A DNA stretch of 64,000 nucleotides from positions 1 through 64,000 of the forward strand of contig JACPUW010000010.1 of assembly GCA_016192035.1 (NCBI GenBank). The letters are read 5' to 3'. A program made the translations under genes and the position numbers. The notes beneath the pieces were generated by a model, which was not told the origin of the DNA, did no database searches, and worked only from the letters and a program-made list of their open reading frames with translations. Positions 1 to 64,000 of the stretch are shown here, in pieces (position 1 is the stretch's first letter; each line of letters starts with the position of its first letter). The stretch is from Bacteroidota bacterium (lineage in GTDB: Bacteria > Bacteroidota > Bacteroidia > CAILMK01 > JACPUW01).

Positions 1-414
1 AGCGTGCTTCGCTCCTGCCGCGCGGTGTATGACCCCGAAGGGCTGGCCATGCTTATACCAGAAAAATACACCTATATAGACGTGCCCATGACCGTGGAGA
101 AGCAGTTTTTCCGCTACTCCCCCATCACGCGCCGGGCCACGCACTTCAACCTCTCGGCGGGGATCAACTTTGCCTACCTGCTGCACGAAGAAGGATTTGA
201 CCAGGAACTGGGCAGTGGGTTCCAGACCAACCCGCTCAACGTGGGCGCGCACCTGGCCGCCCAGATAGTAAAGCCCGTAAACTGGAACACGGCCTTTGCC
301 ATAGGCCCTTTTATACAGGTGTACAGCACCAATGAGCGTCCGGCCAACATGGCCTTCTACACCGGGTTTAAGCTGGACTGGAAGTTTGGCAAGCTCATGG
401 GGCGCAGGAACTAA
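1..414 (+). CDS. outer-membrane beta-barrel protein, C-terminal fragment
   Basis: The reading frame is open at the left edge of the window, so only about 137 C-terminal residues are visible. They alternate hydrophobic and polar residues in short strands (for example FNLSAGINFAYLL and TAFAIGPFIQVYS) and end in an aromatic-rich stretch, YTGFKLDWKFGK. This is typical of a Bacteroidota outer-membrane barrel such as the PorT or OmpW-like type, but the specific family cannot be named without the N-terminus. The internal GTG near position 4 is probably not the start. A hairpin terminator follows directly at 482-514. Confidence 0.6.
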   Translation, partial: SVLRSCRAVYDPEGLAMLIPEKYTYIDVPMTVEKQFFRYSPITRRATHFNLSAGINFAYLLHEEGFDQELGSGFQTNPLNVGAHLAAQIVKPVNWNTAFAIGPFIQVYSTNERPANMAFYTGFKLDWKFGKLMGRRN

Positions 415-481
415 CAAACAATTGACACACGCCCGGAACGGCTCTTCGGGTTACCATAGGCTTCGATACACTAACCACACA

Positions 482-514
482 GGGGGTTTTCCCCGCCAGG
501 CGGAGAACCCCTTT
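482..514 (+). terminator. hairpin terminator after the barrel gene
   Basis: GGGGTT at 483-488 pairs with AACCCC at 506-511. An inner CCGCC (493-497) and GGCGG (499-503) stem closes a one-base loop, and a short TTTAT tail follows. It lies about 70 bases after the stop codon of the barrel gene. Confidence 0.6.
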
Positions 515-519
515 ATGGC

Positions 520-714
520 AACAAAAGGCACAAAGCGCAGGCCCGGTTGGGGCCGCAGGAATAGGCTGACACTAAGATCTTCATTTGTTGGTTGTCTTTG
601 CAGGTGGCTGCGGGCGCAAGGCCCGGCCTGACGGATTGCAAAGGAACCATCTCCTTGTCAAGCAAGGCCATCTGCCAAAGTGAAACCGGGCTCCCGATGG
701 GTAGCCCGGTTTTT
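520..714 (+). ncRNA. possible structured RNA ending in an intrinsic terminator
   Basis: No convincing protein is encoded here. GCCCGGTT at 541-548 is perfectly complementary to AACCGGGC at 684-691, which could form a long-range closing stem. The same 3-prime bases are also an arm of a terminator hairpin (683-692 with 703-712, then five T). Local hairpins are possible at 641-656 (AAGGA/TCCTT) and 653-667 (CCTTG/CAAGG). The pattern fits an independent small RNA or an attenuator-like element. I could not match it to SRP RNA, RNase P RNA or tmRNA motifs, and I found no good promoter in front. Confidence 0.3.
683..714 (+). terminator. intrinsic terminator, strong hairpin with T run
   Basis: AAACCGGGCT at 683-692 pairs perfectly with AGCCCGGTTT at 703-712, and the T run covers 710-714. 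No protein gene ends just upstream, so something non-coding, or the end of a long barrel-gene transcript, is probably being terminated. Confidence 0.7.
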
Positions 715-1051
715 CCCATTGGGAACTAGGGATGATTCAAATGCCCGAATTCTGTATAATACCATGGTTTCCCCATGATTAATTACCTAACCATCCTTGT
801 TTCCAATGCTACTACCGACCTTTAGTAATACACTACTATTTCTTGCAACTTTTTTAAATCTTTTGCAATACAAATAGCATATATCATTGACAATCTATAC
901 CTTAATGGTTTACAGAAAACCTAGCAATTTTCAATTAGATTTCCCCCAGTTGATCCTATGTCGGTAACGATTTGTTGAACAATGGGTAATCGGAATTACT
1001 GAATTACCCGCTCAAAGAGTTACTCTCACCAATGGCATTTAATGCCGAACT
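715..1051. other. AT-rich non-coding stretch before the sugar epimerase
   Basis: This stretch has no plausible gene and is visibly richer in A and T than the surrounding sequence. A perfect 7-base inverted repeat lies near its end, GGGTAAT at 984-990 and ATTACCC at 1003-1009. It may be an operator or a leader hairpin for the downstream glycan genes. Confidence 0.45.
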
Positions 1052-1126
1052 TTGAAGCGCAAAATTGAAACAATAGCCTTGAAACGAGAATTTAAATACA
1101 AAAGTCCAGATGGGGGTATCACAGTA

Positions 1127-2158
1127 ATGCGAACCTCAAACCAAGGATTAAAAACAGAAGTCGTTGGAAACCAAACATTAGCACCCAGAACGAACAAAAC
1201 TGCCATTGTACTGGGTGCTGGCGGGTTTATTGGAAGCCATTTGGTAAAACGTTTAAAATCTGAAGGGTACTGGGTTAGGGGAGTGGATTTGAAGTATCCT
1301 GACTTTGGCCAAACGGCTGCTGACGATTTTATTATCGGCGACTTACGAGATCAAAGAATTGTAAGCGATGTAATTTTTGAAAACCCAACAGAAATTTATC
1401 AGTTGGCAGCCGACATGGGGGGCGCAGGTTACATTTTCACAGGTGAAAACGATGCCAATGTAATGCATAACTCAGCGACAATCAACCTAAATGTAGTATT
1501 GGAATCGGTAAAGAAATCTGCTGGAAAAGTGTTCTACAGTTCATCAGCATGCATGTACCCCGAACACAACCAATTGGATCCAGATAACCCAAAATGCTAT
1601 GAAGACAGTGCCTACCCCGCAAATCCCGACTCGGAATATGGCTGGGAAAAGCTCTTTAGCGAGCGTCTCTATTTTTCATTCTTTCGCAATTATGGCCTAA
1701 ATGTTCGTGTAGCTCGATTCCACAATATTTTTGGTATGGAGGGCACATGGAGAGGCGGTAAGGAAAAGGCTCCTGCAGCTCTTTGCCGAAAAGTCGCGGA
1801 AACTTCTGACGGTGGCTATATAGAAGTTTGGGGAGATGGAAAGCAAACCAGGTCGTTTCTCTACATTGATGAATGTCTAGAAGGTATTAGAAGGTTAATG
1901 GATTCAAATTTCATGGGCCCGGTAAACCTAGGTTCAGAAGAAATGATCTCAATCAATGATTTCGCGAAGCTAATTATCAGTATATCAGGCAAAAATATTA
2001 ATATTAGAAACATACCTGGACCACAAGGGGTGAGAGGAAGGAATAGCGACAATTCTCTTATTCAGAAGGAAATAGGGTGGGCTCCAAATTGGCCACTTCA
2101 AAAAGGAATTGAATTAACCTATAAATGGATTCATCACCAACTTGAAGTATCTCAATAA
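1127..2158 (+). CDS. GDP-mannose 3,5-epimerase-like NAD-dependent sugar epimerase
   Basis: An extended short-chain dehydrogenase of 343 residues that closely resembles GDP-D-mannose 3,5-epimerase, the enzyme of plant ascorbate synthesis and of some bacterial polysaccharide pathways. From the ATG at 1127 the NAD-binding motif GAGGFIG is at residues 30-36. The catalytic set is visible: Cys142 in SSSACMYP, Tyr171 and Lys175 in YGWEK, and Lys214 in GGKEKAPAA. This spacing matches the plant enzyme (Cys145, Tyr174, Lys178, Lys217). The C-terminal motifs WGDGKQTRSF and GVRGRNSDN also agree. A TTG at 1052 would add 25 residues with no counterpart in the family, so I prefer the ATG. Two bases separate it from the glycosyltransferase, suggesting one transcript making a surface glycan. 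Codon use is AT-rich, hinting at transfer. Confidence 0.85.
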   Translation: MRTSNQGLKTEVVGNQTLAPRTNKTAIVLGAGGFIGSHLVKRLKSEGYWVRGVDLKYPDFGQTAADDFIIGDLRDQRIVSDVIFENPTEIYQLAADMGGAGYIFTGENDANVMHNSATINLNVVLESVKKSAGKVFYSSSACMYPEHNQLDPDNPKCYEDSAYPANPDSEYGWEKLFSERLYFSFFRNYGLNVRVARFHNIFGMEGTWRGGKEKAPAALCRKVAETSDGGYIEVWGDGKQTRSFLYIDECLEGIRRLMDSNFMGPVNLGSEEMISINDFAKLIISISGKNINIRNIPGPQGVRGRNSDNSLIQKEIGWAPNWPLQKGIELTYKWIHHQLEVSQ

Positions 2159-2160
2159 AT

Positions 2161-2922
2161 ATGGCTTCCTTATCGGTAGTTACCATTTGCTTTAATAACC
2201 TGACAGACCTCATTACTACTATTTCTTCTGTAAAGTCACAGGATCGTCCTCCAGATGAGTATTGGATAATTGATGGATCCACCAACAAGGAAATTAATGA
2301 CTACCTTAGCCAAGCTGATCTTCCATCATATGTCAGGTGGGTTTACGAACGTGACAAGGGTATTAGTGATGCATTTAACAAGGGTATTACCAAATGCACC
2401 AAGGATATAATCCACATCCTGAACTCAGGTGACTATTACTTCGGATCCAAAGTGATTTCTACGGCCATGAACTCTTTTAAGGATTCAAGGGTCATGTGGA
2501 TACATGGTAAGTATAAACAGTTCTTAGGAGGGCAATGGATTGTCTCTGGCAAACCTTTTAATCCTAAGAAATTATATCTGGGCATGAGAGAGGTAGCACA
2601 TCCTACCATGTTTGTGCGTAGGGAAGTATATGACCGTATTGGACTCTTCCCAAGTGATCTAAGAGATGCCATGGACTATGACTTTTTGGTTCGACTAAGA
2701 AATGAGCCATATCTCTATGTGGAAGAAATACTTACTGTCTTTACCCCTGGTGGCAACAGTGAAATTCACTGGAGAAGATGTTTTAAGGAAGGGATGAAAG
2801 CCTATAAAAGGCATTTAGGCTATGACCCAAGAGTATGGGTAGGATATAGCAAACAACTGCTCATACATGCTGTTCTGTCACTACCCATTGGACAGTGGCT
2901 TATCCGAAAAAGAAAGGTTTAG
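2161..2922 (+). CDS. family 2 glycosyltransferase
   Basis: A 253-residue GT-A fold glycosyltransferase of the WcaA/WcaE-like group. It starts directly with the nucleotide-binding strand SVVTICFNN, followed by IIDGST (Asp38), the conserved RDKGISDAFNKG segment (64-75) and the metal-site region LNSGD (87-91), where the usual second Asp is replaced by Gly-Asp. There is no membrane segment, so it probably works at the cytoplasmic face, adding a sugar to a lipid-linked glycan. It follows the epimerase by two bases, so the nucleotide sugar made there is a candidate donor. The gene is AT-rich like its partner. The acceptor and sugar cannot be told from sequence. Confidence 0.82.
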   Translation: MASLSVVTICFNNLTDLITTISSVKSQDRPPDEYWIIDGSTNKEINDYLSQADLPSYVRWVYERDKGISDAFNKGITKCTKDIIHILNSGDYYFGSKVISTAMNSFKDSRVMWIHGKYKQFLGGQWIVSGKPFNPKKLYLGMREVAHPTMFVRREVYDRIGLFPSDLRDAMDYDFLVRLRNEPYLYVEEILTVFTPGGNSEIHWRRCFKEGMKAYKRHLGYDPRVWVGYSKQLLIHAVLSLPIGQWLIRKRKV

Positions 2923-3117
2923 ATTAGGCACACTTTTGCCAAATACGGTGCGCAGTTCAATGCCAAATTAGTTGTCCATCCTCGTTTCCCCAAACAAGTG
3001 GATTTCACGCCAATTCAATACGCACTAATCCCCTATTAATCTAGGGACTAAACGCCTATCATTGACATGCGTGTTGTTTTGGCGAATTACTACATTGCAC
3101 TCCAATACAAGGTACAT

Positions 3118-3789
3118 ATGAACACCAAGCTAATTCTTTTTGCCTGTGCCACCCTTCTTGTCCTGTCAGGATGTGCCACTACCAGGGTGGTAGCACCCTT
3201 GCCAAAAGGTGAGTGGCGGGCCGGTGTGGATGGTGGTGGCCCCTTGGTAAACAATGCTGTTTTACCGCTCTTAGGCCTACATTCGGCTTATGGCATCAAG
3301 GACAATCTAACCATTTTTAGTGGCTTACAAATTACCTCCTTGGCCTTTCAAACGCTCCATATGGACTTAGGTGCCTGCAAGGGTTTGTATAAGCCCGCGC
3401 ATTGGAGGCCAGGGCTTTCGCTCAGCGGCGTGCTCAATCCATTAGTTTCCCTGAGGGATGGAAGTTGGCGCATTTACCCTGAACTAAACCCCACCGCCTA
3501 CTGGAAAGTGGCCTCTAAACATCTATTGTATGTTGGGTTGCCTCAGTGGTTCGACCCTTGGAAAAACTCAGTGGAGATTGGAAAGGGTCATTTTTGGCAC
3601 CCTTCTGCACAATTGGGCTTTCGATTCGAATTTTCGAAATGGGCATTGGCAGCAGAATACAAACTACTCAATATCAACAAAAAACTTACTGTTCCGCAAG
3701 CCACCGTTAATAACTGGACGGGAAGTGGAGCCCAAGGACTTTACCTAAGCATTCAATTACGACTTTCAAATGCCAAAAAAAATGAATAA
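3118..3789 (+). CDS. putative lipoprotein, possible membrane barrel fold
   Basis: A protein of 223 residues with an N-terminal lipoprotein signal ending in the lipobox LSGC (MNTKLILFACATLLVLSGC). I chose the ATG at 3118 because the longer frame from 3067 puts a non-signal stretch before it. The rest has alternating strands ending in YLSIQLRLS, consistent with a small barrel or beta-rich surface protein. I do not recognise the family. Its 3-prime end overlaps the next gene, suggesting coupled translation. Confidence 0.6.
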   Translation: MNTKLILFACATLLVLSGCATTRVVAPLPKGEWRAGVDGGGPLVNNAVLPLLGLHSAYGIKDNLTIFSGLQITSLAFQTLHMDLGACKGLYKPAHWRPGLSLSGVLNPLVSLRDGSWRIYPELNPTAYWKVASKHLLYVGLPQWFDPWKNSVEIGKGHFWHPSAQLGFRFEFSKWALAAEYKLLNINKKLTVPQATVNNWTGSGAQGLYLSIQLRLSNAKKNE

Positions 3790-4657
3790 GATACTGATGG
3801 CCCTAACCCTATCATTGGCCGCCATCGGATGCGCCGATGTGGACTCTGCCATGCTTTTTGGCGGCCCCGACAAAGGCTACCTGTTTACAAACGATGCACT
3901 TCCTGATGGTTACCCATATCAAATTGACGAGAGCAATGTGTCACTTTTTACTCTTCAAAGTGATGACAATGGGGACAAAGCCGACATTTATTGCTTATAT
4001 GTGGGAGACCCTGAACGGATTTCAATTGATACCATAATCCTTTTCGCCCATGGCAATGCCCCCAACCTTGATGACTTTTGGCCAAAGATTGTTCAGTTGG
4101 CCAACTTGGGCGGGTTGCACCGTTTTGGCGTATTGGCCTATGACTATCGCGGTTATGGCAAATCTGAGGGACGTTCTACCGGCCACGGCACAATGATGGC
4201 CGATATAAACACCTGCCTTGATTGGCTCAAAGCCAAAGGACTGGAAAGCCACAGGTTCGTTTTACTTGGAGAAAGCCTTGGTAGCATACCGGGCACCTAT
4301 GTAGCTGGGGAATCCAGTATCATGAAACCCATGAGCTACATATTTGAGGTGCCTCAGTCCACAGCCGACGCCATAGCCCATGACGCCACTGGCCTAAGCC
4401 TACCTTCCAGCATGTTAACCGATTTCAACTTTGACCTGATTAGCCCCATGTCGAGCTACACAGGGGCTCTGCTATGGATGCACGGCACCGAAGACAAAAC
4501 CGCTCCAGTAGAAAACGCCAGGCTGGTATTTGATGCACATAATGGGGTGTTTAAAAAAGCAGTAGTCATAGAAGGCGCCCCACACGGGCTTAGGGAATTC
4601 ATGGGAATAGAGCAATGGGGCCAAGAAATTGAAAACTTTATATTGCTGGATCTGTAG
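3770..4657 (+). CDS. alpha/beta hydrolase lipoprotein
   Basis: A 295-residue alpha/beta hydrolase with a lipoprotein signal (lipobox Cys21 in LAAIGC), so it probably sits at the envelope. HGN at 94-96 fits the oxyanion loop, GESLG at 167-171 carries the nucleophile Ser169, and the expected Asp (in GTEDKTAP) and His (in GAPHG) occur late in the chain. It resembles the ABHD/serine aminopeptidase group (YDYRGYGKSEG). The substrate is unknown. A second in-frame ATG at 3782 is an equally good start and gives an 8-base rather than 20-base overlap with the upstream lipoprotein gene. Confidence 0.78.
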   Translation: MPKKMNKILMALTLSLAAIGCADVDSAMLFGGPDKGYLFTNDALPDGYPYQIDESNVSLFTLQSDDNGDKADIYCLYVGDPERISIDTIILFAHGNAPNLDDFWPKIVQLANLGGLHRFGVLAYDYRGYGKSEGRSTGHGTMMADINTCLDWLKAKGLESHRFVLLGESLGSIPGTYVAGESSIMKPMSYIFEVPQSTADAIAHDATGLSLPSSMLTDFNFDLISPMSSYTGALLWMHGTEDKTAPVENARLVFDAHNGVFKKAVVIEGAPHGLREFMGIEQWGQEIENFILLDL

Positions 4658-4752
4658 CCCATTGGCCCAATGCCTTAATCATTCCCAGGTCACACAAAAT
4701 ACCAAATGGCGGCGCTGGAAACCGGCACCGCCATAATTTTCAATGGGTTATT

Positions 4753-5613
4753 TTATCCTTTTCTAACCGTTCCTGAGCCTGTAATTTGGGAGTTGACCGA
4801 CGGCTCTCCTTTGTACCAAACATCTCCGCTTCCGCTTATATCCACATCTAGGCTTTCTATGGCATATACCCTGGCGGTACCAGACCCGCCTATGTGTACA
4901 TCCACATCACTTACCCCCAAATCAAACCCGAAGAAATCACCAGAGCCTATCAGGTCTAGATCCAACCGACCAATTGTACTGTCGCCCCCGGTAAAAATCT
5001 GCCCAGAACCGGTCAAGTCCAAGTCTATCGAATTGGCTTGTATATCAGCTAAATCTAAGGATCCCGAACCAGAAATGACACCATTTATTTCATTGGTTGC
5101 CACTTCATCTGCCCACAGTTGTCCCGAACCGCTCAGACGAAGGTCCATAAGGGTAAAACTTGACCCTTCCACGCCGAGTTCGCCGCTACCCGATAGGGTG
5201 AGTTCAAGGGAAGTGCCTGAAAAGCCCTGCCCCATCACCATACTGCCAGAGCCTGCCAAATCCATGCTTTCAAGGCTTGGGCAGGTCACCACAAACCGTA
5301 GGTGGTGCTGCCCCCTTATACAAGTTCCCCTTCGGGTATCCAGTTCTAAGGTTCCGGTATTGCGCACATCCACGTCCAGTATGTCCAGAATGTTGTCGGT
5401 GGCATAGGCCAATACCTGGTACCCATCGCCTTTCACTACTTCTACTTCTGCATCCATTAGGAGCACTACCCTCTCAAAATCATCTACTTCAAATTCATAC
5501 TCTACTATTTCACCCTTCTCTTTTATGCATACCAAGCCATCATCTATAAGGCAAGAGGTAAATGAAAAACAAATAGTAAAGAGCGCTGACAAAAACGTTA
5601 ACTTGTGTATCAT
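4753..5613 (-). CDS. DUF2807 (GIN-domain) lipoprotein
   Basis: A 286-residue protein of the DUF2807 head-GIN family, common in Bacteroidota. A lipoprotein signal (FSFTSC, about residue 21) leads into a long right-handed beta-helix-like region. That region carries many regularly spaced GSG turns (for example AGSGSM, SGSGEL, SGSGQL, TGSGQI, IGSGDF, GGSGTA). The family is often described as adhesin-like or anti-sigma associated, but its role is unproven. The ATG at 5613 is chosen because it starts the signal peptide; the frame extends 39 bases further upstream. It lies just after the NO cluster on the same strand, 106 bases downstream of the NorB-like gene. Confidence 0.8.
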   Translation of the reverse strand: MIHKLTFLSALFTICFSFTSCLIDDGLVCIKEKGEIVEYEFEVDDFERVVLLMDAEVEVVKGDGYQVLAYATDNILDILDVDVRNTGTLELDTRRGTCIRGQHHLRFVVTCPSLESMDLAGSGSMVMGQGFSGTSLELTLSGSGELGVEGSSFTLMDLRLSGSGQLWADEVATNEINGVISGSGSLDLADIQANSIDLDLTGSGQIFTGGDSTIGRLDLDLIGSGDFFGFDLGVSDVDVHIGGSGTARVYAIESLDVDISGSGDVWYKGEPSVNSQITGSGTVRKG

Positions 5614-5719
5614 TTTATTTGTGTTTGGCCTTAAGACAGTCCGGTCAGCCAATACCCCTATTTCACCCCTGAATTTTTTTTTGAACCGAATCTCAACAAA
5701 AAGAGATAAACTATGCCAA

Positions 5720-7033
5720 CTAATTGTTGGCCAATGGCTGCATCCTTCTAATAAGCCCCATAATAAGTCCTAAAAAACACAGCATGAGAAACAGCCCGCT
5801 ACATGAAAAAGACCAAAACCACGGGCCTAAGTCCGTCATCATTTCACCAAAGGTTCCCCTATCACTATTTGGGGCCATTTGCCAAATGGCCTTCTGAATG
5901 CCTGCCCCATTGAGCGATAGCCAAAAAACCAAAAGAGAGGCCTGTATCGCCCAAAAAGCCCCAGTCATCCACTTGGGATACACGGAGCCCCCTTTGCCCA
6001 AAAACACAAACACGGCCGCCATTAGCACCATACTGTTAATGCCTATGGTAGTGCCCATGGCATGTGCCACTATAGAGTGTGTGCCATGAAGATACACATT
6101 AACAGCTGGAATACTCAAAAATAACGCATGTACAAGGTTGATTGCCACCCAAATATCAGATGCCAGCAGGAAACGGTACGGAAAAGAGAACCACCTCTGT
6201 CTTCCCACCTCCATGTTCTTGCGCCAGGTCCACATAATTTTTATAAAAATCACCCATTCGGTCATGCTCACGGCATAGCCCACATGCTTTACGTAGTCAG
6301 CTGTGGGTAGGGTATATACATGGTGCCCCCAGTTGAACACCATATTGAAAAAACCGAGGAAATACATGGCAAAGGCCAGGTTGTCCCTGCCCACTTTACG
6401 GTTGCCCGATATTTTATCGGCCAGGTAAAAAGCCGTACCGTACACCAGTTGGTTCCAGGCCCCTACCAGTGTACCGTTCACCTTCCACTGCACTGTCATA
6501 TCTCCTATCAAGTGTTGTCTAAAATAGGGTATTACCCAAAAGTAGTTTTCCATGAAAATTACCAAAAAAAACACCGCGCCGGTAAGCCACATCCACACAT
6601 ACACAGGCCATTGTCCTTTAATGCTCCGTATGGATCTCACCACCACCACTATAAACAGGGCCCAAGCCAGCGCTATGGGCAGTGCCCAGTGGGCCGGAAA
6701 CGACCAATACTCCCTACCTCCATATATGCCAGCGAAATACGACCCAAAAATCCCCACTAGGGCCAGCACCCACAATCCCAATTGTACCCAAGCCCCTGCA
6801 CGCCACACCGAACCTGGACTGAGCTGGTCGAGCGCATAGTACACACTCCCTGTGGCACCGAGTAGGATAAAAAACACCGAAGCACTCTCATGTATGGATC
6901 GTAGGCCAATAAATCCTAGTCCATCTTTTAAGAAATCAGGAAAAAGATATACAAGTGACCCCATATAACCTACCACCAGGCCCAGGGCCAATAAGCACAA
7001 TGAAATCATCAGAAAATACCTTCCTATTCGCAT
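5720..7033 (-). CDS. norB: NorB-like nitric oxide reductase subunit with altered metal ligands
   Basis: A 437-residue, roughly 12-helix membrane protein of the heme-copper oxidase superfamily, closest in layout to the cytochrome-c-dependent NO reductase large subunit. Visible landmarks are His48 (low-spin heme ligand of helix II, RSIHES), GREYWSFP at 106-113, the metal-site pair His237-His238 (GHHVY), Glu259 (equivalent of NorB Glu280, same 21-residue spacing from the His pair) and His324 (high-spin heme ligand, VAHAMG). Three canonical ligands differ: the first FeB His (NorB His207) aligns with Asn186, the FeB Glu (Glu211) with Val190, and the second low-spin heme His (His349) with Met326. 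It lies 3 bases after the NorC-like gene. NO reduction is likely but not certain; an altered reaction or sensing role is possible. Confidence 0.75.
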   Translation of the reverse strand: MRIGRYFLMISLCLLALGLVVGYMGSLVYLFPDFLKDGLGFIGLRSIHESASVFFILLGATGSVYYALDQLSPGSVWRAGAWVQLGLWVLALVGIFGSYFAGIYGGREYWSFPAHWALPIALAWALFIVVVVRSIRSIKGQWPVYVWMWLTGAVFFLVIFMENYFWVIPYFRQHLIGDMTVQWKVNGTLVGAWNQLVYGTAFYLADKISGNRKVGRDNLAFAMYFLGFFNMVFNWGHHVYTLPTADYVKHVGYAVSMTEWVIFIKIMWTWRKNMEVGRQRWFSFPYRFLLASDIWVAINLVHALFLSIPAVNVYLHGTHSIVAHAMGTTIGINSMVLMAAVFVFLGKGGSVYPKWMTGAFWAIQASLLVFWLSLNGAGIQKAIWQMAPNSDRGTFGEMMTDLGPWFWSFSCSGLFLMLCFLGLIMGLIRRMQPLANN

Positions 7034-7036
7034 ATA

Positions 7037-7462
7037 TTATTCATTTTTAGGCGCTATGCTTCCCCAGGCACTTGTAGTAAACTCACGGGGATCAGCCACC
7101 CCAGTAGCATCGGCATGTTTAAAAAAGGCTACGAGTGCACGTTGTTCGCCCGCCGACAGCTCAAACCTGGGCATTTGCCTTGAGCCCACCTGCACCATTG
7201 CCCTTATATAAGCCCCTGCCGTGTCATGCTCCTCATACACATTGGTAAGGTCAGGCCCCAGGTGGCCCCCCAGGCCATATAATTGATGGCAGCTCTTGCA
7301 ACTGTATTTCTGATAGACCATTCGGCCCTGGGCCACTAGGTCGCCCGCACCATCATCCAAGGCCATGTTTCCTGGCAAACACCATATCAAACAGGAATAT
7401 GAAACATAGCACACACACAACAATACAAAGACATATACCGGCCATTTGGCAATCATACGCAC
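7037..7462 (-). CDS. norC: NorC-like membrane-anchored cytochrome c
   Basis: A 141-residue protein with one N-terminal membrane helix (about residues 8-28) and a single c-type heme domain. The heme-binding CKSCH lies at 55-59, followed by the NorC-like segment QLYGLGGHLGPDLTN, and the likely axial Met97 lies in RQMPRF. This matches the small subunit of cytochrome c NO reductase, which feeds electrons to NorB from the periplasmic side. It is 3 bases upstream of the NorB-like gene on the same strand. A start at 7456 (MIAKW) is also possible. Confidence 0.8.
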   Translation of the reverse strand: MRMIAKWPVYVFVLLCVCYVSYSCLIWCLPGNMALDDGAGDLVAQGRMVYQKYSCKSCHQLYGLGGHLGPDLTNVYEEHDTAGAYIRAMVQVGSRQMPRFELSAGEQRALVAFFKHADATGVADPREFTTSAWGSIAPKNE

Positions 7463-7695
7463 ATACTATTTTGGGTGGAAACTGCACCTACCACGCGCAA
7501 ATATTGGCAAACACAGTCATATAGTACCCTTGTCATCCAGGGTGACCGCCGTTCATTGCCGTGGTGTTTTTTTAAAAATTGAGAAATCCCTAGTACAAAT
7601 TCAACAGGGCAAACCTCACTCAGCCAAGTAGAAAGCACCCACCAAGCGGAAGCTACCGCCCTGGCGTACTGGCATTTGGGCAAACTTTCCGTCAT
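7453..7695 (-). CDS. doubtful 80-residue reading frame in the gap before norC
   Basis: The 229-base gap between the membrane-protein gene and norC contains one open frame. Its ATG overlaps the preceding stop codon as ATGA, and it runs 10 bases into norC. That arrangement could mean translational coupling, but the predicted product shows no signal, domain or recognisable family and has an irregular composition. I also find no TAnnTTTG box on this strand in the gap. It may simply be non-coding leader sequence. Confidence 0.2.
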   Translation of the reverse strand: MTESLPKCQYARAVASAWWVLSTWLSEVCPVEFVLGISQFLKKHHGNERRSPWMTRVLYDCVCQYLRVVGAVSTQNSMCV

Positions 7696-8960
7696 GCAGG
7701 CCTTCCTTTAGGCCCCCGGTGGGGCCAAGCCGAGTAGGCCAATCCACCTATCCCCAAGGGAAACAGCATACTCGCAGCAAATAACATCAAGTCCATGCCT
7801 TTTTGAAATCCAACACCTGCCTTTATAAACCAAGTTTGACCAAACAATACTGCTTCTGTAATCACAAAACCTACTATCAACAAAGCCGATCCCCAGGCCA
7901 TTGCCCTTCCTGGGCGCAGCATTCCCTGTGCCAGGGCTACCGCTACCAAGGCCATGCCCACGCCGCCTATCATGCTCAAGTGTATGTGCCCAATCACCAG
8001 GTTGCGGCCCTGGCCCACAGCCTGTGCTATCCAGGGCATGGAAGCCAACAATTGAAACAACGCCCTCATGGCTAAACTAAAAAGGGCCCCCAGCAACAAT
8101 AGCCTGTATGCCCAGCCATGATCCCCAACATATACAATACCCGCCTTTGGCCCGCGCAATAGCCACACCATGCCCACCAGTTGCAATGACATTCCCAAAG
8201 CGTACACAGCCAGCATCCAGCCACGGCCAAAAACCCAGTAAAGGTTGAGGAAATACCCAAACGGCATACCTATGTTGAGCAGTCCAACGCTCCAAAACCT
8301 GCTTGACGACCTAGGCAAACAACTCACTAACAGCGCCATTGCCGCCATCCCCAGCCAACCGTTGAACTGAAAATACAGGAAAAACTGGATACTGCCCTCA
8401 TAGAGCCAGTGCGATTGGCCCAGGCGCACACTTACCGGTGCCAGTGTCCATATGCCCACCGTTGACACAAATTGCCACAACACCGCACTTTTGGCTATGG
8501 AATACCCTAAGGCTTGGCCATTTTTCTTAGCCTTTAGCAAAAAAAAGGCGCAAAACCAGTACGCTGCCACCAGGTGAAGGGTGCTGAATGCTATGCTCAC
8601 AGCCCCATAGCCCTGAACGGAAAAAGCGATAAACATGCCCACCGAGGCCAACACATTAATGGCCAAAATCCACTTTAAGGAATTGCCCTTAAGGTAATTA
8701 TCTAAAAACTGGCGTGCCAGCAAACCCGCTGCGGCGGTAAACCCAAAACCCAGCAAGGCAGTATGTGAGTGCGCATGTATCAAATGGCGGTACGGCCATG
8801 CAATATCAAAAAGAGGATAAGACCGCATGAGGAGCCCCAGTATGGCAGCGGCAACAAAAAGGGCCAATGCCGCAAAGACCCATACCCTTGCATCATGTAC
8901 ACCATTGTTTTTCTGCAAGATATCATGATCGTCCATATGTAGCACATCTTGCTCCTTCAT
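7692..8960 (-). CDS. uncharacterised His-rich multipass membrane protein, heme-copper-oxidase-like
   Basis: A 422-residue polytopic protein with about 12 hydrophobic segments. Its histidines sit where heme ligands lie in heme-copper proteins: RHLIHAHSH (His59, 62, 64, 66) at the start of an early helix, FQFNGW (197-202) in a middle helix, and GHIHLSMIGG (His325, His327) in a late helix. The late motif resembles the His-x-His of NorB helix X and the early one resembles helix II. There is no His-His pair for a copper or FeB site. I read it as a NorB- or NnrS-related heme protein of unknown job. It is 3 bases from nadB, inside the NO cluster. Partnership with the NorB-like subunit is an inference. 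Confidence 0.55.
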   Translation of the reverse strand: MKEQDVLHMDDHDILQKNNGVHDARVWVFAALALFVAAAILGLLMRSYPLFDIAWPYRHLIHAHSHTALLGFGFTAAAGLLARQFLDNYLKGNSLKWILAINVLASVGMFIAFSVQGYGAVSIAFSTLHLVAAYWFCAFFLLKAKKNGQALGYSIAKSAVLWQFVSTVGIWTLAPVSVRLGQSHWLYEGSIQFFLYFQFNGWLGMAAMALLVSCLPRSSSRFWSVGLLNIGMPFGYFLNLYWVFGRGWMLAVYALGMSLQLVGMVWLLRGPKAGIVYVGDHGWAYRLLLLGALFSLAMRALFQLLASMPWIAQAVGQGRNLVIGHIHLSMIGGVGMALVAVALAQGMLRPGRAMAWGSALLIVGFVITEAVLFGQTWFIKAGVGFQKGMDLMLFAASMLFPLGIGGLAYSAWPHRGPKGRPA

Positions 8961-8963
8961 CCT

Positions 8964-10490
8964 TTAGGTATGGCTCGTTTGACCCTGCAATAGATGTTTC
9001 TCCTTAGGCTCAAAACTTTGGTATAGGGCATCTATAAACCCACTGCCTGCCCATAGCAGGTTGGTAAGTTCGCCACCTGCGCCATAGCCCGGCAGACCAA
9101 ACTTGGCCACCTGGCCCCGAAGTTGGTTTACTGCATATAGCCTTTCCTGCACCGCAACGCGGTTATTCCTTTCGCGGTAGGCACCAGTGGTAATGGCCCG
9201 TAGCTGCCTGCGCTTTTCAGAGATCATCCGGTGTAATTTAGCGGTATGTATCGGTACCGCTTGCTCCATTGAAGCCGTGGTACAGTGGTCAAAATCCTGT
9301 GCCAACATATGCACAGCCGTGCGCCGCGCAAACACCACCGCTTCCATTAAAGAATTACTGGCCAATCTATTGGCACCATGAAGCCCCGTGCCCGCGCATT
9401 CGCCCAGGGCATATACCCGGTCTATAGAACTCATACCCCAGGCATCTACTTGTATGCCCCCACACTGGTAGTGTGCGGCTGGCAATACCGGAATGCTTGC
9501 ACCGGCCAGGTCTATTCCCATTTTTTGGCACCTGGTGGTTATGGTTGGGAATTCAGCCTTAAAATCAGCCAAGTCCAAGTGGTTCACCTTAATATGGGCA
9601 AATGGTTCTCCCGTTGCCGATAAATGGTCGTATATGGCATCGGTCACCACATCACGGGTGGCCAACTCGCCCCTCTGGTCGTAGTCAAACAAAAAGCGGC
9701 GGCCCCGACCATCTACCACATGGGCCCCATAACCCCTAACGGCCTCCGAAATAAGGGGCACTTGGCCCATACGTGATTGGTACATTGCCGTGGGGTGAAA
9801 CTGGTAGTACTGAAGGTGTTCTACACGCGCGCCTGCCCGCATGGCCATGGCCAGCCCATCGGCGGTGGCAAAAGGGTGGTTGGTAGTATAGGCAAACATT
9901 TGTCCGCTGCCACCGGTAGCCAGTGCTATGCGCGGCGCCATTGCCGTACGCTCCACCGCATCCCCTTTGCGCACGAACTTCAACCCTATCCCGCCTTTGT
10001 CGTTCAGCAAAAGTTCGGTGGCAAAACAATCTTTTAGCAAGGCCACATTGGCACATCGGCGCACTTTTCCAGCTAGTTTAGCATGTATTTCCTTGCCAGT
10101 AAAGTCTTTATGGTGTACTATCCTGTTGGCCGAATGGCCGCCCTCCCTGTTCAGGTGAAATCCATTTTCATTGGCATCAAAAAGCACCCCCCACCTCACC
10201 AGGTCATTTACCCTGGTGGGAGCCTCATGCACGGCCATGTGCACTATTTCCGGATTGCACAAGCCGCTACCCGCCTTGAGCGTGTCGTGCTCGTGGCTAA
10301 TAAATGAATCGAGTACTTGGTTGGTGACCGCAGCTATGCCCCCTTGTGCCAGCCTTGTATTGCATTGGGGCAAAGCCCCTTTGCTCATTAGCCCAATGGA
10401 AAGCTTGGGCGCCAATTCACTCAAGTAAATGGCCAAGGATAGGCCCGCTATCCCAGTTCCTATGATCAACACATCATACCGATTGTTCAC
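8964..10490 (-). CDS. nadB: L-aspartate oxidase
   Basis: A 508-residue FAD enzyme that oxidises L-aspartate to iminoaspartate, the first step of de novo NAD synthesis. The FAD-binding GTGIAGL lies at residues 11-17, with the family motifs CNTRLAQGGIAAV and NREGGHSANRIVH and the late GANRLASNSL. The length is normal (about 500-540). It follows nadA by 14 bases and precedes the unknown membrane gene by 3 bases. Oxygen or fumarate can serve as electron acceptor in this family, which suits low-oxygen NO-respiring conditions. Its place inside the NO cluster is notable. Confidence 0.93.
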   Translation of the reverse strand: MNNRYDVLIIGTGIAGLSLAIYLSELAPKLSIGLMSKGALPQCNTRLAQGGIAAVTNQVLDSFISHEHDTLKAGSGLCNPEIVHMAVHEAPTRVNDLVRWGVLFDANENGFHLNREGGHSANRIVHHKDFTGKEIHAKLAGKVRRCANVALLKDCFATELLLNDKGGIGLKFVRKGDAVERTAMAPRIALATGGSGQMFAYTTNHPFATADGLAMAMRAGARVEHLQYYQFHPTAMYQSRMGQVPLISEAVRGYGAHVVDGRGRRFLFDYDQRGELATRDVVTDAIYDHLSATGEPFAHIKVNHLDLADFKAEFPTITTRCQKMGIDLAGASIPVLPAAHYQCGGIQVDAWGMSSIDRVYALGECAGTGLHGANRLASNSLMEAVVFARRTAVHMLAQDFDHCTTASMEQAVPIHTAKLHRMISEKRRQLRAITTGAYRERNNRVAVQERLYAVNQLRGQVAKFGLPGYGAGGELTNLLWAGSGFIDALYQSFEPKEKHLLQGQTSHT

Positions 10491-10504
10491 CTAGTGCGCA
10501 AATT

Positions 10505-11455
10505 TTACACGTGTTGAAGCATGCGTTCAATTGGGCGCAATGCCCGAAGCCTTAGGGATTCTTCAACCTGTATTTCAGGCTGTTCATCTTTAAGGCAGCG
10601 GTACAGTTTTTCCAAGGTATTCATTTTCATAAAAGCACACTCGCTGCACGCACAGGTGTTGTCTTCATTGGCCGGGGCCGGTATAAGCAGTTTTTGGGGC
10701 ACGCGTTTGCGCATTTCATGCAGTATGCCCGCCTCGGTAGCCACTATGAATTCACCCGCACTACTATCTTCCACATACTTAATCATTTTGGCCGTTGAGC
10801 CTATAAATGATGCCATGCGCAGCAGGTGGGGTTCACTTTCAGGGTGGGCTATCACCTTGGCCGAAGGGTATTTCTTGGCCAGGTGTATTAGTTTATCTAT
10901 GCTAAACGCTTCGTGGACCACGCAGCTTCCTTCCCAAAGCACCAAATCCCTGCCGGTTATTTTCATGATGTACTTGCCCAGGTTTTTATCAGGGGCAAAA
11001 ATGATGGGCTGCTCAGGCGGTATGGCATTGATGACCGACACGGCATTGGAACTGGTGCACACATAATCGCTCATGGCCTTGATGTGCGCACTACAGTTGA
11101 TGTAGGTAACCACTACATGGCCCGGGTGCTGGGCTATGAACTTGGCAAAGGCATCGGGAGGGCAGGCATCGGCCAGGGAGCAACCGGCATTGAGATCGGG
11201 CAGTATGACCTTTTTGGTAGGATTCAGGATTTTGGCTGTTTCAGCCATAAAATGCACACCGGCAAACACGATGATATCGGCATTGGTAGTGGCTGCCTTG
11301 CGCGACAGCTCCAAGCTGTCGCCTACAAAGTCAGCAAGGTCCTGAATAGCCTTTTCTTGGTAGTAATGTGCCAAGAGCACGGCTTTCTTTTTTATCAATA
11401 AGTCCTTAATTCCTACAACAAAATCGATTTGTTCCAGTGAAGCAGTTGCGGTCAT
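10505..11455 (-). CDS. nadA: quinolinate synthase
   Basis: A 316-residue [4Fe-4S] enzyme that condenses iminoaspartate with dihydroxyacetone phosphate to give quinolinate. The HYYQ substrate motif is at 30-33. Cluster ligands are probably Cys92 (in LNAGCSLAD), Cys178 (in EGSCVVHE) and one of Cys268, Cys270 or Cys273 in the CACSEC segment. This cluster is of the solvent-exposed three-Cys kind that NO attacks readily. The gene is 4 bases downstream of the unknown 598-residue protein gene and is followed by nadB. Confidence 0.93.
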
Positions 11456-11459
11456 TTCT

Positions 11460-13256
11460 TTATACCAATTGTACGTTCCCGTGCAGCATTAGGGCCATTT
11501 CCTGGATTTTTTCCTCGGCGGCTGTTAAAAAGTCGGCAAAAGCTACCTGCTGTTGGTGGGCTAGGTCAAGCACTGAATCGGCTAAGAGTCCATGATAGTA
11601 ACCTATGGCATTCTTAAGGTTGTCCATGTAGTTACCCAGGCCTTTTACCGCCCGGGCCGTACCGTCAGATTCCATCAACTGGCCTTTGAGATGCTCCAAA
11701 TACAAACCTAATTCCTTGATAAACATATGTGGCCTGTCGGTTCTGGTTATCACATTTGCCCGTCCATATATGTGGTCCACCATTTCTTTAAGGGTCATTT
11801 CCTTTTCGTAATAGGCTATGTTGGGCCCAGGGCATATGGATACCCCTTCACCTTCCTGCTTGGTGTCAAATCCGTGTTCCATAAGGAAAGGCATACCCAA
11901 ACCGGTACAGATGCATGCTTTTTCTATAACCTTTTCATAGGCAGCTTCAAACTGCTCAGCGGTCAGGTCTTGTTCCTTTAGTTCGTTGATTTTCTTATTC
12001 TGATATTGCCTTGACGCCGTACAAATGGGTTTGTCGGTAAACTCCGTATTAAAAGTGAGGTGTTTCTTGGGGCAGGGGCTGCCTGGCCTGCCGGCGTCGG
12101 CCCTTTGAAACTTGTCCAGGTCTTTGGTGTTGCCCCTCATATTGTTCATAATAACACCGAGAGGGGATATATCACTCATATAGAGATCTTCCTCCCTAGC
12201 TTTGGCCAACTGGGTGCGGGTAACCCTGTCCACACAAGTAACTTCAGGTACCAACAGAAATGGGCTGCCCCATCCCACTGAGTCAAGCCCGTATTTGTGT
12301 AAGAGGAATTGGTGCTCTGCCGAGGTGCCTACCCCCCCCTGGGCGGTAAGGGCCATATGTGGGGCTTTCTTGAGTGGGGCCATCCCCCGTTCGGCCAAAG
12401 CGGCGTTGTACATGGGCAACATGGTATCTAGGAGCACGTTGCGGCTTTTGCTAAATTCTTCTAGGATAGGCCCCATTAGATAACCTTCGGTGGCAAAAGC
12501 ATGCCCTCCACAGTTCAAACCCGACTCCACCCTAAACTCAGACACCCAGATACCTTTCTTGGCCAGAAACTTACCCTGAATGAGCGCCGATCTGTAATCG
12601 CTCACCTTAATGGCCACCTTTTTGGTCAATTGGCCTTGCTCATTGGGAAGAAATTGCTGAAAAGTGGCCATATAGCTAAACAAGGCCGGGTTCATACCTG
12701 CCGAAAGCACCAGCATGGCATCTTGTAGGCTCGAATTGGCAAAACCCCTCAATGATGCATGTGCATCGTTGTATTCTCTTGACAACTCCTTGCCTTTGAA
12801 TTCGTTGGTTTTGTCCAACTTAGTCATGATGTTCACCTCTACCCTACCCCTTGTCACTGTATTTCTGGCCAGTTCTATAATTCCTTCGGCATTGCCACTG
12901 GCAGTGAGTTGTTGATACGTACTATAGGCCGCGCTCTCGGTGGGCAATAGGTCCAGAAACTTTATGGCTTCGGCTATGCTGCAGTTTGATTTAAATTCAT
13001 CTACCTGCCGCTGGGTTACATAGTCCACCATGTCCAAAAACGCCTTTACCCGGTTAGACCTGGCTTCGGGATTGTCACTGGGAATAGGGGTGTAAGGAAT
13101 CCCGTATTTCTCGGAGTACACTTTCCTAACCTTGTCGAGAAGGGCGTCGTCCATGATGGATAAAACGGAATTGATGCCGTACTTGGCCACCCTGAGCGGC
13201 GCATCTATGGAATAGGCTATGCCCATTACCGGTATGTGAAAAGTGTGTAAACTCAT
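11460..13256 (-). CDS. uncharacterised 598-residue Cys-rich protein, possible flavin TIM barrel
   Basis: I do not recognise a named family. The N-terminus ([20 protein letters not shown]) and the pair GLNCGGHAF (246-254) and [10 protein letters not shown] (306-315) resemble the layout of nitronate monooxygenase or PfaD-type FMN TIM barrels, where glycine-rich loops bind flavin phosphate. The C-terminal half has conserved-looking cysteines at 395, 412, 448, 450 and 475 (GSPCPKK, PICTAS, ACICTG, SICPGP) that could hold an Fe-S cluster. It has no signal peptide or membrane helix, so it is probably cytosolic. It lies 4 bases from nadA and 183 bases after the RIC gene, inside the NO cluster. A redox or nitro/nitroso-detoxifying role is inference only. 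Confidence 0.6.
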
Positions 13257-13439
13257 CGTTTAATTTGTGGTTTGTAAGGGGTTACCATCACTTTTTCAAA
13301 TGCCAAATCACGCACGGGCCTGTCTAGGACAGCTGCGTGGCCCACAAGAAAATGCGTGCTTTTTACCTTGCTCAACTATGCTATTTGATTAATTAGGCGT
13401 TGCAAATTTGGGCGTATTTGGCCATATAAGAATTTTAGG

Positions 13440-14171
13440 TTACGCCACGGCTTGACCCTGCATCTGCGCAAAGAGTTCAAGGGCACGTGGAAACAGAATG
13501 TTGTTCTCCAGATGTATGTGGGTATGTAGGTCTTTTTCAAATTCGTCAAGCACGGCAAAAGCTACGCGATAGGTTTGGCAACCATCTGGGGGACAGGTAT
13601 AATTGTTAGTTATGGCGGCTATCTCCCGCAGCCTGGCGCCCTCCACCTCGTGCTCATCTTGCATCATATGTATTGGGTTGTTGATGTGTCCAAAATGTGA
13701 GCTGGGCAATTCGGTGCCATTTTCGAGTGCCCGGCACATGGCCTGGATATAGGGAAACAATATGAGCTCTTCCTTTTTCATGTGCATGGTCAGGTTGCCC
13801 ACAGTTTCTTCAAAAAGATCTCTAATCTGGTGCAGCTCAGGGTGCCTTTCTCCGTGCACACGCGCCAACTTGTCAAGATATGCCCGCAAAATGGGCATCG
13901 TTTGGTTCACGTAACCGTGATGTACGCTCACTATGTGGTCGGCAAGGGCAGACATATCCATGGCTTGATAATCTACGGATTGCGGTTGCGCCAGGGCTAC
14001 TTCAAGTTGGGCTACTACCTCTTGCAGGTTCACAGACTTTTGTGCACAGGCATCGCTCAGTGGAATGCCCCCGTTACAGCAAAAGTCTATGCCATAGGCA
14101 GAAAAGACTTTGGCGGTCTTAAAATTCTTGGCTACTATCTTACTTACTTTGGTGTTTGCTAAGTCTTGCAT
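13440..14171 (-). CDS. ric: iron-sulfur cluster repair di-iron protein (RIC/ScdA/YtfE)
   Basis: A 243-residue RIC protein, which repairs Fe-S and di-iron centres damaged by NO or peroxide. An N-terminal ScdA-type domain (about residues 1-60) carries the typical FCCNGG Cys pair. The C-terminal hemerythrin-like four-helix domain carries the metal-binding histidines, seen in IVSVHHGYV, ERHPELHQI, MHMKKEE, MMQDEHE and THIHLENN. Length and domain order fit the family (about 220-245). It follows the Rrf2 regulator by 28 bases, so the two are almost certainly cotranscribed; RIC under NO-sensing regulators is well known in many bacteria. Confidence 0.92.
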   Translation of the reverse strand: MQDLANTKVSKIVAKNFKTAKVFSAYGIDFCCNGGIPLSDACAQKSVNLQEVVAQLEVALAQPQSVDYQAMDMSALADHIVSVHHGYVNQTMPILRAYLDKLARVHGERHPELHQIRDLFEETVGNLTMHMKKEELILFPYIQAMCRALENGTELPSSHFGHINNPIHMMQDEHEVEGARLREIAAITNNYTCPPDGCQTYRVAFAVLDEFEKDLHTHIHLENNILFPRALELFAQMQGQAVA

Positions 14172-14199
14172 TTTTGGTATTTTATTGGTTTATATCGGG

Positions 14200-14655
14200 T
14201 TAATAATGTACATGTTGTGTTATATCGGCCTCTTCCATTTGCTCTTGGCCTATGAGCTGCCTAAGGTGCGACAAACTGGTATCATCCAGGGTTTTGGCCA
14301 GGAATGCCCTAAGGTTTTCCACTTTGGTGTGTATGGGGCAGGGATTGGCCGATGAACAGACCTTAAATCCCAATACACATCCTGTCATGAGTTTCTGCCC
14401 ATCAATGGCCATGACCACGTCGGCCAGGGTAATTTCATTGGGTTCCGGTATCCTAAACCCTCCTGTCCGCCCCCGTGTGGACTCAAGTAGTCCAGCCTTT
14501 ACCAGCTGCTGTAAAATCTTGGCGGTAAAAGACCTGGGCGAACGGGTAACGGTGGCAATTTCTTCAAGTCCCAAGTAATTGGTACAAAGGTCGCACTGGC
14601 GCGCAGAGATGAATATCATCATCTTAATGGCGTTGGTACAGGTTTTTGAAAACAT
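14200..14655 (-). CDS. Rrf2-family Fe-S transcription regulator, NsrR-like
   Basis: A 151-residue winged-helix regulator of the Rrf2 family. The DNA-binding helix-turn-helix covers about residues 25-60 (LGLEEIATVTRSPRSFTAKILQ), followed by the wing RGRTGGF. Three cysteines with the family spacing, Cys93, Cys100 and Cys106, should ligate a [2Fe-2S] or [4Fe-4S] cluster, as in NsrR and IscR. Sitting at the head of the NO cluster and directly before RIC, it is most likely the NO sensor and repressor of the operon and of its own gene. A perfect palindrome lies between its -33 and -7 regions. IscR-like or other Rrf2 functions are less likely given the neighbours. Confidence 0.82.
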   Translation of the reverse strand: MFSKTCTNAIKMMIFISARQCDLCTNYLGLEEIATVTRSPRSFTAKILQQLVKAGLLESTRGRTGGFRIPEPNEITLADVVMAIDGQKLMTGCVLGFKVCSSANPCPIHTKVENLRAFLAKTLDDTSLSHLRQLIGQEQMEEADITQHVHY

Positions 14656-14675
14656 ATCTGCGCTTAACGTAGGGG

Positions 14676-14683
14676 CAAAAGTA
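14676..14683 (-). promoter_or_regulatory. -7 promoter box of the NsrR-like operon
   Basis: On the minus strand this reads TACTTTTG, an exact match to the Bacteroidota TAnnTTTG box, about 20 bases before the regulator start. A TTG about 21 bases further upstream is a possible -33 element. Confidence 0.65.
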
Positions 14684-14685
14684 GT

Positions 14686-14701
14686 TTAATTGTGGAATTA
14701 A
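14686..14701. promoter_or_regulatory. perfect palindrome, candidate NsrR-like operator
   Basis: TTAATT (14686-14691), a 4-base spacer, then AATTAA (14696-14701): a perfect 6-4-6 dyad. It lies immediately upstream of the -7 box, where a bound repressor would block the sigma factor. It also lies about 140 bases before the divergent MORN gene, so both could be affected. Confidence 0.5.
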
Positions 14702-14841
14702 GGACAAATATATCCGAAATAGAAGTGGCCCAAACTTGATATGTGTCAGACCGCGATGGCCCTGCCGTCAATCAGGGCCAAAAATTGAAATCATTAACAT
14801 GATTTTAATAGTCAAACCCAAACTGCACAGAAGGTTGACTC

Positions 14842-14849
14842 TATATTTG
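14842..14849 (+). promoter_or_regulatory. -7 promoter box of the MORN-repeat gene
   Basis: TATATTTG, an exact TAnnTTTG match, ends 13 bases before the ATG. The leader is therefore only about 7-8 bases. Confidence 0.55.
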
Positions 14850-14862
14850 CCCGTGACTGCAC

Positions 14863-16047
14863 ATGACCCAAAATCCCAAGACTTTCATCCTATTGTACGT
14901 ATTGCTTTGTAGTATGTCGTTTTCGCTGGCCGAAAAGGATGTCCTTTTTGAGCAGTACTTTAAGAAGTCTTTGATAACCAAAGGTTTTATTCTAAACGGC
15001 CATAGAAATGGCCATTGGACTTTTTATTTCCCCAGCCAGCAGCTCAACTTCCACGGACATTTTGCCTCAGATGCCAAAATGGGTACATGGGCTTTTTTTG
15101 ATGAGAAAGGCCACATGTTTACCAAAACAACCTTTGCCAATAACCAGATCGATTCGTTGGTGGCTTATTATCAAGACGGCTATAAAACAGCCCATGAGCA
15201 CTTTAAGGACGGCATGTTTACGGGTCAGACCACTTATTTTTACCCGAGCGGCGATGTGATGGCCACACTGGACGAAAAGAAAGATCGTGTGCGACTGGTT
15301 CATTACCACACCAATGGAGAGTTGAAACTGGAAACCGTAGAATGGCTGGGCAAAAAAACCGATACCACCAAGGTGTATTACCCCAATGGGCAAATCAAGG
15401 AATCCTTTTCGTTTTACAAAAACGTGCTTCTCGCGGTGGGCCCCAGCTATGATCCCAATGGCACCGAATTGCCCGGCGGAAGTTTTTTGAACGGAAAGGG
15501 CTTGGTAATCAGGTACCACGACAATGGAAATACCAAATCGACTGCAAACTACGACGGGGGCTTAAAACATGGCATAGTGCAGGTATATCATGAAAATGGG
15601 CAGTTGATGTCGGCAGGTATGTTTTCTAAAGGCGTGCGAATGGGCATGTGGAAGCACTATGACGATAAAGGAAACGCCCTAAGTCCTACCGAACACCGGG
15701 GCAACGAAGCCGACGATGAGTTTTCCCTAGAGTTTACCTCATCAGGACTCAAAATATATAAGGTGTCCCTTCCGCCACAATTCCCAGGCGGCGACAAGGC
15801 GTTTGGCCGCTATTTCAAAGAAAAAACAGCCGCTTTGGATTTACCCAAGCTATTGGGAGAAAATGCGGCCATAGTGGTGGAGCTAGATGAATATGGATTT
15901 GTGCAACACTTGGATTGCCACGCCCCGCTCCTGGATGACATGAAACAAAAAGAGGTGGAGGCAGTCCTTTCGGATTTTCCACGTTGCCAACCTGCCTTTG
16001 CAAACGGATTGCCTATCCGGTCATCACTTACACAGGCAGTATATTAA
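14863..16047 (+). CDS. secreted MORN-repeat protein with TonB-like C-terminus
   Basis: A 394-residue exported protein with a signal peptide of about 23 residues and a run of MORN-type repeats, seen as GxWxxY/F and YYxNGQ units (NGHWTFYFPS, GTWAFFDEKG, KVYYPNGQIKE, QVYHENGQL, GMWKHYDDKG). Such proteins are often labelled YwqK-like. The last 90 residues start with PPQFPGGDKAFGRYF and resemble the periplasmic TonB-like C-terminal domain of Bacteroidota (FPGGxxA motif). It is probably in the periplasm or outer membrane. It is divergent from the NO regulator and may share its control region. Confidence 0.7.
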   Translation: MTQNPKTFILLYVLLCSMSFSLAEKDVLFEQYFKKSLITKGFILNGHRNGHWTFYFPSQQLNFHGHFASDAKMGTWAFFDEKGHMFTKTTFANNQIDSLVAYYQDGYKTAHEHFKDGMFTGQTTYFYPSGDVMATLDEKKDRVRLVHYHTNGELKLETVEWLGKKTDTTKVYYPNGQIKESFSFYKNVLLAVGPSYDPNGTELPGGSFLNGKGLVIRYHDNGNTKSTANYDGGLKHGIVQVYHENGQLMSAGMFSKGVRMGMWKHYDDKGNALSPTEHRGNEADDEFSLEFTSSGLKIYKVSLPPQFPGGDKAFGRYFKEKTAALDLPKLLGENAAIVVELDEYGFVQHLDCHAPLLDDMKQKEVEAVLSDFPRCQPAFANGLPIRSSLTQAVY

Positions 16048-16065
16048 TCCTTGTGCGCCTAGTGT

Positions 16066-17373
16066 TTAGGCTTTTAATGCCCTTTCGTATTCCCGTAGTG
16101 CGCGCTTCCTAGCAAGGGCATGGTCCACCATTGGTTCTGGGTAAAGGGAGGTGCCAAGTTCTGGCAGCCATTTTTTACAATATGTCCAGTGAGGGTCAAA
16201 CCGTTCCCTTTGCAGTTCAGGATTGAAAATCCTGAAATATGGGGCAGCATCACACCCGCTCCCCGCCGCCCATTGCCAGCCGCCGTTGTTGGAAGCGAGG
16301 TCATAATCCATAAGTTTCTGTGCAAAATAGGCTTCGCCCCAGCGCCAATCTATGAGCAGGTGCTTGGCAAGAAAGCTTGCGGTTACCATGCGCAACCTAT
16401 TGTGCATGTACCCGGTATCATTCAATTGGCGCATACCTGCGTCCACCATTGGGTATCCGGTTTTCCCCAGGCACCAGGCCTCAAATTCTTTGGGGTCATT
16501 CCTCCATTCTATATTATCATATGCAGGCTTAAATGCTTGGTGCACAACATGGGGAAAATGCCACAGGACCATAGCATAGAAATCCCTCCAAATGAGCTCA
16601 TTGAGCAAGGCTTCACTATGCGCCATAGCCAATAAAGCCAATTTTCGCACAGACAGGGTGCCAAACCTTAGGTGAATGCCAAGTTTTGTAGTGGCATCCA
16701 GTCCTGGCAAGTTGCGGTTAGTTGCATACCCCGGTAGCAAATGTTCAGGTATGAAGGGTTCATCAAACAAGATTTTCCGGTCCAAAAAGCCCATCTCCGC
16801 CAATGAGGGCAAGGTTTGGTTAGGAAAATCCAGCAATCTATCCAAATGATTCTCTGATTCATAGGTCAAAACGGGATGAATCAAAAGTTGTTCGCGCCAG
16901 CGACGGGCATATGGGGTAAAAACGGTATAGGCAGCGCCACCGGGCTTAACTACCTCGTGCTCATGAAAGACCACATGGTCTTTGAATGCATGGAATCTTG
17001 CACTATGGGCAGCAGCAAGTGCTTGAATGTCCCCATCGCGCTGGCGGGCATAGGGTTCGTGATCGGAGTTGATGTATATGTCGGTAACGCTATAGCTTGC
17101 AAAGAGTTGGCCCCACACATCCAGGGGTTTTCCATGAAACACCAACAATTCCTTTCCCAGTTGGCGCAATTGATTGGAAATGTTTTCAATAGCCCAATGG
17201 ATAAATGCCACACGCTGATCGCCCATGGGCAGTTCATCCAGTATATCGGTATCAAAAATGAATACCGGCAACACGGGCTTGTGCTGGGTGAGTGCGCGGA
17301 ACAAACCGTGGTTGTCATGGAGGCGCAAATCGCGCCTAAACCAAAATATAGATACTGCCTGGTGCACGGGCAC
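16066..17373 (-). CDS. phrB: deoxyribodipyrimidine photolyase, class I type
   Basis: A 435-residue photolyase that uses blue light and FADH- to split pyrimidine dimers in DNA. The N-terminal antenna domain begins with FWFRRDLRLHDN. The C-terminal FAD domain shows WRDFYAMVLWHFP, the dimer-binding segment KTGYPMVDAGMRQL and MHNRLRM, and then LMDYDLASNNGGWQWAAGSGCD. These are the strongest signatures of the class I CPD group, though a cryptochrome-like role cannot be ruled out. Length is slightly below the usual 450-480. It converges with the MORN gene. Confidence 0.92.
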   Translation of the reverse strand: MPVHQAVSIFWFRRDLRLHDNHGLFRALTQHKPVLPVFIFDTDILDELPMGDQRVAFIHWAIENISNQLRQLGKELLVFHGKPLDVWGQLFASYSVTDIYINSDHEPYARQRDGDIQALAAAHSARFHAFKDHVVFHEHEVVKPGGAAYTVFTPYARRWREQLLIHPVLTYESENHLDRLLDFPNQTLPSLAEMGFLDRKILFDEPFIPEHLLPGYATNRNLPGLDATTKLGIHLRFGTLSVRKLALLAMAHSEALLNELIWRDFYAMVLWHFPHVVHQAFKPAYDNIEWRNDPKEFEAWCLGKTGYPMVDAGMRQLNDTGYMHNRLRMVTASFLAKHLLIDWRWGEAYFAQKLMDYDLASNNGGWQWAAGSGCDAAPYFRIFNPELQRERFDPHWTYCKKWLPELGTSLYPEPMVDHALARKRALREYERALKA

Positions 17374-17414
17374 TCAAACCCATCCACAGCCCTATTGTTC
17401 AAAATAAAGGCAAC

Positions 17415-17443
17415 AAAAAAGCCCCAGGGGCTACCTAGGGCTT
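17415..17443 (-). terminator. intrinsic terminator after the small Cys lipoprotein gene
   Basis: On the minus strand, AGCCCC and GGGGCT form a tight hairpin followed by six T. It lies 25 bases after the stop codon of the lipoprotein gene and just before the photolyase start. Confidence 0.7.
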
Positions 17444-17467
17444 CATTTACGCTAGAAGTTTAATTGA

Positions 17468-17680
17468 TTACTTGCAAACAGCCTCACCACCAACAAGTTT
17501 GGCGGCGGTTTCTATAGATGCTTCGTAATCATCAATCTCTGATTTTTTCCCGCAAACTTCAGTGCCAGCGGTTACAACTGTTCCATCTACCTCTATGTCG
17601 CAGGTAGTGCACTTTTCGCAAGAGGTAAAGAGAGATGCAGCAAGAAAACCTGCCGCGCAAAACATGAGTACTTTTTTCAT
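17468..17680 (-). CDS. small cysteine-rich lipoprotein
   Basis: A 70-residue protein with a lipoprotein signal (lipid Cys21 in FTSC) and only about 49 mature residues. After the lipidated Cys there are four more cysteines (24, 27, 43, 69), enough for two disulfides. I do not recognise the family. The ATG at 17680 is supported by a TATATTTG box at 17709-17716 upstream on this strand, which would place the transcript start after the longer open frame begins. Confidence 0.65.
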   Translation of the reverse strand: MKKVLMFCAAGFLAASLFTSCEKCTTCDIEVDGTVVTAGTEVCGKKSEIDDYEASIETAAKLVGGEAVCK

Positions 17681-17708
17681 TGAAAATGTGTGTTTAATGG
17701 TTAAGCGG

Positions 17709-17716
17709 CAAATATA
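17709..17716 (-). promoter_or_regulatory. -7 promoter box of the small Cys lipoprotein
   Basis: TATATTTG on the minus strand, 29 bases before the chosen ATG at 17680. It rules out the upstream in-frame start at 17743. Confidence 0.55.
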
Positions 17717-17788
17717 GTCGGCTCGTTTAATTAAAAAAGACAAATGTGTCCAAGTTGCAAAAAATATTATGTTATACCCTTGATTAAC

Positions 17789-19906
17789 TTACCATTGAGA
17801 TGATAAAATATCTTGTAGCCGGAACCCCTGAAGCCCTTGGGGGCATGACAATCGGGCTACCCCTATGTATCTAAACCCAGTCCTTTCGGTGAAGGGGCCA
17901 GCAGTAGGATCGGTGAGGGGGACAATACACCGAACCGGCATATCTACCCCTGACAATATACGATGCCTAAAACCTACATGTCTCACCACAACCTTATCAA
18001 ATTCTTGACCTTGAAATACATACGGCGTGGCCAAGACTATTACAAAAAAGGCATTATCCCCTTCAATCGTTATTCTGCCAGTGATGTTGCCCACCAAATA
18101 TTCAAAGGGATACACGAGTTCACCGGGCTTATTGACATGCAGTTCACAGTTTAACCCCAGACCCACATTTCGATCTACCTTGCGTTTGGTAAGCATTTGC
18201 CAAGGGCTTATCCAGTAGCCCTTTACCACGTCAAATGCCCCCAAAAAATAGGCAATAAGCGCTACCAAATGGCCCATGAGCAGGGCAGAGAGCGACATTT
18301 TTTCTGCCACTGGGTCAAAATCGCGCCCTACATATAGTAGAATGCACTGCTGCACTATAAAAAGCAGGATAAATGAGGTAGCTATATGATTGATTCCCCC
18401 ATCGTTGCTGCCTACTTTCTGTTGGTTAAAATGGGGGGAATTGTTCATGGAGTTATTCAAAAAACCACCTAGTAACGACATAATAATCAAGAAATAGGGG
18501 ATGATAAACAGGTACCCTATCATACCCCCTCCTATTTGAAGCAGTGTGTTATATACCCCATGCCATAATGCCGCACTTACCCAGAGCAGTGGAAAAAGCA
18601 AAGCAAAAGGCAGTTTGTTTCTCCATCGAAACCTATTGACTGCCAAACCATAGCCTATCCATGATGAAAAAAACACATGGCCCATGGTAGAAAATATCGT
18701 TCGGGCAAAAACCACATTGCCATCATACCGATCAAAGTACATGGTGTTTTCCAAAAAGGCAAATGCCAGGGCTCCAATGGATGCGTAAATGATGTAGTCG
18801 ATAGGTTCGTTTGCCCATCTCAATCCATATACCGCCGCTAAAAGCACCACAGATTTGATCAACTCCTCGTTCATGCCCACCAACAGTACCATTTTGGCGA
18901 ACAAATTGCTGTCTGCCAAGAACTTATACCACCCCAAACCGAAAGGGTAGAGATCATAGACCAAGAGCGACAATGGCACCACGGCGCAGCCTATCAAGAA
19001 ACAGGTAACCAATCGGACTAGGCTATCGCGGTCAAACACGTCAATGGAATAGAGATATAAGCCTATGGAAGCCACTATTAAGAAGGAAATGAACACATAA
19101 AAAGGATGGTACCTAAACAAAATGCCGAAATACAAACCCCTGGCATAGCGCCACCACTGACCAGCCTTAAGAAAAGCCAATCGGTACCGGCCAAACTCCA
19201 TGTGGCGCAGCGCTTTGGGTTGCCGTGCCAATTGGAGTACCCTTACTTCGTCGCTGCCATAGTACTGTAGCGCCAAGTCAAAAGCTGGGCCCGGCAATTG
19301 ATCTTCCTCAATTGACTTGACAATCAGGTCCCACACATCACCATTGGATCCGGCTGTCCGGATTATACGCGCCTTCAAAGTATAGTATCCCTCTGAAAAG
19401 CATTGTATTGGCTCAGAAACGAGGTGCTTGGCCAAAGGCAAGTTGCCCTTGCTAAAATGGTAATAGGCCAATAAGTGCCTGGCATGTGCCTGATGACAGG
19501 AACTGCCCTGCACCGTGAGTGCAACCAACTGTGAAAGATACACTTCCCTTTTATGTAAAAGCGAGTCATACGCATCGGTTTCGGGCACCATCAAATAGGC
19601 ATCTACCAAAAGCTTACCCGTGGCAATATCCAACTCATCTCTAAGGCTTCTCTCGCTTAGCAACCGTACTACCCCATCCAGGTCATTGGCCTCTACCCTT
19701 TTCCGCAACTGCTCCACCGGGGTGGTATATTTTGGCGAATTTGCCATCATTTCAACAGCAAACACAAAGGCTATGAGCACAATAAAAGAGTACACCAAGC
19801 TGGTGTACGGACCAAATGACCAAAACCTAGGCTTCTTGACAAAGCCCCTCCAGGCAAGGTAAAATACCAGGGCGCCAAAAGCCCACAAAAGCAAGGTTAT
19901 GGTCAT
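17789..19906 (-). CDS. PrsW-type intramembrane metalloprotease with large flanking domains
   Basis: A 705-residue protein whose centre is a PrsW/CAAX-like membrane protease: NEELIKS (Glu347, Glu348, Lys351), AFLENTMYF (Glu386), STMGHVFFS (His410) and ALWHGVYN (His449) give the usual metal-site set in successive helices. PrsW family proteins cleave membrane-bound anti-sigma factors or similar targets. The N-terminal 250 residues hold two membrane helices and a helical repeat region that may be TPR-like. The C-terminal 170 residues form a soluble beta-rich domain I cannot name. It is much longer than Bacillus PrsW (about 220 residues). The gene is divergent from ftsK with 96 bases between. Confidence 0.78.
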   Translation of the reverse strand: MTITLLLWAFGALVFYLAWRGFVKKPRFWSFGPYTSLVYSFIVLIAFVFAVEMMANSPKYTTPVEQLRKRVEANDLDGVVRLLSERSLRDELDIATGKLLVDAYLMVPETDAYDSLLHKREVYLSQLVALTVQGSSCHQAHARHLLAYYHFSKGNLPLAKHLVSEPIQCFSEGYYTLKARIIRTAGSNGDVWDLIVKSIEEDQLPGPAFDLALQYYGSDEVRVLQLARQPKALRHMEFGRYRLAFLKAGQWWRYARGLYFGILFRYHPFYVFISFLIVASIGLYLYSIDVFDRDSLVRLVTCFLIGCAVVPLSLLVYDLYPFGLGWYKFLADSNLFAKMVLLVGMNEELIKSVVLLAAVYGLRWANEPIDYIIYASIGALAFAFLENTMYFDRYDGNVVFARTIFSTMGHVFFSSWIGYGLAVNRFRWRNKLPFALLFPLLWVSAALWHGVYNTLLQIGGGMIGYLFIIPYFLIIMSLLGGFLNNSMNNSPHFNQQKVGSNDGGINHIATSFILLFIVQQCILLYVGRDFDPVAEKMSLSALLMGHLVALIAYFLGAFDVVKGYWISPWQMLTKRKVDRNVGLGLNCELHVNKPGELVYPFEYLVGNITGRITIEGDNAFFVIVLATPYVFQGQEFDKVVVRHVGFRHRILSGVDMPVRCIVPLTDPTAGPFTERTGFRYIGVARLSCPQGLQGFRLQDILSSQW

Positions 19907-19974
19907 GATAGATGCTGCGAAATAGTGGGTGCAATGTGAAGAAAAAACCGCCTATGCGGCCATATCCATAGGCC

Positions 19975-19982
19975 TATATTTG
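19975..19982 (+). promoter_or_regulatory. -7 promoter box of ftsK
   Basis: TATATTTG, an exact TAnnTTTG match, ends 20 bases before the ftsK ATG in the short divergent gap. Confidence 0.55.
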
Positions 19983-20002
19983 CGCCCTGCCCTGGTATTA
20001 GC

Positions 20003-22444
20003 ATGAATAAGTTCAAGAGCGACAACGAAAAGGCCAGTCCTGATAAGGGAACCAAAAACCGGTTAACCCTTAGCCAGCTTAGCCTGAGCCCACAGGGCAA
20101 AAAATCGTTGGGCATAGCCGCCATTATGGGCTCGGTGTTCCTATTGCTGGCATTCCTATCCTTTTTGGGCAGTTTCAAAGCTGACTTTGCTATTGTCCAA
20201 CAAATAAAGCACGGTTATATCACATCCATTTCAGATAACCTGCCGTCTAACTGGATGGGGGTAACGGGTGCGTACCTGGCCTACAAATTTGTGTATTCAT
20301 GGTTCGGCATTACTGCATTCATTTTTCCCATTGCCCTGCTTTTCATTGGATTGCAATTGTCTTTCGACGTAAAAATCCCACACAAAAACAAGTTGGTCAA
20401 CAGCAGCCTCTTCTTACTGTTCTGGCTTCCCCTGGCAATATCCCTACTCGCAAAGGGCAAATACGATTTCATAGCCGGCGGCTACGGCGTAAATGGCATG
20501 TTGTGGCTCAAACAACTTATGGGTGCCCCTGGCTTGGTGCTCATATTGGCCAGTTCCTTGCTCATTTTCCTATTATTGGTGCTTAAAATAGATCTTCTCA
20601 ACAAGTTATCACAGCCAAAAGACCAAGTTGCCGGGGAAACAGTAAGTGCCCCAATCGCTTCACCCAGCACCGTCAAGCCAACCCCGGAGAGGGAGTCACC
20701 CGTAGAAAAAATGGCCCCAATACATGATAGGACCTACGACTTTGCGGTAAGCCATGGCCAAGGCACAAATGCCAATGAAAATGACTACATCGATGAAGAC
20801 AACTTGGAATCCCCGCAGGGTACCGATTTTGAAATAGAGGATTTGCGCGACCGCAAGGACTTGGAAATGGAATTGAGCGAACGCCCTAAGGAAGAACACT
20901 TTGACACCCTTGTTCATGCCGATGGCGACTATGACCCCACCCTAGACCTTTCAAATTATCATTATCCTGGCCTTGACCTACTTAAGGAATACACCCAAAA
21001 GGAACCCACCATTAGCAAATCGGATCTGGAGGAGCGCAAAAACTTGATAGTTGACACCTTAGGGCATTACAAAATCGAAATTTCACAGGTAAAGGCCACC
21101 ATAGGCCCCACCGTGACCCTATTTGAAATAGTACCTGCCAAAGGGGTGCGCATATCCAAGATAAAAAACCTGGAAGACGATATAGCGCTGAGCTTGGCCG
21201 CACTGGGTATCAGAATTATAGCCCCGATTCCTGGCAAAGGCACCGTGGGCATAGAGGTGCCCAACGTGAAACCGGAAATCGTTTCCATGCACGATGTCAT
21301 TTCCTCGGCCAAGTTTCAAACTGCCGAAATGGAGCTCCCCATTGCCTTTGGGCGAACAATTTCCAATGAGGTGTTTGTGACCGACCTAACCAAAATGCCC
21401 CACTTGCTTATGGCAGGTGCCACTGGCCAGGGCAAGTCGGTGGGCCTGAACGTGATCATCGCATCCATCTTGTACAAAAAACACCCCGCACAGGTAAAGT
21501 TTGTCATGGTGGACCCCAAGAAGGTAGAGCTGAGCCTTTACAAGATCATAGAAAGGCATTTCTTGGCCAAACTGCCTGATGAAGAGGAATCCATTATCAC
21601 CGATACATCTAAGGTAATCAATACCTTAAATTCACTTTGCATAGAAATGGACCACCGGTACGACATGCTCAAGGAAGCGCAGGTACGCACCATAAAAGAG
21701 TACAACCAAAAATTCTTGCAGCGCCGGCTCTCGCCGCAAAAAGGACATAAGTTCATGCCTTACATTGTGTTGATAATAGATGAGTTGGCCGATTTGATGA
21801 TGACCGCCGGCAAGGAGGTGGAAATGCCCATTGCCCGCTTGGCCCAGCTGGCCAGGGCCATTGGCATACACTTGGTAGTGGCCACCCAGCGCCCTTCGGT
21901 CAATATCATCACCGGTATCATCAAGGCCAACTTTCCTGCCCGACTGGCTTTTAGGGTTACCAGCAAAGTGGACTCGCGAACCATATTGGACACGGGTGGG
22001 GCAGACCAATTAATAGGACGGGGAGATATGCTCTTTACCACCGGAGGCGACTTGCTTCGCATACAATGTGCCTTTCTTGACACACCTGAAGTAGATGCTG
22101 TCTGTGCCTTTATTGGCGAACAGCGTGGGTATCCCACCGCCTTTTTGCTCCCCGAAGCGCCCAATGAAGGGGGCGGTACCGACCTCAATGGCGACATGGA
22201 CGAAGGTGAACTAGATCCACTTTTTGAAGACGCCGCCCGCTGCGTGGTGCAGAACCAAGTTGGCAGCACCTCATTGCTGCAGCGCCGCCTAAAACTGGGG
22301 TACAACCGCGCCGGTAGGTTGATGGACCAGCTGGAACGCACCGGGGTGGTGGGCGCCCATGAGGGCAGCAAGGCCCGCGAAGTGCTCATTCCCGACGAGT
22401 ACGCACTGGAACAGTTCTTGACAAACCTGCGAAACAAAAAATAA
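20003..22444 (+). CDS. ftsK: DNA translocase FtsK
   Basis: An 813-residue FtsK/SpoIIIE translocase that pumps DNA through the closing septum and helps resolve chromosome dimers. Four membrane helices occupy about residues 35-195, and an acidic linker follows (about 210-320). The motor domain has the Walker A motif GATGQGKS near residue 471 and the Walker B segment YIVLIIDELADLM. The C-terminal gamma winged helix (about 740-810; GSTSLLQRRLKLGYNRAGRLMDQLE) recognises KOPS-like sites. All parts are present and the length is usual for Bacteroidota. lolA follows 10 bases later. Confidence 0.95.
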   Translation: MNKFKSDNEKASPDKGTKNRLTLSQLSLSPQGKKSLGIAAIMGSVFLLLAFLSFLGSFKADFAIVQQIKHGYITSISDNLPSNWMGVTGAYLAYKFVYSWFGITAFIFPIALLFIGLQLSFDVKIPHKNKLVNSSLFLLFWLPLAISLLAKGKYDFIAGGYGVNGMLWLKQLMGAPGLVLILASSLLIFLLLVLKIDLLNKLSQPKDQVAGETVSAPIASPSTVKPTPERESPVEKMAPIHDRTYDFAVSHGQGTNANENDYIDEDNLESPQGTDFEIEDLRDRKDLEMELSERPKEEHFDTLVHADGDYDPTLDLSNYHYPGLDLLKEYTQKEPTISKSDLEERKNLIVDTLGHYKIEISQVKATIGPTVTLFEIVPAKGVRISKIKNLEDDIALSLAALGIRIIAPIPGKGTVGIEVPNVKPEIVSMHDVISSAKFQTAEMELPIAFGRTISNEVFVTDLTKMPHLLMAGATGQGKSVGLNVIIASILYKKHPAQVKFVMVDPKKVELSLYKIIERHFLAKLPDEEESIITDTSKVINTLNSLCIEMDHRYDMLKEAQVRTIKEYNQKFLQRRLSPQKGHKFMPYIVLIIDELADLMMTAGKEVEMPIARLAQLARAIGIHLVVATQRPSVNIITGIIKANFPARLAFRVTSKVDSRTILDTGGADQLIGRGDMLFTTGGDLLRIQCAFLDTPEVDAVCAFIGEQRGYPTAFLLPEAPNEGGGTDLNGDMDEGELDPLFEDAARCVVQNQVGSTSLLQRRLKLGYNRAGRLMDQLERTGVVGAHEGSKAREVLIPDEYALEQFLTNLRNKK

Positions 22445-22454
22445 AAATATCCAC

Positions 22455-23111
22455 ATGAGAACCCTTCTTACACTTACCATTTGCCTTACTGGCTGGTTTG
22501 TTCAAGCACAGGCTGTAGATGAGAAAGCCAAAGTGCTGCTGGATGCCGTAAAAAACAAGTACGCTGCCTACAATAGCATACAGGTAGGGTTTACCATGAC
22601 CCTTAACGACAAAGCTTCAGGGGTGAAAGAAACTTCTGATGGCCAACTATACCTGAAGGGCAAGAGTTTTAAATTGGATTTTAATGGAAATGAAATAATT
22701 ACCAATGGAAAAGACCTATGGATATTTATTAAGGAATCCAACCAGGTACAAATACAGCAGTATGACGAAGAACTTATGGAAACCGAATTTGGGTTTGCCC
22801 CAAACGATATTTTTGGCATAAACAAAGACGAGTTTGACTATAGGCTGGTGGGCGACAAGACCATAGGCACCACCCTATGCAATGAACTGGAACTGAGCCC
22901 CAAGGACAAAGAAAAGTTTTACTATAAAATAAAACTCTATGTATCAAAAACCAACAACGAAGTAGTAAAAGCCCACTTCTATGAAAAAGACGGTGTTGAA
23001 TACGAATTTTTGATCACCAAACAGTTGGCAAATCCAGTGTTGGCCGACAACTTCTTTACTTTTGACAAGACCAAGTACAGCAAAGACATTAAAATTGAAG
23101 ACCTTAGATAA
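22455..23111 (+). CDS. lolA: outer-membrane lipoprotein carrier LolA-like protein
   Basis: A 218-residue secreted protein with a signal peptide of about 19 residues (MRTLLTLTICLTGWFVQAQA). Its beta-rich body matches the LolA fold, a periplasmic chaperone that carries lipoproteins across to the outer membrane (GQLYLKGKSFKLDFNGNEIITNGKDLWIF is the conserved core). Its place directly after ftsK is a recurring Bacteroidota arrangement. The gene's end overlaps the probable start of apbE. Confidence 0.85.
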   Translation: MRTLLTLTICLTGWFVQAQAVDEKAKVLLDAVKNKYAAYNSIQVGFTMTLNDKASGVKETSDGQLYLKGKSFKLDFNGNEIITNGKDLWIFIKESNQVQIQQYDEELMETEFGFAPNDIFGINKDEFDYRLVGDKTIGTTLCNELELSPKDKEKFYYKIKLYVSKTNNEVVKAHFYEKDGVEYEFLITKQLANPVLADNFFTFDKTKYSKDIKIEDLR

Positions 23112-24120
23112 TAAAATCCGGGCAATTTCAGGATTGACACATGTGGCCGCTTATGCGGCCATTTTTATTTTGGCCGCATGTGGGGCCCACCAAAAAAGCT
23201 ATCAGAAGATAGAAGGCGCCACCATGGGTACTACCTACCATATACAGTACCTGGGCACCCAACCTGAAACTATGAAAAGTGAAATAGACCAGTTGTTGGT
23301 CCAGGTAAACCGATCCCTGTCAACCTATGACCCAACCTCAACCATTTCATTGATCAACAGCAATCAAGCGATCCAAACCGACGCATATTTTAAAGATGTT
23401 TTTACCTTTTCGCAAGAGGTGTATGCCAAAAGTGGCGGTGCCTTTGACCCCACGGTAGGGCCCTTGGTCAACGCTTGGGGGTTTGGCCCCAACGACCCGG
23501 CCACCACTCCTGACAGTGCTACCATTGATTCAATACTGGACTTGGTGGGCTTTGACAAGGTTTCCATGCAGGGCGAACAATTGGTCAAGGTAAATCCCAG
23601 TATCCAACTGGATTTTAGTGCCATAGCAAAGGGTTATGGAGTAGATAAGGTAGCCAACCTACTAGAATCCAAAGGAATAGAGCATTTCATGGTGGAAATT
23701 GGAGGCGAGGTGGTGGTAAAAGGACAAAACCGTCACCGAAACCCATGGATGCTAGGCATCAACATGCCGGTAGAAAACAGCGATGAACTATTTGCCCTGG
23801 CACGCCTGAGCCAAGGTGCACTGGCTACCTCTGGCAATTACCGCAACTACTACGACCACAATGGCCAACGGGTGGCGCACACCATCAATCCCAAGACCGG
23901 GCGCAGCGAAGTAAGCAACCTGGTCAGCGCATCGGTTATAGCGCCAAACTGCGCACTGGCCGACGCGTATGCCACGGCCTGTATGGTGCTTGGACTTGAA
24001 GAATCTAAGAAGTTGGCCACCAAAGAATTGGGACTATATCTCATTTTTATAGACCACAACGGAAAATTGGACGACTGGGCAAGCCCCGGCTTTGAATCCA
24101 CCTTTACGGTTGCCCTTTAG
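23095..24120 (+). CDS. apbE: FAD:protein FMN transferase
   Basis: A 341-residue ApbE lipoprotein that attaches FMN covalently to Thr/Ser of target proteins such as Na+-NQR subunits, outside the inner membrane. Typical segments are GATMGTTYHIQ, GGAFDPTVGPLV, DFSAIAKGYGVD and the late DAYATACMVLG. The lipobox is FILAAC. There is no ATG before the signal, so the start is non-ATG. I favour the TTG at 23095, which gives a positively charged signal start (MKTLDNKIRAIS) and a 17-base overlap with lolA. TTG 23134 or GTG 23143 are alternatives. Confidence 0.9.
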   Translation: MKTLDNKIRAISGLTHVAAYAAIFILAACGAHQKSYQKIEGATMGTTYHIQYLGTQPETMKSEIDQLLVQVNRSLSTYDPTSTISLINSNQAIQTDAYFKDVFTFSQEVYAKSGGAFDPTVGPLVNAWGFGPNDPATTPDSATIDSILDLVGFDKVSMQGEQLVKVNPSIQLDFSAIAKGYGVDKVANLLESKGIEHFMVEIGGEVVVKGQNRHRNPWMLGINMPVENSDELFALARLSQGALATSGNYRNYYDHNGQRVAHTINPKTGRSEVSNLVSASVIAPNCALADAYATACMVLGLEESKKLATKELGLYLIFIDHNGKLDDWASPGFESTFTVAL

Positions 24121-24131
24121 TTCTTTCTGTG

Positions 24132-24335
24132 CTACTTGGCGTTGTCGCATTTGGCAAGGTCGCCACCGCACACGCTGCAGGTACCACCCATCTTTTCGGC
24201 AAGTAGGGGGTTATTGGAACTACAAGTGCCCCTAAACTCCCCATTCTTAAGCAAAACCATCCTTATGCCTATGAGCACAAACGCCAATGTCATGGCTCCT
24301 GCACCTATGATTACTGTTAAAAAAACTGTTTCCAA
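24132..24335 (-). CDS. small membrane protein with a cysteine tail
   Basis: A 67-residue protein with one N-terminal membrane helix (about residues 4-27, VFLTVIIGAGAMTLAFVLIGIR) and a soluble tail. The tail holds Cys38 followed by a CSVCGGDLAKC motif that could bind a metal or form disulfides. I recognise it as a conserved Bacteroidota small protein often near apbE, but its function is unknown. It converges with apbE. Confidence 0.7.
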   Translation of the reverse strand: METVFLTVIIGAGAMTLAFVLIGIRMVLLKNGEFRGTCSSNNPLLAEKMGGTCSVCGGDLAKCDNAK

Positions 24336-24421
24336 TTTGGGTTTAGTTTATGCAAAGGTAACAAAGTGCCAATTCCAGCTTTGGTGCGCTTTATCACACA
24401 TTGCGTGTGGTGTGTATAAAA

Positions 24422-24458
24422 AAAAACCACGTCAGAGAATAGTTCCAACGTGGTTTTT
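24422..24458. terminator. strong bidirectional terminator after dnaK
   Basis: AAAAACCACGT at 24422-24432 pairs perfectly over 11 bases with ACGTGGTTTTT at 24448-24458, with A/T runs on both sides. It lies 35 bases after the dnaK stop and works as a terminator in the minus direction. Confidence 0.85.
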
Positions 24459-24492
24459 CCTATTTAGATTCTTGTGTAAGGGGTAATCCTTG

Positions 24493-26391
24493 CTACTTTT
24501 TATCCTCCACTTCCTCGTAGTCCACGTCGGTCACTTCATCGCCAGCAGCCTGGGCACCCGCACCTGGGTCTCCAGCCCCTGGTGCTCCTTGCTGTGATTG
24601 GTACATGTACTGCGAAGCGGCCTGCCAGGCCTCATTCAATTGCTTGGTATAGGTTTCCAATCCGGCCAAATCTTGGCGTGCATGGGCTTCCTTGAGTGAT
24701 TTTAGCGCATCTTCAATTTTGGTTTTCTCGGCTTGGGGTACCTTATCACCAAATTCGGCCAATTGTTTTTCTGTGCTAAAGACCAAAGAATCAGCTTGGT
24801 TGAGCTTTTCGGCCTTTTCCTTTACCAACTTATCGGCAGCCGCGTTGGCCTCGGCCTCGGCTTTCATGCGCTTGATTTCGTCATCGCTCAGGCCTGAGGA
24901 AGCTTCTATCCTTATAGAATGTTGTTTGCCTGTACCCTTGTCCTTGGCCGACACGTTCAGTATGCCATTGGCATCTATGTCAAAAGTCACCTCTATTTGA
25001 GGCACCCCGCGCGGTGCAGGTGGTATGTCGGTGAGTTGAAAACGCCCAATAGACTTGTTGTCTTTGGCCATGGGTCGTTCTCCCTGCAATACATGTATGT
25101 CCACGGCAGGCTGATTGTCAGATGCCGTAGAAAAAACTTCGGATTTTTTGGTAGGTATGGTGGTATTGGCCGGTATCAATGCGGTCATTACCCCTCCCAT
25201 GGTTTCTATGCCCAGGGTCAGTGGGGTCACGTCCAGGAGCAGCACGTCTTTTACTTCGCCGGTAAATACCCCGCCCTGTATGGACGCGCCTATGGCCACC
25301 ACCTCGTCAGGGTTCACGCCCTTACTGGGTTCCTTGCCAAAGAAGGCTTTTACTTCCTCCTGCACCTTAGGGATACGGGTGGAACCACCCACCAGCAGCA
25401 CCACATCTATGTCAGATGGCTGTAGGCCAGCATCTTTCATGGCCTTACGGGTGGGCTCTATGCTCCTGCGGATCAGGCTGTCGCACAGTTGTTCAAACTT
25501 TGACCGTGTGAGCTTGGTTACCAAGTGCTTGGGCAAGTTGTCTATGGCCAATATATAGGGCAAGTTTATCTCCGTTTCCATGGAGCTGGAGAGTTCAATC
25601 TTGGCCTTTTCGGCAGCTTCCTTTAGGCGCTGCAACGCCATGGGGTCTTTGCGCAAGTCCACGTTTTCCTGCGACATAAACTGTTCGGCCAGCCAGTCTA
25701 TGATTACTTTGTCAAAATCATCACCGCCCAGGTGGGTATCCCCATTGGTAGCCAGCACTTCAAACACCCCGTCGCCCAATTCCAGAATTGAAATGTCAAA
25801 CGTGCCGCCACCTAAGTCATAAACCGCTATTTTCTGCTCCATGCCCTTTTTGTCCAATCCATAGGCCAATGCCGCAGCCGTGGGCTCGTTGATGATCCTT
25901 TTCACATTGAGGCCAGCAATTTCACCTGCTTCTTTGGTGGCCTGGCGCTGGGCATCGTTAAAGTAGGCCGGTACTGTCACCACAGCTTCGGTAACTTCTT
26001 GTCCCAGATATTCCTCAGCCGTTTTCTTCATCTTTTGGAGCACCATGGCAGAGAGTTCCTGCGGGGTATATTGCTTGCCGTTGATGTTCACCCTCACCGT
26101 GTCGTTGCTTCCCTGCTCCACCTTGTACGACACTTGTTCCAGTTCGCCAGAAACCTCGGTGTACTTACGTCCCATAAAACGCTTTACCGATGCAATGGTA
26201 TTTCGGGGGTTTATGATGGCCTGCCGTTTGGCGGGGTCGCCCACCTTGATTTCCCCGTTGTCCAAAAAAGCAATGACGGATGGCGTGGTACGCTTGCCTT
26301 CACTATTTTGTATAACAACCGGTTGGTTGCCCTCCATTACGGCAACACAGGAGTTGGTAGTGCCTAAGTCTATTCCTATTACTTTTCCCAT
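24493..26391 (-). CDS. dnaK: chaperone DnaK (Hsp70)
   Basis: A 632-residue Hsp70 chaperone that folds and rescues proteins with DnaJ and GrpE. The N-terminal ATPase starts with [16 protein letters not shown], the phosphate loop [15 protein letters not shown] follows, and the substrate-binding domain begins after [14 protein letters not shown]. The C-terminal tail is rich in Gly/Ala and ends in acidic EVEDKK. Length is typical. The 5-prime region holds a candidate sigma-54 promoter and an inverted repeat instead of a CIRCE element. It is a single gene with its own strong terminator; no dnaJ or grpE is adjacent. Confidence 0.97.
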
Positions 26392-26436
26392 GGCTATTGT
26401 TTTGTCTATTGTTCTTAAAAAATTTCCGCCCTTTGG

Positions 26437-26451
26437 GCAACATAGATGCCA
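26437..26451 (-). promoter_or_regulatory. candidate sigma-54 (-24/-12) promoter of dnaK
   Basis: On the minus strand this reads TGGCATCTATGTTGC: GG at -24 and GC at -12 with the correct 11-base step. Transcription would start near 26425, leaving a 34-base leader before the dnaK ATG. An inverted repeat, TGTC (26475-26478) and GACA (26484-26487) across five bases, lies about 55 bases upstream of that start and could bind an activator. Confidence 0.45.
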
Positions 26452-26489
26452 AATGGAAAAGTGGCATGGTACCGTGTCAGAACGACAGT

Positions 26490-27503
26490 TTACCTGACAA
26501 AGCCAAGGTGTTTGGTTACCTCCCCTTTGGCAAGTATGCGTTTGGTGCAGCCATCCAGCTCAAAAGTCAAACTCTGGTATGACCGGCTGGAAAAAATCCC
26601 AAGTCCGTTCTCTATATTGGTGTATTCCAGCTTTTTCTGAACAATTCCTACCGTGGGTTTGCTTACGTTGATATAGTCGTACATATCGTTTCCGCCCCCA
26701 TAGTACACAAATTCCACCGAAAGGGGCAAACGCTTGGTACCGGGTTTTGGGCTGAGTTCCTGTGCCACATAGGCAAAAAACTGCTCCCCGCGTATTTTCT
26801 TTATGGCTACCCCACCCGTAAGGCCACGCTCCAGCGGCCAGGTTAATGATTGAAACACCGTGTCGCTTCCCCGCGCGGTGTCTATTTCGGCATAGTGAAA
26901 CACCAAGTCAAAGTCGTAAAACCTGGCTTCCCGGCCCTGGCTTATTTCCATGTTGCGGTCTATGTAATTGAGCAGGTTGCGCTCCTTGTTGCAAGATGCA
27001 AAGCTGATGCTGCTCAAGCTGGCCAAAGGCGACTGGATAATTCCGTCTTTTACTATCTTGGCCTGCGCGCTCATGGCATATCCGGTCCGCGTATTTTTTA
27101 TATCCAAGTAGTGAATTTTACTTTGGTCCAAACTCCAGTTGGCAGGGGTTCTATATACCCACTGCCCAGGGTTTGAAAAAGTGCCATCATCCTTGTTTTC
27201 AAGCCAGACCCTGTACAATTTAACCTCTTGTTCGCCAGCACGCAGGATTACTTCCATTTCAGCATCGTTGAAATAGAGTGAGTCATCGTTTTTCGCTATC
27301 TGGTAGGCGTTTCCATCCGTGTTTACATAAAGCCTGTTGAGCTTGAGGTAATGGACTGAATCATGCTTATCGAGCAGCATATACGCCAGGCCCACCTCTT
27401 TGTACTTGGCATTCACATCAAAATCGGTGGAGCAGTGGCTGCCAAAAAGGGCCAGGGCAACCAAGAAAAAGAGCAATAGTAAGGGAGAAATCCGTGCTTT
27501 CAT
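26490..27503 (-). CDS. DUF4249-like lipoprotein
   Basis: A 337-residue surface lipoprotein with the lipid Cys in GSHC (about residue 24) and a beta-rich body. The C-terminal [21 protein letters not shown] is typical of DUF4249, a family found beside TonB-dependent receptors in Bacteroidota, although no receptor is next to it here. The function is unknown. I start at the ATG ending at 27503 rather than the TTG before it. A TATTTTTG box at 27517-27524 lies directly upstream. Confidence 0.72.
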
Positions 27504-27516
27504 CAATAAAAGTGGG

Positions 27517-27524
27517 CAAAAATA
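27517..27524 (-). promoter_or_regulatory. -7 promoter box of the DUF4249-like gene
   Basis: TATTTTTG on the minus strand, an exact TAnnTTTG match, 13 bases before the ATG. Confidence 0.5.
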
Positions 27525-27605
27525 GGCCCTGTGCCTCCCAATAGGCCATTGAAACCCACAATTGGGGGATTTATTTAGGATCTACCTGCCGTGTGGATTC
27601 ACCAA

Positions 27606-27613
27606 TACTTTTG
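27606..27613 (+). promoter_or_regulatory. -7 promoter box of panB
   Basis: TACTTTTG, an exact TAnnTTTG match, ends 15 bases before the panB ATG. There is no clear -33 TTG at the usual distance. Confidence 0.5.
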
Positions 27614-27628
27614 CCCAAATAAAATTCC

Positions 27629-28447
27629 ATGAGCGTTCACCAAGAGGACTATAAGCGCATCACTACCCATGTACTGATGTCAATGAAAGAGAAAGGCGAG
27701 AAAATCAGCATGTTAACAGCCTATGACTATACCCTGGCAAAGATTGTGGACCATGCCGGCATTGACGTGATATTGGTGGGTGATTCAGCATCAAACGTGA
27801 TGGCTGGACATGAAACCACACTCCCCATTACCCTTGACCAAATGATATACCACGCATCATCAGTGGTGAGGGCGGTAGAGCGGGCCTTGGTAGTGGTTGA
27901 CCTGCCATTTGGCTCATACCAAGGCAATTCAAAGAATGCACTGGAATCATCTATCCGCATAATGAAAGAAAGTGGAGGCCATGCCGTGAAACTGGAAGGA
28001 GGATTTGAAATTAAGGAATCGGTGGCCAGGATCTTGTCGGCTGGAGTGCCTGTGATGGGCCATTTGGGCCTTACCCCTCAGTCCATATATAAGTTTGGCA
28101 CCTACACGGTAAGGGCAAAGGAACAAGAAGAAGCCGAAAAACTCTTGGCCGATGCCAAGCTGCTTGAAGAGTTGGGCTGTTTTGCCATAGTGCTGGAGAA
28201 AATACCCGCCAAACTGGCTAAAAAGGTGTCAAGTTCACTGCGCATACCCACCATAGGCATAGGTGCCGGCCCTGGCGTAGATGGCCAAGTGCTGGTACTG
28301 CATGATATGTTGGGGCTGAACCAAAACTTTAGCCCTAGGTTCCTGCGACGGTATTTAGACCTGTATGACCAAGTACACGGGGCTGTGGGCCAGTACGTGG
28401 CCGACGTGAAATCAGGCGACTTCCCCAACGCCAAGGAACAATACTAG
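27629..28447 (+). CDS. panB: 3-methyl-2-oxobutanoate hydroxymethyltransferase
   Basis: A 272-residue PanB, which adds a hydroxymethyl group from methylene-tetrahydrofolate to 2-oxoisovalerate, the first step of pantothenate synthesis. Typical motifs are [16 protein letters not shown], the metal-binding [34 protein letters not shown] and [24 protein letters not shown]. Length is normal. The pseudouridine synthase starts 5 bases later in the same transcript. Confidence 0.96.
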
Positions 28448-28452
28448 ACCCA

Positions 28453-29157
28453 ATGGAGCCTAAGGTTTACCAATTGTTGGCCAGCGACATAGTGTATGAG
28501 GACAACCACATCCTTGCCATACACAAAAAGGCCGGGCAACTGGTACAGGCCGACCAAACGGGCGATTTGTCACTGGACAGTGCGGTAAAAGAATTTATAA
28601 AGCAGCGCGACAAAAAACCTGGCAATGTGTACTTGGGAACCCTGCACCGACTGGACCGCCCGGTAGAGGGCCTTCTCCTATTTGCCAAAACCAGCAAGGC
28701 GGCCGAAAGAATGAGCCTTGCGTTTAAGGCCAATAAAATCCAAAAAACGTACTGGGCCTTGGTGGACAATCTGCCCGCCCCACCCAACGGGTGCATATCC
28801 ACCTACCTAAGCAAAGACCAGTTGAACAATACCGTACGCTCCCACAAACAGTCATTGACAGGCACCAAGCAAGCCATAACCGAGTATGAGGTCAAGGGGT
28901 CAAAAGACGGTACCCACCTATTGGAACTTCGACCACATACCGGAAGGCCCCATCAACTTAGGGCACACTGCGCACAGGAACTACAAAGCCCCATAGTAGG
29001 CGACATTAAATATGGGTCAACCCACAAGACCCGTGACCGCTCCCTGTACCTTTGTGCGGTATCATTGCAATTTGAGCATCCTGTTACCAAAAAGCCCCTC
29101 CACCTACACACAAAGCCATTGGACAAAGGTTTTTGGAAACTTTTCCCTATTTCGTAA
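28453..29157 (+). CDS. RluA-family pseudouridine synthase
   Basis: A 234-residue enzyme that isomerises uridine to pseudouridine in rRNA or tRNA. The catalytic Asp68 lies in GTLHRLDRPVEGLLLFAKT, followed by the family segments LELRPHTGRPHQLRAH and SLYLCAVSLQFEHP. It has no S4 RNA-binding domain, so it belongs to the short RluA/TruC group; the target base cannot be assigned. It lies 5 bases after panB. Confidence 0.9.
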   Translation: MEPKVYQLLASDIVYEDNHILAIHKKAGQLVQADQTGDLSLDSAVKEFIKQRDKKPGNVYLGTLHRLDRPVEGLLLFAKTSKAAERMSLAFKANKIQKTYWALVDNLPAPPNGCISTYLSKDQLNNTVRSHKQSLTGTKQAITEYEVKGSKDGTHLLELRPHTGRPHQLRAHCAQELQSPIVGDIKYGSTHKTRDRSLYLCAVSLQFEHPVTKKPLHLHTKPLDKGFWKLFPIS

Positions 29158-29226
29158 ATCGCTGGTGGATATATGGCACATACAATTGCAGGAATTTCAC
29201 TATATTTCCAACATAATATTCAGGTA

Positions 29227-29613
29227 ATGAACAGGTTAATATTATTTTCTGGCATCTTGGGCGTCTTATTGACAAGTTGTGGCAATGAAGGGATACACCA
29301 TGTGAGGGCCCATACCAAAGAGCTACAGGTGATGCGGCTTGATACCCTGGGCAATGCTACCACCGTAGCGGTGCTAACCGAACGCGGAGAAATAAGAAAG
29401 GCATTGTCAACCATATCAAGTGCCGAAGCCCCTACCTACAAATGTGGATATGACTACGAACTGAGGTGCATCAATGAACAAGACAAGGCGGTGGTTATTC
29501 ACCTCAACTCGGATGAATTGTGCGCCCACGCTTCGTTTCTATATAAAGGTGAGCTCAATGCATGTTTGCTTAACAAAGAAGGATTGGAGTACCTTAAAGG
29601 GCTTTCACAATAG
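29227..29613 (+). CDS. short putative lipoprotein
   Basis: A 128-residue protein with a lipoprotein signal ending in LTSC (about residue 17). The ATG at 29227 is chosen because it directly starts the signal; the frame extends upstream to 29173. Four further cysteines follow (CGYDYELRC, ELCAH, NACLL). I see no known domain. An M48 protease gene follows 18 bases later. Confidence 0.6.
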   Translation: MNRLILFSGILGVLLTSCGNEGIHHVRAHTKELQVMRLDTLGNATTVAVLTERGEIRKALSTISSAEAPTYKCGYDYELRCINEQDKAVVIHLNSDELCAHASFLYKGELNACLLNKEGLEYLKGLSQ

Positions 29614-29631
29614 CTATTATACCCTATACTT

Positions 29632-30441
29632 ATGAACCGGACCATTTTTATTGTTTCCTTGTGGGCCTTGTCCTTGGCCACTGGTTGCGACCAATTGAAA
29701 AAAGTGGACGTGGGGAATGTGAATATTTTCCCCATAGACCAAGACAAACAGCTTGGCCTACAAGTAAAAGCTGAAATAGCCGGCAATCCAAACGAGTACA
29801 AGATACTAGACAGAAAGGCCCACGCCGAAGCCTACAAGCACCTTGACCGGATCATGGCTTCCATTCTAAACAGCGGACAAGTGAAGTATCGCAACGAGTT
29901 TGTGTGGGAATCCTATATCATACACGACGACAATGTGTTGAATGCCTTTTGCACCCCAGGCGGGTACATATATGTATATACCGGGCTCATAAAGTTCCTG
30001 GAAACCGAAAGTGACCTGGCCGGTGTGCTGGGCCATGAAATAGCCCATGCCGACCGCAGGCATTCTACTGCCCAGCTCACCAAACTGTATGGCATAGAAA
30101 TACTCTCGGCCATAGCCCTGGGCGAAAAGAGCAGTACCACCGCCGCACAAATTGCCAAGAGCCTTGTTTCGCTCAAGTTTAGCCGCAGCCATGAATCAGA
30201 CGCCGACGAACACTCTGTGAAATACCTGTGCCCGACCACCTATAAGGCCGATGGTGCCGCTAGTTTTTTTCAAAAACTACTTGACAGCGAACAAGCTGGC
30301 AATGTACCTGAGTTTCTGAGCACCCACCCGGCCCCGGCCAATAGGGTAGCTGACATAACGGCCCACAAGACCGAACTCCAGTGTAAGGGTACGGCCACAA
30401 ACTTGTCAAAATACCAAGAATTTAAGAAGCTACTGCCATAG
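29632..30441 (+). CDS. M48-family metalloprotease lipoprotein
   Basis: A 269-residue zinc protease anchored by a lipoprotein signal (Cys19). The zinc motif HEIAH is at 135-139, and the third ligand Glu lies in SHESDAD. The arrangement matches periplasmic BepA/LoiP-like M48 proteases, which degrade misfolded outer-membrane proteins. Without a TPR tail it resembles LoiP more than BepA. Its end overlaps the convergent reductase gene by 20 bases. Confidence 0.88.
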   Translation: MNRTIFIVSLWALSLATGCDQLKKVDVGNVNIFPIDQDKQLGLQVKAEIAGNPNEYKILDRKAHAEAYKHLDRIMASILNSGQVKYRNEFVWESYIIHDDNVLNAFCTPGGYIYVYTGLIKFLETESDLAGVLGHEIAHADRRHSTAQLTKLYGIEILSAIALGEKSSTTAAQIAKSLVSLKFSRSHESDADEHSVKYLCPTTYKADGAASFFQKLLDSEQAGNVPEFLSTHPAPANRVADITAHKTELQCKGTATNLSKYQEFKKLLP

Positions 30442-31303
30442 GATTGCCCTGGGCCAATTGTCGCAGGGCTATATCCGCTTTGGCAGGTTTGAAGCCCAAA
30501 GAATTGGCAAACATGCTGTTGAGCGAGCAATTGGACGGACGCGGCGCGCTAAAAACCATACTCTCCTGGGAGCAGGACTGAATGAGGGCGGGGTCAAAAC
30601 CAAATGCATCTACCAGTAGCTGGCCAAAGGCATACCTGCTCAATGGCTCAGGCCCACCCAGGTGCACTATGCCCTGTACATGGGCAGCCGCCCACAGCAG
30701 TCCCATAGCGGCATCGGCTGCCTGCAACACCGAGCGCCACTCGTCATAGAAGAGGGACAACGTTTTGCCCTGCTGCAACCGGGCTATAAAACCCTGAATA
30801 AAACTCTGCCCTCCTGGCGATGGCTGCCCATACATAAGCGGCATTCGGCAAACCGCCGACCCTGGGCAGAGGCTGAGTACCCTCCCTTCGGCCTCCGCCT
30901 TATGCTCACCATAGTGCATAATGGGGTTTAGGCCATCTTCCTCGGCATAGTGGCCTCTTTTTCCATCAAACACCAGATCGGTGGAGGTGAACACCAGTTT
31001 GATCCCATTATCAGCACAAAGCGATGCCAGTATGGCTGTAGCCTCTACATTGGCTTTCCATGAATCCTGCACTTGGCGGGCACATTCTTCAGGTTTTGAC
31101 ATGGCCGCGCAGTGTACCACTACCTGGGGGGCAGTGTGTTGCAGCAGTCCACTTACTTGGCGTTCGTCTATCAAATCGGCCTTATGCCCTCCGGCAATAG
31201 GCGTATGGCGATACTGCCCTTCAGCCAGCCAGCCAGCCCGCTTGGCCTGTTGCAAAACCTCCCAGCCCAGAAAACCACTGGCACCAGTAACCAGCACCTT
31301 CAT
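30422..31303 (-). CDS. RmlD-like sugar-nucleotide reductase
   Basis: A 293-residue short-chain dehydrogenase of the dTDP-4-dehydrorhamnose reductase type. The Rossmann motif GASGFLG is at residues 7-13 and the family segments STDLVFDGKRGHYAEED and YGEHKAEAE follow; the active-site Tyr/Lys pair lies in the latter (YGEHK). No other rhamnose genes are adjacent, so the substrate is uncertain. It follows the NHL-repeat gene by 5 bases and is the last gene of a minus-strand run starting near 35703. Confidence 0.8.
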   Translation of the reverse strand: MKVLVTGASGFLGWEVLQQAKRAGWLAEGQYRHTPIAGGHKADLIDERQVSGLLQHTAPQVVVHCAAMSKPEECARQVQDSWKANVEATAILASLCADNGIKLVFTSTDLVFDGKRGHYAEEDGLNPIMHYGEHKAEAEGRVLSLCPGSAVCRMPLMYGQPSPGGQSFIQGFIARLQQGKTLSLFYDEWRSVLQAADAAMGLLWAAAHVQGIVHLGGPEPLSRYAFGQLLVDAFGFDPALIQSCSQESMVFSAPRPSNCSLNSMFANSLGFKPAKADIALRQLAQGNPMAVAS

Positions 31304-31308
31304 CTATA

Positions 31309-33243
31309 CTATCTAATTATGACTATTTTAGACATGCTAGCATGGCCATTATCCCCCTCTACCCTTAGAAAGTATTGGCCGGCAGGCAGGAACAAGTTTG
31401 CCCTAGCGGGTATTTGGCCATGGGCCAATTCATGCCCTGCTACATCCATTATCACAAACCTGCCAGATTCACCCCCTTCTATCCTAATGGCTCCCGTAGA
31501 TGGATTGGGATAGGCTGCCACCACGGGGAATTTGCCCACCTGTGGTAGGGAAATCACTACAATATGCAGGGTATCAGATTCATTCATACAACCTAAACTA
31601 TCAATGACCCACAATTTGTACACCCCGTTGGCCGTGGCCTTATAGTACGGCCAGGGGCCGCTTTGCATAAAGGTGTCATAGTAATACCAAGCGTAGAAAT
31701 AATCCCCTTTGAGCGTGGTATAAAGGCTATCGCCTTGAGCGGCTATGTCAGGCACCGGTGGCAGGCTATGTACCAGCACCTCTACCGAATCACTGCTTCC
31801 GCTACAGCCCTTGGCGTTCACGGCATCATAATAATACGTGCCTGAAGACTTTACCACAATGGTGGCAGTGGTTTCATTGGTGGACCACTTAAAAGAAGCA
31901 TAACTGCCCAATACATGTAGTTTTACCTGATCCCCATCACAAAACTCGGTTTCACCTTCAATTTCGATTGTTGGATTGGGCCTTGGGGCCACGGCCACAA
32001 ATATTCCGGTGGTATCATCACATGAAGAGCCGCCCTTAACCTGGCTTACGGCAAGCTTATACCAAGCTTTTTGTGTGACTTTCAAATCTTTACCATTATA
32101 TGTATTGCCTGGCCATGTCCATATATTGGTGGCCCCGGCCAACCCCGATAGAACAACCTGGCCCCCTTGGCAAAACCTGAGCGGGCCAGATGCGGCAATG
32201 CTTGCTGAAAAACTGGCACAAGGATCTACGGCTATCTTCCTTATTACGTGATTGTTCATATCACAAAACAGGTATTCGCTAGCCGATACCTGAATAATGC
32301 CCCTGGCATTGTCCAGCAAGGCAATGGTATCTGATGCGTTTTTGTAACCACAGTTTCTAAAATGATTGCCTACCACCAGGGTATCGGTGCCCATGAGCGC
32401 CCGGATTTGGCAGGCACCTGATGCGAAAATGTTGCCCGCACTGTCCACCAACACTTGTTGCGGGGTAAACAGGTCATTGAACGAAGTGGAAACCAATCCG
32501 GTGGACTGGCTAATCAGGCGGATGCGGTTATTGTTGTTATCGGCCACATACACATTGTCGTTGGCATCAATAAAAAGGCCTGTGGGATAATTGAATTCAG
32601 CCTTGGTTGACCTATCGCCATTGGCGCTGCCAGCGGTGCCTGGCTGGCCTGCATAGGTGGTTACCACGCCACCGGGTGTTATCACCCTTATACAGTGGTT
32701 TCCCGCATCGGCCACATAGATATTCCCCTTTGAATCAATGGCCACATCGGTTGGGGTATCAAAAATGGCTGATGAACCGTTGGCATCATTGTGCCCGCTG
32801 TTGCCCGCCGAGCCCGCCAAAAGGCCCACCTGCTGGGCGGTGCTAATGGATGTAAACAAATCAATTTGGCGGATGGTATGGTTGCCGGCATCGGCCACAT
32901 AGATCTTGCTGCCTATGGCAATGCCACGCGGCTGGTCAAATTGGGCATTTATGCCATAATCGTTTTTGTAACCCGGAAATCCCTGTTTACCAGCCCGTAC
33001 ATAGTATTTTGAATCAGATTTCATGCGCATATAGATGGCATGAGAACCCTCATTTGTTATGAACAAATTGCCGTTGGCATCCATGGCCATATCCCAAGGG
33101 AGGTTAAACCGGACTTGGCTATTGTCTTCGCCACCGGTTATGCCACCGCTGGTTTTGGCCTTTCCAGCCCAATTGGTCACAGTTTGGGCTTGTATGCTTG
33201 CGGTAAGCGCTAAGACCAGGGCAACAGTGCAAATGGTTTTCAT
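31309..33243 (-). CDS. secreted NHL-repeat protein with T9SS sorting domain
   Basis: A 644-residue exported protein. A signal peptide (about residues 1-19) is followed by NHL beta-propeller repeats, visible as NIYVADAGNHCIR, NVYVADNNNNRIR and KIYVADAGNHTIR (about residues 40-320). Ig-like repeats follow (SGTYYYDAVNAKGCSGSSDSVEV). It ends in a type A T9SS sorting domain: YPNPSTGAIRIEG and then AGQYFLRVEG. It is most likely cell-surface or secreted; the propeller may bind a protein or glycan partner. Confidence 0.82.
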   Translation of the reverse strand: MKTICTVALVLALTASIQAQTVTNWAGKAKTSGGITGGEDNSQVRFNLPWDMAMDANGNLFITNEGSHAIYMRMKSDSKYYVRAGKQGFPGYKNDYGINAQFDQPRGIAIGSKIYVADAGNHTIRQIDLFTSISTAQQVGLLAGSAGNSGHNDANGSSAIFDTPTDVAIDSKGNIYVADAGNHCIRVITPGGVVTTYAGQPGTAGSANGDRSTKAEFNYPTGLFIDANDNVYVADNNNNRIRLISQSTGLVSTSFNDLFTPQQVLVDSAGNIFASGACQIRALMGTDTLVVGNHFRNCGYKNASDTIALLDNARGIIQVSASEYLFCDMNNHVIRKIAVDPCASFSASIAASGPLRFCQGGQVVLSGLAGATNIWTWPGNTYNGKDLKVTQKAWYKLAVSQVKGGSSCDDTTGIFVAVAPRPNPTIEIEGETEFCDGDQVKLHVLGSYASFKWSTNETTATIVVKSSGTYYYDAVNAKGCSGSSDSVEVLVHSLPPVPDIAAQGDSLYTTLKGDYFYAWYYYDTFMQSGPWPYYKATANGVYKLWVIDSLGCMNESDTLHIVVISLPQVGKFPVVAAYPNPSTGAIRIEGGESGRFVIMDVAGHELAHGQIPARANLFLPAGQYFLRVEGDNGHASMSKIVIIR

Positions 33244-33263
33244 AAAACGAGAATTTAGGTTGG

Positions 33264-33914
33264 TTAATAGGCAGTAACTACGTATTGGTGCGGCAGCAGG
33301 TTGTCATCCACCACCAAACGGGTAAATCCGGCCAGTCCCAGTTGCCTTTTTAGCTCAGGGAGGGGCATGCGGAGGTCTTGGGGAGGGCCCACTGGGATGT
33401 CACCCTCCTTAAAGTCCACAATCACCACACTCCCGCCCAGGCGCAGGTTATCGCGCACCTTAGATAAATACTTGGCTACTTTGTCAATATGGTGTATGGT
33501 GTTTACTATTAGCACCTTAGTGCATTCTCCTTTTTCAATTGCAGGCAAATGTGCCTTGGTAAGCCTGGTTTCAATATTGGTAATGCCCAGGGATTCCTTT
33601 TTGCGCTCTATATGTTCCAAGAACCGGGGTTCTATGTCTATGGCAATCACCTTTTGGCATACCTGTGCCAATGGAAATGTGAAATACCCCGTACCGGCAC
33701 CTATGTCGGCCACCACGTCGGTGGCCGAGAGGCCCATGGCCTCTATCACTTGTTCTACCTTTTGCCATTCCCTTCGCTGTGGGTCTTCAAATCGCGCCAC
33801 CAATTCATCAAAATCGGCTTGGTGCATAAACTCTTGGGCCTTGTTGTGCGCGGTTTGATGCCCACAAGCACCCAGTGCAAGTGCCGCCCACAGGTATACT
33901 AGAAAAAGCTTCAT
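33264..33914 (-). CDS. class I methyltransferase with a lipoprotein signal
   Basis: A 216-residue SAM-dependent methyltransferase: motif I is VVADIGAGTGYFTFP (about 68-82), then IAIDIEP and VLIVNTIHHID. Unusually it starts with a lipoprotein signal, MKLFLVYLWAALALGAC, with a good lipobox, which predicts export from the SAM-containing cytoplasm. Either the signal is a coincidental membrane anchor or the substrate is handled in an unexpected place. It overlaps the upstream gene by 4 bases (ATGA), so the start is well supported. Confidence 0.8.
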   Translation of the reverse strand: MKLFLVYLWAALALGACGHQTAHNKAQEFMHQADFDELVARFEDPQRREWQKVEQVIEAMGLSATDVVADIGAGTGYFTFPLAQVCQKVIAIDIEPRFLEHIERKKESLGITNIETRLTKAHLPAIEKGECTKVLIVNTIHHIDKVAKYLSKVRDNLRLGGSVVIVDFKEGDIPVGPPQDLRMPLPELKRQLGLAGFTRLVVDDNLLPHQYVVTAY

Positions 33915-34393
33915 GGCTTGGGGAGTAGCATGTTATGCCACGATAGGTGTGCTGGTTTGGCCCATTTGTCGGCCAGGTCGGGTATGGTAGTCACCGTATT
34001 GTCAAACACCAGGGTATGCTGCCCTACTACCCCCTGGGCAGCCAATTCCTTAAATTCCTTGGTGGAACACTGGCATACCTGGTTGTCCATGAGGTAAGCT
34101 ACGCGTTGGCGGTCAAAAAATCGAAGACCGAGTGCCTGCTCCAGTTGCATTACTTCCTTCATGGATTGGTCTATGGAGCAGCCCGTGGCGTAATCGGCCT
34201 CGTCTGTGAGCTTGATGATTAAAAACAGGTGGTGTTTGAGCTCGTATGCGCCCTGAAGTTTAAGCCCGTGCGCCCGCCATTGGGCTATGAAGCGGCGCAT
34301 GTACTGATCTATAAACCCTTCTTCGCTGGGGGATAAAAACCTGTTGGCCTGATACACCCAAACCTTTGTTTGCTGTAGTTCCACTGCATTCAT
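33911..34393 (-). CDS. uncharacterised cytosolic protein
   Basis: A 160-residue protein from the ATG at 34393 (MNAVELQQTKVWVYQANR), without signal or membrane segment. It resembles a conserved Bacteroidota family sometimes wrongly labelled ABC-transporter ATPase; no Walker motif is present. The region ELKHHLFLIIKLTD and a CQCS motif are the most distinctive parts. It overlaps the methyltransferase gene by 4 bases, suggesting coupling. Confidence 0.65.
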   Translation of the reverse strand: MNAVELQQTKVWVYQANRFLSPSEEGFIDQYMRRFIAQWRAHGLKLQGAYELKHHLFLIIKLTDEADYATGCSIDQSMKEVMQLEQALGLRFFDRQRVAYLMDNQVCQCSTKEFKELAAQGVVGQHTLVFDNTVTTIPDLADKWAKPAHLSWHNMLLPKP

Positions 34394-34437
34394 GGTGCGC
34401 AAAAATACAGGAGCCCCCATGAGTGGCCGGGCTAAGC

Positions 34438-35703
34438 CTACTCCAAGGGCAAACCCCTCAAATCGCCGTCACCGAGCTGTAAAGCCCTGACTTCCTGCAC
34501 GGCATTGCCTGCTATTCCTTTAATAGAGCCATACATGTCTATGGTGCTGTCCATCACCTTGCCTATTTGTTTTTCGCGCTCTTTCCAAATGCGCTGCATG
34601 GCCCTTTTTTCGCTATCCAGGGCCGACTGAAGGGAGGTGAAGGCTTCCACGATGGCTTCTACCTGCATACGGAAGGTGGTCCCAGTGAGGAAGTCATACA
34701 GCATGTGCATTTTATCGCCTTTATGCTCTTGGTTGCCAGCGGCATCACTAAGTTTAACCACCGTTTCGCGCAGCACTGCGCACAGTCCTTTGAATTCATC
34801 AAAGGTGCAGATCCAAACACCGTCCAGTAGCCCCATCCGGTCTAGCTCGGGAGGCATGGCCTGGGTAACCAGTACGCCTACGTCGGCGCCGTGTTCGCGC
34901 ATGTCATTCTTGAACTTGCCTATCCAGGCCGAAGAGAAATCCTTGGTGCGCTTGCTTTCATAATAGATGCGGCCACAATTCTGTTTGGTCCTGGTGTGCA
35001 CCACCTGGATACAGTCACCGCCCCTTGCACCTTTCTTTATTTCTGTTATGGTGTCCAGTGGAAACTTGGCGGTGAGCCACTCTTCAATGGCCAATTCTTG
35101 CACCTCGCCCTGTAGCTGCATGGAACCCTGCTCCTGTTTGCGCTTCATTTCTTCGGTGAGTTTTTTCTGGTCTTCCAGCTGTTTTATCAATTCCCTGAAC
35201 TTGAGCTCATTTTTTTCTTCCTCGGCACGTTTTATCCGCTCTCTTTCGGCCAGTATCTGCTCATTGAGTTTTTTCTGTGCGGCCGCCTCCACCGCCTCCT
35301 TTACTTCGTCTTTTTCGCGCTTAAGCCGCTCTATTTCTGCCTTGGTGCGGTTTAGTTCTTTGAGTTGCAGGGATTTTTCATTCAATTCCTTCTGCAGCAA
35401 GCCATAGCGCTCTGCTTGTTCTTGTTCTACCTTCTGCTTGAGTTTGGCTTCAATTATCTGTCTATCTTGTTGCAATTGCTTTTCCAGTTTTTCCTTAAAC
35501 AGTTCATTTTCTTTTTGTTTTTTATCTTCAAACTCGGCCCTGGCCATGGCCAGGGCGGTTTCCTTTTCGGCCATTTGCTGGCGCACCTGGGCCAAGTCGT
35601 TTTGGTACTTCTGCTGTATTTGTACTTCTAGCTGATGGGCCAAAACGTCTTGTACATCAATAGCCTCCCCGCAATTGGGACACTTGATTTTAGTGGTTGA
35701 CAT
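34438..35703 (-). CDS. DUF2130 coiled-coil protein
   Basis: A 421-residue protein with three parts. A short N-terminal CxxC zinc-ribbon half (KIKCPNCGEA) is followed by a long charged coiled coil (about residues 30-200, rich in Lys/Glu). The C-terminal DUF2130 domain follows (about 205-400; EWLTAKFPLDTITEIKKGARGGDC). The domain is restriction-endonuclease-like in appearance and has been compared with RmuC, but its function is not established. It is the first gene of the minus-strand run toward 30422. Confidence 0.82.
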   Translation of the reverse strand: MSTTKIKCPNCGEAIDVQDVLAHQLEVQIQQKYQNDLAQVRQQMAEKETALAMARAEFEDKKQKENELFKEKLEKQLQQDRQIIEAKLKQKVEQEQAERYGLLQKELNEKSLQLKELNRTKAEIERLKREKDEVKEAVEAAAQKKLNEQILAERERIKRAEEEKNELKFRELIKQLEDQKKLTEEMKRKQEQGSMQLQGEVQELAIEEWLTAKFPLDTITEIKKGARGGDCIQVVHTRTKQNCGRIYYESKRTKDFSSAWIGKFKNDMREHGADVGVLVTQAMPPELDRMGLLDGVWICTFDEFKGLCAVLRETVVKLSDAAGNQEHKGDKMHMLYDFLTGTTFRMQVEAIVEAFTSLQSALDSEKRAMQRIWKEREKQIGKVMDSTIDMYGSIKGIAGNAVQEVRALQLGDGDLRGLPLE

Positions 35704-35913
35704 AGTCACGATTTTTTTTATGGTGCAATTAGGTTAGCCCCCAATGCAAGGGTACAAAAATGGGGGAATATGGCCAACCCACAAAATCCCCTTCCCAGCG
35801 CACCAAAGCTGGCCTATCCTGGCCTTTCTACTGCTTTAATGAACACTCCTAAAAGGTTTTTGTGTAAACCGTATAATGCCCACTGCCCTTGACTGGGTGC
35901 TGGTCGCCACTTT

Positions 35914-36447
35914 CTAAAATTCCAAAAATCCTTCTACCTGCCGTTTTAGGTAGCCTAGGTATTGTTCCGTGAGGGCTCCTGTGGGGAGCAGGTTATTTTC
36001 TATGCGCATAAGCCTGGGTTTCTGCGCAAACACGTGCATGCCCAAGTAGTTAAAAATATCGGCAAGGTGGCTCAGTGCCAGTGCACTTCCTTGGTTGCCC
36101 GAAGATATGCCCACCAAGGCCGCCTTTTTATTCCTGAAACTGGAAGGATACTCCAGTCCATCAATAAAGGCCTTGAGTACCCCGGGGAAAGAGCCATTGT
36201 ACTCGGGAACAATAAAGACAAACTTTGTCGATGCGGTGATGACCCTTTGGAATTCATTGAATATCTGATTTTTCTTAGAATTGTCGTAGAGTGCTGTGAA
36301 TACAAAATCAGGTGGCAGTTGTTCAAGGTCTATCAATTGTGCCTCAATGCCCGCATGGGACATAAGGTCTTGGTAAATCAATGCCAACCGGTATGACATT
36401 GCCCCCTTTCTATTGGTGGACGAAATGATGGCGTAGGTGGATTCCAT
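35914..36447 (-). CDS. NAD(P)H-dependent FMN reductase
   Basis: A 177-residue flavodoxin-like protein of the NADPH-dependent FMN reductase family. The phosphate-binding start is AIISSTNRKGAMS, followed by FIVPEYNGSFPGVLKAFIDGL and the Bacteroidota-typical GISSGNQGSALALSHL. It may reduce quinones, azo dyes or flavin; the target is not assigned. I start at 36447 because MESTYAIISS begins the first strand. Confidence 0.85.
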   Translation of the reverse strand: MESTYAIISSTNRKGAMSYRLALIYQDLMSHAGIEAQLIDLEQLPPDFVFTALYDNSKKNQIFNEFQRVITASTKFVFIVPEYNGSFPGVLKAFIDGLEYPSSFRNKKAALVGISSGNQGSALALSHLADIFNYLGMHVFAQKPRLMRIENNLLPTGALTEQYLGYLKRQVEGFLEF

Positions 36448-36541
36448 GTGAATGTGCCGCAAAGGTTTATATTGAAGTTATGCTATTGATATAGCGTTCC
36501 ATCCAACAAAGCCCAAGCCCAAAGGTTCGTGGCCCGCGCCC

Positions 36542-37558
36542 TTATGCCCACACCCGGGTGCCCTCTGTGCAGTTGGTGCAGATGTCAATTTGGTTTCTAC
36601 CCGCCAAAATGGCCTTTCTAAAAGAATGGTAATTGTCTGAACGCCATATATCAGAAAAAGACGCATCGGTTACACTGCCCATAGGGTGGGTTGCGTCTTT
36701 GTCAAAACAACATGGAACCACCTGTCCATCCCAGGTAAATACACAGGAATGCCACATTTTCCAGCAGTGGTTTAGCAGTTTGTTTTTTATGGCATAAGTA
36801 CCATCAGGCTGCCTTTTGTAACGGCTAAACCGCTCTATGGTGGGGATAAGCGGATTACCTTGAGTGTAGTCATATACCTGGGCGGTTTTAAAAAGCACCT
36901 GGTCCACCCCAACCTCGCGTGCCAAATCTTTGATTTCCTGTATTTGGTGCTGGTTTGGTTTCACCACCAGAAACTGAAAGATGACATGTGGAAGTGAGGA
37001 TCCGGCTTCCTTTTTGGCTTTCACTATATTCTTGGCACCTTCTATCACCTTATTCAGATTACCTCCCACCCGGTACTGGGCATAGGTGTCTTGGGTGGTA
37101 CCGTCTATGGAAATGATGAGCCTGGAAAGTCCAGATTCTACTGTTTTTTTGGCATTTGCTTCATGTAGGTAGTGGGCATTTGTAGAAATGGCCGTATAGA
37201 TGCGCCTGCGGGATGCAAAGGCGATAAAATCAAATAATCTAGGGTGTAAATATGGCTCCCCTTGAAAGTATAGTATAATGTACACCAAATAGTTGGCCAA
37301 TTGATCTACTATGGTTTGATAGGTTTCAAGTGAAAGCATGCCAGTGGGCCGCGAAAACTGGCGCAGGCCGCTGGGGCATTCAGGGCAGCGGAGATTGCAA
37401 CTGGTAGTGGGCTCCACCGAAATGGAAAATGGAAGGCCCCACATAATGGGTTTACCTCGCAAGCGCGACCAATGATAACTAAGCCAAATCTTTAGGGCAT
37501 TTGCCAAACGCCTGGGCCTCAAGCAGGTGAGCAGATGAAGGGCATCGTGCAGCGGCAT
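36542..37558 (-). CDS. radical SAM protein with SPASM domain
   Basis: A 338-residue radical SAM enzyme. The cluster motif CNLRCPEC has Cys54, Cys58 and Cys61. A C-terminal SPASM domain holds auxiliary-cluster cysteines (LLNHCWKMWHSC, VVPCCFD, DICTNC). SPASM enzymes often modify peptides or proteins, or act in sugar-linked pathways; no precursor peptide is visible nearby. The thioredoxin-like gene ends 5 bases upstream, so the two are cotranscribed. Confidence 0.85.
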   Translation of the reverse strand: MPLHDALHLLTCLRPRRLANALKIWLSYHWSRLRGKPIMWGLPFSISVEPTTSCNLRCPECPSGLRQFSRPTGMLSLETYQTIVDQLANYLVYIILYFQGEPYLHPRLFDFIAFASRRRIYTAISTNAHYLHEANAKKTVESGLSRLIISIDGTTQDTYAQYRVGGNLNKVIEGAKNIVKAKKEAGSSLPHVIFQFLVVKPNQHQIQEIKDLAREVGVDQVLFKTAQVYDYTQGNPLIPTIERFSRYKRQPDGTYAIKNKLLNHCWKMWHSCVFTWDGQVVPCCFDKDATHPMGSVTDASFSDIWRSDNYHSFRKAILAGRNQIDICTNCTEGTRVWA

Positions 37559-37563
37559 GTATT

Positions 37564-39216
37564 CTAGCCCTCGCCTTCCCCGGTTTCTTCTCCTTCTTCG
37601 GTATCGCCTTCTTCCAGTTCTTGCTCAAAACCGTGCTCCTTGAGCCAGGTATCTATGTCTTCATGCTCCATGCCGTCCACTTCATGTAGCAACATTTTTC
37701 GTAGGGTAAGCCAATCGAGCCGAACGCCAATGAACTTTTTCTCCTTGTCAACCAAATAGATAACTGGCGTACTATAGATATTGTAGTAGTATCTAAAATT
37801 GGTTTGGTTCAAGGGATCGGCCACGTTTATCCAGTCTAGGTTGTTTTCTTTCACGTATTTGCGGTAGTCTTCAGATTCTACCCTATTGATCACATTGCCA
37901 TCGGCATCCTTTATGTCCTTTTGGTCGGTATTTACGGCAAACACTGTCACTCCTTTGCCCTTGTAGTCATCAAAAATGGATTTCACTTTAGGGGTTACTT
38001 TTTTGCAGTGCCCACAAGTAGCTGAGTAAAAATAAACAATGGTGTAGTCGGCTTTGGTGGTGTAGAGTGAACGGGGCACGCCGTCGTAGTCAAGCATCAC
38101 CATGTCATGGGCCATATTGCCCACCAGCACATTGCACTCTTTGTTGAGATGGTCTAAGAGTTTCTCTTTTTGCTTGGCCTTCATCCAGTCCACTTCAGGG
38201 TCGTTGGCGTAGTACTTATTGCCTATACAGCATACTACCGCATTCATACCCATTATATTGGAGTTTTCATACTTGCTCATTATCCAGGTGAGTATGTTTT
38301 TGTACACCTCCTTATTGGCCTCCCTTGCCTGGTCTATAAGCCCCATGGCACTGGCGCAAATGCTATCGGGCACTTGCACGGTAAGCGATTGTCCCATATA
38401 CTTATTCACCCTATCCCGCAGTATGGGGGTGCGCAGGATGCGGTCGTCTGAAAAGTCCACATAATCCCAAAAGTGTTGTTTGAAATACAAGTACCGCCAC
38501 ATAGATGAATCGGCATCGGGCTTGGCCAGGTATGACTCGGGTATCTCAGGCACCTCTGGCTCACGCATCAGGTTGATAATGAGTGCCACCATACTCTCTG
38601 GGTATTTTTCTGCCAAGCCCAATTGGTACTCGGTCAGTGCCTTGGCCGATGACTCTGATAGCGCGCGGATGACCTTAAGGGAATCCTTGTTGCCGGCGTC
38701 CTTGTTTGCCGTGTATCGGTCGCCAAGCCGCTTGGCCGTTATGCTGCGTTTCACCCTTTCCCTTTGGTAGTCAAAAAACAAGCTGTTTTCAGGGGAACCT
38801 TTTGCCTGTAGCAGGGGCAATGGATCGGTGGTATTGGGCGCCTCCAGGGTAAACCCTGACTCGGTAGCCGAATACACAAACTCAAAAAGGCTTACCCCAT
38901 CTATGGCTACCAGGTAAATTCCACCTTCCCAATCAGCTTTGCCCTCAGCTATGGCTAGGCCTTTGTCATCGGTAGTAAGGGTATCGCGCACGAAAGTCTT
39001 GCCCGAATGATGGTAACCCAAGATAATCTCCTTGTTGGGTTGATCGGCCAGCAAAATCTTAAAACTGTGACCTTTAACCCTTTTAGTTTCATACGGCAGT
39101 GGCTTAAAGGCGGGCCATATATCCAGGATAGTGGAACTGCCCTGGGCAAGTGACATAAAGGGAATCCACAAGGCCAATACTAGTAGGCTAAAGGTGCGCG
39201 CACAAAATCTGGTCAT
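37564..39216 (-). CDS. secreted TlpA-like thioredoxin-fold protein
   Basis: A 550-residue exported protein with a signal peptide (cleavage near residue 25, SLAQG). An N-terminal region of unknown fold is followed by a thioredoxin domain with CGHC near residue 400 (YFYSATCGHCKK), and a very acidic C-terminal tail of Glu/Gly ends the chain. It resembles Bacteroidota TlpA/DUF5106 proteins that handle disulfides or peroxide in the periplasm. It precedes the radical SAM gene by 5 bases. Confidence 0.82.
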   Translation of the reverse strand: MTRFCARTFSLLVLALWIPFMSLAQGSSTILDIWPAFKPLPYETKRVKGHSFKILLADQPNKEIILGYHHSGKTFVRDTLTTDDKGLAIAEGKADWEGGIYLVAIDGVSLFEFVYSATESGFTLEAPNTTDPLPLLQAKGSPENSLFFDYQRERVKRSITAKRLGDRYTANKDAGNKDSLKVIRALSESSAKALTEYQLGLAEKYPESMVALIINLMREPEVPEIPESYLAKPDADSSMWRYLYFKQHFWDYVDFSDDRILRTPILRDRVNKYMGQSLTVQVPDSICASAMGLIDQAREANKEVYKNILTWIMSKYENSNIMGMNAVVCCIGNKYYANDPEVDWMKAKQKEKLLDHLNKECNVLVGNMAHDMVMLDYDGVPRSLYTTKADYTIVYFYSATCGHCKKVTPKVKSIFDDYKGKGVTVFAVNTDQKDIKDADGNVINRVESEDYRKYVKENNLDWINVADPLNQTNFRYYYNIYSTPVIYLVDKEKKFIGVRLDWLTLRKMLLHEVDGMEHEDIDTWLKEHGFEQELEEGDTEEGEETGEGEG

Positions 39217-39406
39217 GTTACAAAGGTATTTTTCTTCTATCAGGCCAATTGCCTAATACCAACCCAAAGTGCCAAGAAAAGTTGGTTGGGTATGGCAGGG
39301 TAAAAGTATCTTTTGCCATTTGGTGGCTATTCACAACAATTTGTTAAGGCATACAGGGGATAATTTGCGGCACCGCAGGGAGCGGGCCACGCATATTGAA
39401 TATAAG

Positions 39407-40780
39407 TTGTTCTGTATAATTGACATAGAAACCACAGGTGGCAGTGCAGCCCGACACAGGATCATAGAAATTGGCGGGTGCCTGCACGATGGCGAGCGTG
39501 TAGTGGAGCGCTTCCACTCCTATGTAAATCCCGGCGTGGCCATTCCCTCATTCATCACCCAGCTCACTGGCATAGATGACGATACGGTGGCCAATGCCCC
39601 CACTTTTGCACAACTGGCCCACGAATTTTACCAGTTTATGGCTGGGCACGTGTTTGTGGCCCACAACGTAGGTTTTGACTACGGTTTTATAAAAAACCAC
39701 CTGGCCGAAGAGGGGATTTCCGTTCAGTCCCAGCGCCTTTGTACCGTAAGGTTGGCACGCAAGGTGTTGCCCGGACTGGCCTCTTACAGCTTGGGCAGGC
39801 TCTGCCAGTCGCTGCACATACCGGTAGAGGGCCGCCATACAGCCCTGGGCGATGTGGAAGCTACATCGAAACTGTTTTCTCTGCTAAAATCGCTTGATAA
39901 TAAGGGCATTATAGCGCAAATGACCAAGCGCAATTCAAAGGAATGGACATTGCCGCCACACATAGACCGTCAAATACTTGACAGCCTTCCAGCTAGCCAA
40001 GGGGTGTACCTTATGCTCGACCAGCAAGCCAGGCCTATTTACATAGGCAAGTCAAAGAACATAAGGTCAAGGGTAGAATCGCACTTTGGCACCGGTTCGG
40101 AGTCCAGGCTCAAGGGGGCGCTAATAGAACAAGTGCGCAGCATACATACCATACCCTGCGGCAACGACCTGATAACCGACCTAACTGAGCTTCATGAAAT
40201 AAAAAAACACTGGCCCAGGTACAACAGGGAGTATAAAAAGCGGGCAGTGGTGTACGGCATATACCACTATACCGATGCCAGGGGGTACATTAGGTATCAC
40301 GTACACAAGGTGTTGCTCCGCAGCAAACCATTGCTGGTATTTACCGACTATACCAGTGCGTACCAGTACCTAAAGGAATTGGGCAACCGGTTTCAACTTT
40401 GCCCAAAACTCATTGGATTGCAGCTACATGGACATCACTGCATACAACAACGCGAGGGGCTATGCCAAGACATATGCCCATGTGGCAAACCTGCTGAAGA
40501 TTACTCTCAGCGCACCCAAGCCTCACTGCGGCACATAGAGCAGGGAAAAATGACCTATATGATAGTGGGCCAAGGACTCCAACCGTCCACCTATGGGGTA
40601 GTGCTGGTGGAAAAAGGCCGCTACCTGGGGTACGGTTACACCGAAAAACAGCCCGAAATGGCAGATTTTGAGCAGTTAAAATTGGGAATCGCCCTGCATA
40701 AGCCGAGCATGGAAGTGGAACAAATACTACAGGTACACCTGGCACGTGGCGGCCCCTACCTAAGGGTGCTTATGGCATAG
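39407..40780 (+). CDS. DnaQ-like exonuclease fused to a UvrC-like GIY-YIG nuclease
   Basis: A 457-residue fusion. The N-terminal DEDDh exonuclease has IIDIETTGG, VFVAHNVGFDYGF and the HTALGDVEAT segment, like the epsilon proofreading subunit. From about residue 200 a GIY-YIG domain follows (GVYLMLDQQARPIYIGKSKNIRSR) like UvrC/Cho. Such fusions are known and thought to act in DNA repair. No ATG fits the start; the TTG at 39407 gives MFCIIDIETTGG, matching the family, whereas the open frame begins at 39269 with unrelated residues. Confidence 0.82.
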   Translation: MFCIIDIETTGGSAARHRIIEIGGCLHDGERVVERFHSYVNPGVAIPSFITQLTGIDDDTVANAPTFAQLAHEFYQFMAGHVFVAHNVGFDYGFIKNHLAEEGISVQSQRLCTVRLARKVLPGLASYSLGRLCQSLHIPVEGRHTALGDVEATSKLFSLLKSLDNKGIIAQMTKRNSKEWTLPPHIDRQILDSLPASQGVYLMLDQQARPIYIGKSKNIRSRVESHFGTGSESRLKGALIEQVRSIHTIPCGNDLITDLTELHEIKKHWPRYNREYKKRAVVYGIYHYTDARGYIRYHVHKVLLRSKPLLVFTDYTSAYQYLKELGNRFQLCPKLIGLQLHGHHCIQQREGLCQDICPCGKPAEDYSQRTQASLRHIEQGKMTYMIVGQGLQPSTYGVVLVEKGRYLGYGYTEKQPEMADFEQLKLGIALHKPSMEVEQILQVHLARGGPYLRVLMA

Positions 40781-40782
40781 CC

Positions 40783-42138
40783 CTATTCCTTAGTAGGCTT
40801 GAAATCGGTTAGCGCGTAGTTTTTTACCCACTGTTCCTTACCATTGGCATCATACACCGCAATGGTCAGGGTGCGTGCGCCCCATTTGCCGTCAAAAGTG
40901 AGCATGGCAAAATTGCGGTCGGCTACCTGGGTGCCTGGCACCTGAAACAGGTTGCCCTCGTCCTTGGCCACATGAGAACTTGATGTGAGCGGCGACACGG
41001 TAAGGTCGCGCAGCGGATACGTCCCTTCCCGGGGCAGCTCGGTAAGTTCGGTGTGGTGCCTGTCGCCACTGAGGAAAAGCACCCCCGTAATACCTTCCTC
41101 CTGTATGCGTTGCAACAAGTAGGCCCGCTCCTCCTCATAGTTGGCGTAGTTTTCATACACCTTGGCCGGGTTGAGCACCTGCCCGCCGGTACCTATTACC
41201 TTAAAATTGGCCCTGCTGGCCTTCAGGTTCTCAATTAGCCAGTCCACCTGCTTTTGGCCAAAATATGATATATCATTTGCTTTCAAATCGTTGGCCGATC
41301 TGAACCAGCGGTCATCCAAGAGGTAAAAGTCCACATCACCCCAAGTCCATTGGGTTACCGCACAAGCCTCATCAAGAAATCCGTAGTTTGGATTGGCCCA
41401 GAAATTCTTGAACACCTCCAGTGACAAGTCTTTATGGACAAAACTGCGGTTGTGGTCGTTGGGCCCGTAGTCATGGTCGTCCCATGTGGCATAATGGTGG
41501 GTGCCGGCCAGGAGTGGCTGCAACTCCGGCGTGCTGCGCGTGTGGGTGTTGCGGTAGTTCATTCCCGTGCGTGTGCCCCAATCGGCTTCGCGGTAGTAGG
41601 TGTTGTCGCCCAACCAAATCATGAGGTCGGGTTCCTGCGCATGGATAGACGACAATATTTGGTAATCACCGCCGTAAGGCTTTCCCTTTCTATCAAAGGG
41701 TTCATCGTTGATATACAAGCAACTGCCCACGGCAACGCTAAAAGTGGGCGGGTCGGACTTAAAAGACCAGTCGGGGGCCGAAATAAAAGTGAGCGGGTAA
41801 CCGAATTCTACCGCTTCACCATTGATATACAGCTTATATTCATACCTCTTTCCTGGCATTACCTCATAGGCCAGCAGATGGGCGGTAAATGCGTTTTCCC
41901 CGGAGGTGGTTATGGACTGGGTTTCAAGTACTGGAGCAGGACTCTCTACGTCCCAATACTTTACCTGTACATCAGCACGGGTTTTGGTTTGTGCCCAGAT
42001 CATCACCTCACGCATATCAGAGTAGCCCAACATAGGGCCTGCTTGCAGCAAATCGCGCGGATCTACCTTGGCCGGCTGGCCCACCACACAGGCATTTGCC
42101 CAAAGGGTAGCAAGTGAAAGGAGTAGGAATCGGTTCAT
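40783..42138 (-). CDS. PhoD-like alkaline phosphatase
   Basis: A 451-residue secreted metallophosphatase with a signal peptide of about 18-20 residues. Metal-binding motifs of the PhoD family are visible: MIWLGDNTYYREADWG, ATWDDHDYGPND, and FLSGDRHHTEL. It likely hydrolyses phosphodiesters or monoesters outside the cytoplasm to obtain phosphate. It converges with the fusion nuclease gene, with only 2 bases between. Confidence 0.88.
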   Translation of the reverse strand: MNRFLLLSLATLWANACVVGQPAKVDPRDLLQAGPMLGYSDMREVMIWAQTKTRADVQVKYWDVESPAPVLETQSITTSGENAFTAHLLAYEVMPGKRYEYKLYINGEAVEFGYPLTFISAPDWSFKSDPPTFSVAVGSCLYINDEPFDRKGKPYGGDYQILSSIHAQEPDLMIWLGDNTYYREADWGTRTGMNYRNTHTRSTPELQPLLAGTHHYATWDDHDYGPNDHNRSFVHKDLSLEVFKNFWANPNYGFLDEACAVTQWTWGDVDFYLLDDRWFRSANDLKANDISYFGQKQVDWLIENLKASRANFKVIGTGGQVLNPAKVYENYANYEEERAYLLQRIQEEGITGVLFLSGDRHHTELTELPREGTYPLRDLTVSPLTSSSHVAKDEGNLFQVPGTQVADRNFAMLTFDGKWGARTLTIAVYDANGKEQWVKNYALTDFKPTKE

Positions 42139-42313
42139 GCCGCAAGATTAGGAATGAATGATGACCTAAATGTGAATGGGCCAAATGAAATGCCCTGTGG
42201 GCCCACTTGCCCATGTGGCCGCATTTGTCGGCAAAAGGGAAATGAAATAAGTCTATAATTTTATACACCTATCTTTCAATCAATTACCAACTAGTTACAC
42301 AATTCGTGGATAG

Positions 42314-42334
42314 CTGCGCAGCATACTTGCGCAG
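42314..42334. repeat. perfect inverted repeat before the 42371 gene
   Basis: CTGCGCA (42314-42320) and TGCGCAG (42328-42334) around a 7-base loop. No T run follows, so it is more likely an operator or RNA hairpin than a terminator. Confidence 0.45.
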
Positions 42335-42370
42335 TGACTGGAAATATTTGGCAAGCATTATACAACCAAA

Positions 42371-42835
42371 ATGAGCAGTCAACAACCAAGCGCGGTACTC
42401 ACGAAAGACAACGTTCGCCAATGGCGCGACTTTCTGGATGTTTTACTCTTTGCCCGTCAGAACCGCTGCGAATTAGTGGTACCCGACAGGTATCCTGAGC
42501 TGAACACCCTGCTGGAAATACAGGGCAACATAGGGCCAAGCATACACCAAATAAACCGGGACTATGCAAGGTGCTATAAGAACCTACGTGTGTATAGGGG
42601 TGAATTTGACAATATATCAAGCCTTTTGGTGCTAAAAAACATGAAGGTGAGTTCTGGCAGGTTGTTTCAGAAATCAGGTGACCAGCGCTTGCTGTGCTAT
42701 ACCAGCAACCAGGCGCGGGTGAACGAACTGGAGGTACATTCCGATTTTTTGGCCATAGCCCTGTATGGTGAAGGCAACTATGTGGGTACCAAGGTGTTTA
42801 TGCGCGAACACATGATTGAATTGCTCAGTCTATAG
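42371..42835 (+). CDS. uncharacterised cytosolic protein
   Basis: A 154-residue protein without signal, membrane helix or recognised domain. It is moderately charged and helical at the N-terminus (VRQWRDFLDVLLFARQNRC). Its promoter region contains the inverted repeat at 42314-42334. It is isolated between convergent and same-direction neighbours with no close partner, so no function is proposed. Confidence 0.55.
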   Translation: MSSQQPSAVLTKDNVRQWRDFLDVLLFARQNRCELVVPDRYPELNTLLEIQGNIGPSIHQINRDYARCYKNLRVYRGEFDNISSLLVLKNMKVSSGRLFQKSGDQRLLCYTSNQARVNELEVHSDFLAIALYGEGNYVGTKVFMREHMIELLSL

Positions 42836-43030
42836 GGGTTTGGGTTTTTTGCCGCAAGCCATTCTTCCGGCTGCCACAATAAATGCCAGGGCTATTGAGA
42901 AAACTTGCCCCCGGCTGTCACCTTCCCAATCAACATAACCATAGGCATACCGTGGTATTTTTACCTATGTAGCCAATAAGGAAAGCCCCGGATGGGGGTA
43001 CCACTGGGGCTATGTCCATGTGCCCTTTGC

Positions 43031-44797
43031 TTACTTAATCATATAAGGCATAATCAAGGCCGGGCCTTCCATTTGGGCCAGCCACTTTATCTGTTTGTAC
43101 AACCTGTATTCGGTTTCGCCCATTTCGTTGGCTATCACGGCATCTTTCACTCCTGACAATTCGTTGAGCAGTTCATTGAAGGGGTTTTTCACCTCTGGGA
43201 GTTCGCGTATGGAATAGGTAGAGAGCCCCGCTTTTTCGGCGGCCAAGGCTATAGCCCTATCCAGTCCGCCAAGTTCGTCCACTAGGCCTATCTCTTTGGC
43301 CTCCACTCCAGTCCATACACGCCCCTGTCCATACTTATTTACCAGTGCGGTGTCCATGTTTCGGCCCTTGGCCACGTGGCTTATGAAATTGATATATATC
43401 CGGTCCAGTTCGTCCTGGATAATCCGGCGCTCCTCCAGTGTCATTTCCCTGTTGGGGTTGCCCAAGTCGGCGTAGGGCCCTGACTTGATGCGGTCAAAAG
43501 TGACCCCCAGTTTGTCTTCAAAGAAAGCACCGGTATAGGGCAGCACGCCAATCACCCCAATAGATCCGGTGAGCGTGCTCGGTTGGGCCACAATGGCATC
43601 GGCCAGGCAGGAGATATAGTAACCGCCCGAAGCTGCCACATCGCCCATAGAAACCACCACGGGTTTACCGGCCTGTCGGCACAGATCCACCTCGCGCAGT
43701 ATGATGTCAGATGCCAATGCGCTACCACCGGGTGAGTTTACCCTGAGCACCACGGCTTTGATTTTCTCGTTTAGGCGAGCCTCCCTGATGGTTTCTGAAA
43801 GGCCCTCGGCGCCTATGCGTTCGTCATTGCCCTTGCCCATGCCTATTTCACCCACGGCATACACCACAGCAATTTTATCTTCCTGTTTTTCTTCTTTCAA
43901 CGTGGCCACGTATTCACCTATTCCTATGGTTTCTACCTCGTCATATTTATCCTTGCCCATCAAACCTGCCAATTGGACTAGCACCTGGTCGCGGTACACT
44001 AGGGCATCAACTAGACCAAAACCAACTGCATCAGATGGTTGTCTGATCAACATGCCGTTGGCAATGCCGCGAAGCGTGGCGGTATCCATGCCCCTGGCAA
44101 GCGATATTCTTTGTAGGTACTCTGTATATACCGTGCTCATGATGGCGCGCATCTGTGAGCGGTTGGCGGGGCTCATTTCCTTTTCGCTCAGTGGTTCGCC
44201 CGCACTCTTAAACTTGCCGTGCTTGATTACCCTGGGGTCTATGCCCAGTTTTTCAAAAGCACCCTTAAGGAATACCAGCTCCATGAGGGCACCATCAAAG
44301 GCAAAACCACCCGTGGGCTGCATATAGATGGTGTCGGCCAGTGATGCCAGGTAATACGTAGGCTCGGTATAGTAGTCGGCATAAGCTATAATGGGCTTGC
44401 CCGACGATTTAAAATCTTTAATGGCATCATAGACCGTTTCAATTGAGGCACGGCCACCCAAAAAAACGGTCAGGTCCAGGAACATGGCTTTGATATTGGC
44501 ATCATCCTTGGCCGCTTTCATAGACTGGGTGATATGGGTGAGTGCCAATCCCGAGGAGGTATTGAAGTCTTCGTCAAAACTGAATCCGTTGAATGAATTG
44601 CTCAGGTCGCGCTCGGTAATGAGGGAGGATAGCTCAGGAACAAACAGGGATGGTTCGCTCAAGGGCTTGGCATCCTTATCATTGCCAAAAGTGCTTGCCA
44701 TACCGGCCATTATGCCAATCAAAAGGAAAAAACCGATGAACCCCGCCAAAAGGGTTCCGAAAAAACTGGCAAACAAGAATTTAAAAAATTGTCGCAT
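43031..44797 (-). CDS. sppA: signal peptide peptidase SppA, 67-kDa type
   Basis: A 588-residue inner-membrane serine protease with two tandem S49 domains, which degrades leftover signal peptides. An N-terminal membrane helix ([22 protein letters not shown]) anchors it. The first domain holds the likely general-base Lys region and the second holds the nucleophile in [12 protein letters not shown] (about residue 385). I start at 44797 because a TACTTTTG box at 44822-44829 lies upstream of it and inside the longer open frame. Confidence 0.92.
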
Positions 44798-44821
44798 GAA
44801 TTGTGTTTTGAGTAAGAGGTT

Positions 44822-44829
44822 CAAAAGTA
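44822..44829 (-). promoter_or_regulatory. -7 promoter box of sppA
   Basis: TACTTTTG on the minus strand, an exact match, 25 bases before the chosen ATG; it decides between the two candidate starts. Confidence 0.6.
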
Positions 44830-44904
44830 TCTACACACCGTGTCAAAGGATGTTTTATTCCACCAATGGGTAAAAAGGCTTCAAAATAGCATAATATCAA
44901 AGCC

Positions 44905-46464
44905 CTAAGGCAAAACCAGTTTTTGTCTGATTACTCCTTGGGCTGTTGGCCAGGCCAGTATGTACACACCTGGGCCAAAGCCATGGAGGCTATTGACACC
45001 TGGATGGAGCGCCCAATTACCTACTAATGTGCCATTTATAGCATATAACTGCACTTGGGCCAGGCCAGGGCCCATGTAATAGGCCATACCATTTGCCACC
45101 CGCATGGCCGCCTCAGCCCCCGCCAAAGAAGGATCCTGCCCCACGGCCACCTCCAGCCGAATGGACAAGGGGGAAAGGTACGTTTCCTGAAACAAGACCC
45201 TGACCCGCTGTTTGGGCGGTTGGCCCTTGGCATAGGCCAGTCTAATGCGTGCCATTTGGCCCATTTCCAGTGTCTTACCGTACAAACCCACTGCGGCGGC
45301 AGGCGCATCTACCTGTGCTATGTGTAGCGCCTCCCTACCGTCATTGACCACATAAACCCAATACACAAAGCTATCAATGGTCTGTTTTACAGCCAAAAGG
45401 ACCGTATCTGGGCTTAGGGGCCGCGCCCTCCATTCCCGGTTTTTCTTGCCTTCCACATCAACCATCCTTTCCAGAAACAGGGGTTCGTCCACAAATGGGT
45501 TTCTGTTGTTTTGCAATTTGTAAATGCCTTCATTCCTAGTAGTTTCTAGGGCTGATGGCGCATACTGGCTTGACCACTCCCGCAACACGGATTCTTGGTT
45601 GCCCAAAAAGCCTTCACAGTTTCCATAGCGCAGGGCCATGTATAGCACCGCTCGTGCCGCCGCTCCCTTGTGTTCATTGCGCGGCTCAAATACACCGCCA
45701 CCCAGCTTAGAACCACCCTCCTGCCACTGCACACTGCCCTCTACCATGCCAAATGGATAGTTGGCCCGGCGCGAGTTTGAGGTCACATCGGTAGGAAACA
45801 GGTGGTGCAAATCGGCCACCATCACATCTGATTCGCCACTGCAAAACTTGGATTGAGGCCAGGTATGTTCACAGTTAAAGTTGTTGTCATTGGCTCCGCT
45901 GCGCGTGGTAAAGGCGGCCACGCGCCCGGTATAGACACAGCTAACCTTTCCCGCCACATTGTCCAAACTGCCGTACATTTTATCGCGGGCACCGTTGTAG
46001 CCCAATGATTTCTGCCCGCCTTTGATCACTTTGCGCAACTCGCTCACCAACGCGGCATCCCATAGGTCAAAAGTGGTTTTGTAGTACGGGTTGTCCAGGC
46101 TTCCCTCCCCTTTCAGTGCCACATGGGCGTTATATACCCCTTCAAAAGCGCACACCACTAATCCCCTATATGATACATTGTGCCGTGGCGCAAACCGAAT
46201 CCAAACTGTGGTATCGCCGCCCCTGGTCAATGTCTTGTGCCGTTGGCTCGTCCCAAATCCTTCTCCCGCTAGCCAAACATTGATTTTCAGCGCCTTGTGC
46301 CCACCCAGATGCACTGCTATAGGTAGGCTATCGGTAGTGCCGGTAGCCACTGGCCCAAAATCTAGCACATGCACGTCCACGGTCTGGGCCTCAGCGCTCA
46401 AGGGCCTTACCAGCACGGGCAGCACAAAAAGCAGCAATGTGCTAAACAAACTATATATTTTCAT
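44905..46464 (-). CDS. secreted endonuclease I-like nuclease with T9SS sorting domain
   Basis: A 519-residue exported nuclease. The signal peptide starts at the ATG at 46464 (MKIYSLFSTLLLF). A domain of about 90 residues precedes the EndA/endonuclease I catalytic region, which has NCEHTWPQSKF and the following HLFPTDVTSNSRRANYPFG. The C-terminal 80 residues resemble a T9SS sorting domain (GPGVYILAW). It probably digests extracellular DNA at the cell surface or after release. It is divergent from the acyltransferase gene with 38 bases between. Confidence 0.85.
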   Translation of the reverse strand: MKIYSLFSTLLLFVLPVLVRPLSAEAQTVDVHVLDFGPVATGTTDSLPIAVHLGGHKALKINVWLAGEGFGTSQRHKTLTRGGDTTVWIRFAPRHNVSYRGLVVCAFEGVYNAHVALKGEGSLDNPYYKTTFDLWDAALVSELRKVIKGGQKSLGYNGARDKMYGSLDNVAGKVSCVYTGRVAAFTTRSGANDNNFNCEHTWPQSKFCSGESDVMVADLHHLFPTDVTSNSRRANYPFGMVEGSVQWQEGGSKLGGGVFEPRNEHKGAAARAVLYMALRYGNCEGFLGNQESVLREWSSQYAPSALETTRNEGIYKLQNNRNPFVDEPLFLERMVDVEGKKNREWRARPLSPDTVLLAVKQTIDSFVYWVYVVNDGREALHIAQVDAPAAAVGLYGKTLEMGQMARIRLAYAKGQPPKQRVRVLFQETYLSPLSIRLEVAVGQDPSLAGAEAAMRVANGMAYYMGPGLAQVQLYAINGTLVGNWALHPGVNSLHGFGPGVYILAWPTAQGVIRQKLVLP

Positions 46465-46502
46465 GTTAATCAAAGAGATAGACAGGCTTTTTACACCACG
46501 GT

Positions 46503-47300
46503 ATGGCAAAGGTACTGGGGTCATGGTTTTTACCCTTATGTTTGACACCCATGAACTACGTGCGCACGTGCTATCGGTTGTTGGGCTTTGTAGTGGTTAC
46601 CCTATGGGCAGGCAGCACCGGCATAGTGCTCAAATTGTTTGGGGCCAGCCATGAACGTGTTTTTCTGGTATATAATTCTTGGAAATGGCTCATAACAAGG
46701 ATTATGAACATACAGGTGCAGGAAGAAGGCATAGTGCCTTTGGCTCCTGGCATCATCATGGCAAACCATCGGTCATACATAGACGTAGCACTGACCCCTT
46801 CAGCCAAACCCTTTGTGATTGTTGCCAAGAAATCGGTCAAGCGTTGGCCTTTGGTTGGTTTGGGCGGCAAAGCAATGCGGACCATATGGGTGGACAGGGA
46901 CCAAAAAGAGAGTCGGTCGCTCACGCGAATGGCCATGAAAGACATTTTGAAAACAGGAGGTAGCGTGCTGATTTTTCCCGAGGGCACTACCGACACGGGG
47001 CCTGGGCTGTTGGAGCCTAAGCAGGGCATGTTTCATGTATGCGCCGAAGGGCGGTTCCCTATACACCCCCTGGCCATAGAGTATGATGACCCCAACCTGG
47101 CATGGGTAGGCAATGATTTATTTATCCCCCACTTTATCAAGCATTTTGGCCGCAAGTCTATCCGGGTGAAACTTCGATTTGGCCCATCTATAACAGGGGG
47201 CGACGGACAGGAACTACTGGAGAAAACCTATTACTGGCTAAATAGAAACCTCAGGGAAATGCGCCTGGAATGGGATGGCCAAAAGGCCCATGAGCAGTGA
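46503..47300 (+). CDS. plsC: 1-acyl-glycerol-3-phosphate acyltransferase
   Basis: A 265-residue lysophospholipid acyltransferase that makes phosphatidic acid. The catalytic NHRSYID motif (His89, Asp94) and the acceptor motif FPEGTT (near 159) are present, with membrane helices near residues 24-45. An ATG at 46551 (MNYVRTCYRL) is a plausible alternative start; the longer form begins 38 bases from the divergent endonuclease start. Confidence 0.85.
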   Translation: MAKVLGSWFLPLCLTPMNYVRTCYRLLGFVVVTLWAGSTGIVLKLFGASHERVFLVYNSWKWLITRIMNIQVQEEGIVPLAPGIIMANHRSYIDVALTPSAKPFVIVAKKSVKRWPLVGLGGKAMRTIWVDRDQKESRSLTRMAMKDILKTGGSVLIFPEGTTDTGPGLLEPKQGMFHVCAEGRFPIHPLAIEYDDPNLAWVGNDLFIPHFIKHFGRKSIRVKLRFGPSITGGDGQELLEKTYYWLNRNLREMRLEWDGQKAHEQ

Positions 47301-47321
47301 AACAGCGCAAGTATTACTGCG

Positions 47322-48290
47322 CTAAGACGCTGACAGCAAATTACATCCCCGTATTTCACTATTGTCCACCCTGCCCATCACCTCAAAGGTGCCGTTGGCA
47401 TGGGTGCGCCCAAGGTCTTGGGTGGCTATAAACGGGCATGAGTGCCTGTTATTCAAATCTATTATATTGATAGCCCCTGTTTTGCCATGGGGCAATAGGC
47501 CCAAAGGATCGTATAGATCGCGCACCAAGACACCAATATGCTCATTCACTTGAAACATGCCCTGAGCAGGCGCATAGGCTTGCGACATGAGCTCTGTCAT
47601 GCCATATTCACTGGCTATGTACGGCAGGTGAAAGGCCTCTTGCAGCTCTGCATGTAGTTCATCGCGGATGATTTCCCGTTCTTGCCCTTTCATCCCCCCG
47701 GTTTCTATCACCATGTGGCCGCTTAGATTGGCCCCGCCCTGCCGGGCAAACCGCAACAAGGCAAAGCTCACCCCCCATACTATCACTGAACATCCTTGAC
47801 CCATAGATATTTCCATTATATCCCTCAGCACTGAATAATCTTGGTTAAAATAGCCCCTGAGTTCGATGGCACCTAGACGGTGCAGGGCTTCAAGCATATA
47901 AATGAGCGAACTGTGCGGATTGGCTTGGTAGTTTGGCAAAAGGGCAAACAGATGGGGCACTGGGCGGGAAGATGGATAGAATGACCTAAAACAATCCAAC
48001 AAAGACTGCTCATAGTCGGCCTCCGAGGCTATGTAGTGCTTACTTGGCTGGCTTCCCGTGGTGCCGCTGCTATGGAAACATAGTTGCGGCTGGTGATGGG
48101 CTATATACACCTGGTGGTGCTTGAAGAAACCTATGGGCATGAAGGGAATCCGGTATATGGCATCCACATCTCGCTCAGCAATACCCAGTTCTTGGCAAAA
48201 CTTGCGGTAAATGGGATTTTTATCCACATGCAACCTGAACAATCCCAGTGCCTTTTCCTCAAAAGCTGTGTCAAAAAATGGCAATTCCAT
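47322..48290 (-). CDS. LuxE-like acyl-protein synthetase
   Basis: A 322-residue protein of the LuxE/PaaK-like adenylate-forming group. CFHSSGTTGSQPS is the nucleotide-binding loop, and ASEYGMTELMSQAYA and DLGRTHANGTFEVMGRVDNSEIRGCNL are later core motifs. LuxE activates fatty acids for aldehyde synthesis, but most homologues in Bacteroidota work elsewhere, so the substrate is unknown. I start at 48290 (MELPFFDTAF). Confidence 0.82.
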   Translation of the reverse strand: MELPFFDTAFEEKALGLFRLHVDKNPIYRKFCQELGIAERDVDAIYRIPFMPIGFFKHHQVYIAHHQPQLCFHSSGTTGSQPSKHYIASEADYEQSLLDCFRSFYPSSRPVPHLFALLPNYQANPHSSLIYMLEALHRLGAIELRGYFNQDYSVLRDIMEISMGQGCSVIVWGVSFALLRFARQGGANLSGHMVIETGGMKGQEREIIRDELHAELQEAFHLPYIASEYGMTELMSQAYAPAQGMFQVNEHIGVLVRDLYDPLGLLPHGKTGAINIIDLNNRHSCPFIATQDLGRTHANGTFEVMGRVDNSEIRGCNLLSAS

Positions 48291-48324
48291 TGGAGGTAGC
48301 AAACATGGTCAATAGATTTGAAAA

Positions 48325-48864
48325 ATGAAAATCAAGTTCATAACCTTGGTGGGGGCAGCAACTGCGCTGGCAGGCTTGGCAGCTTGTAACAGCAATGACC
48401 CCATTTATCCGCTGGTGCCCCAACTCACTTTTTCCAGGTATGAGTTTCAAAGAACTGATAATGGAGGACTTATAGAAGACTCCTATCTGCTTACCGTGGA
48501 ATACATAGATGGTGACGGCGACATAGGTATAGACAATGAGGAAGATGGCCTTCCGGGCGACACTTCCATCAAGCACGTGCTCTATGTGGATTACTATGAA
48601 AAAAACCAAGATGGTAGGTACTTAAAAAAAGCCTGTGCCCTGGGCAGCGATACCACTACCAAGAAATACCGCTTCCCGGTAATCACCCCTACCGGCAACA
48701 ATAAGGCAATAAAAGGTGAAATTCAGGTGAAGGTGCTGCCCTGCCCGGTGCCGCTCGATACGGTCAAGACCATTCGGTTTGGGATATATATCTATGACCG
48801 GGCCGCACAAAAAAGCAACGTTACGTTTTCACCCGACATAGCCTACGAAACCCAATCAAGGTAA
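48325..48864 (+). CDS. putative lipoprotein
   Basis: A 179-residue protein with a lipoprotein signal (Cys21 in LAAC) and a beta-rich body. An acidic loop (YIDGDGDIGIDNEEDGLPGD) with alternating Asp/Gly could bind calcium. It is a conserved Bacteroidota-type surface lipoprotein with no assigned function. pyrF begins 6 bases after its stop, so they are probably cotranscribed. Confidence 0.68.
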   Translation: MKIKFITLVGAATALAGLAACNSNDPIYPLVPQLTFSRYEFQRTDNGGLIEDSYLLTVEYIDGDGDIGIDNEEDGLPGDTSIKHVLYVDYYEKNQDGRYLKKACALGSDTTTKKYRFPVITPTGNNKAIKGEIQVKVLPCPVPLDTVKTIRFGIYIYDRAAQKSNVTFSPDIAYETQSR

Positions 48865-48870
48865 ATCAAA

Positions 48871-49683
48871 GTGAACAATCTGACAAACAATATATTAACA
48901 AGAAAAAATTTTCTGTGTATCGGTCTTGATACCGACCCTGCACTACTGCCCCCATCATTTAGGCGATACAGAAACCCTACGCTTGAATTTAACAAGGCGG
49001 TAATAGAAACCACCCACGACCTATGTGTAGCCTACAAACTCAACACGGCCTTTTATGAGTCGCTGGGCAGCATGGGCTGGGGCAATATGGAGAAAACCTT
49101 GACCTACATACCCCAAGGGCATTTTACCATAGCCGATGCAAAAAGGGGTGACATAGGCAATACGGCCAAGCAATATGCCAAGGCTTTTTTTGAAAGCCTT
49201 CCATTTAATGCCATAACGGTAAACCCCTATATGGGTGCAGATACGGTGCTGCCTTATTTGGATTATCCCGGTGCAGTGGTGATTGCCCTAGGGCTTACCA
49301 GCAATGCCGGTTCGGCCGATTTTCAATGTCAGCCATTGGCCAGCGGCGAAAAGCTATATGAACGGGTGATGCACCGCTTGGCCGAATCCATAGGCCCTGA
49401 TAGACTGCAATTTGTGGTTGGTGCCACACAGTCCAAAAGTTTGGCCCAGATAAGGAGTGCCATACCCGCCCACACTTTCTTGGTACCCGGTGTGGGCACG
49501 CAGGGCGGTAGCCTACGCCATGTTTTTACCCACGGCGCCCATGCCGAGGTAGGCCTGCTGGTCAACGTATCAAGGGCCATTATTTACGCCCCGCAAGTGG
49601 GGCCAGGTACCATGTCGGGCGTGCGTGCTGCCGCCTTGGGCTATCACCATGAAATGAAAGCACTTATGGGCCATGTTCACTGA
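48871..49683 (+). CDS. pyrF: orotidine 5-phosphate decarboxylase
   Basis: A 270-residue type 2 PyrF that converts OMP to UMP, the last step of pyrimidine synthesis. It starts with GTG (MNNLTNNILTRKNFLCIGLD). The substrate-binding GLDTDP and the catalytic Asp-Lys segment IADAKRGDIGNTA are visible, with LVPGVGTQGG near the end. Length matches the long PyrF group. It overlaps the next gene by 11 bases. Confidence 0.94.
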   Translation: MNNLTNNILTRKNFLCIGLDTDPALLPPSFRRYRNPTLEFNKAVIETTHDLCVAYKLNTAFYESLGSMGWGNMEKTLTYIPQGHFTIADAKRGDIGNTAKQYAKAFFESLPFNAITVNPYMGADTVLPYLDYPGAVVIALGLTSNAGSADFQCQPLASGEKLYERVMHRLAESIGPDRLQFVVGATQSKSLAQIRSAIPAHTFLVPGVGTQGGSLRHVFTHGAHAEVGLLVNVSRAIIYAPQVGPGTMSGVRAAALGYHHEMKALMGHVH

Positions 49684-50938
49684 GCAGTTGCTGCATTTTA
49701 TCTGGCAGTACAAGCTACTTGACCCCAGCCGGCTCGCCACTACCGACGGTCAGGCCATCCACATAAGGAAACCTGGCACTTCAAACCCTGATGCAGGACC
49801 CGATTTCCTGCACGCACAGGTAAGGATAGGGGGCCAACTCTGGGCGGGCCACGTAGAAATGCACCTGAAGACCTCTGACTGGAAACGCCATGGCCACCAC
49901 AGCGACCCAGCATATAAAAACGTGGTACTCCACGTGGTATATGAACATGACGAAGAATTTAAAGTACCCACACTGGAGCTTAAAGGCAAGATACCCTTGG
50001 CACTGGCGCTAAACTATGAGGGCCTTATGGCCAGCCAACACTGGGTAGCTTGTGAGGAACACCTGAAAGCCCAGGCCTATGGCCCAAGTTTTGGCGCCAT
50101 AAAGACCCGGTTGGCCATGGAGCGGGTGGCGCGAAAGGCACTGGCCATAAAAAACACTGTGGAAAACAATCAAGGCGACTGGGCTGAAGCCATTTACCGG
50201 AATTTCTTGCGGTATTTTGGCCATAAGGTCAATGCCGATGCTTTTGAGAAATTGGGTGAAACCCTTCCGTACAAACTTCTGCTGAAACATGCCGACAATT
50301 CCATGCAGGTAGAAGCCATTCTCATGGGATGTGCAGGATTTCTGCATTTAGATCAAGACTCTTATAGTGAATCACTTAAAAAGGAATTTCAGTTTCTCAA
50401 AACCAAATATGGGCTAAAAGGGATGGATATGGCAGCTTGGAAATTGGCTACCCTTAGGCCGCCCGCCTTCCCCACCATCAGGCTGTCACAACTTGCCCAG
50501 GTCATAGGCCTAAGGCTGCTGGGACTTGACATGGCCCTGTATGGCACCGCCCATGATATTTGCCAGCAAATCACCGCCATACAAGCAAACCCTTACTGGG
50601 ATTCCCACTATTTGTTTGGCAGGCCGTCCACCAAACGCTTAGCAAAAAAAGTAGGCCAATCAACAGCCGAACTTATGGTAATAAATCACTTTGCACCAGT
50701 AAGATATGCCTATGGCTGGCATATGGGCCAAGAGAGCCTAAAGGAATCTTCGCTAGAACTGCTCGATGCACTCCACCCCGAATCCAATGCGGTAATAAGC
50801 AAATGGAAAGGACTGGGGCTAAGTGCAGAAACCGCCCTGGATAGCCAGGCCCTCCTAGAACTGAAGACCCGGTACTGTGACGACAAAAAATGTTTACTTT
50901 GTTCCATTGGAACAAGCATACTCAAAAAGCCAAGTTGA
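49673..50938 (+). CDS. DUF2851 protein
   Basis: A 421-residue protein of DUF2851, widely conserved in Bacteroidota but uncharacterised. The N-terminal GPDFLHAQVRIGGQLWAGHVEMHLKTSDW and HSDPAYKNVVLHVVYEHD look nuclease-like (acidic and basic residues around a core strand), which is only suggestive. No signal peptide. It overlaps both pyrF and the PspC gene, so it is part of a tightly coupled operon. Confidence 0.85.
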   Translation: MFTEQLLHFIWQYKLLDPSRLATTDGQAIHIRKPGTSNPDAGPDFLHAQVRIGGQLWAGHVEMHLKTSDWKRHGHHSDPAYKNVVLHVVYEHDEEFKVPTLELKGKIPLALALNYEGLMASQHWVACEEHLKAQAYGPSFGAIKTRLAMERVARKALAIKNTVENNQGDWAEAIYRNFLRYFGHKVNADAFEKLGETLPYKLLLKHADNSMQVEAILMGCAGFLHLDQDSYSESLKKEFQFLKTKYGLKGMDMAAWKLATLRPPAFPTIRLSQLAQVIGLRLLGLDMALYGTAHDICQQITAIQANPYWDSHYLFGRPSTKRLAKKVGQSTAELMVINHFAPVRYAYGWHMGQESLKESSLELLDALHPESNAVISKWKGLGLSAETALDSQALLELKTRYCDDKKCLLCSIGTSILKKPS

Positions 50939-51162
50939 TGATGGAACGAATCAAAACCCTGCTTGAAATGGGTGCCTTTGGGGTTTGCAGCTCCCTGGGC
51001 GACAAATTGGGCATAGCTACCTCGCGCATCCGCCTGTTCTTTGTGTATATATCCTTTCTGGGCCTTGGATCACCGGTGGTGGTATATCTCATTCTGGCTT
51101 TTGTGCGCAACCTGAAACACTACATACGCAGCAAGCGCCGCAACCCGGTGTGGGATTTTTAG
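50938..51162 (+). CDS. small PspC-domain membrane protein
   Basis: A 74-residue protein with a PspC domain: GVCSSLGDKLGIATSRIRLFFVYISFLGLGSPVVVYLILAFV, including one or two membrane helices. PspC proteins take part in the phage-shock or envelope stress response. The ATG at 50938 overlaps the stop codon of the DUF2851 gene, so translation is probably coupled. Confidence 0.78.
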   Translation: MMERIKTLLEMGAFGVCSSLGDKLGIATSRIRLFFVYISFLGLGSPVVVYLILAFVRNLKHYIRSKRRNPVWDF

Positions 51163-51260
51163 TCCATGTTCCAAGTCCCTATGGTCCCTTTTCACCTAAG
51201 CTAGTACTACCATACAGCCGCCATGCCACAGCCCTAGGGATGTGAAAGAAAAAACAGCAC

Positions 51261-51782
51261 GTGTCACGAGTAGAAATCAAAAAGGTGGGGCCTGATGAGC
51301 TTATTGACCTGCAAATCATAAGTAGCCAGACGTTTATTGAAACGTTTTCGGGCGATAATTCACCTGAGGACATGGCGGCTTATGTAACCGGACATTTCTC
51401 AATGGAGCGTCTGGCCGCCGAGCTTGACAACCCCCTATCTGCATTCTATTTCGCGGAAATGGAACAGAATATATTGGGGTACTTAAAGATCAATAAGCCA
51501 CACGCGCAGACACCGCCCTTAGAAAATACTTGGATAGAAATAGAGCGACTGTACGTGCTGGCCCAATATCAGGGCAAGCGGCTGGGTAAGTTGCTGTTAG
51601 AAACCGCTGAGCAGGTGGGCATGGCTTTTTCATCAGAATACCTGTGGCTGGGGGTTTGGGAAAAAAACAGCCGCGCCATTGCATTCTATACCAAACACGG
51701 CTTTAAGTCCTTTGACAGTCACATTTTTACGCTGGGCAGTGACCAACAAAGGGACATCCTCATGAAGAAGAAAATTGTATAA
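51261..51782 (+). CDS. GNAT-family acetyltransferase
   Basis: A 173-residue GNAT. The acetyl-CoA-binding segment is LYVLAQYQGKRLGKLLLETAEQ (Q/RxxGxG/A type: QGKRLG) and the late NSRAIAFYTKHGF is also family-typical. It may acetylate an amine, a peptide N-terminus or an antibiotic. The start at 51261 is GTG; no better ATG precedes the first strand. Confidence 0.85.
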   Translation: MSRVEIKKVGPDELIDLQIISSQTFIETFSGDNSPEDMAAYVTGHFSMERLAAELDNPLSAFYFAEMEQNILGYLKINKPHAQTPPLENTWIEIERLYVLAQYQGKRLGKLLLETAEQVGMAFSSEYLWLGVWEKNSRAIAFYTKHGFKSFDSHIFTLGSDQQRDILMKKKIV

Positions 51783-51881
51783 GAAGGGCAATCAGCCCAC
51801 GGCTATGGTCATGGGACGGTAATGATTTGGCGCCATCACAGGTGGGTACGGCACATAGATACTGCCCTGGCTATGGTGTCC

Positions 51882-54422
51882 TTACTCCGTTTTAGACTCT
51901 GGGGCCTCCTTGCTTTCATTGGTTGACTTAACCACCACTACCGACAACTCCGTGGCATCCTTTTCTTGCACATCAAGGCGGATATGGTCGCCTTCGGCAA
52001 TTTCCGATTTGAGGATTTCCTCGGCTACTTTCTCCTCTATGTACTTCTGTATGGCTCGGTTGAGCGGGCGGGCACCAAAAGCGGGGTCATATCCCTTCTC
52101 CACCAAGAATTCTTTCGCTTTAGGTGATATGTCGAGCACATACCCCATATCGGCCACGCGCTTTTCGAGCTTCTTGAGCCGTATATCCAAGATCTTGATC
52201 ATTTCATCTTGGTCTAGGCTGTTGAATACTATCACATCATCAATCCTGTTCAGGAACTCAGGCGCAAAAGTCTTCTTCAACGCATTCTGTATAACCCCCT
52301 TGGCATGTTCGTGGGTGGCTTCCTTAATAGCTTGGGTAGCAAAACCCACCCCACGGCCAAAATCCTTGAGTTGGCGGGTGCCAATGTTGGAAGTCATGAT
52401 AATGATGGTATTCCTAAAGTCGATTTTCCGGCCCAGCGAATCGGTAACAAACCCTTCGTCAAGGATCTGCAACAGGATATTGAACACGTCGGGGTGTGCT
52501 TTCTCAATTTCGTCAAGCAATACTACGGCGTAGGGCTTTCGGCGCACCTTTTCGGTGAGCTGCCCACCCTCTTCATAGCCTATGTAGCCCGGAGGGGCGC
52601 CCACCAGGCGCGAAACGGCAAATTTTTCCATGTACTCGCTCATATCCACGCGGATAAGGGCATCTTCAGAGTCAAACAAGTACTTGGCCAGCACTTTGGC
52701 GGTCTCGGTTTTGCCTATGCCAGTAGGGCCTAAAAAGATAAAAGAACCTATGGGCTGGTTGGGGTCTTTGAGACCGGCGCGGGTGCGCTGTATGGCCTTG
52801 GTGAGTTTTTTTATTGCCTCGGGTTGTCCTATCACGCTCTGCATGAGTTCAAGCTCCATATTGAGCAGCCTATGGCCTTCACTTTGGCCAATCCTTTTCA
52901 CTGGAATTCCAGTCATCATGGCCACTACTTCGGCTATATCGGTTTCATCCACGGTATAGCGCTGTTTCTTGGCCTCTTCTTCCCATTCGTTTTTGGCCCT
53001 TTCCAGTTGCTCTATGAGGCGTTTTTCCTGGTCGCGCAGGCGTGCAGCCTCCTCATATTGCTGGCTTTTTACTACCTGGTTTTTCTCTTCTTTAATCTCC
53101 TCTATGCGCTTCTCAAGTTCCAGAATGGCCTGGGGCACATGGATATTGGTGATGTGTACCCGCGCGCCCGCCTCATCCAGTACATCTATGGCCTTGTCGG
53201 GCAAAAACCTGTCGTTGATGTAGCGTTCGCTCATTTTTACACAGGCCACTATGGCCTCGGGCGTGTAGGTCACCATATGGTGGTCCTCATATTTCTCCTT
53301 TATGTTGTGGAGTATCTGTATGGTTTCCTCTTGGTTGGTGGGCTCCACCATCACCAGTTGAAACCGTCGGTCCAGGGCACCGTCTTTTTCTATGTGCTGG
53401 CGGTATTCGTCCAGGGTGGTTGCCCCTATGCATTGAATCTCGCCGCGTGCCAGGGCAGGCTTAAACATATTGGATGCATCAAGCGAACCCGAAGCCCCAC
53501 CAGCCCCTATTATGGTGTGCAACTCATCTATAAAGAGTATCACATCCCTATTCTTTTCCAGTTCGTTCATCACGGCTTTCATGCGCTCTTCAAACTGGCC
53601 TCGGTACTTGGTGCCGGCCACTAGTGAGGCCAGGTCAAGGGTCACCACCCGCTTGTTGAACAACACCCTAGAAACCTTTTTTTCATTTATCCTCACGGCA
53701 AGTCCTTCGGCTATGGCGGTTTTGCCCACACCGGGCTCGCCTATCAGCACGGGATTGTTCTTCTTTCTTCGCGACAGTATTTGCGAAACCCGCTCTATTT
53801 CTTTTTCGCGGCCCACTATGGGGTCTAGCTTGCCCTCTTCGGCCAGTTTGGTCAAATCCCTGCCAAAGTTGTCAAGCACGGGCGTCTTGCTTTTCTGCTC
53901 GCCGCGCTTGGGCGCGCCTTTGGGCATTTGATGTTTTTCAAAATCGTCGTCGGGGGTTTCGCTGGGCAACTCAGACTTGGGGGTATAATAAATTTCTTCC
54001 AAATTCTCTTTAAATGACTTGTAATCAATGGCATACTGATTCAAAATCTGAGCGGCAATGTTTTCTTCGTCGCGCAGGATAGAGAGTACCAGGTGTTCTG
54101 TCCCTATGACCTCACTTTTAAATATTTTGGCTTCCAAGTAAGTTACCTTGAGCACCTTTTCGGCCTGTTTGGTGAGCGGAATATTGCCGCTTACTTTTTT
54201 GGTTGACGAAGAGTTCTTAATGGATTCTTCTATGGTCTTTTTTAGCACGTTCAAATCAAAATCAAGCATTTGCTTGATAGTCCTTATGGCCCTGCCTTCC
54301 CCTTCCCTAATGAGTCCGAGCAGCAGGTGCTCGGTACCTATATAGTCATGGCCCAGGCGGATGGCTTCCTCCCGGCTAAAGCTGATGACATCGCGTACCC
54401 TGGGTGAAAACTTTGCTTCCAT
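51882..54422 (-). CDS. clpC: ATP-dependent Clp protease ATPase subunit ClpC
   Basis: An 846-residue Clp/Hsp100 unfoldase that feeds proteins to ClpP or disaggregates them. The N-terminal Clp repeat domain lies at 1-150. The first AAA domain has Walker A GEPGVGKTA, and a UVR-like coiled segment (QVVKSQQYEEAARLRDQEKRL, about 430-450) marks the ClpC type. The second AAA domain has GPTGIGKTE. Length is typical. Two near-identical direct repeats lie about 75-110 bases upstream of the start. Confidence 0.95.
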   Translation of the reverse strand: MEAKFSPRVRDVISFSREEAIRLGHDYIGTEHLLLGLIREGEGRAIRTIKQMLDFDLNVLKKTIEESIKNSSSTKKVSGNIPLTKQAEKVLKVTYLEAKIFKSEVIGTEHLVLSILRDEENIAAQILNQYAIDYKSFKENLEEIYYTPKSELPSETPDDDFEKHQMPKGAPKRGEQKSKTPVLDNFGRDLTKLAEEGKLDPIVGREKEIERVSQILSRRKKNNPVLIGEPGVGKTAIAEGLAVRINEKKVSRVLFNKRVVTLDLASLVAGTKYRGQFEERMKAVMNELEKNRDVILFIDELHTIIGAGGASGSLDASNMFKPALARGEIQCIGATTLDEYRQHIEKDGALDRRFQLVMVEPTNQEETIQILHNIKEKYEDHHMVTYTPEAIVACVKMSERYINDRFLPDKAIDVLDEAGARVHITNIHVPQAILELEKRIEEIKEEKNQVVKSQQYEEAARLRDQEKRLIEQLERAKNEWEEEAKKQRYTVDETDIAEVVAMMTGIPVKRIGQSEGHRLLNMELELMQSVIGQPEAIKKLTKAIQRTRAGLKDPNQPIGSFIFLGPTGIGKTETAKVLAKYLFDSEDALIRVDMSEYMEKFAVSRLVGAPPGYIGYEEGGQLTEKVRRKPYAVVLLDEIEKAHPDVFNILLQILDEGFVTDSLGRKIDFRNTIIIMTSNIGTRQLKDFGRGVGFATQAIKEATHEHAKGVIQNALKKTFAPEFLNRIDDVIVFNSLDQDEMIKILDIRLKKLEKRVADMGYVLDISPKAKEFLVEKGYDPAFGARPLNRAIQKYIEEKVAEEILKSEIAEGDHIRLDVQEKDATELSVVVVKSTNESKEAPESKTE

Positions 54423-54496
54423 ATTTCAATTGGTAATTAGCTACGGTCGGTGAAAACGCCCCTGCTGCACAAAAAGTTTGCCGCATGTCCGACAGA

Positions 54497-54540
54497 GGCA
54501 ATTTTAGGTTATAGTGCCACAGATCGGCAATTTTGGTTAT
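54497..54540. repeat. pair of near-identical direct repeats upstream of clpC
   Basis: GGCAATTTTAGGTTAT and GGCAATTTTGGTTAT occur 28 bases apart, differing by one base deletion. On the minus strand they read ATAACC...AAAATTGCC and lie about 75-118 bases before the clpC ATG. They may be binding sites for a stress regulator. Confidence 0.45.
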
Positions 54541-54578
54541 GCACATGAGAGTCCAAAAGTATGGCCTACCAAAACACA

Positions 54579-54604
54579 AAACCTCCCTTGAAAGGGAGGT
54601 TTTG
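54579..54604 (-). terminator. intrinsic terminator between clpC and the secreted protein
   Basis: AAAACCTCCCTT pairs with AAGGGAGGTTTT around a short loop, flanked by A/T. It lies 28 bases after the stop codon of the 54632-56740 gene. Confidence 0.75.
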
Positions 54605-54631
54605 CTATGTTATGGCAAGAAAAAAACCTAA

Positions 54632-56740
54632 CTAAGGCACCATAACGGGTACCGTGGTGGTGTGTGCACCCTGGCTAAACACCAAATAATACATACCACT
54701 ATGTAGGTCATGCACTTCTACTTGTCCTGCACCTTCGGTCATGGTATCTTGGCGCAATACCCTGCCGGTTATATCGAGTAGTGTAAGCTTACCTGTTCCG
54801 GTGCAGCCATTTTGGCATACTACGGTCACTATATTATCCGATGGATTGGGGAATACTTTCACTCCCAACAGTTTATTGATTTCGGCAACCGATTCGGGGT
54901 ATTTGGTCTTGTATCCCGCTATGTCGTTTTTGTCGCGCGGCAGCATTTTCCAGTTGCTAAAACTGAAATACATAATGCCCCTCAGAAAGGCCAGTTCTTG
55001 CCCCACCGACACAGAATCAGTAGCAAAATCAAGTTCTATATACGGGGAAAAGTCGTCAACCCTAAGCGCTGGCGTGCCCATGCCCAGGTCAGTGGCTATG
55101 GAAAACTCCCCGAAGAAACTTGGGTAATCGGGTGCGGTATCGGCCACCACCACGTTTTCAAACTCCAGGAACATGCCTTCATAGCCTTCGGCGAATGGAT
55201 TTGGGCGCTGGAAGGAATCTATGGGCAATCCCTTAATGGCGGGGGGGAGGTCAGTGCCATCGGACTTGGTATATGAAATATTGGTGAGGTAGGTTACCCC
55301 AAATTCTTCCACCACGGTGGCCTTGGTAATGCTGATCAAATTTCCCCTGCGCAACTGCACGAGTCCATCACCGGCCTGGCTCTTAATAAAAATACCGCTA
55401 AATGGGCTGGTGCCATCTTGTATGGTGGTAATGCCCAGATAATTCACTGTGCCAGTAACTACTGCGTTGAGCACTATGCCATCCAGTGTCTTATTGTGAA
55501 ATATGGAACCTCCGTCCACCTTGGGACTCATTTGAATGTCGCTGATTTTCCTGAGCCCGCCATCAATCACCTTAACCAATACGCCTTTGCCAGTTTGGTC
55601 AGGGCCATAGCTTTCATTGTTTTCACTATCAATCGCCTTAATATACACCTTGATGATGGAACCATTGGCCTGGGCCGGTATGCTGCCGCTCCAGTCATCG
55701 CCATTCACCTGGGTCATGGCTACCGATTTCCAGGTTTCCGAATCATATCCCACAGCGTAATACACCTCGGCCGATGTCACACCCTTGTCATCAATAATGG
55801 TAGCCATAACCGCTATGGCGTCACTAGAGGTGGGGATGGAAGGGCTGGTTTCAATGTTTGAAATAATGGCGGGCACCACATCGCCCAATCCTATGTCGGT
55901 AGGGACCAAGGGGGCCAATTGGTATCCCACCCGGGAATCTTGGGTAATAAAACCCCTGATATACTTAAGTGTAGTGCCTTCAGCTGGCGGTTCCCAAGTG
56001 CTTTGGTTGGCTATTGCAGAGTCGGTGTTGTTGTCGCCCCTAAAGTAGCCCGAGAAATCGCGTATATCGAGGGTTAGCCCATTGGCATCCTTGATGGACC
56101 AATTCCAGCGGCCGGCCGACCACTCGGAACGGTTTACCACGGTCACGTTTTGAAATTCCACATATACCTGCTCATAGGGTTCACCTGTCAGGTATTGGTC
56201 TTCGCCCAGTGCGTTCTTAAAAGAGTCTATGGCCATCACCAATGGAGTTATTTCGGTTTTGTTGAGGTTGGTCACTTCGGTTTCTTCGGCCACCAGGTAG
56301 AGTTGTGTATTGCCCTGGTAGTTGCCCAGTTCGCCCTTACACTTCACGGTAAACCCGGGTATAAAGTTGTCATAGAATTTGGTAGCCGTTATCAGTGCGG
56401 CCAGGTCAACCGCGCCCACGAGTGACGGATCGGCCATGACCTCCAGCCCTCGCCAACGGCCCATGCCGTCCTTGCTAAACAGGATGGTGGATTTTCGGCT
56501 AGTCTTGCTCAAACCGTAGTATCCTGGGTGCATGGGGCATACCACACCTTCTACCACGACGGTATTTCGGGGCCCTCCCCTGCCATCGCCAAAATAGGCG
56601 GGCTCGTCATTCCCCTTGGCCAATTCTTGGGGACTCACATATTGTATGCTGTCAAAAAAAACGGGGCGGCCCAGTCCGGCTTGGCCATAGGCCCAAGACA
56701 GGGTACCGGTGAAAACCAAAAAGGTAAGGATCCTTTTCAT
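54632..56740 (-). CDS. large secreted protein with T9SS sorting domain
   Basis: A 702-residue exported protein with a signal peptide of about 20 residues (MKRILTFLVFTGTLSWAYGQ). The interior has repeated OB/Ig-like beta domains without a nameable enzyme; one stretch (ISNIETSPSIPTSSDAIAVMATI) looks like an Ig-like module. The C-terminal 90 residues are a type A sorting domain, KVFPNPSDNIVTVVC and SGMYYLVFSQG. Export to the cell surface by T9SS is therefore likely. Confidence 0.75.
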   Translation of the reverse strand: MKRILTFLVFTGTLSWAYGQAGLGRPVFFDSIQYVSPQELAKGNDEPAYFGDGRGGPRNTVVVEGVVCPMHPGYYGLSKTSRKSTILFSKDGMGRWRGLEVMADPSLVGAVDLAALITATKFYDNFIPGFTVKCKGELGNYQGNTQLYLVAEETEVTNLNKTEITPLVMAIDSFKNALGEDQYLTGEPYEQVYVEFQNVTVVNRSEWSAGRWNWSIKDANGLTLDIRDFSGYFRGDNNTDSAIANQSTWEPPAEGTTLKYIRGFITQDSRVGYQLAPLVPTDIGLGDVVPAIISNIETSPSIPTSSDAIAVMATIIDDKGVTSAEVYYAVGYDSETWKSVAMTQVNGDDWSGSIPAQANGSIIKVYIKAIDSENNESYGPDQTGKGVLVKVIDGGLRKISDIQMSPKVDGGSIFHNKTLDGIVLNAVVTGTVNYLGITTIQDGTSPFSGIFIKSQAGDGLVQLRRGNLISITKATVVEEFGVTYLTNISYTKSDGTDLPPAIKGLPIDSFQRPNPFAEGYEGMFLEFENVVVADTAPDYPSFFGEFSIATDLGMGTPALRVDDFSPYIELDFATDSVSVGQELAFLRGIMYFSFSNWKMLPRDKNDIAGYKTKYPESVAEINKLLGVKVFPNPSDNIVTVVCQNGCTGTGKLTLLDITGRVLRQDTMTEGAGQVEVHDLHSGMYYLVFSQGAHTTTVPVMVP

Positions 56741-56764
56741 AAAAATTCAATTTAGATTAAGGGG

Positions 56765-56772
56765 CAAAAGTA
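56765..56772 (-). promoter_or_regulatory. -7 promoter box of the large secreted protein
   Basis: TACTTTTG on the minus strand, an exact match, 25 bases before the ATG at 56740. Confidence 0.55.
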
Positions 56773-56846
56773 GCACCCCGGTGTAAGGAGAAATGGAAGA
56801 AATCATGAAGGCTGGGCCAAACCATACCCCCATACAGCCCCTGTCG

Positions 56847-58913
56847 CTATTTAATGACCGCAAAGGTTCCCTTGTACACCCGGCCAGTGCTATGGTCTTT
56901 AACAGCAAAGAGATACATGCCCTGCGCTATGGACTGGCCGGATGATGACAATAGGTCCCAGGCATGTTCTCCTCCGGAAAACACCCTGGTGCTGCCATCG
57001 CCCGCAAAGTCTTGAAACCACCTAATATCACTACCACGGTAATCTTGGGCCTGGTGTTCAATTTGGGCCACCGGTTCGCCTGAAGTAGTATAAATATTTA
57101 TGGTGCAGTGCGCGGTGAGATTGGTAAAGTAGAGTTTTCGGGTTTTGGAATTTTCCCCGTCCCAGGCAGCCGCCCCCCGGTACGGGTTGGGATACACCCC
57201 CACCGTCCAGGTGTCGTCAATGGCACTGGCCAGGCCGGTACCGGCAACAACCTGAAATGCATTGGCCGTGAAGGAAGATTCCAAGGGATCAAGCCCCAGG
57301 TTATCATCGCCCTGGTCAAAGGCGGTGAGCACAAAACGGTACTGCCAGCCATTGAGCAGGCCTTTGATTTGGTACATGAAATGGTACTCTTGGCTATCAA
57401 TCACCACGGGTTCCTTGAGCTTGATTTCCTCAAACCCATTGTTGAAGCCCACGGCATTGCCCAACGAATCCCATTGGGCTATAAGCTGGAGTTCGTTTCC
57501 GGTGCCCGAAAGGTCACTGCCCAAATTGCTGCGATACAGCTTGAAACCTTCAAAATCCCTTTCCTTTGAAATGGGATCGATGGATGACAGCGAGTTGTCG
57601 GCCCAATAGATGCGCACCTCGTTATTGCCTGGCACTATGCGGGTGCTGGGCATCAAGGGAGGCTCTGGCAGTATATATTTATCTAGTTTATTGTCTTGGT
57701 TAAGGTCTTCGCCAGGGTCAAGCCTGCCATTTTCGTTGATGTCTTCGCCTATGTAAGTCCTTTTGGCCCAGTCTAAGTGCTTCATGAGTTGGGCCCGGGC
57801 GGTTTCGGTGTCGGTGGTGGTGGTAGCGTTTGGGTCAGGCAGCTGCTTGGCACACACCAGCGCCATGACAAAGTGGGCCGATTGGCCTGGGGAGATGGAA
57901 GGAATAGGGCCTATGGAAATGAGCTGTATCTTGTTGCTGGCCAACTTGAGCCTGTTTTCATAGTCAGGAATGGCATTACCCATTGATTTTTTCAGCACGG
58001 CATACTTTGCATTGTCGGTAGCGGGATACACGGTGAGGCCCGTAGTGGAATTGTATTCCCAAAAATTATAGTTCACACGCGGCGGCTCCATGCCCAGGTC
58101 AATGAACCTTTGTCGGTTGGCAGGATGAAAAAATTCGTTGCCCCACTCCACGCCCAGTATCCTGGCCGCCCCATATGACTGGGTGTAGGCTAGGTCATCA
58201 CCTGACACTTGGAATACATAGAAGGACGTCTCATCGGGCAGAATGCCGGCACCGCCCTTGCTAAAGAATGCCGCCCCCCCATCCCGGGTCACGTTTACGT
58301 TCCTTACCACCATGTCACTCCAAAACCCTACATACACAGAGTCCCAGTTTTCCTTGCTCGAATTGGTAATTTCATAATCCACAATGACAAAGAAATCGGC
58401 AAATGAATAATTCCAGGCATACGCCGACTGTTTTACCACGGCCCCAAGCGGAAATTCATGGCTATTGATGGGGATACCTGAACCGGGCACGAACACATTG
58501 GAATCGGTGGTGCGGACCACTAAGTCTTGATGTGAAATGGCCGAACCTGAAAAGAATTCATTGTTGGGCAAGGAAGAAAGTTCGCTTACCGGGCCGAGGG
58601 CGGTGAACTCAAAACCGGCCCTGCCAGTGCTGTAGCCCGATGCCGCATCTACCGCCGATGTAGATACCCTTAACTCACCATTTACCTGTGCGCCAATCCA
58701 TAAACCTGCTTCAAACAAATGTTCGATACCCGAATTGATGGGATACTCCATAGACGGGGCACCATCAGGGCTATTGCGGATGTTGGGCCGCCCCAGGGTG
58801 CCCACATTGGTCACGTTAAGGCCAATATTGCCCGTATGGATAGAGCGCTCCTCAAAGGACTGCCCCCAGGCCAGGGAAGAAGCCAGTAGAAATAATACAA
58901 TGACAATAGGCAT
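56847..58913 (-). CDS. large exported protein with FlgD-like C-terminal domain
   Basis: A 688-residue protein with a signal peptide (MPIVIVLFLLASSLAWGQ). The first 350 residues form an uncharacterised domain. An EF-hand/dockerin-like calcium loop follows (DINENGRLDPGEDLNQDNKLD, about 395-415). Fibronectin-like and FlgD-like modules complete the chain, which ends LSSSGQSIAQGMYLFAV, the style of a secretion-associated tail. It is probably surface-located. A TAGTTTTG box at 58922-58929 ends only 9 bases before the ATG, so the mRNA may be nearly leaderless. Confidence 0.7.
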   Translation of the reverse strand: MPIVIVLFLLASSLAWGQSFEERSIHTGNIGLNVTNVGTLGRPNIRNSPDGAPSMEYPINSGIEHLFEAGLWIGAQVNGELRVSTSAVDAASGYSTGRAGFEFTALGPVSELSSLPNNEFFSGSAISHQDLVVRTTDSNVFVPGSGIPINSHEFPLGAVVKQSAYAWNYSFADFFVIVDYEITNSSKENWDSVYVGFWSDMVVRNVNVTRDGGAAFFSKGGAGILPDETSFYVFQVSGDDLAYTQSYGAARILGVEWGNEFFHPANRQRFIDLGMEPPRVNYNFWEYNSTTGLTVYPATDNAKYAVLKKSMGNAIPDYENRLKLASNKIQLISIGPIPSISPGQSAHFVMALVCAKQLPDPNATTTTDTETARAQLMKHLDWAKRTYIGEDINENGRLDPGEDLNQDNKLDKYILPEPPLMPSTRIVPGNNEVRIYWADNSLSSIDPISKERDFEGFKLYRSNLGSDLSGTGNELQLIAQWDSLGNAVGFNNGFEEIKLKEPVVIDSQEYHFMYQIKGLLNGWQYRFVLTAFDQGDDNLGLDPLESSFTANAFQVVAGTGLASAIDDTWTVGVYPNPYRGAAAWDGENSKTRKLYFTNLTAHCTINIYTTSGEPVAQIEHQAQDYRGSDIRWFQDFAGDGSTRVFSGGEHAWDLLSSSGQSIAQGMYLFAVKDHSTGRVYKGTFAVIK

Positions 58914-59007
58914 GGTCTGGGCAAAACTAAGTACCCCATGTTATCCGTAATGAGTAGCCTTGTAAGGCAATTTGGCACCAACTTGCGCCTACATACACAG
59001 CCTACCC

Positions 59008-59781
59008 TTGAAAAACAAGCACGACATAGTTACCGATTGGTTTTACCGCTACTCCGGCATACAGCCCGATGAATGTGGCAAATTCGTGTTGCTCACCAAC
59101 TTTGGACATTACCTCAATGTATTTAGTGAAATAACCAATTCGCCCATACTGGGCTTGGACAAAAACATGCCCAACGCTACGTATGAAGATATTACCATGA
59201 TAAATTTTGGCATGGGCAGCCCCAATGCGGCTACAGTGATGGACTTGCTGGGTTCGGTAGCACCGGATGCCGTACTCTTTTTGGGCAAATGCGGAGGGCT
59301 TAAAAAAAAGAACCAGATAGGCGACCTGATACTACCCATAGCCGCCATACGCGGCGAGGGCACCAGCAACGACTACTTGCCCCGTGAAGTACCTGCCTTG
59401 CCCGCATTTAGCCTACAGCGGGCGGTGTCGTCCACGGTAAGGGAATACGGCCTGGACTACTGGACGGGCACGGTATTTACCACCAACCGAAGGGTTTGGG
59501 AACACGACGAGAAGTTTAAAGCATACCTGCGCGAGGTACGCGCCATGGCGCTGGATATGGAAACCGCCACCCTGTTTATCACAGGTTTTGCCAATGAAAT
59601 ACCGGTAGGTGCACTGCTGCTGGTGAGCGACCAACCCATGATAGCCGAGGGGGTAAAGACCACGGAAAGTGACCGGAGGGTGACCCAGCACTATGTGGAA
59701 CGCCATATAAAAATAGGCATAGACGCCCTAAAAGAAATCCGCGACCAGGGCCGATCGGTAAAACACCTGCGGTTTGATTAG
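59008..59781 (+). CDS. amn: AMP nucleosidase
   Basis: A 257-residue enzyme of the short Bacteroidota AMP nucleosidase type, which splits AMP into adenine and ribose 5-phosphate. The nucleoside phosphorylase fold shows INFGMGSPNAATVMDLL, LFLGKCGGLKKKNQIGDLILP, the ribose-binding ALDMETATLF and LLLVSDQPM. The best start is the TTG at 59008 (MKNKHDIVTDWFYRYSG), matching known family starts; the open frame begins 36 bases earlier. lplA follows by 2 bases. Confidence 0.87.
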   Translation: MKNKHDIVTDWFYRYSGIQPDECGKFVLLTNFGHYLNVFSEITNSPILGLDKNMPNATYEDITMINFGMGSPNAATVMDLLGSVAPDAVLFLGKCGGLKKKNQIGDLILPIAAIRGEGTSNDYLPREVPALPAFSLQRAVSSTVREYGLDYWTGTVFTTNRRVWEHDEKFKAYLREVRAMALDMETATLFITGFANEIPVGALLLVSDQPMIAEGVKTTESDRRVTQHYVERHIKIGIDALKEIRDQGRSVKHLRFD

Positions 59782-59783
59782 CC

Positions 59784-60731
59784 ATGTTTTTATTTGACAA
59801 CAGGTTAAGCACCAACATATACCATATACTAGCCCTGGAAGAAATACTGCTCAGGCAGTGGGACGGGCATATAGCCATGCTATGGCAGAGCGACCGCAGC
59901 CTGGTGGTGGGCAAACACCAAAATACCCTTGCCGAAATAAACCTGCCCTATGCACGGGAAAGGCAACTACAGGTAGCGCGAAGGCTGAGCGGTGGGGGAA
60001 CGGTGTATCACGACCTGGGCAACCTGAATTTCACATTTATACAAAGCGGTGAAAAAGGCAGGTTGGTGGATTTTTCGCGCTACCTAGAGCCGATTATCAG
60101 GGCCATCAATGCGCTGGGCCTGCAGGCCCATATGGGGCCACGAAACGAAATCATGCTGGGTGGCAAGAAAATTTCGGGCAATGCGGAGCACACCTATAGA
60201 AACCGGGTGCTTCACCACGGCACATTACTGTTTAACAGCAATTTACCAACCCTAATAGGCGCACTTAGGATCAATCCGCTTAAGTACCGCGACAAAGCCA
60301 TCAAATCGGTGCAGGCGCAGGTAGGCAACCTATGTGATTTTTTGCCTGGCATGAGCCAGAACCAGTTTAGGGCCCACTTGGTAGCCTCACTTAGCCAGCA
60401 GTTTGGCAGTGTAAGCATGGGGCTGCCCCATGCTGAGCTATGGGAGCAGGCCCAGGTACTGGCGCAAGAGAAGTACAGCACATGGGACTGGATATTTGGC
60501 CGCTCACCTGACTACACCCTACACCGACACCTGAGGTGGCTGGGAGAAGAAGCTGTGCTCAAGTTAGATGTGGAGTTGGGGTTGGTGGTTGGCGCAGAAA
60601 TAAAACTAGAGAATGGCACACGGGCAGGAACCGATCTGCTGGCCGATTTGGTGGGCCAGCGGCACGACTGGGAAACCGTGGGCAACCTATGCCGGAAATG
60701 GGGACAGGGACAGGCAAGCGATTTTTTCTAA
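59784..60731 (+). CDS. lplA: lipoate-protein ligase A
   Basis: A 315-residue ligase that activates free lipoate with ATP and attaches it to E2 or H proteins. The conserved lipoyl-AMP region has VVGKHQNTLAEIN, RRLSGGGTVYHDLGNLNFTF and MLGGKKISGNAEH. The C-terminal accessory domain is present. It follows the AMP nucleosidase by 2 bases and is closed by the terminator at 60751-60795. Confidence 0.92.
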   Translation: MFLFDNRLSTNIYHILALEEILLRQWDGHIAMLWQSDRSLVVGKHQNTLAEINLPYARERQLQVARRLSGGGTVYHDLGNLNFTFIQSGEKGRLVDFSRYLEPIIRAINALGLQAHMGPRNEIMLGGKKISGNAEHTYRNRVLHHGTLLFNSNLPTLIGALRINPLKYRDKAIKSVQAQVGNLCDFLPGMSQNQFRAHLVASLSQQFGSVSMGLPHAELWEQAQVLAQEKYSTWDWIFGRSPDYTLHRHLRWLGEEAVLKLDVELGLVVGAEIKLENGTRAGTDLLADLVGQRHDWETVGNLCRKWGQGQASDFF

Positions 60732-60750
60732 GCCAATGGGCGGTACATAA

Positions 60751-60795
60751 AAAACCCAAGCCAACCATGCCAATGCCTTGGTTAACTTGGGTTTT
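60751..60795. terminator. bidirectional terminator between lplA and the DUF1573 gene
   Basis: AAAACCCAAG (60751-60760) pairs with CTTGGGTTTT (60786-60795). It sits between two convergent genes and can serve both. Confidence 0.75.
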
Positions 60796-60817
60796 GCCCT
60801 ACTGGATCAAGAAAAAA

Positions 60818-61243
60818 CTATTCGGGTTCGGTGGTGGTAGCAGGCTTAGGTTTTACCGTTCCTTTTATGGTAAGTACCACTTGTGAGTCGTCCATAAAAA
60901 CCACGGTCAGTGTTTTGTGGAAAGTGCCTTCGCGGTTGGTATCATACTTGGCAGTGACAAAACCTGAACCGCCTGGCTGCACGGGTTCTTTGGAATAGCC
61001 GGGCGTGGTACATCCGCAAGATGTCTTTACATTCTTGATTACCAGTGGGGTTGTACCTGTATTTTTAAAATTGAAGGTGCATTTCCCATCGCCGGCATAC
61101 TCCACTATGCCAAAGTTGTGGATCTTGTGGTCAAAGTCGGAATAGGATGCTTCTGTGGGGTCGGTGAGGCTTTTTTCTCCTTCTTGTGCCCAGGCAAACG
61201 CGCTGGCCAATAACAGGAAAAGGGCAGAGAGCGTGACTTTCAT
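60818..61243 (-). CDS. DUF1573 secreted protein
   Basis: A 141-residue exported protein (signal MKVTLSALFLLLASAFAWAQ) of DUF1573, an ASPM/SPD-2/Hydin-like beta sandwich. The core HNFGIVEYAGDGKCTFNFKNTGTTPLVIKNVKTSCGCT and PVQPGGSGFVTAKYDT is typical; the SCGCT Cys pair is a hallmark. The role is uncertain, possibly surface interaction. A TACTTTTG box lies at 61270-61277 upstream. Confidence 0.85.
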   Translation of the reverse strand: MKVTLSALFLLLASAFAWAQEGEKSLTDPTEASYSDFDHKIHNFGIVEYAGDGKCTFNFKNTGTTPLVIKNVKTSCGCTTPGYSKEPVQPGGSGFVTAKYDTNREGTFHKTLTVVFMDDSQVVLTIKGTVKPKPATTTEPE

Positions 61244-61269
61244 GGTGTGGTTGTTAAAAATGTGAGGGT

Positions 61270-61277
61270 CAAAAGTA
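61270..61277 (-). promoter_or_regulatory. -7 promoter box of the DUF1573 gene
   Basis: TACTTTTG on the minus strand, an exact match, 27 bases before the ATG. Confidence 0.55.
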
Positions 61278-61362
61278 GTTTCCCAGGTGTTTGAAAAACC
61301 GGTGATGATAGATTATTAACAGGGTGTTTAACCTTTGCCGCCACAATTCAACGCAGCGCCGC

Positions 61363-61857
61363 ATGTACATAACCATAAAATGGGGCCTGATAGCCCTGGT
61401 GGCCTTAACCACTAGTTTCACAGCCTACTACTCACTGCTAGATCCGGGCAAGCCGCATGGCTCATCATTATACCTGGCCATAGGTCTCATGCTGTTTGCC
61501 GGGTCGGTGTTTGTGTCGGTGATCATAGATACCAAGCACAAGGGGGGCCAGGGCCTGAAAGGCGCCCTACAAACAGGATTAAAGACCGCTCTTTTTGCCG
61601 TGGTATTGTTTTCGGTGTATGATTATGTGTACCTAAAGGCAATCAATCCCAGCGTATTGGAAAACTTGTACGCCTTTCATACCTCATCTATAGTGTCGGC
61701 AGGACTGGAAGAATCGGAGGAGGCCAAACAACTAAAAGAAATGGCGCGGTCACTGAGCCCATTTGCCAAAATGACCCAAGACCTGCTGCGCCTGATAACG
61801 GTGGCTACCATGTCAGCCCTGATGGGGGCCGTTTTGGCCCGTAAATTTTTTATCTAA
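61363..61857 (+). CDS. DUF4199 membrane protein
   Basis: A 164-residue protein of DUF4199 with about four membrane helices (residues 6-24, 32-54, 70-90 and 140-160). It is conserved across Bacteroidota and has no known function. I start at the ATG at 61363 (MYITIKWGLIAL), which begins the first helix, rather than the upstream GTG at 61324. Confidence 0.72.
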   Translation: MYITIKWGLIALVALTTSFTAYYSLLDPGKPHGSSLYLAIGLMLFAGSVFVSVIIDTKHKGGQGLKGALQTGLKTALFAVVLFSVYDYVYLKAINPSVLENLYAFHTSSIVSAGLEESEEAKQLKEMARSLSPFAKMTQDLLRLITVATMSALMGAVLARKFFI

Positions 61858-61968
61858 ACCATTGTATAACAATATGGTAACAAATATTTCATTTTTTAAT
61901 AACCCTGGTGTCAAGAAATACATTTCCTGCTAATTTTGAACCCTTAAAAGTCGGTTTTGCATCATTAA

Positions 61969-62577
61969 ATGATCCATCCTTCAACCGTCCTAAGGTTCAT
62001 AGATGAACACAAGGGCTATGGTGTGTTCGCCACCGAAATCATACCCAAGGGCACCATTACCTACGCAAAAGACCACCTGGAAATCCAGTTAACCCCAGAG
62101 GCATTTGGCCAGCTTAGCGGCCCACTACAGGCGCAGGTAGAAAAATACAGCTACATAGACGAGCATGGCATTAGAATAGTGAGCTGGGACATAGCCAAAT
62201 ACGTGAACCACTGCTGCAACTGCAACACGATGAGCACGGGCTATGGTTTTGAAATAGCCATACGGGACATACAGCCTGGGGAGGAAATAACCGATGAATA
62301 CGGTTTGTTTAACCTCACGGAATCTATGGAGCTGTACTGTAAGGAGCCTGGCTGCCGAAAAACCATACATCCAAGCGATTTTGAACTGTACTGGCCCATA
62401 TGGGATGCCAAGGTAGCCGCCGCCATGGAGCGGGTGCACGAGGTAGCCCAGCCCCTGTGGCACTTGTTGCCGGCCGATGTGGTGGACGAGGTACAGGCCC
62501 TAAAGGCCAACCCCAACAACTACCGACAGGTGAAGTACCTGAAAATGAACGGACATACAGCACAGGTGGGGCAATAA
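61969..62577 (+). CDS. SET-domain methyltransferase-like protein
   Basis: A 202-residue protein with a SET fold, the lysine-methyltransferase family better known from eukaryotes. KGYGVFATEIIPKGT matches the N-terminal SET motif. YVNHCCNCNTM stands where NHSCxPN lies (Ser replaced by Cys). PGEEITDEYG matches GEELTYDY with the catalytic Tyr. The CKEPGC motif resembles a post-SET zinc-binding tail. The substrate in bacteria is unknown; ribosomal or DNA-binding proteins are candidates. Confidence 0.8.
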   Translation: MIHPSTVLRFIDEHKGYGVFATEIIPKGTITYAKDHLEIQLTPEAFGQLSGPLQAQVEKYSYIDEHGIRIVSWDIAKYVNHCCNCNTMSTGYGFEIAIRDIQPGEEITDEYGLFNLTESMELYCKEPGCRKTIHPSDFELYWPIWDAKVAAAMERVHEVAQPLWHLLPADVVDEVQALKANPNNYRQVKYLKMNGHTAQVGQ

Positions 62578-62639
62578 TGTGGGATTAGAGGCTAGGCCCA
62601 AAACCCATAAGCCATAAATTGGCCGCAGCAATAGCAGGC

Positions 62640-64000
62640 GTGCGAGCGATACCCATTACCCCCCTACTGGTAATTGCCTCCATAAACCTATGGGTGCCAA
62701 ACCCCTCATGGAGCCAAACAGGAGCGCGCCCTGAGGCGGGGAGCAAGCTGGAAGTGCTGTTTAACCAGGGATATGACCACTTGGTGGCAAACCTAGACAG
62801 TGGGCTGGCCGTGAGTGAACGGCTCCTGGGCCGCGCCCAAAAACAGGGAAACCGCGAATATGAGGGGTACGCATACTACCTGAGGGCAGAGGCCTATGTA
62901 ACCTCTACCGCCTACCACCTGGCCGCCCCCAACTATGAGAAGGCTATCAATATATTTGAGGAACTGGACGATAGCGTAGGACTCTCGTCGGTGTACAACG
63001 GTATGGGGGTGATGTACCACGACTATGGAAAATACCATGAGTCGGCGTACTACTTTAAGCGGGCCATGGCGCTTGACAGCAGCCTGGAGAATGACGGGCT
63101 GGTAACCAAGACAAACATAGCCAGGGCACTGTCAAACCTGGGCCAGCACAAGGAGGCTACCGCACTGTGCAAACAAGCCATGGCAACGGGCATGGAAAGA
63201 AGCGACAGCGACGCGGTGTACCTGTCCCGTGAGGTGCTGGCCGACGTGGCCTATGCGCGCGGGGATATGGGCGCATGTATGGCGCATGTGCAGGCGGCCA
63301 AAGGGTACTGGCAGCGGCAGGGCAACTTGTACAGCCTGGCAGCGAACCAATATTACTGGGCTGACCTGCTGCACGGACAGGGCAAGCACCGGGATGCACT
63401 GGCCTGGGCAGAAAAAGGACGGGCCACGGAACAGCGGCTTAGCCCGGGCATGACCAGCCAGTACTACTACCAGGTGCTGGAAAAAGCCCATGCCGCGCTG
63501 GGCAACCGGGATGCGGCCTATGCGGCCCTGAAAGGATTTCTGGAGGGTGAAATGGAACTGAGGGAGAAGGATCAAACGGCATCTATGCAACTGATGCAGA
63601 AGGAGCTGGACTTTAGGGTAAGGCTGGAGAAAGAAAATTTGGCCGCGCAAATGGCCAAGCGGGAAGCTGAGCTGCGCCTGGAGGATGAGAAATACAAGTC
63701 GGGGAGCCTGGCCCTGGCCATGGCGCTGAGCCTGCTGGTGCTGGGCTACTTGGTGTGGCAACACCGCCGGGTGGTGAGGCTGAACGGCGACCTGCGGATG
63801 AGCAATGAGCGGGCAAACGGGATAAACGAAAAGCTACGGGAGCAAAACGTGTTTAAGGAGAAGCTGATAGGTGTGATAGCACACGACACGCGCAGCCCGT
63901 TGGCCTCATTGAGCGTGGTGCTGGAACTGATATCGGCGGGCGACCTGGGGCCAGGGCAGCGCGATGAGATACTGAAAGAGATGGGCAGCAGGATCACGGC
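62640..64000 (+). CDS. TPR-containing sensor histidine kinase, truncated by the window end
   Basis: An open frame of more than 450 residues that continues past the right edge. The GTG at 62640 begins a signal peptide (MRAIPITPLLVIASINLWVP); a TTG at 62619 is possible. TPR repeats follow (about residues 40-290; YEKAINIFEEL, YHESAYYFKRAMALDSS, YAALKGFL), then a coiled coil and a membrane helix (LALAMALSLLVLGYLVW). A HisKA dimerisation domain with phospho-acceptor His is in IGVIAHDTRSPLASL. The ATPase domain is out of view. It is a typical Bacteroidota two-component sensor. Confidence 0.85.
   Translation, partial: MRAIPITPLLVIASINLWVPNPSWSQTGARPEAGSKLEVLFNQGYDHLVANLDSGLAVSERLLGRAQKQGNREYEGYAYYLRAEAYVTSTAYHLAAPNYEKAINIFEELDDSVGLSSVYNGMGVMYHDYGKYHESAYYFKRAMALDSSLENDGLVTKTNIARALSNLGQHKEATALCKQAMATGMERSDSDAVYLSREVLADVAYARGDMGACMAHVQAAKGYWQRQGNLYSLAANQYYWADLLHGQGKHRDALAWAEKGRATEQRLSPGMTSQYYYQVLEKAHAALGNRDAAYAALKGFLEGEMELREKDQTASMQLMQKELDFRVRLEKENLAAQMAKREAELRLEDEKYKSGSLALAMALSLLVLGYLVWQHRRVVRLNGDLRMSNERANGINEKLREQNVFKEKLIGVIAHDTRSPLASLSVVLELISAGDLGPGQRDEILKEMGSRIT

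Follow-up and report, generated by a model that had tools for sequence, protein, structure and literature searches.

What is the function of the unnamed protein, here called X, that is encoded beside nadA and the gene for the iron-sulfur cluster repair protein RIC in a 64,000-nucleotide stretch of Bacteroidota DNA (the window), and does this neighborhood connect it with the chemistry of nitric oxide (NO)? The 598-residue open reading frame announced in a preliminary description of this DNA was recovered in full, with its strand corrected to minus; the plus strand across 11460-13256 is full of stops. X and its neighbors are arranged as follows.

14200..14655, minus strand, Rrf2-family regulator (TIGR00738, 84 bits, cut-off 73.3)
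13440..14171, minus strand, RIC, di-iron iron-sulfur cluster repair protein (TIGR03652, 238.8 bits, cut-off 204.7)
11460..13256, minus strand, X, unnamed protein of 598 amino acids (open reading frame including the stop codon)
10505..11455, minus strand, nadA, quinolinate synthase (NCBIfam NF006878, E 8e-132), 4 bases after X
8964..10490, minus strand, nadB, L-aspartate oxidase-like (TIGR00551, E 7.5e-129, slightly below cut-off), 14 bases after nadA
7692..8960, minus strand, multi-pass membrane protein of 422 amino acids (no Pfam, NCBIfam or PDB match)
7037..7462, minus strand, cytochrome c subunit, NorC-like (PF13442, E 1e-9)
5720..7033, minus strand, COX1-superfamily protein, divergent NorB-like (PF00115, E 1.4e-26)

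The linkage of X to nadA and RIC that had been pointed out is real. Rrf2 precedes RIC by 28 bases, RIC sits 183 bases upstream of X, and X is followed by nadA after 4, nadB after another 14 and the membrane protein after another 3 bases, beyond which lie an overlapping small open reading frame, the cytochrome c gene and, separated by a 3-base gap, the NorB-like gene. Since the intergenic gaps on this strand are small, X likely heads an operon whose last two genes form a divergent NO-reductase-like pair. The only PDB sequence match of the COX1-superfamily protein was NO reductase subunit B (4xyd, E 0.003), and no NCBIfam NO-reductase model matched the pair (5720-7462, minus strand), which may represent a divergent type of NO reductase. 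RIC had been read as an NO sensor, but its function is to repair Fe-S clusters; the gene likely to encode the regulator is the Rrf2 gene in front of it, for which the NsrR, IscR and SUF-regulator models all stayed under their cut-offs. The 422-residue membrane protein was encountered near X (and RIC) in 9 of 120 X loci. In the genome of the window (G000), RIC occurs once more in full, and NosZ is encoded as well (contigs C8:52841-53512 and C4:43029-44840), on the basis of which the organism can probably respire N2O.

X is a widespread bacterial enzyme family without a name or a Pfam or NCBIfam model. No family was matched by X in Pfam, NCBIfam, PHROGs or PADLOC, 17 members searched against Pfam yielded no consistent family, sequence searches of the PDB returned chance-level matches only, and nothing was found in viral, plasmid and viral-structure searches. 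While a scan of genome_contigs with the single X sequence missed the family, a scan with the alignment recovered it at no fewer than 592 loci (at least 592); the 80 relatives listed among these belonged to Bacteroidota or to entries bearing the titles Ignavibacteriae, Chlorobiota, Melioribacteraceae and Calditrichota. Of 148 evenly drawn Bacteroidia genomes, 51 contained full-length X, nearly always as a single copy with 42-54% identity. The three motifs named in the preliminary description were all located, IPVMGIA at residue 8, GLNCGGH at 246-252 and QGGVGTS at 306-312, and the five late cysteines are C395, C412, C448, C450 and C475, with C448 and C450 forming a C-x-C pair. Both C249 and H252 fall inside GLNCGGH. 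These two residues and the five late cysteines were invariant in alignments of 17, 50 and 36 members, and the NC-x-GH core was kept in 66/66. With full-length homologues this widespread and H252 and six cysteines invariant, the open reading frame and its linkage are more than chance.

An AlphaFold2 model built from 50 sequences (pLDDT 89.4, pTM 0.89) exhibited the strand-helix order of a TIM barrel spanning approximately residues 6-361. Beta-2 is followed by an insertion of helices (37-133), and the long C-terminal part, likewise helical, bears the five invariant cysteines; H252 follows strand 238-244, with the G-G-H histidine thus at the end of beta-6. Compared with the PDB, the model matched Helicobacter pylori FabX best (E 1.7e-9), followed by PfaD, DfnA, FabK, PA1024 and nitronate monooxygenase (NMO), and nitroalkane oxidase and 2-nitropropane dioxygenase of the same fold superfamily were also among the matches. 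A second model (pLDDT 86), for which a Calditrichota homologue was the lead sequence, placed FabX at ranks 1-5 with a best E of 2.4e-10. Due to the insertions, the rmsd was large (7-14 A over the full alignments), and the structure matches therefore fix the superfamily rather than details. At the sequence level, the motifs of X matched in order those of Bacteroidota NMO-type proteins, including the catalytic-type GGH and the phosphate-loop motifs, and the mean pairwise score to these proteins was 81 versus 60 (SD 4) for shuffled sequences, about 5 SD above. PF03060, the Pfam NMO model, and related curated models did not match X, and an hhalign comparison with a Bacteroidota NMO alignment gave no significant score, which is weak evidence either way as the alignments were shallow and some of the open reading frames mis-picked. 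The flavin-type TIM barrel anticipated in the preliminary description is therefore well backed by both models, whose best PDB matches all belong to one superfamily, and X is very probably a predicted TIM-barrel protein of the NMO/FabK/PfaD/FabX superfamily that would bind FMN. It is highly improbable that this assignment is a modeling artefact, with X being unrelated and some other metal being bound by its cysteines: such a reading could draw on the missing sequence-profile match to any family and on models that rest on alignments of fairly similar sequences, but two high-confidence models, the same superfamily in both structure searches, the ordered motifs and the pairwise scores all argue against it.

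FabX is a decanoyl-ACP dehydrogenase/isomerase of the NMO superfamily that contains FMN and a [4Fe-4S] cluster, the latter bound by C300, C304, C308 and C320, which belong to a C-terminal subdomain found where FabK has its NAD(P)H domain; its H182 is essential, and its homologues occur mostly in microaerophiles and anaerobes (PMC8626469). The X family resembles it in that FabX was the best PDB fold match for two homologues, in having a TIM barrel followed by a C-terminal part that bears cysteines and in carrying a histidine in the corresponding GGH-type motif. The five invariant cysteines of X fall in the part of the chain that corresponds to the FabX Fe-S subdomain, while C249 sits where FabX has S179, counted back from the active-site histidine. 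On the other hand, FabX has 363 residues compared to about 600 in X, to which the large helical insertions belong, and there is no detectable sequence-family match between the two. The FabX spacing C-x3-C-x3-C-x11-C was found in 0/66 X members, which is why X was not filed as FabX. That the late cysteines suggest an Fe-S cluster, as had been proposed, is made plausible by their invariance in the 17- and 50-member alignments, and X probably carries such a cluster with ligands arranged differently from those of FabX. The preliminary description had named two outcomes that would speak against it, a fold lacking a TIM barrel and cysteines that vary among homologues; both were checked and neither was seen. 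The two proteins should also differ in their electron acceptor, as O2 serves FabX in vitro whereas X, an enzyme of an anaerobic regulon, is unlikely to need it.

The genomic company of X was followed across the 148 Bacteroidia genomes. RIC, counted as present where TIGR03652 scored above its cut-off, occurred in 45/51 X-bearing genomes versus 21/97 of the others (odds ratio 27, p 2e-15), and the link held in 20 families with both states, where 0/20,000 within-family permutations reached the observed value. NosZ (odds ratio 4.2) and HemN (odds ratio 2.1) were likewise associated with X, though within RIC-positive genomes neither association was present. No association in the 148 genomes was observed between X and cbb3 oxidase, NrdD or the absence of desaturases; three X-bearing genomes (G044, G076 and G100) lacked both of the desaturase families tested. 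Among 120 X loci (one genome being included twice, as L041 and L140), the most frequent neighbors were nadA/nadB (22-24 loci), RIC (16) and Rrf2 (15), joined by HemN, cbb3, copper-ATPase, NrdD/NrdG, NorB/NorC-like and truncated globin genes. The connection to RIC and NO-reductase-like genes noted in the window thus extends across genomes. No FAS-II gene was a consistent neighbor in these loci, and a fatty acid desaturase lay immediately upstream of X in just two lineages (L140 and L071). The former exhibited the order Rrf2, a small gene, globin, RIC, ferredoxin-like gene (fdx_isc, E 4e-4), hemerythrin-like gene, fatty acid desaturase, X, nadA and nadB (L140:4383-12666), which is likely an NO-response unit, while the latter reads desaturase, X, RIC, and L141 reads RIC, X, nadA, nadB. 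The compact L140 operon includes two more unnamed small proteins (96 and 107 amino acids).

A shared operator ties these genes together. When the 300 bases upstream of X were scanned with up to one mismatch, the palindrome TATGAYNNNNRTCATA was detected in 35/120 loci compared to 1.7 expected, mostly 64-150 bases ahead of the start of X. In X loci it also preceded RIC, nadA, norC-like, hemN, copper ATPase and Rrf2 genes, and a scan of one genome returned nine exact sites including those of X and RIC; two of the genes at these nine sites look by eye like 2-oxoacid:ferredoxin oxidoreductases. Neither the classic FNR motif (TTGAT-N4-ATCAA) nor that of CRP showed clear enrichment in front of X. TATGAYNNNNRTCATA has the form of a Crp/Fnr box, and the nearest published motif found was the DNR box, CTTGATnnnnATCAAG (PMC1274295). 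As in the DNR/FNR denitrification regulons, an FNR-box-like 16-bp palindrome stands before NO, RIC and hemN genes, but the half site of the X operator is TATGAY instead of CTTGAT, and its regulator, putatively, would be of Crp/Fnr form. Computation thus shows that X belongs to a low-oxygen/NO regulon of Bacteroidota. The 64-kb window itself contained no TATGAYNNNNRTCATA site with up to one mismatch; the nearby Rrf2 regulator may take over there.

What X does within this regulon can be approached from the fold. Our best reading, tentative and somewhat short of an even bet, is a new family of FMN TIM-barrel enzymes with a C-terminal Fe-S cluster, FabX-like and active in the low-oxygen/NO regulon; FMN, cluster, substrate, direction and acceptor are what we infer from the comparisons above. 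It is possible, with slightly less assurance, that X acts on acyl thioesters. In that case H252 would abstract a proton from the acyl-thioester substrate and FMN would accept a hydride from it, a dehydrogenation perhaps combined with isomerization as in FabX, and the cluster on the late cysteines would store the electrons and relay them one by one to an acceptor that is not O2 and might be a ferredoxin. Unsaturated acyl chains could then be made when the O2-dependent di-iron desaturases are without O2 or poisoned by NO, just as HemN and NrdD in the regulon substitute for other O2- or di-iron-dependent steps. Making unsaturated acyl chains by a route independent of oxygen and NO would be in keeping with a regulon that replaces such steps and with the desaturase directly upstream of X in two lineages. 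In its most specific form the proposal is doubtful: X would be the enzyme by which denitrifying and facultative Bacteroidota synthesize unsaturated acyl chains, tolerant of NO and independent of oxygen, with cluster ligands unlike those of FabX and ferredoxin as acceptor, and it would replace the di-iron desaturases when these are disabled by NO or anoxia.

The same fold would serve the opposite direction, with X as an anaerobic enoyl-type reductase or another lipid or cofactor redox enzyme, PfaD-like and supplied by reduced ferredoxin through its cluster. PfaD, DfnA and FabK, all enoyl reductases, rank next after FabX, and a ferredoxin-like gene is part of the L140 operon; yet no polyketide or PUFA synthase gene adjoined X in the 120 loci, a sequence does not reveal reaction direction, and we consider this rather unlikely. 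PfaD and the trans-AT enoyl reductases (DfnA, MlnA) are similar in length (about 440-530 residues) and gave the second-best fold matches, but they are linked to polyketide or PUFA synthases and X is not, and to our knowledge invariant Fe-S-type cysteines are not expected in them. The nitro, nitroso or nitronate substrates suggested in the preliminary description found no backing: the best structural match was FabX, the Pfam NMO model did not match and no neighbor pointed to such compounds. That X is a flavin/Fe-S reductase or oxidase detoxifying them under nitrosative stress would agree with the NMO, nitroalkane oxidase and 2-nitropropane dioxygenase folds in its superfamily, with RIC, which repairs NO damage, as by far its strongest genomic partner, and with its position in one directon with NorB/NorC-like genes. 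NMO, the NADH:quinone reductase PA1024 and FabK share the barrel, the motif order and the active-site GGH with X, but are half its size and cluster-free and gave a weaker fold match, FabX being ahead of NMO by about 3-4 orders of magnitude in E-value in both structure searches. As we know of no NMO with an Fe-S domain, as no gene for nitro compounds was linked to X in the loci, and as the operator also precedes anaerobic housekeeping genes such as hemN, so that NO chemistry is not required, this detoxifying role is unlikely. Support of NAD synthesis under anoxia or NO, for instance with X as an electron-acceptor partner of NadB or as a protein that keeps the NadA Fe-S cluster active, is more improbable still. 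It would account for nadA/nadB being the commonest neighbors, for the 4-base gap in the window and for the operator before nadA in several loci where nadA forms a separate unit, but most X loci have no nadAB nearby, many of the linked cases come from one family, and the linkage has a simpler explanation in nadA being part of this regulon too.

Under the FabX-like reading, X would add a second branch with an Fe-S cluster to the superfamily, in which FabX has been described as the sole cluster-containing enzyme of fatty acid synthesis. Should the substrate be an acyl thioester, this would explain how membranes are adjusted without oxygen and under NO; should it be another compound, X would still count as a new Fe-S enzyme linked to RIC and as a candidate for repair by it. 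A physiological parallel is offered by Neisseria gonorrhoeae NGO1024, which according to PMC11300592 is homologous to FabX (about 36% identity) and required to make unsaturated fatty acids in the absence of oxygen; unlike X, it is a direct homologue of FabX.

Further arrangements were seen at individual X loci. At L144:5400-13000 and L145, a 413-residue gene that by eye resembles the U32 family (UbiU/TrhP-type) is oriented divergently from X, and a nearby 870-residue gene is also preceded by the TATGAYNNNNRTCATA operator. At L033:4249-5628, L034 and L158, a gene of tyrosine phenol-lyase/tryptophanase type stands beside X and NorC/NorB-like genes, and at L034 the operator is found at the locus of this gene as well.
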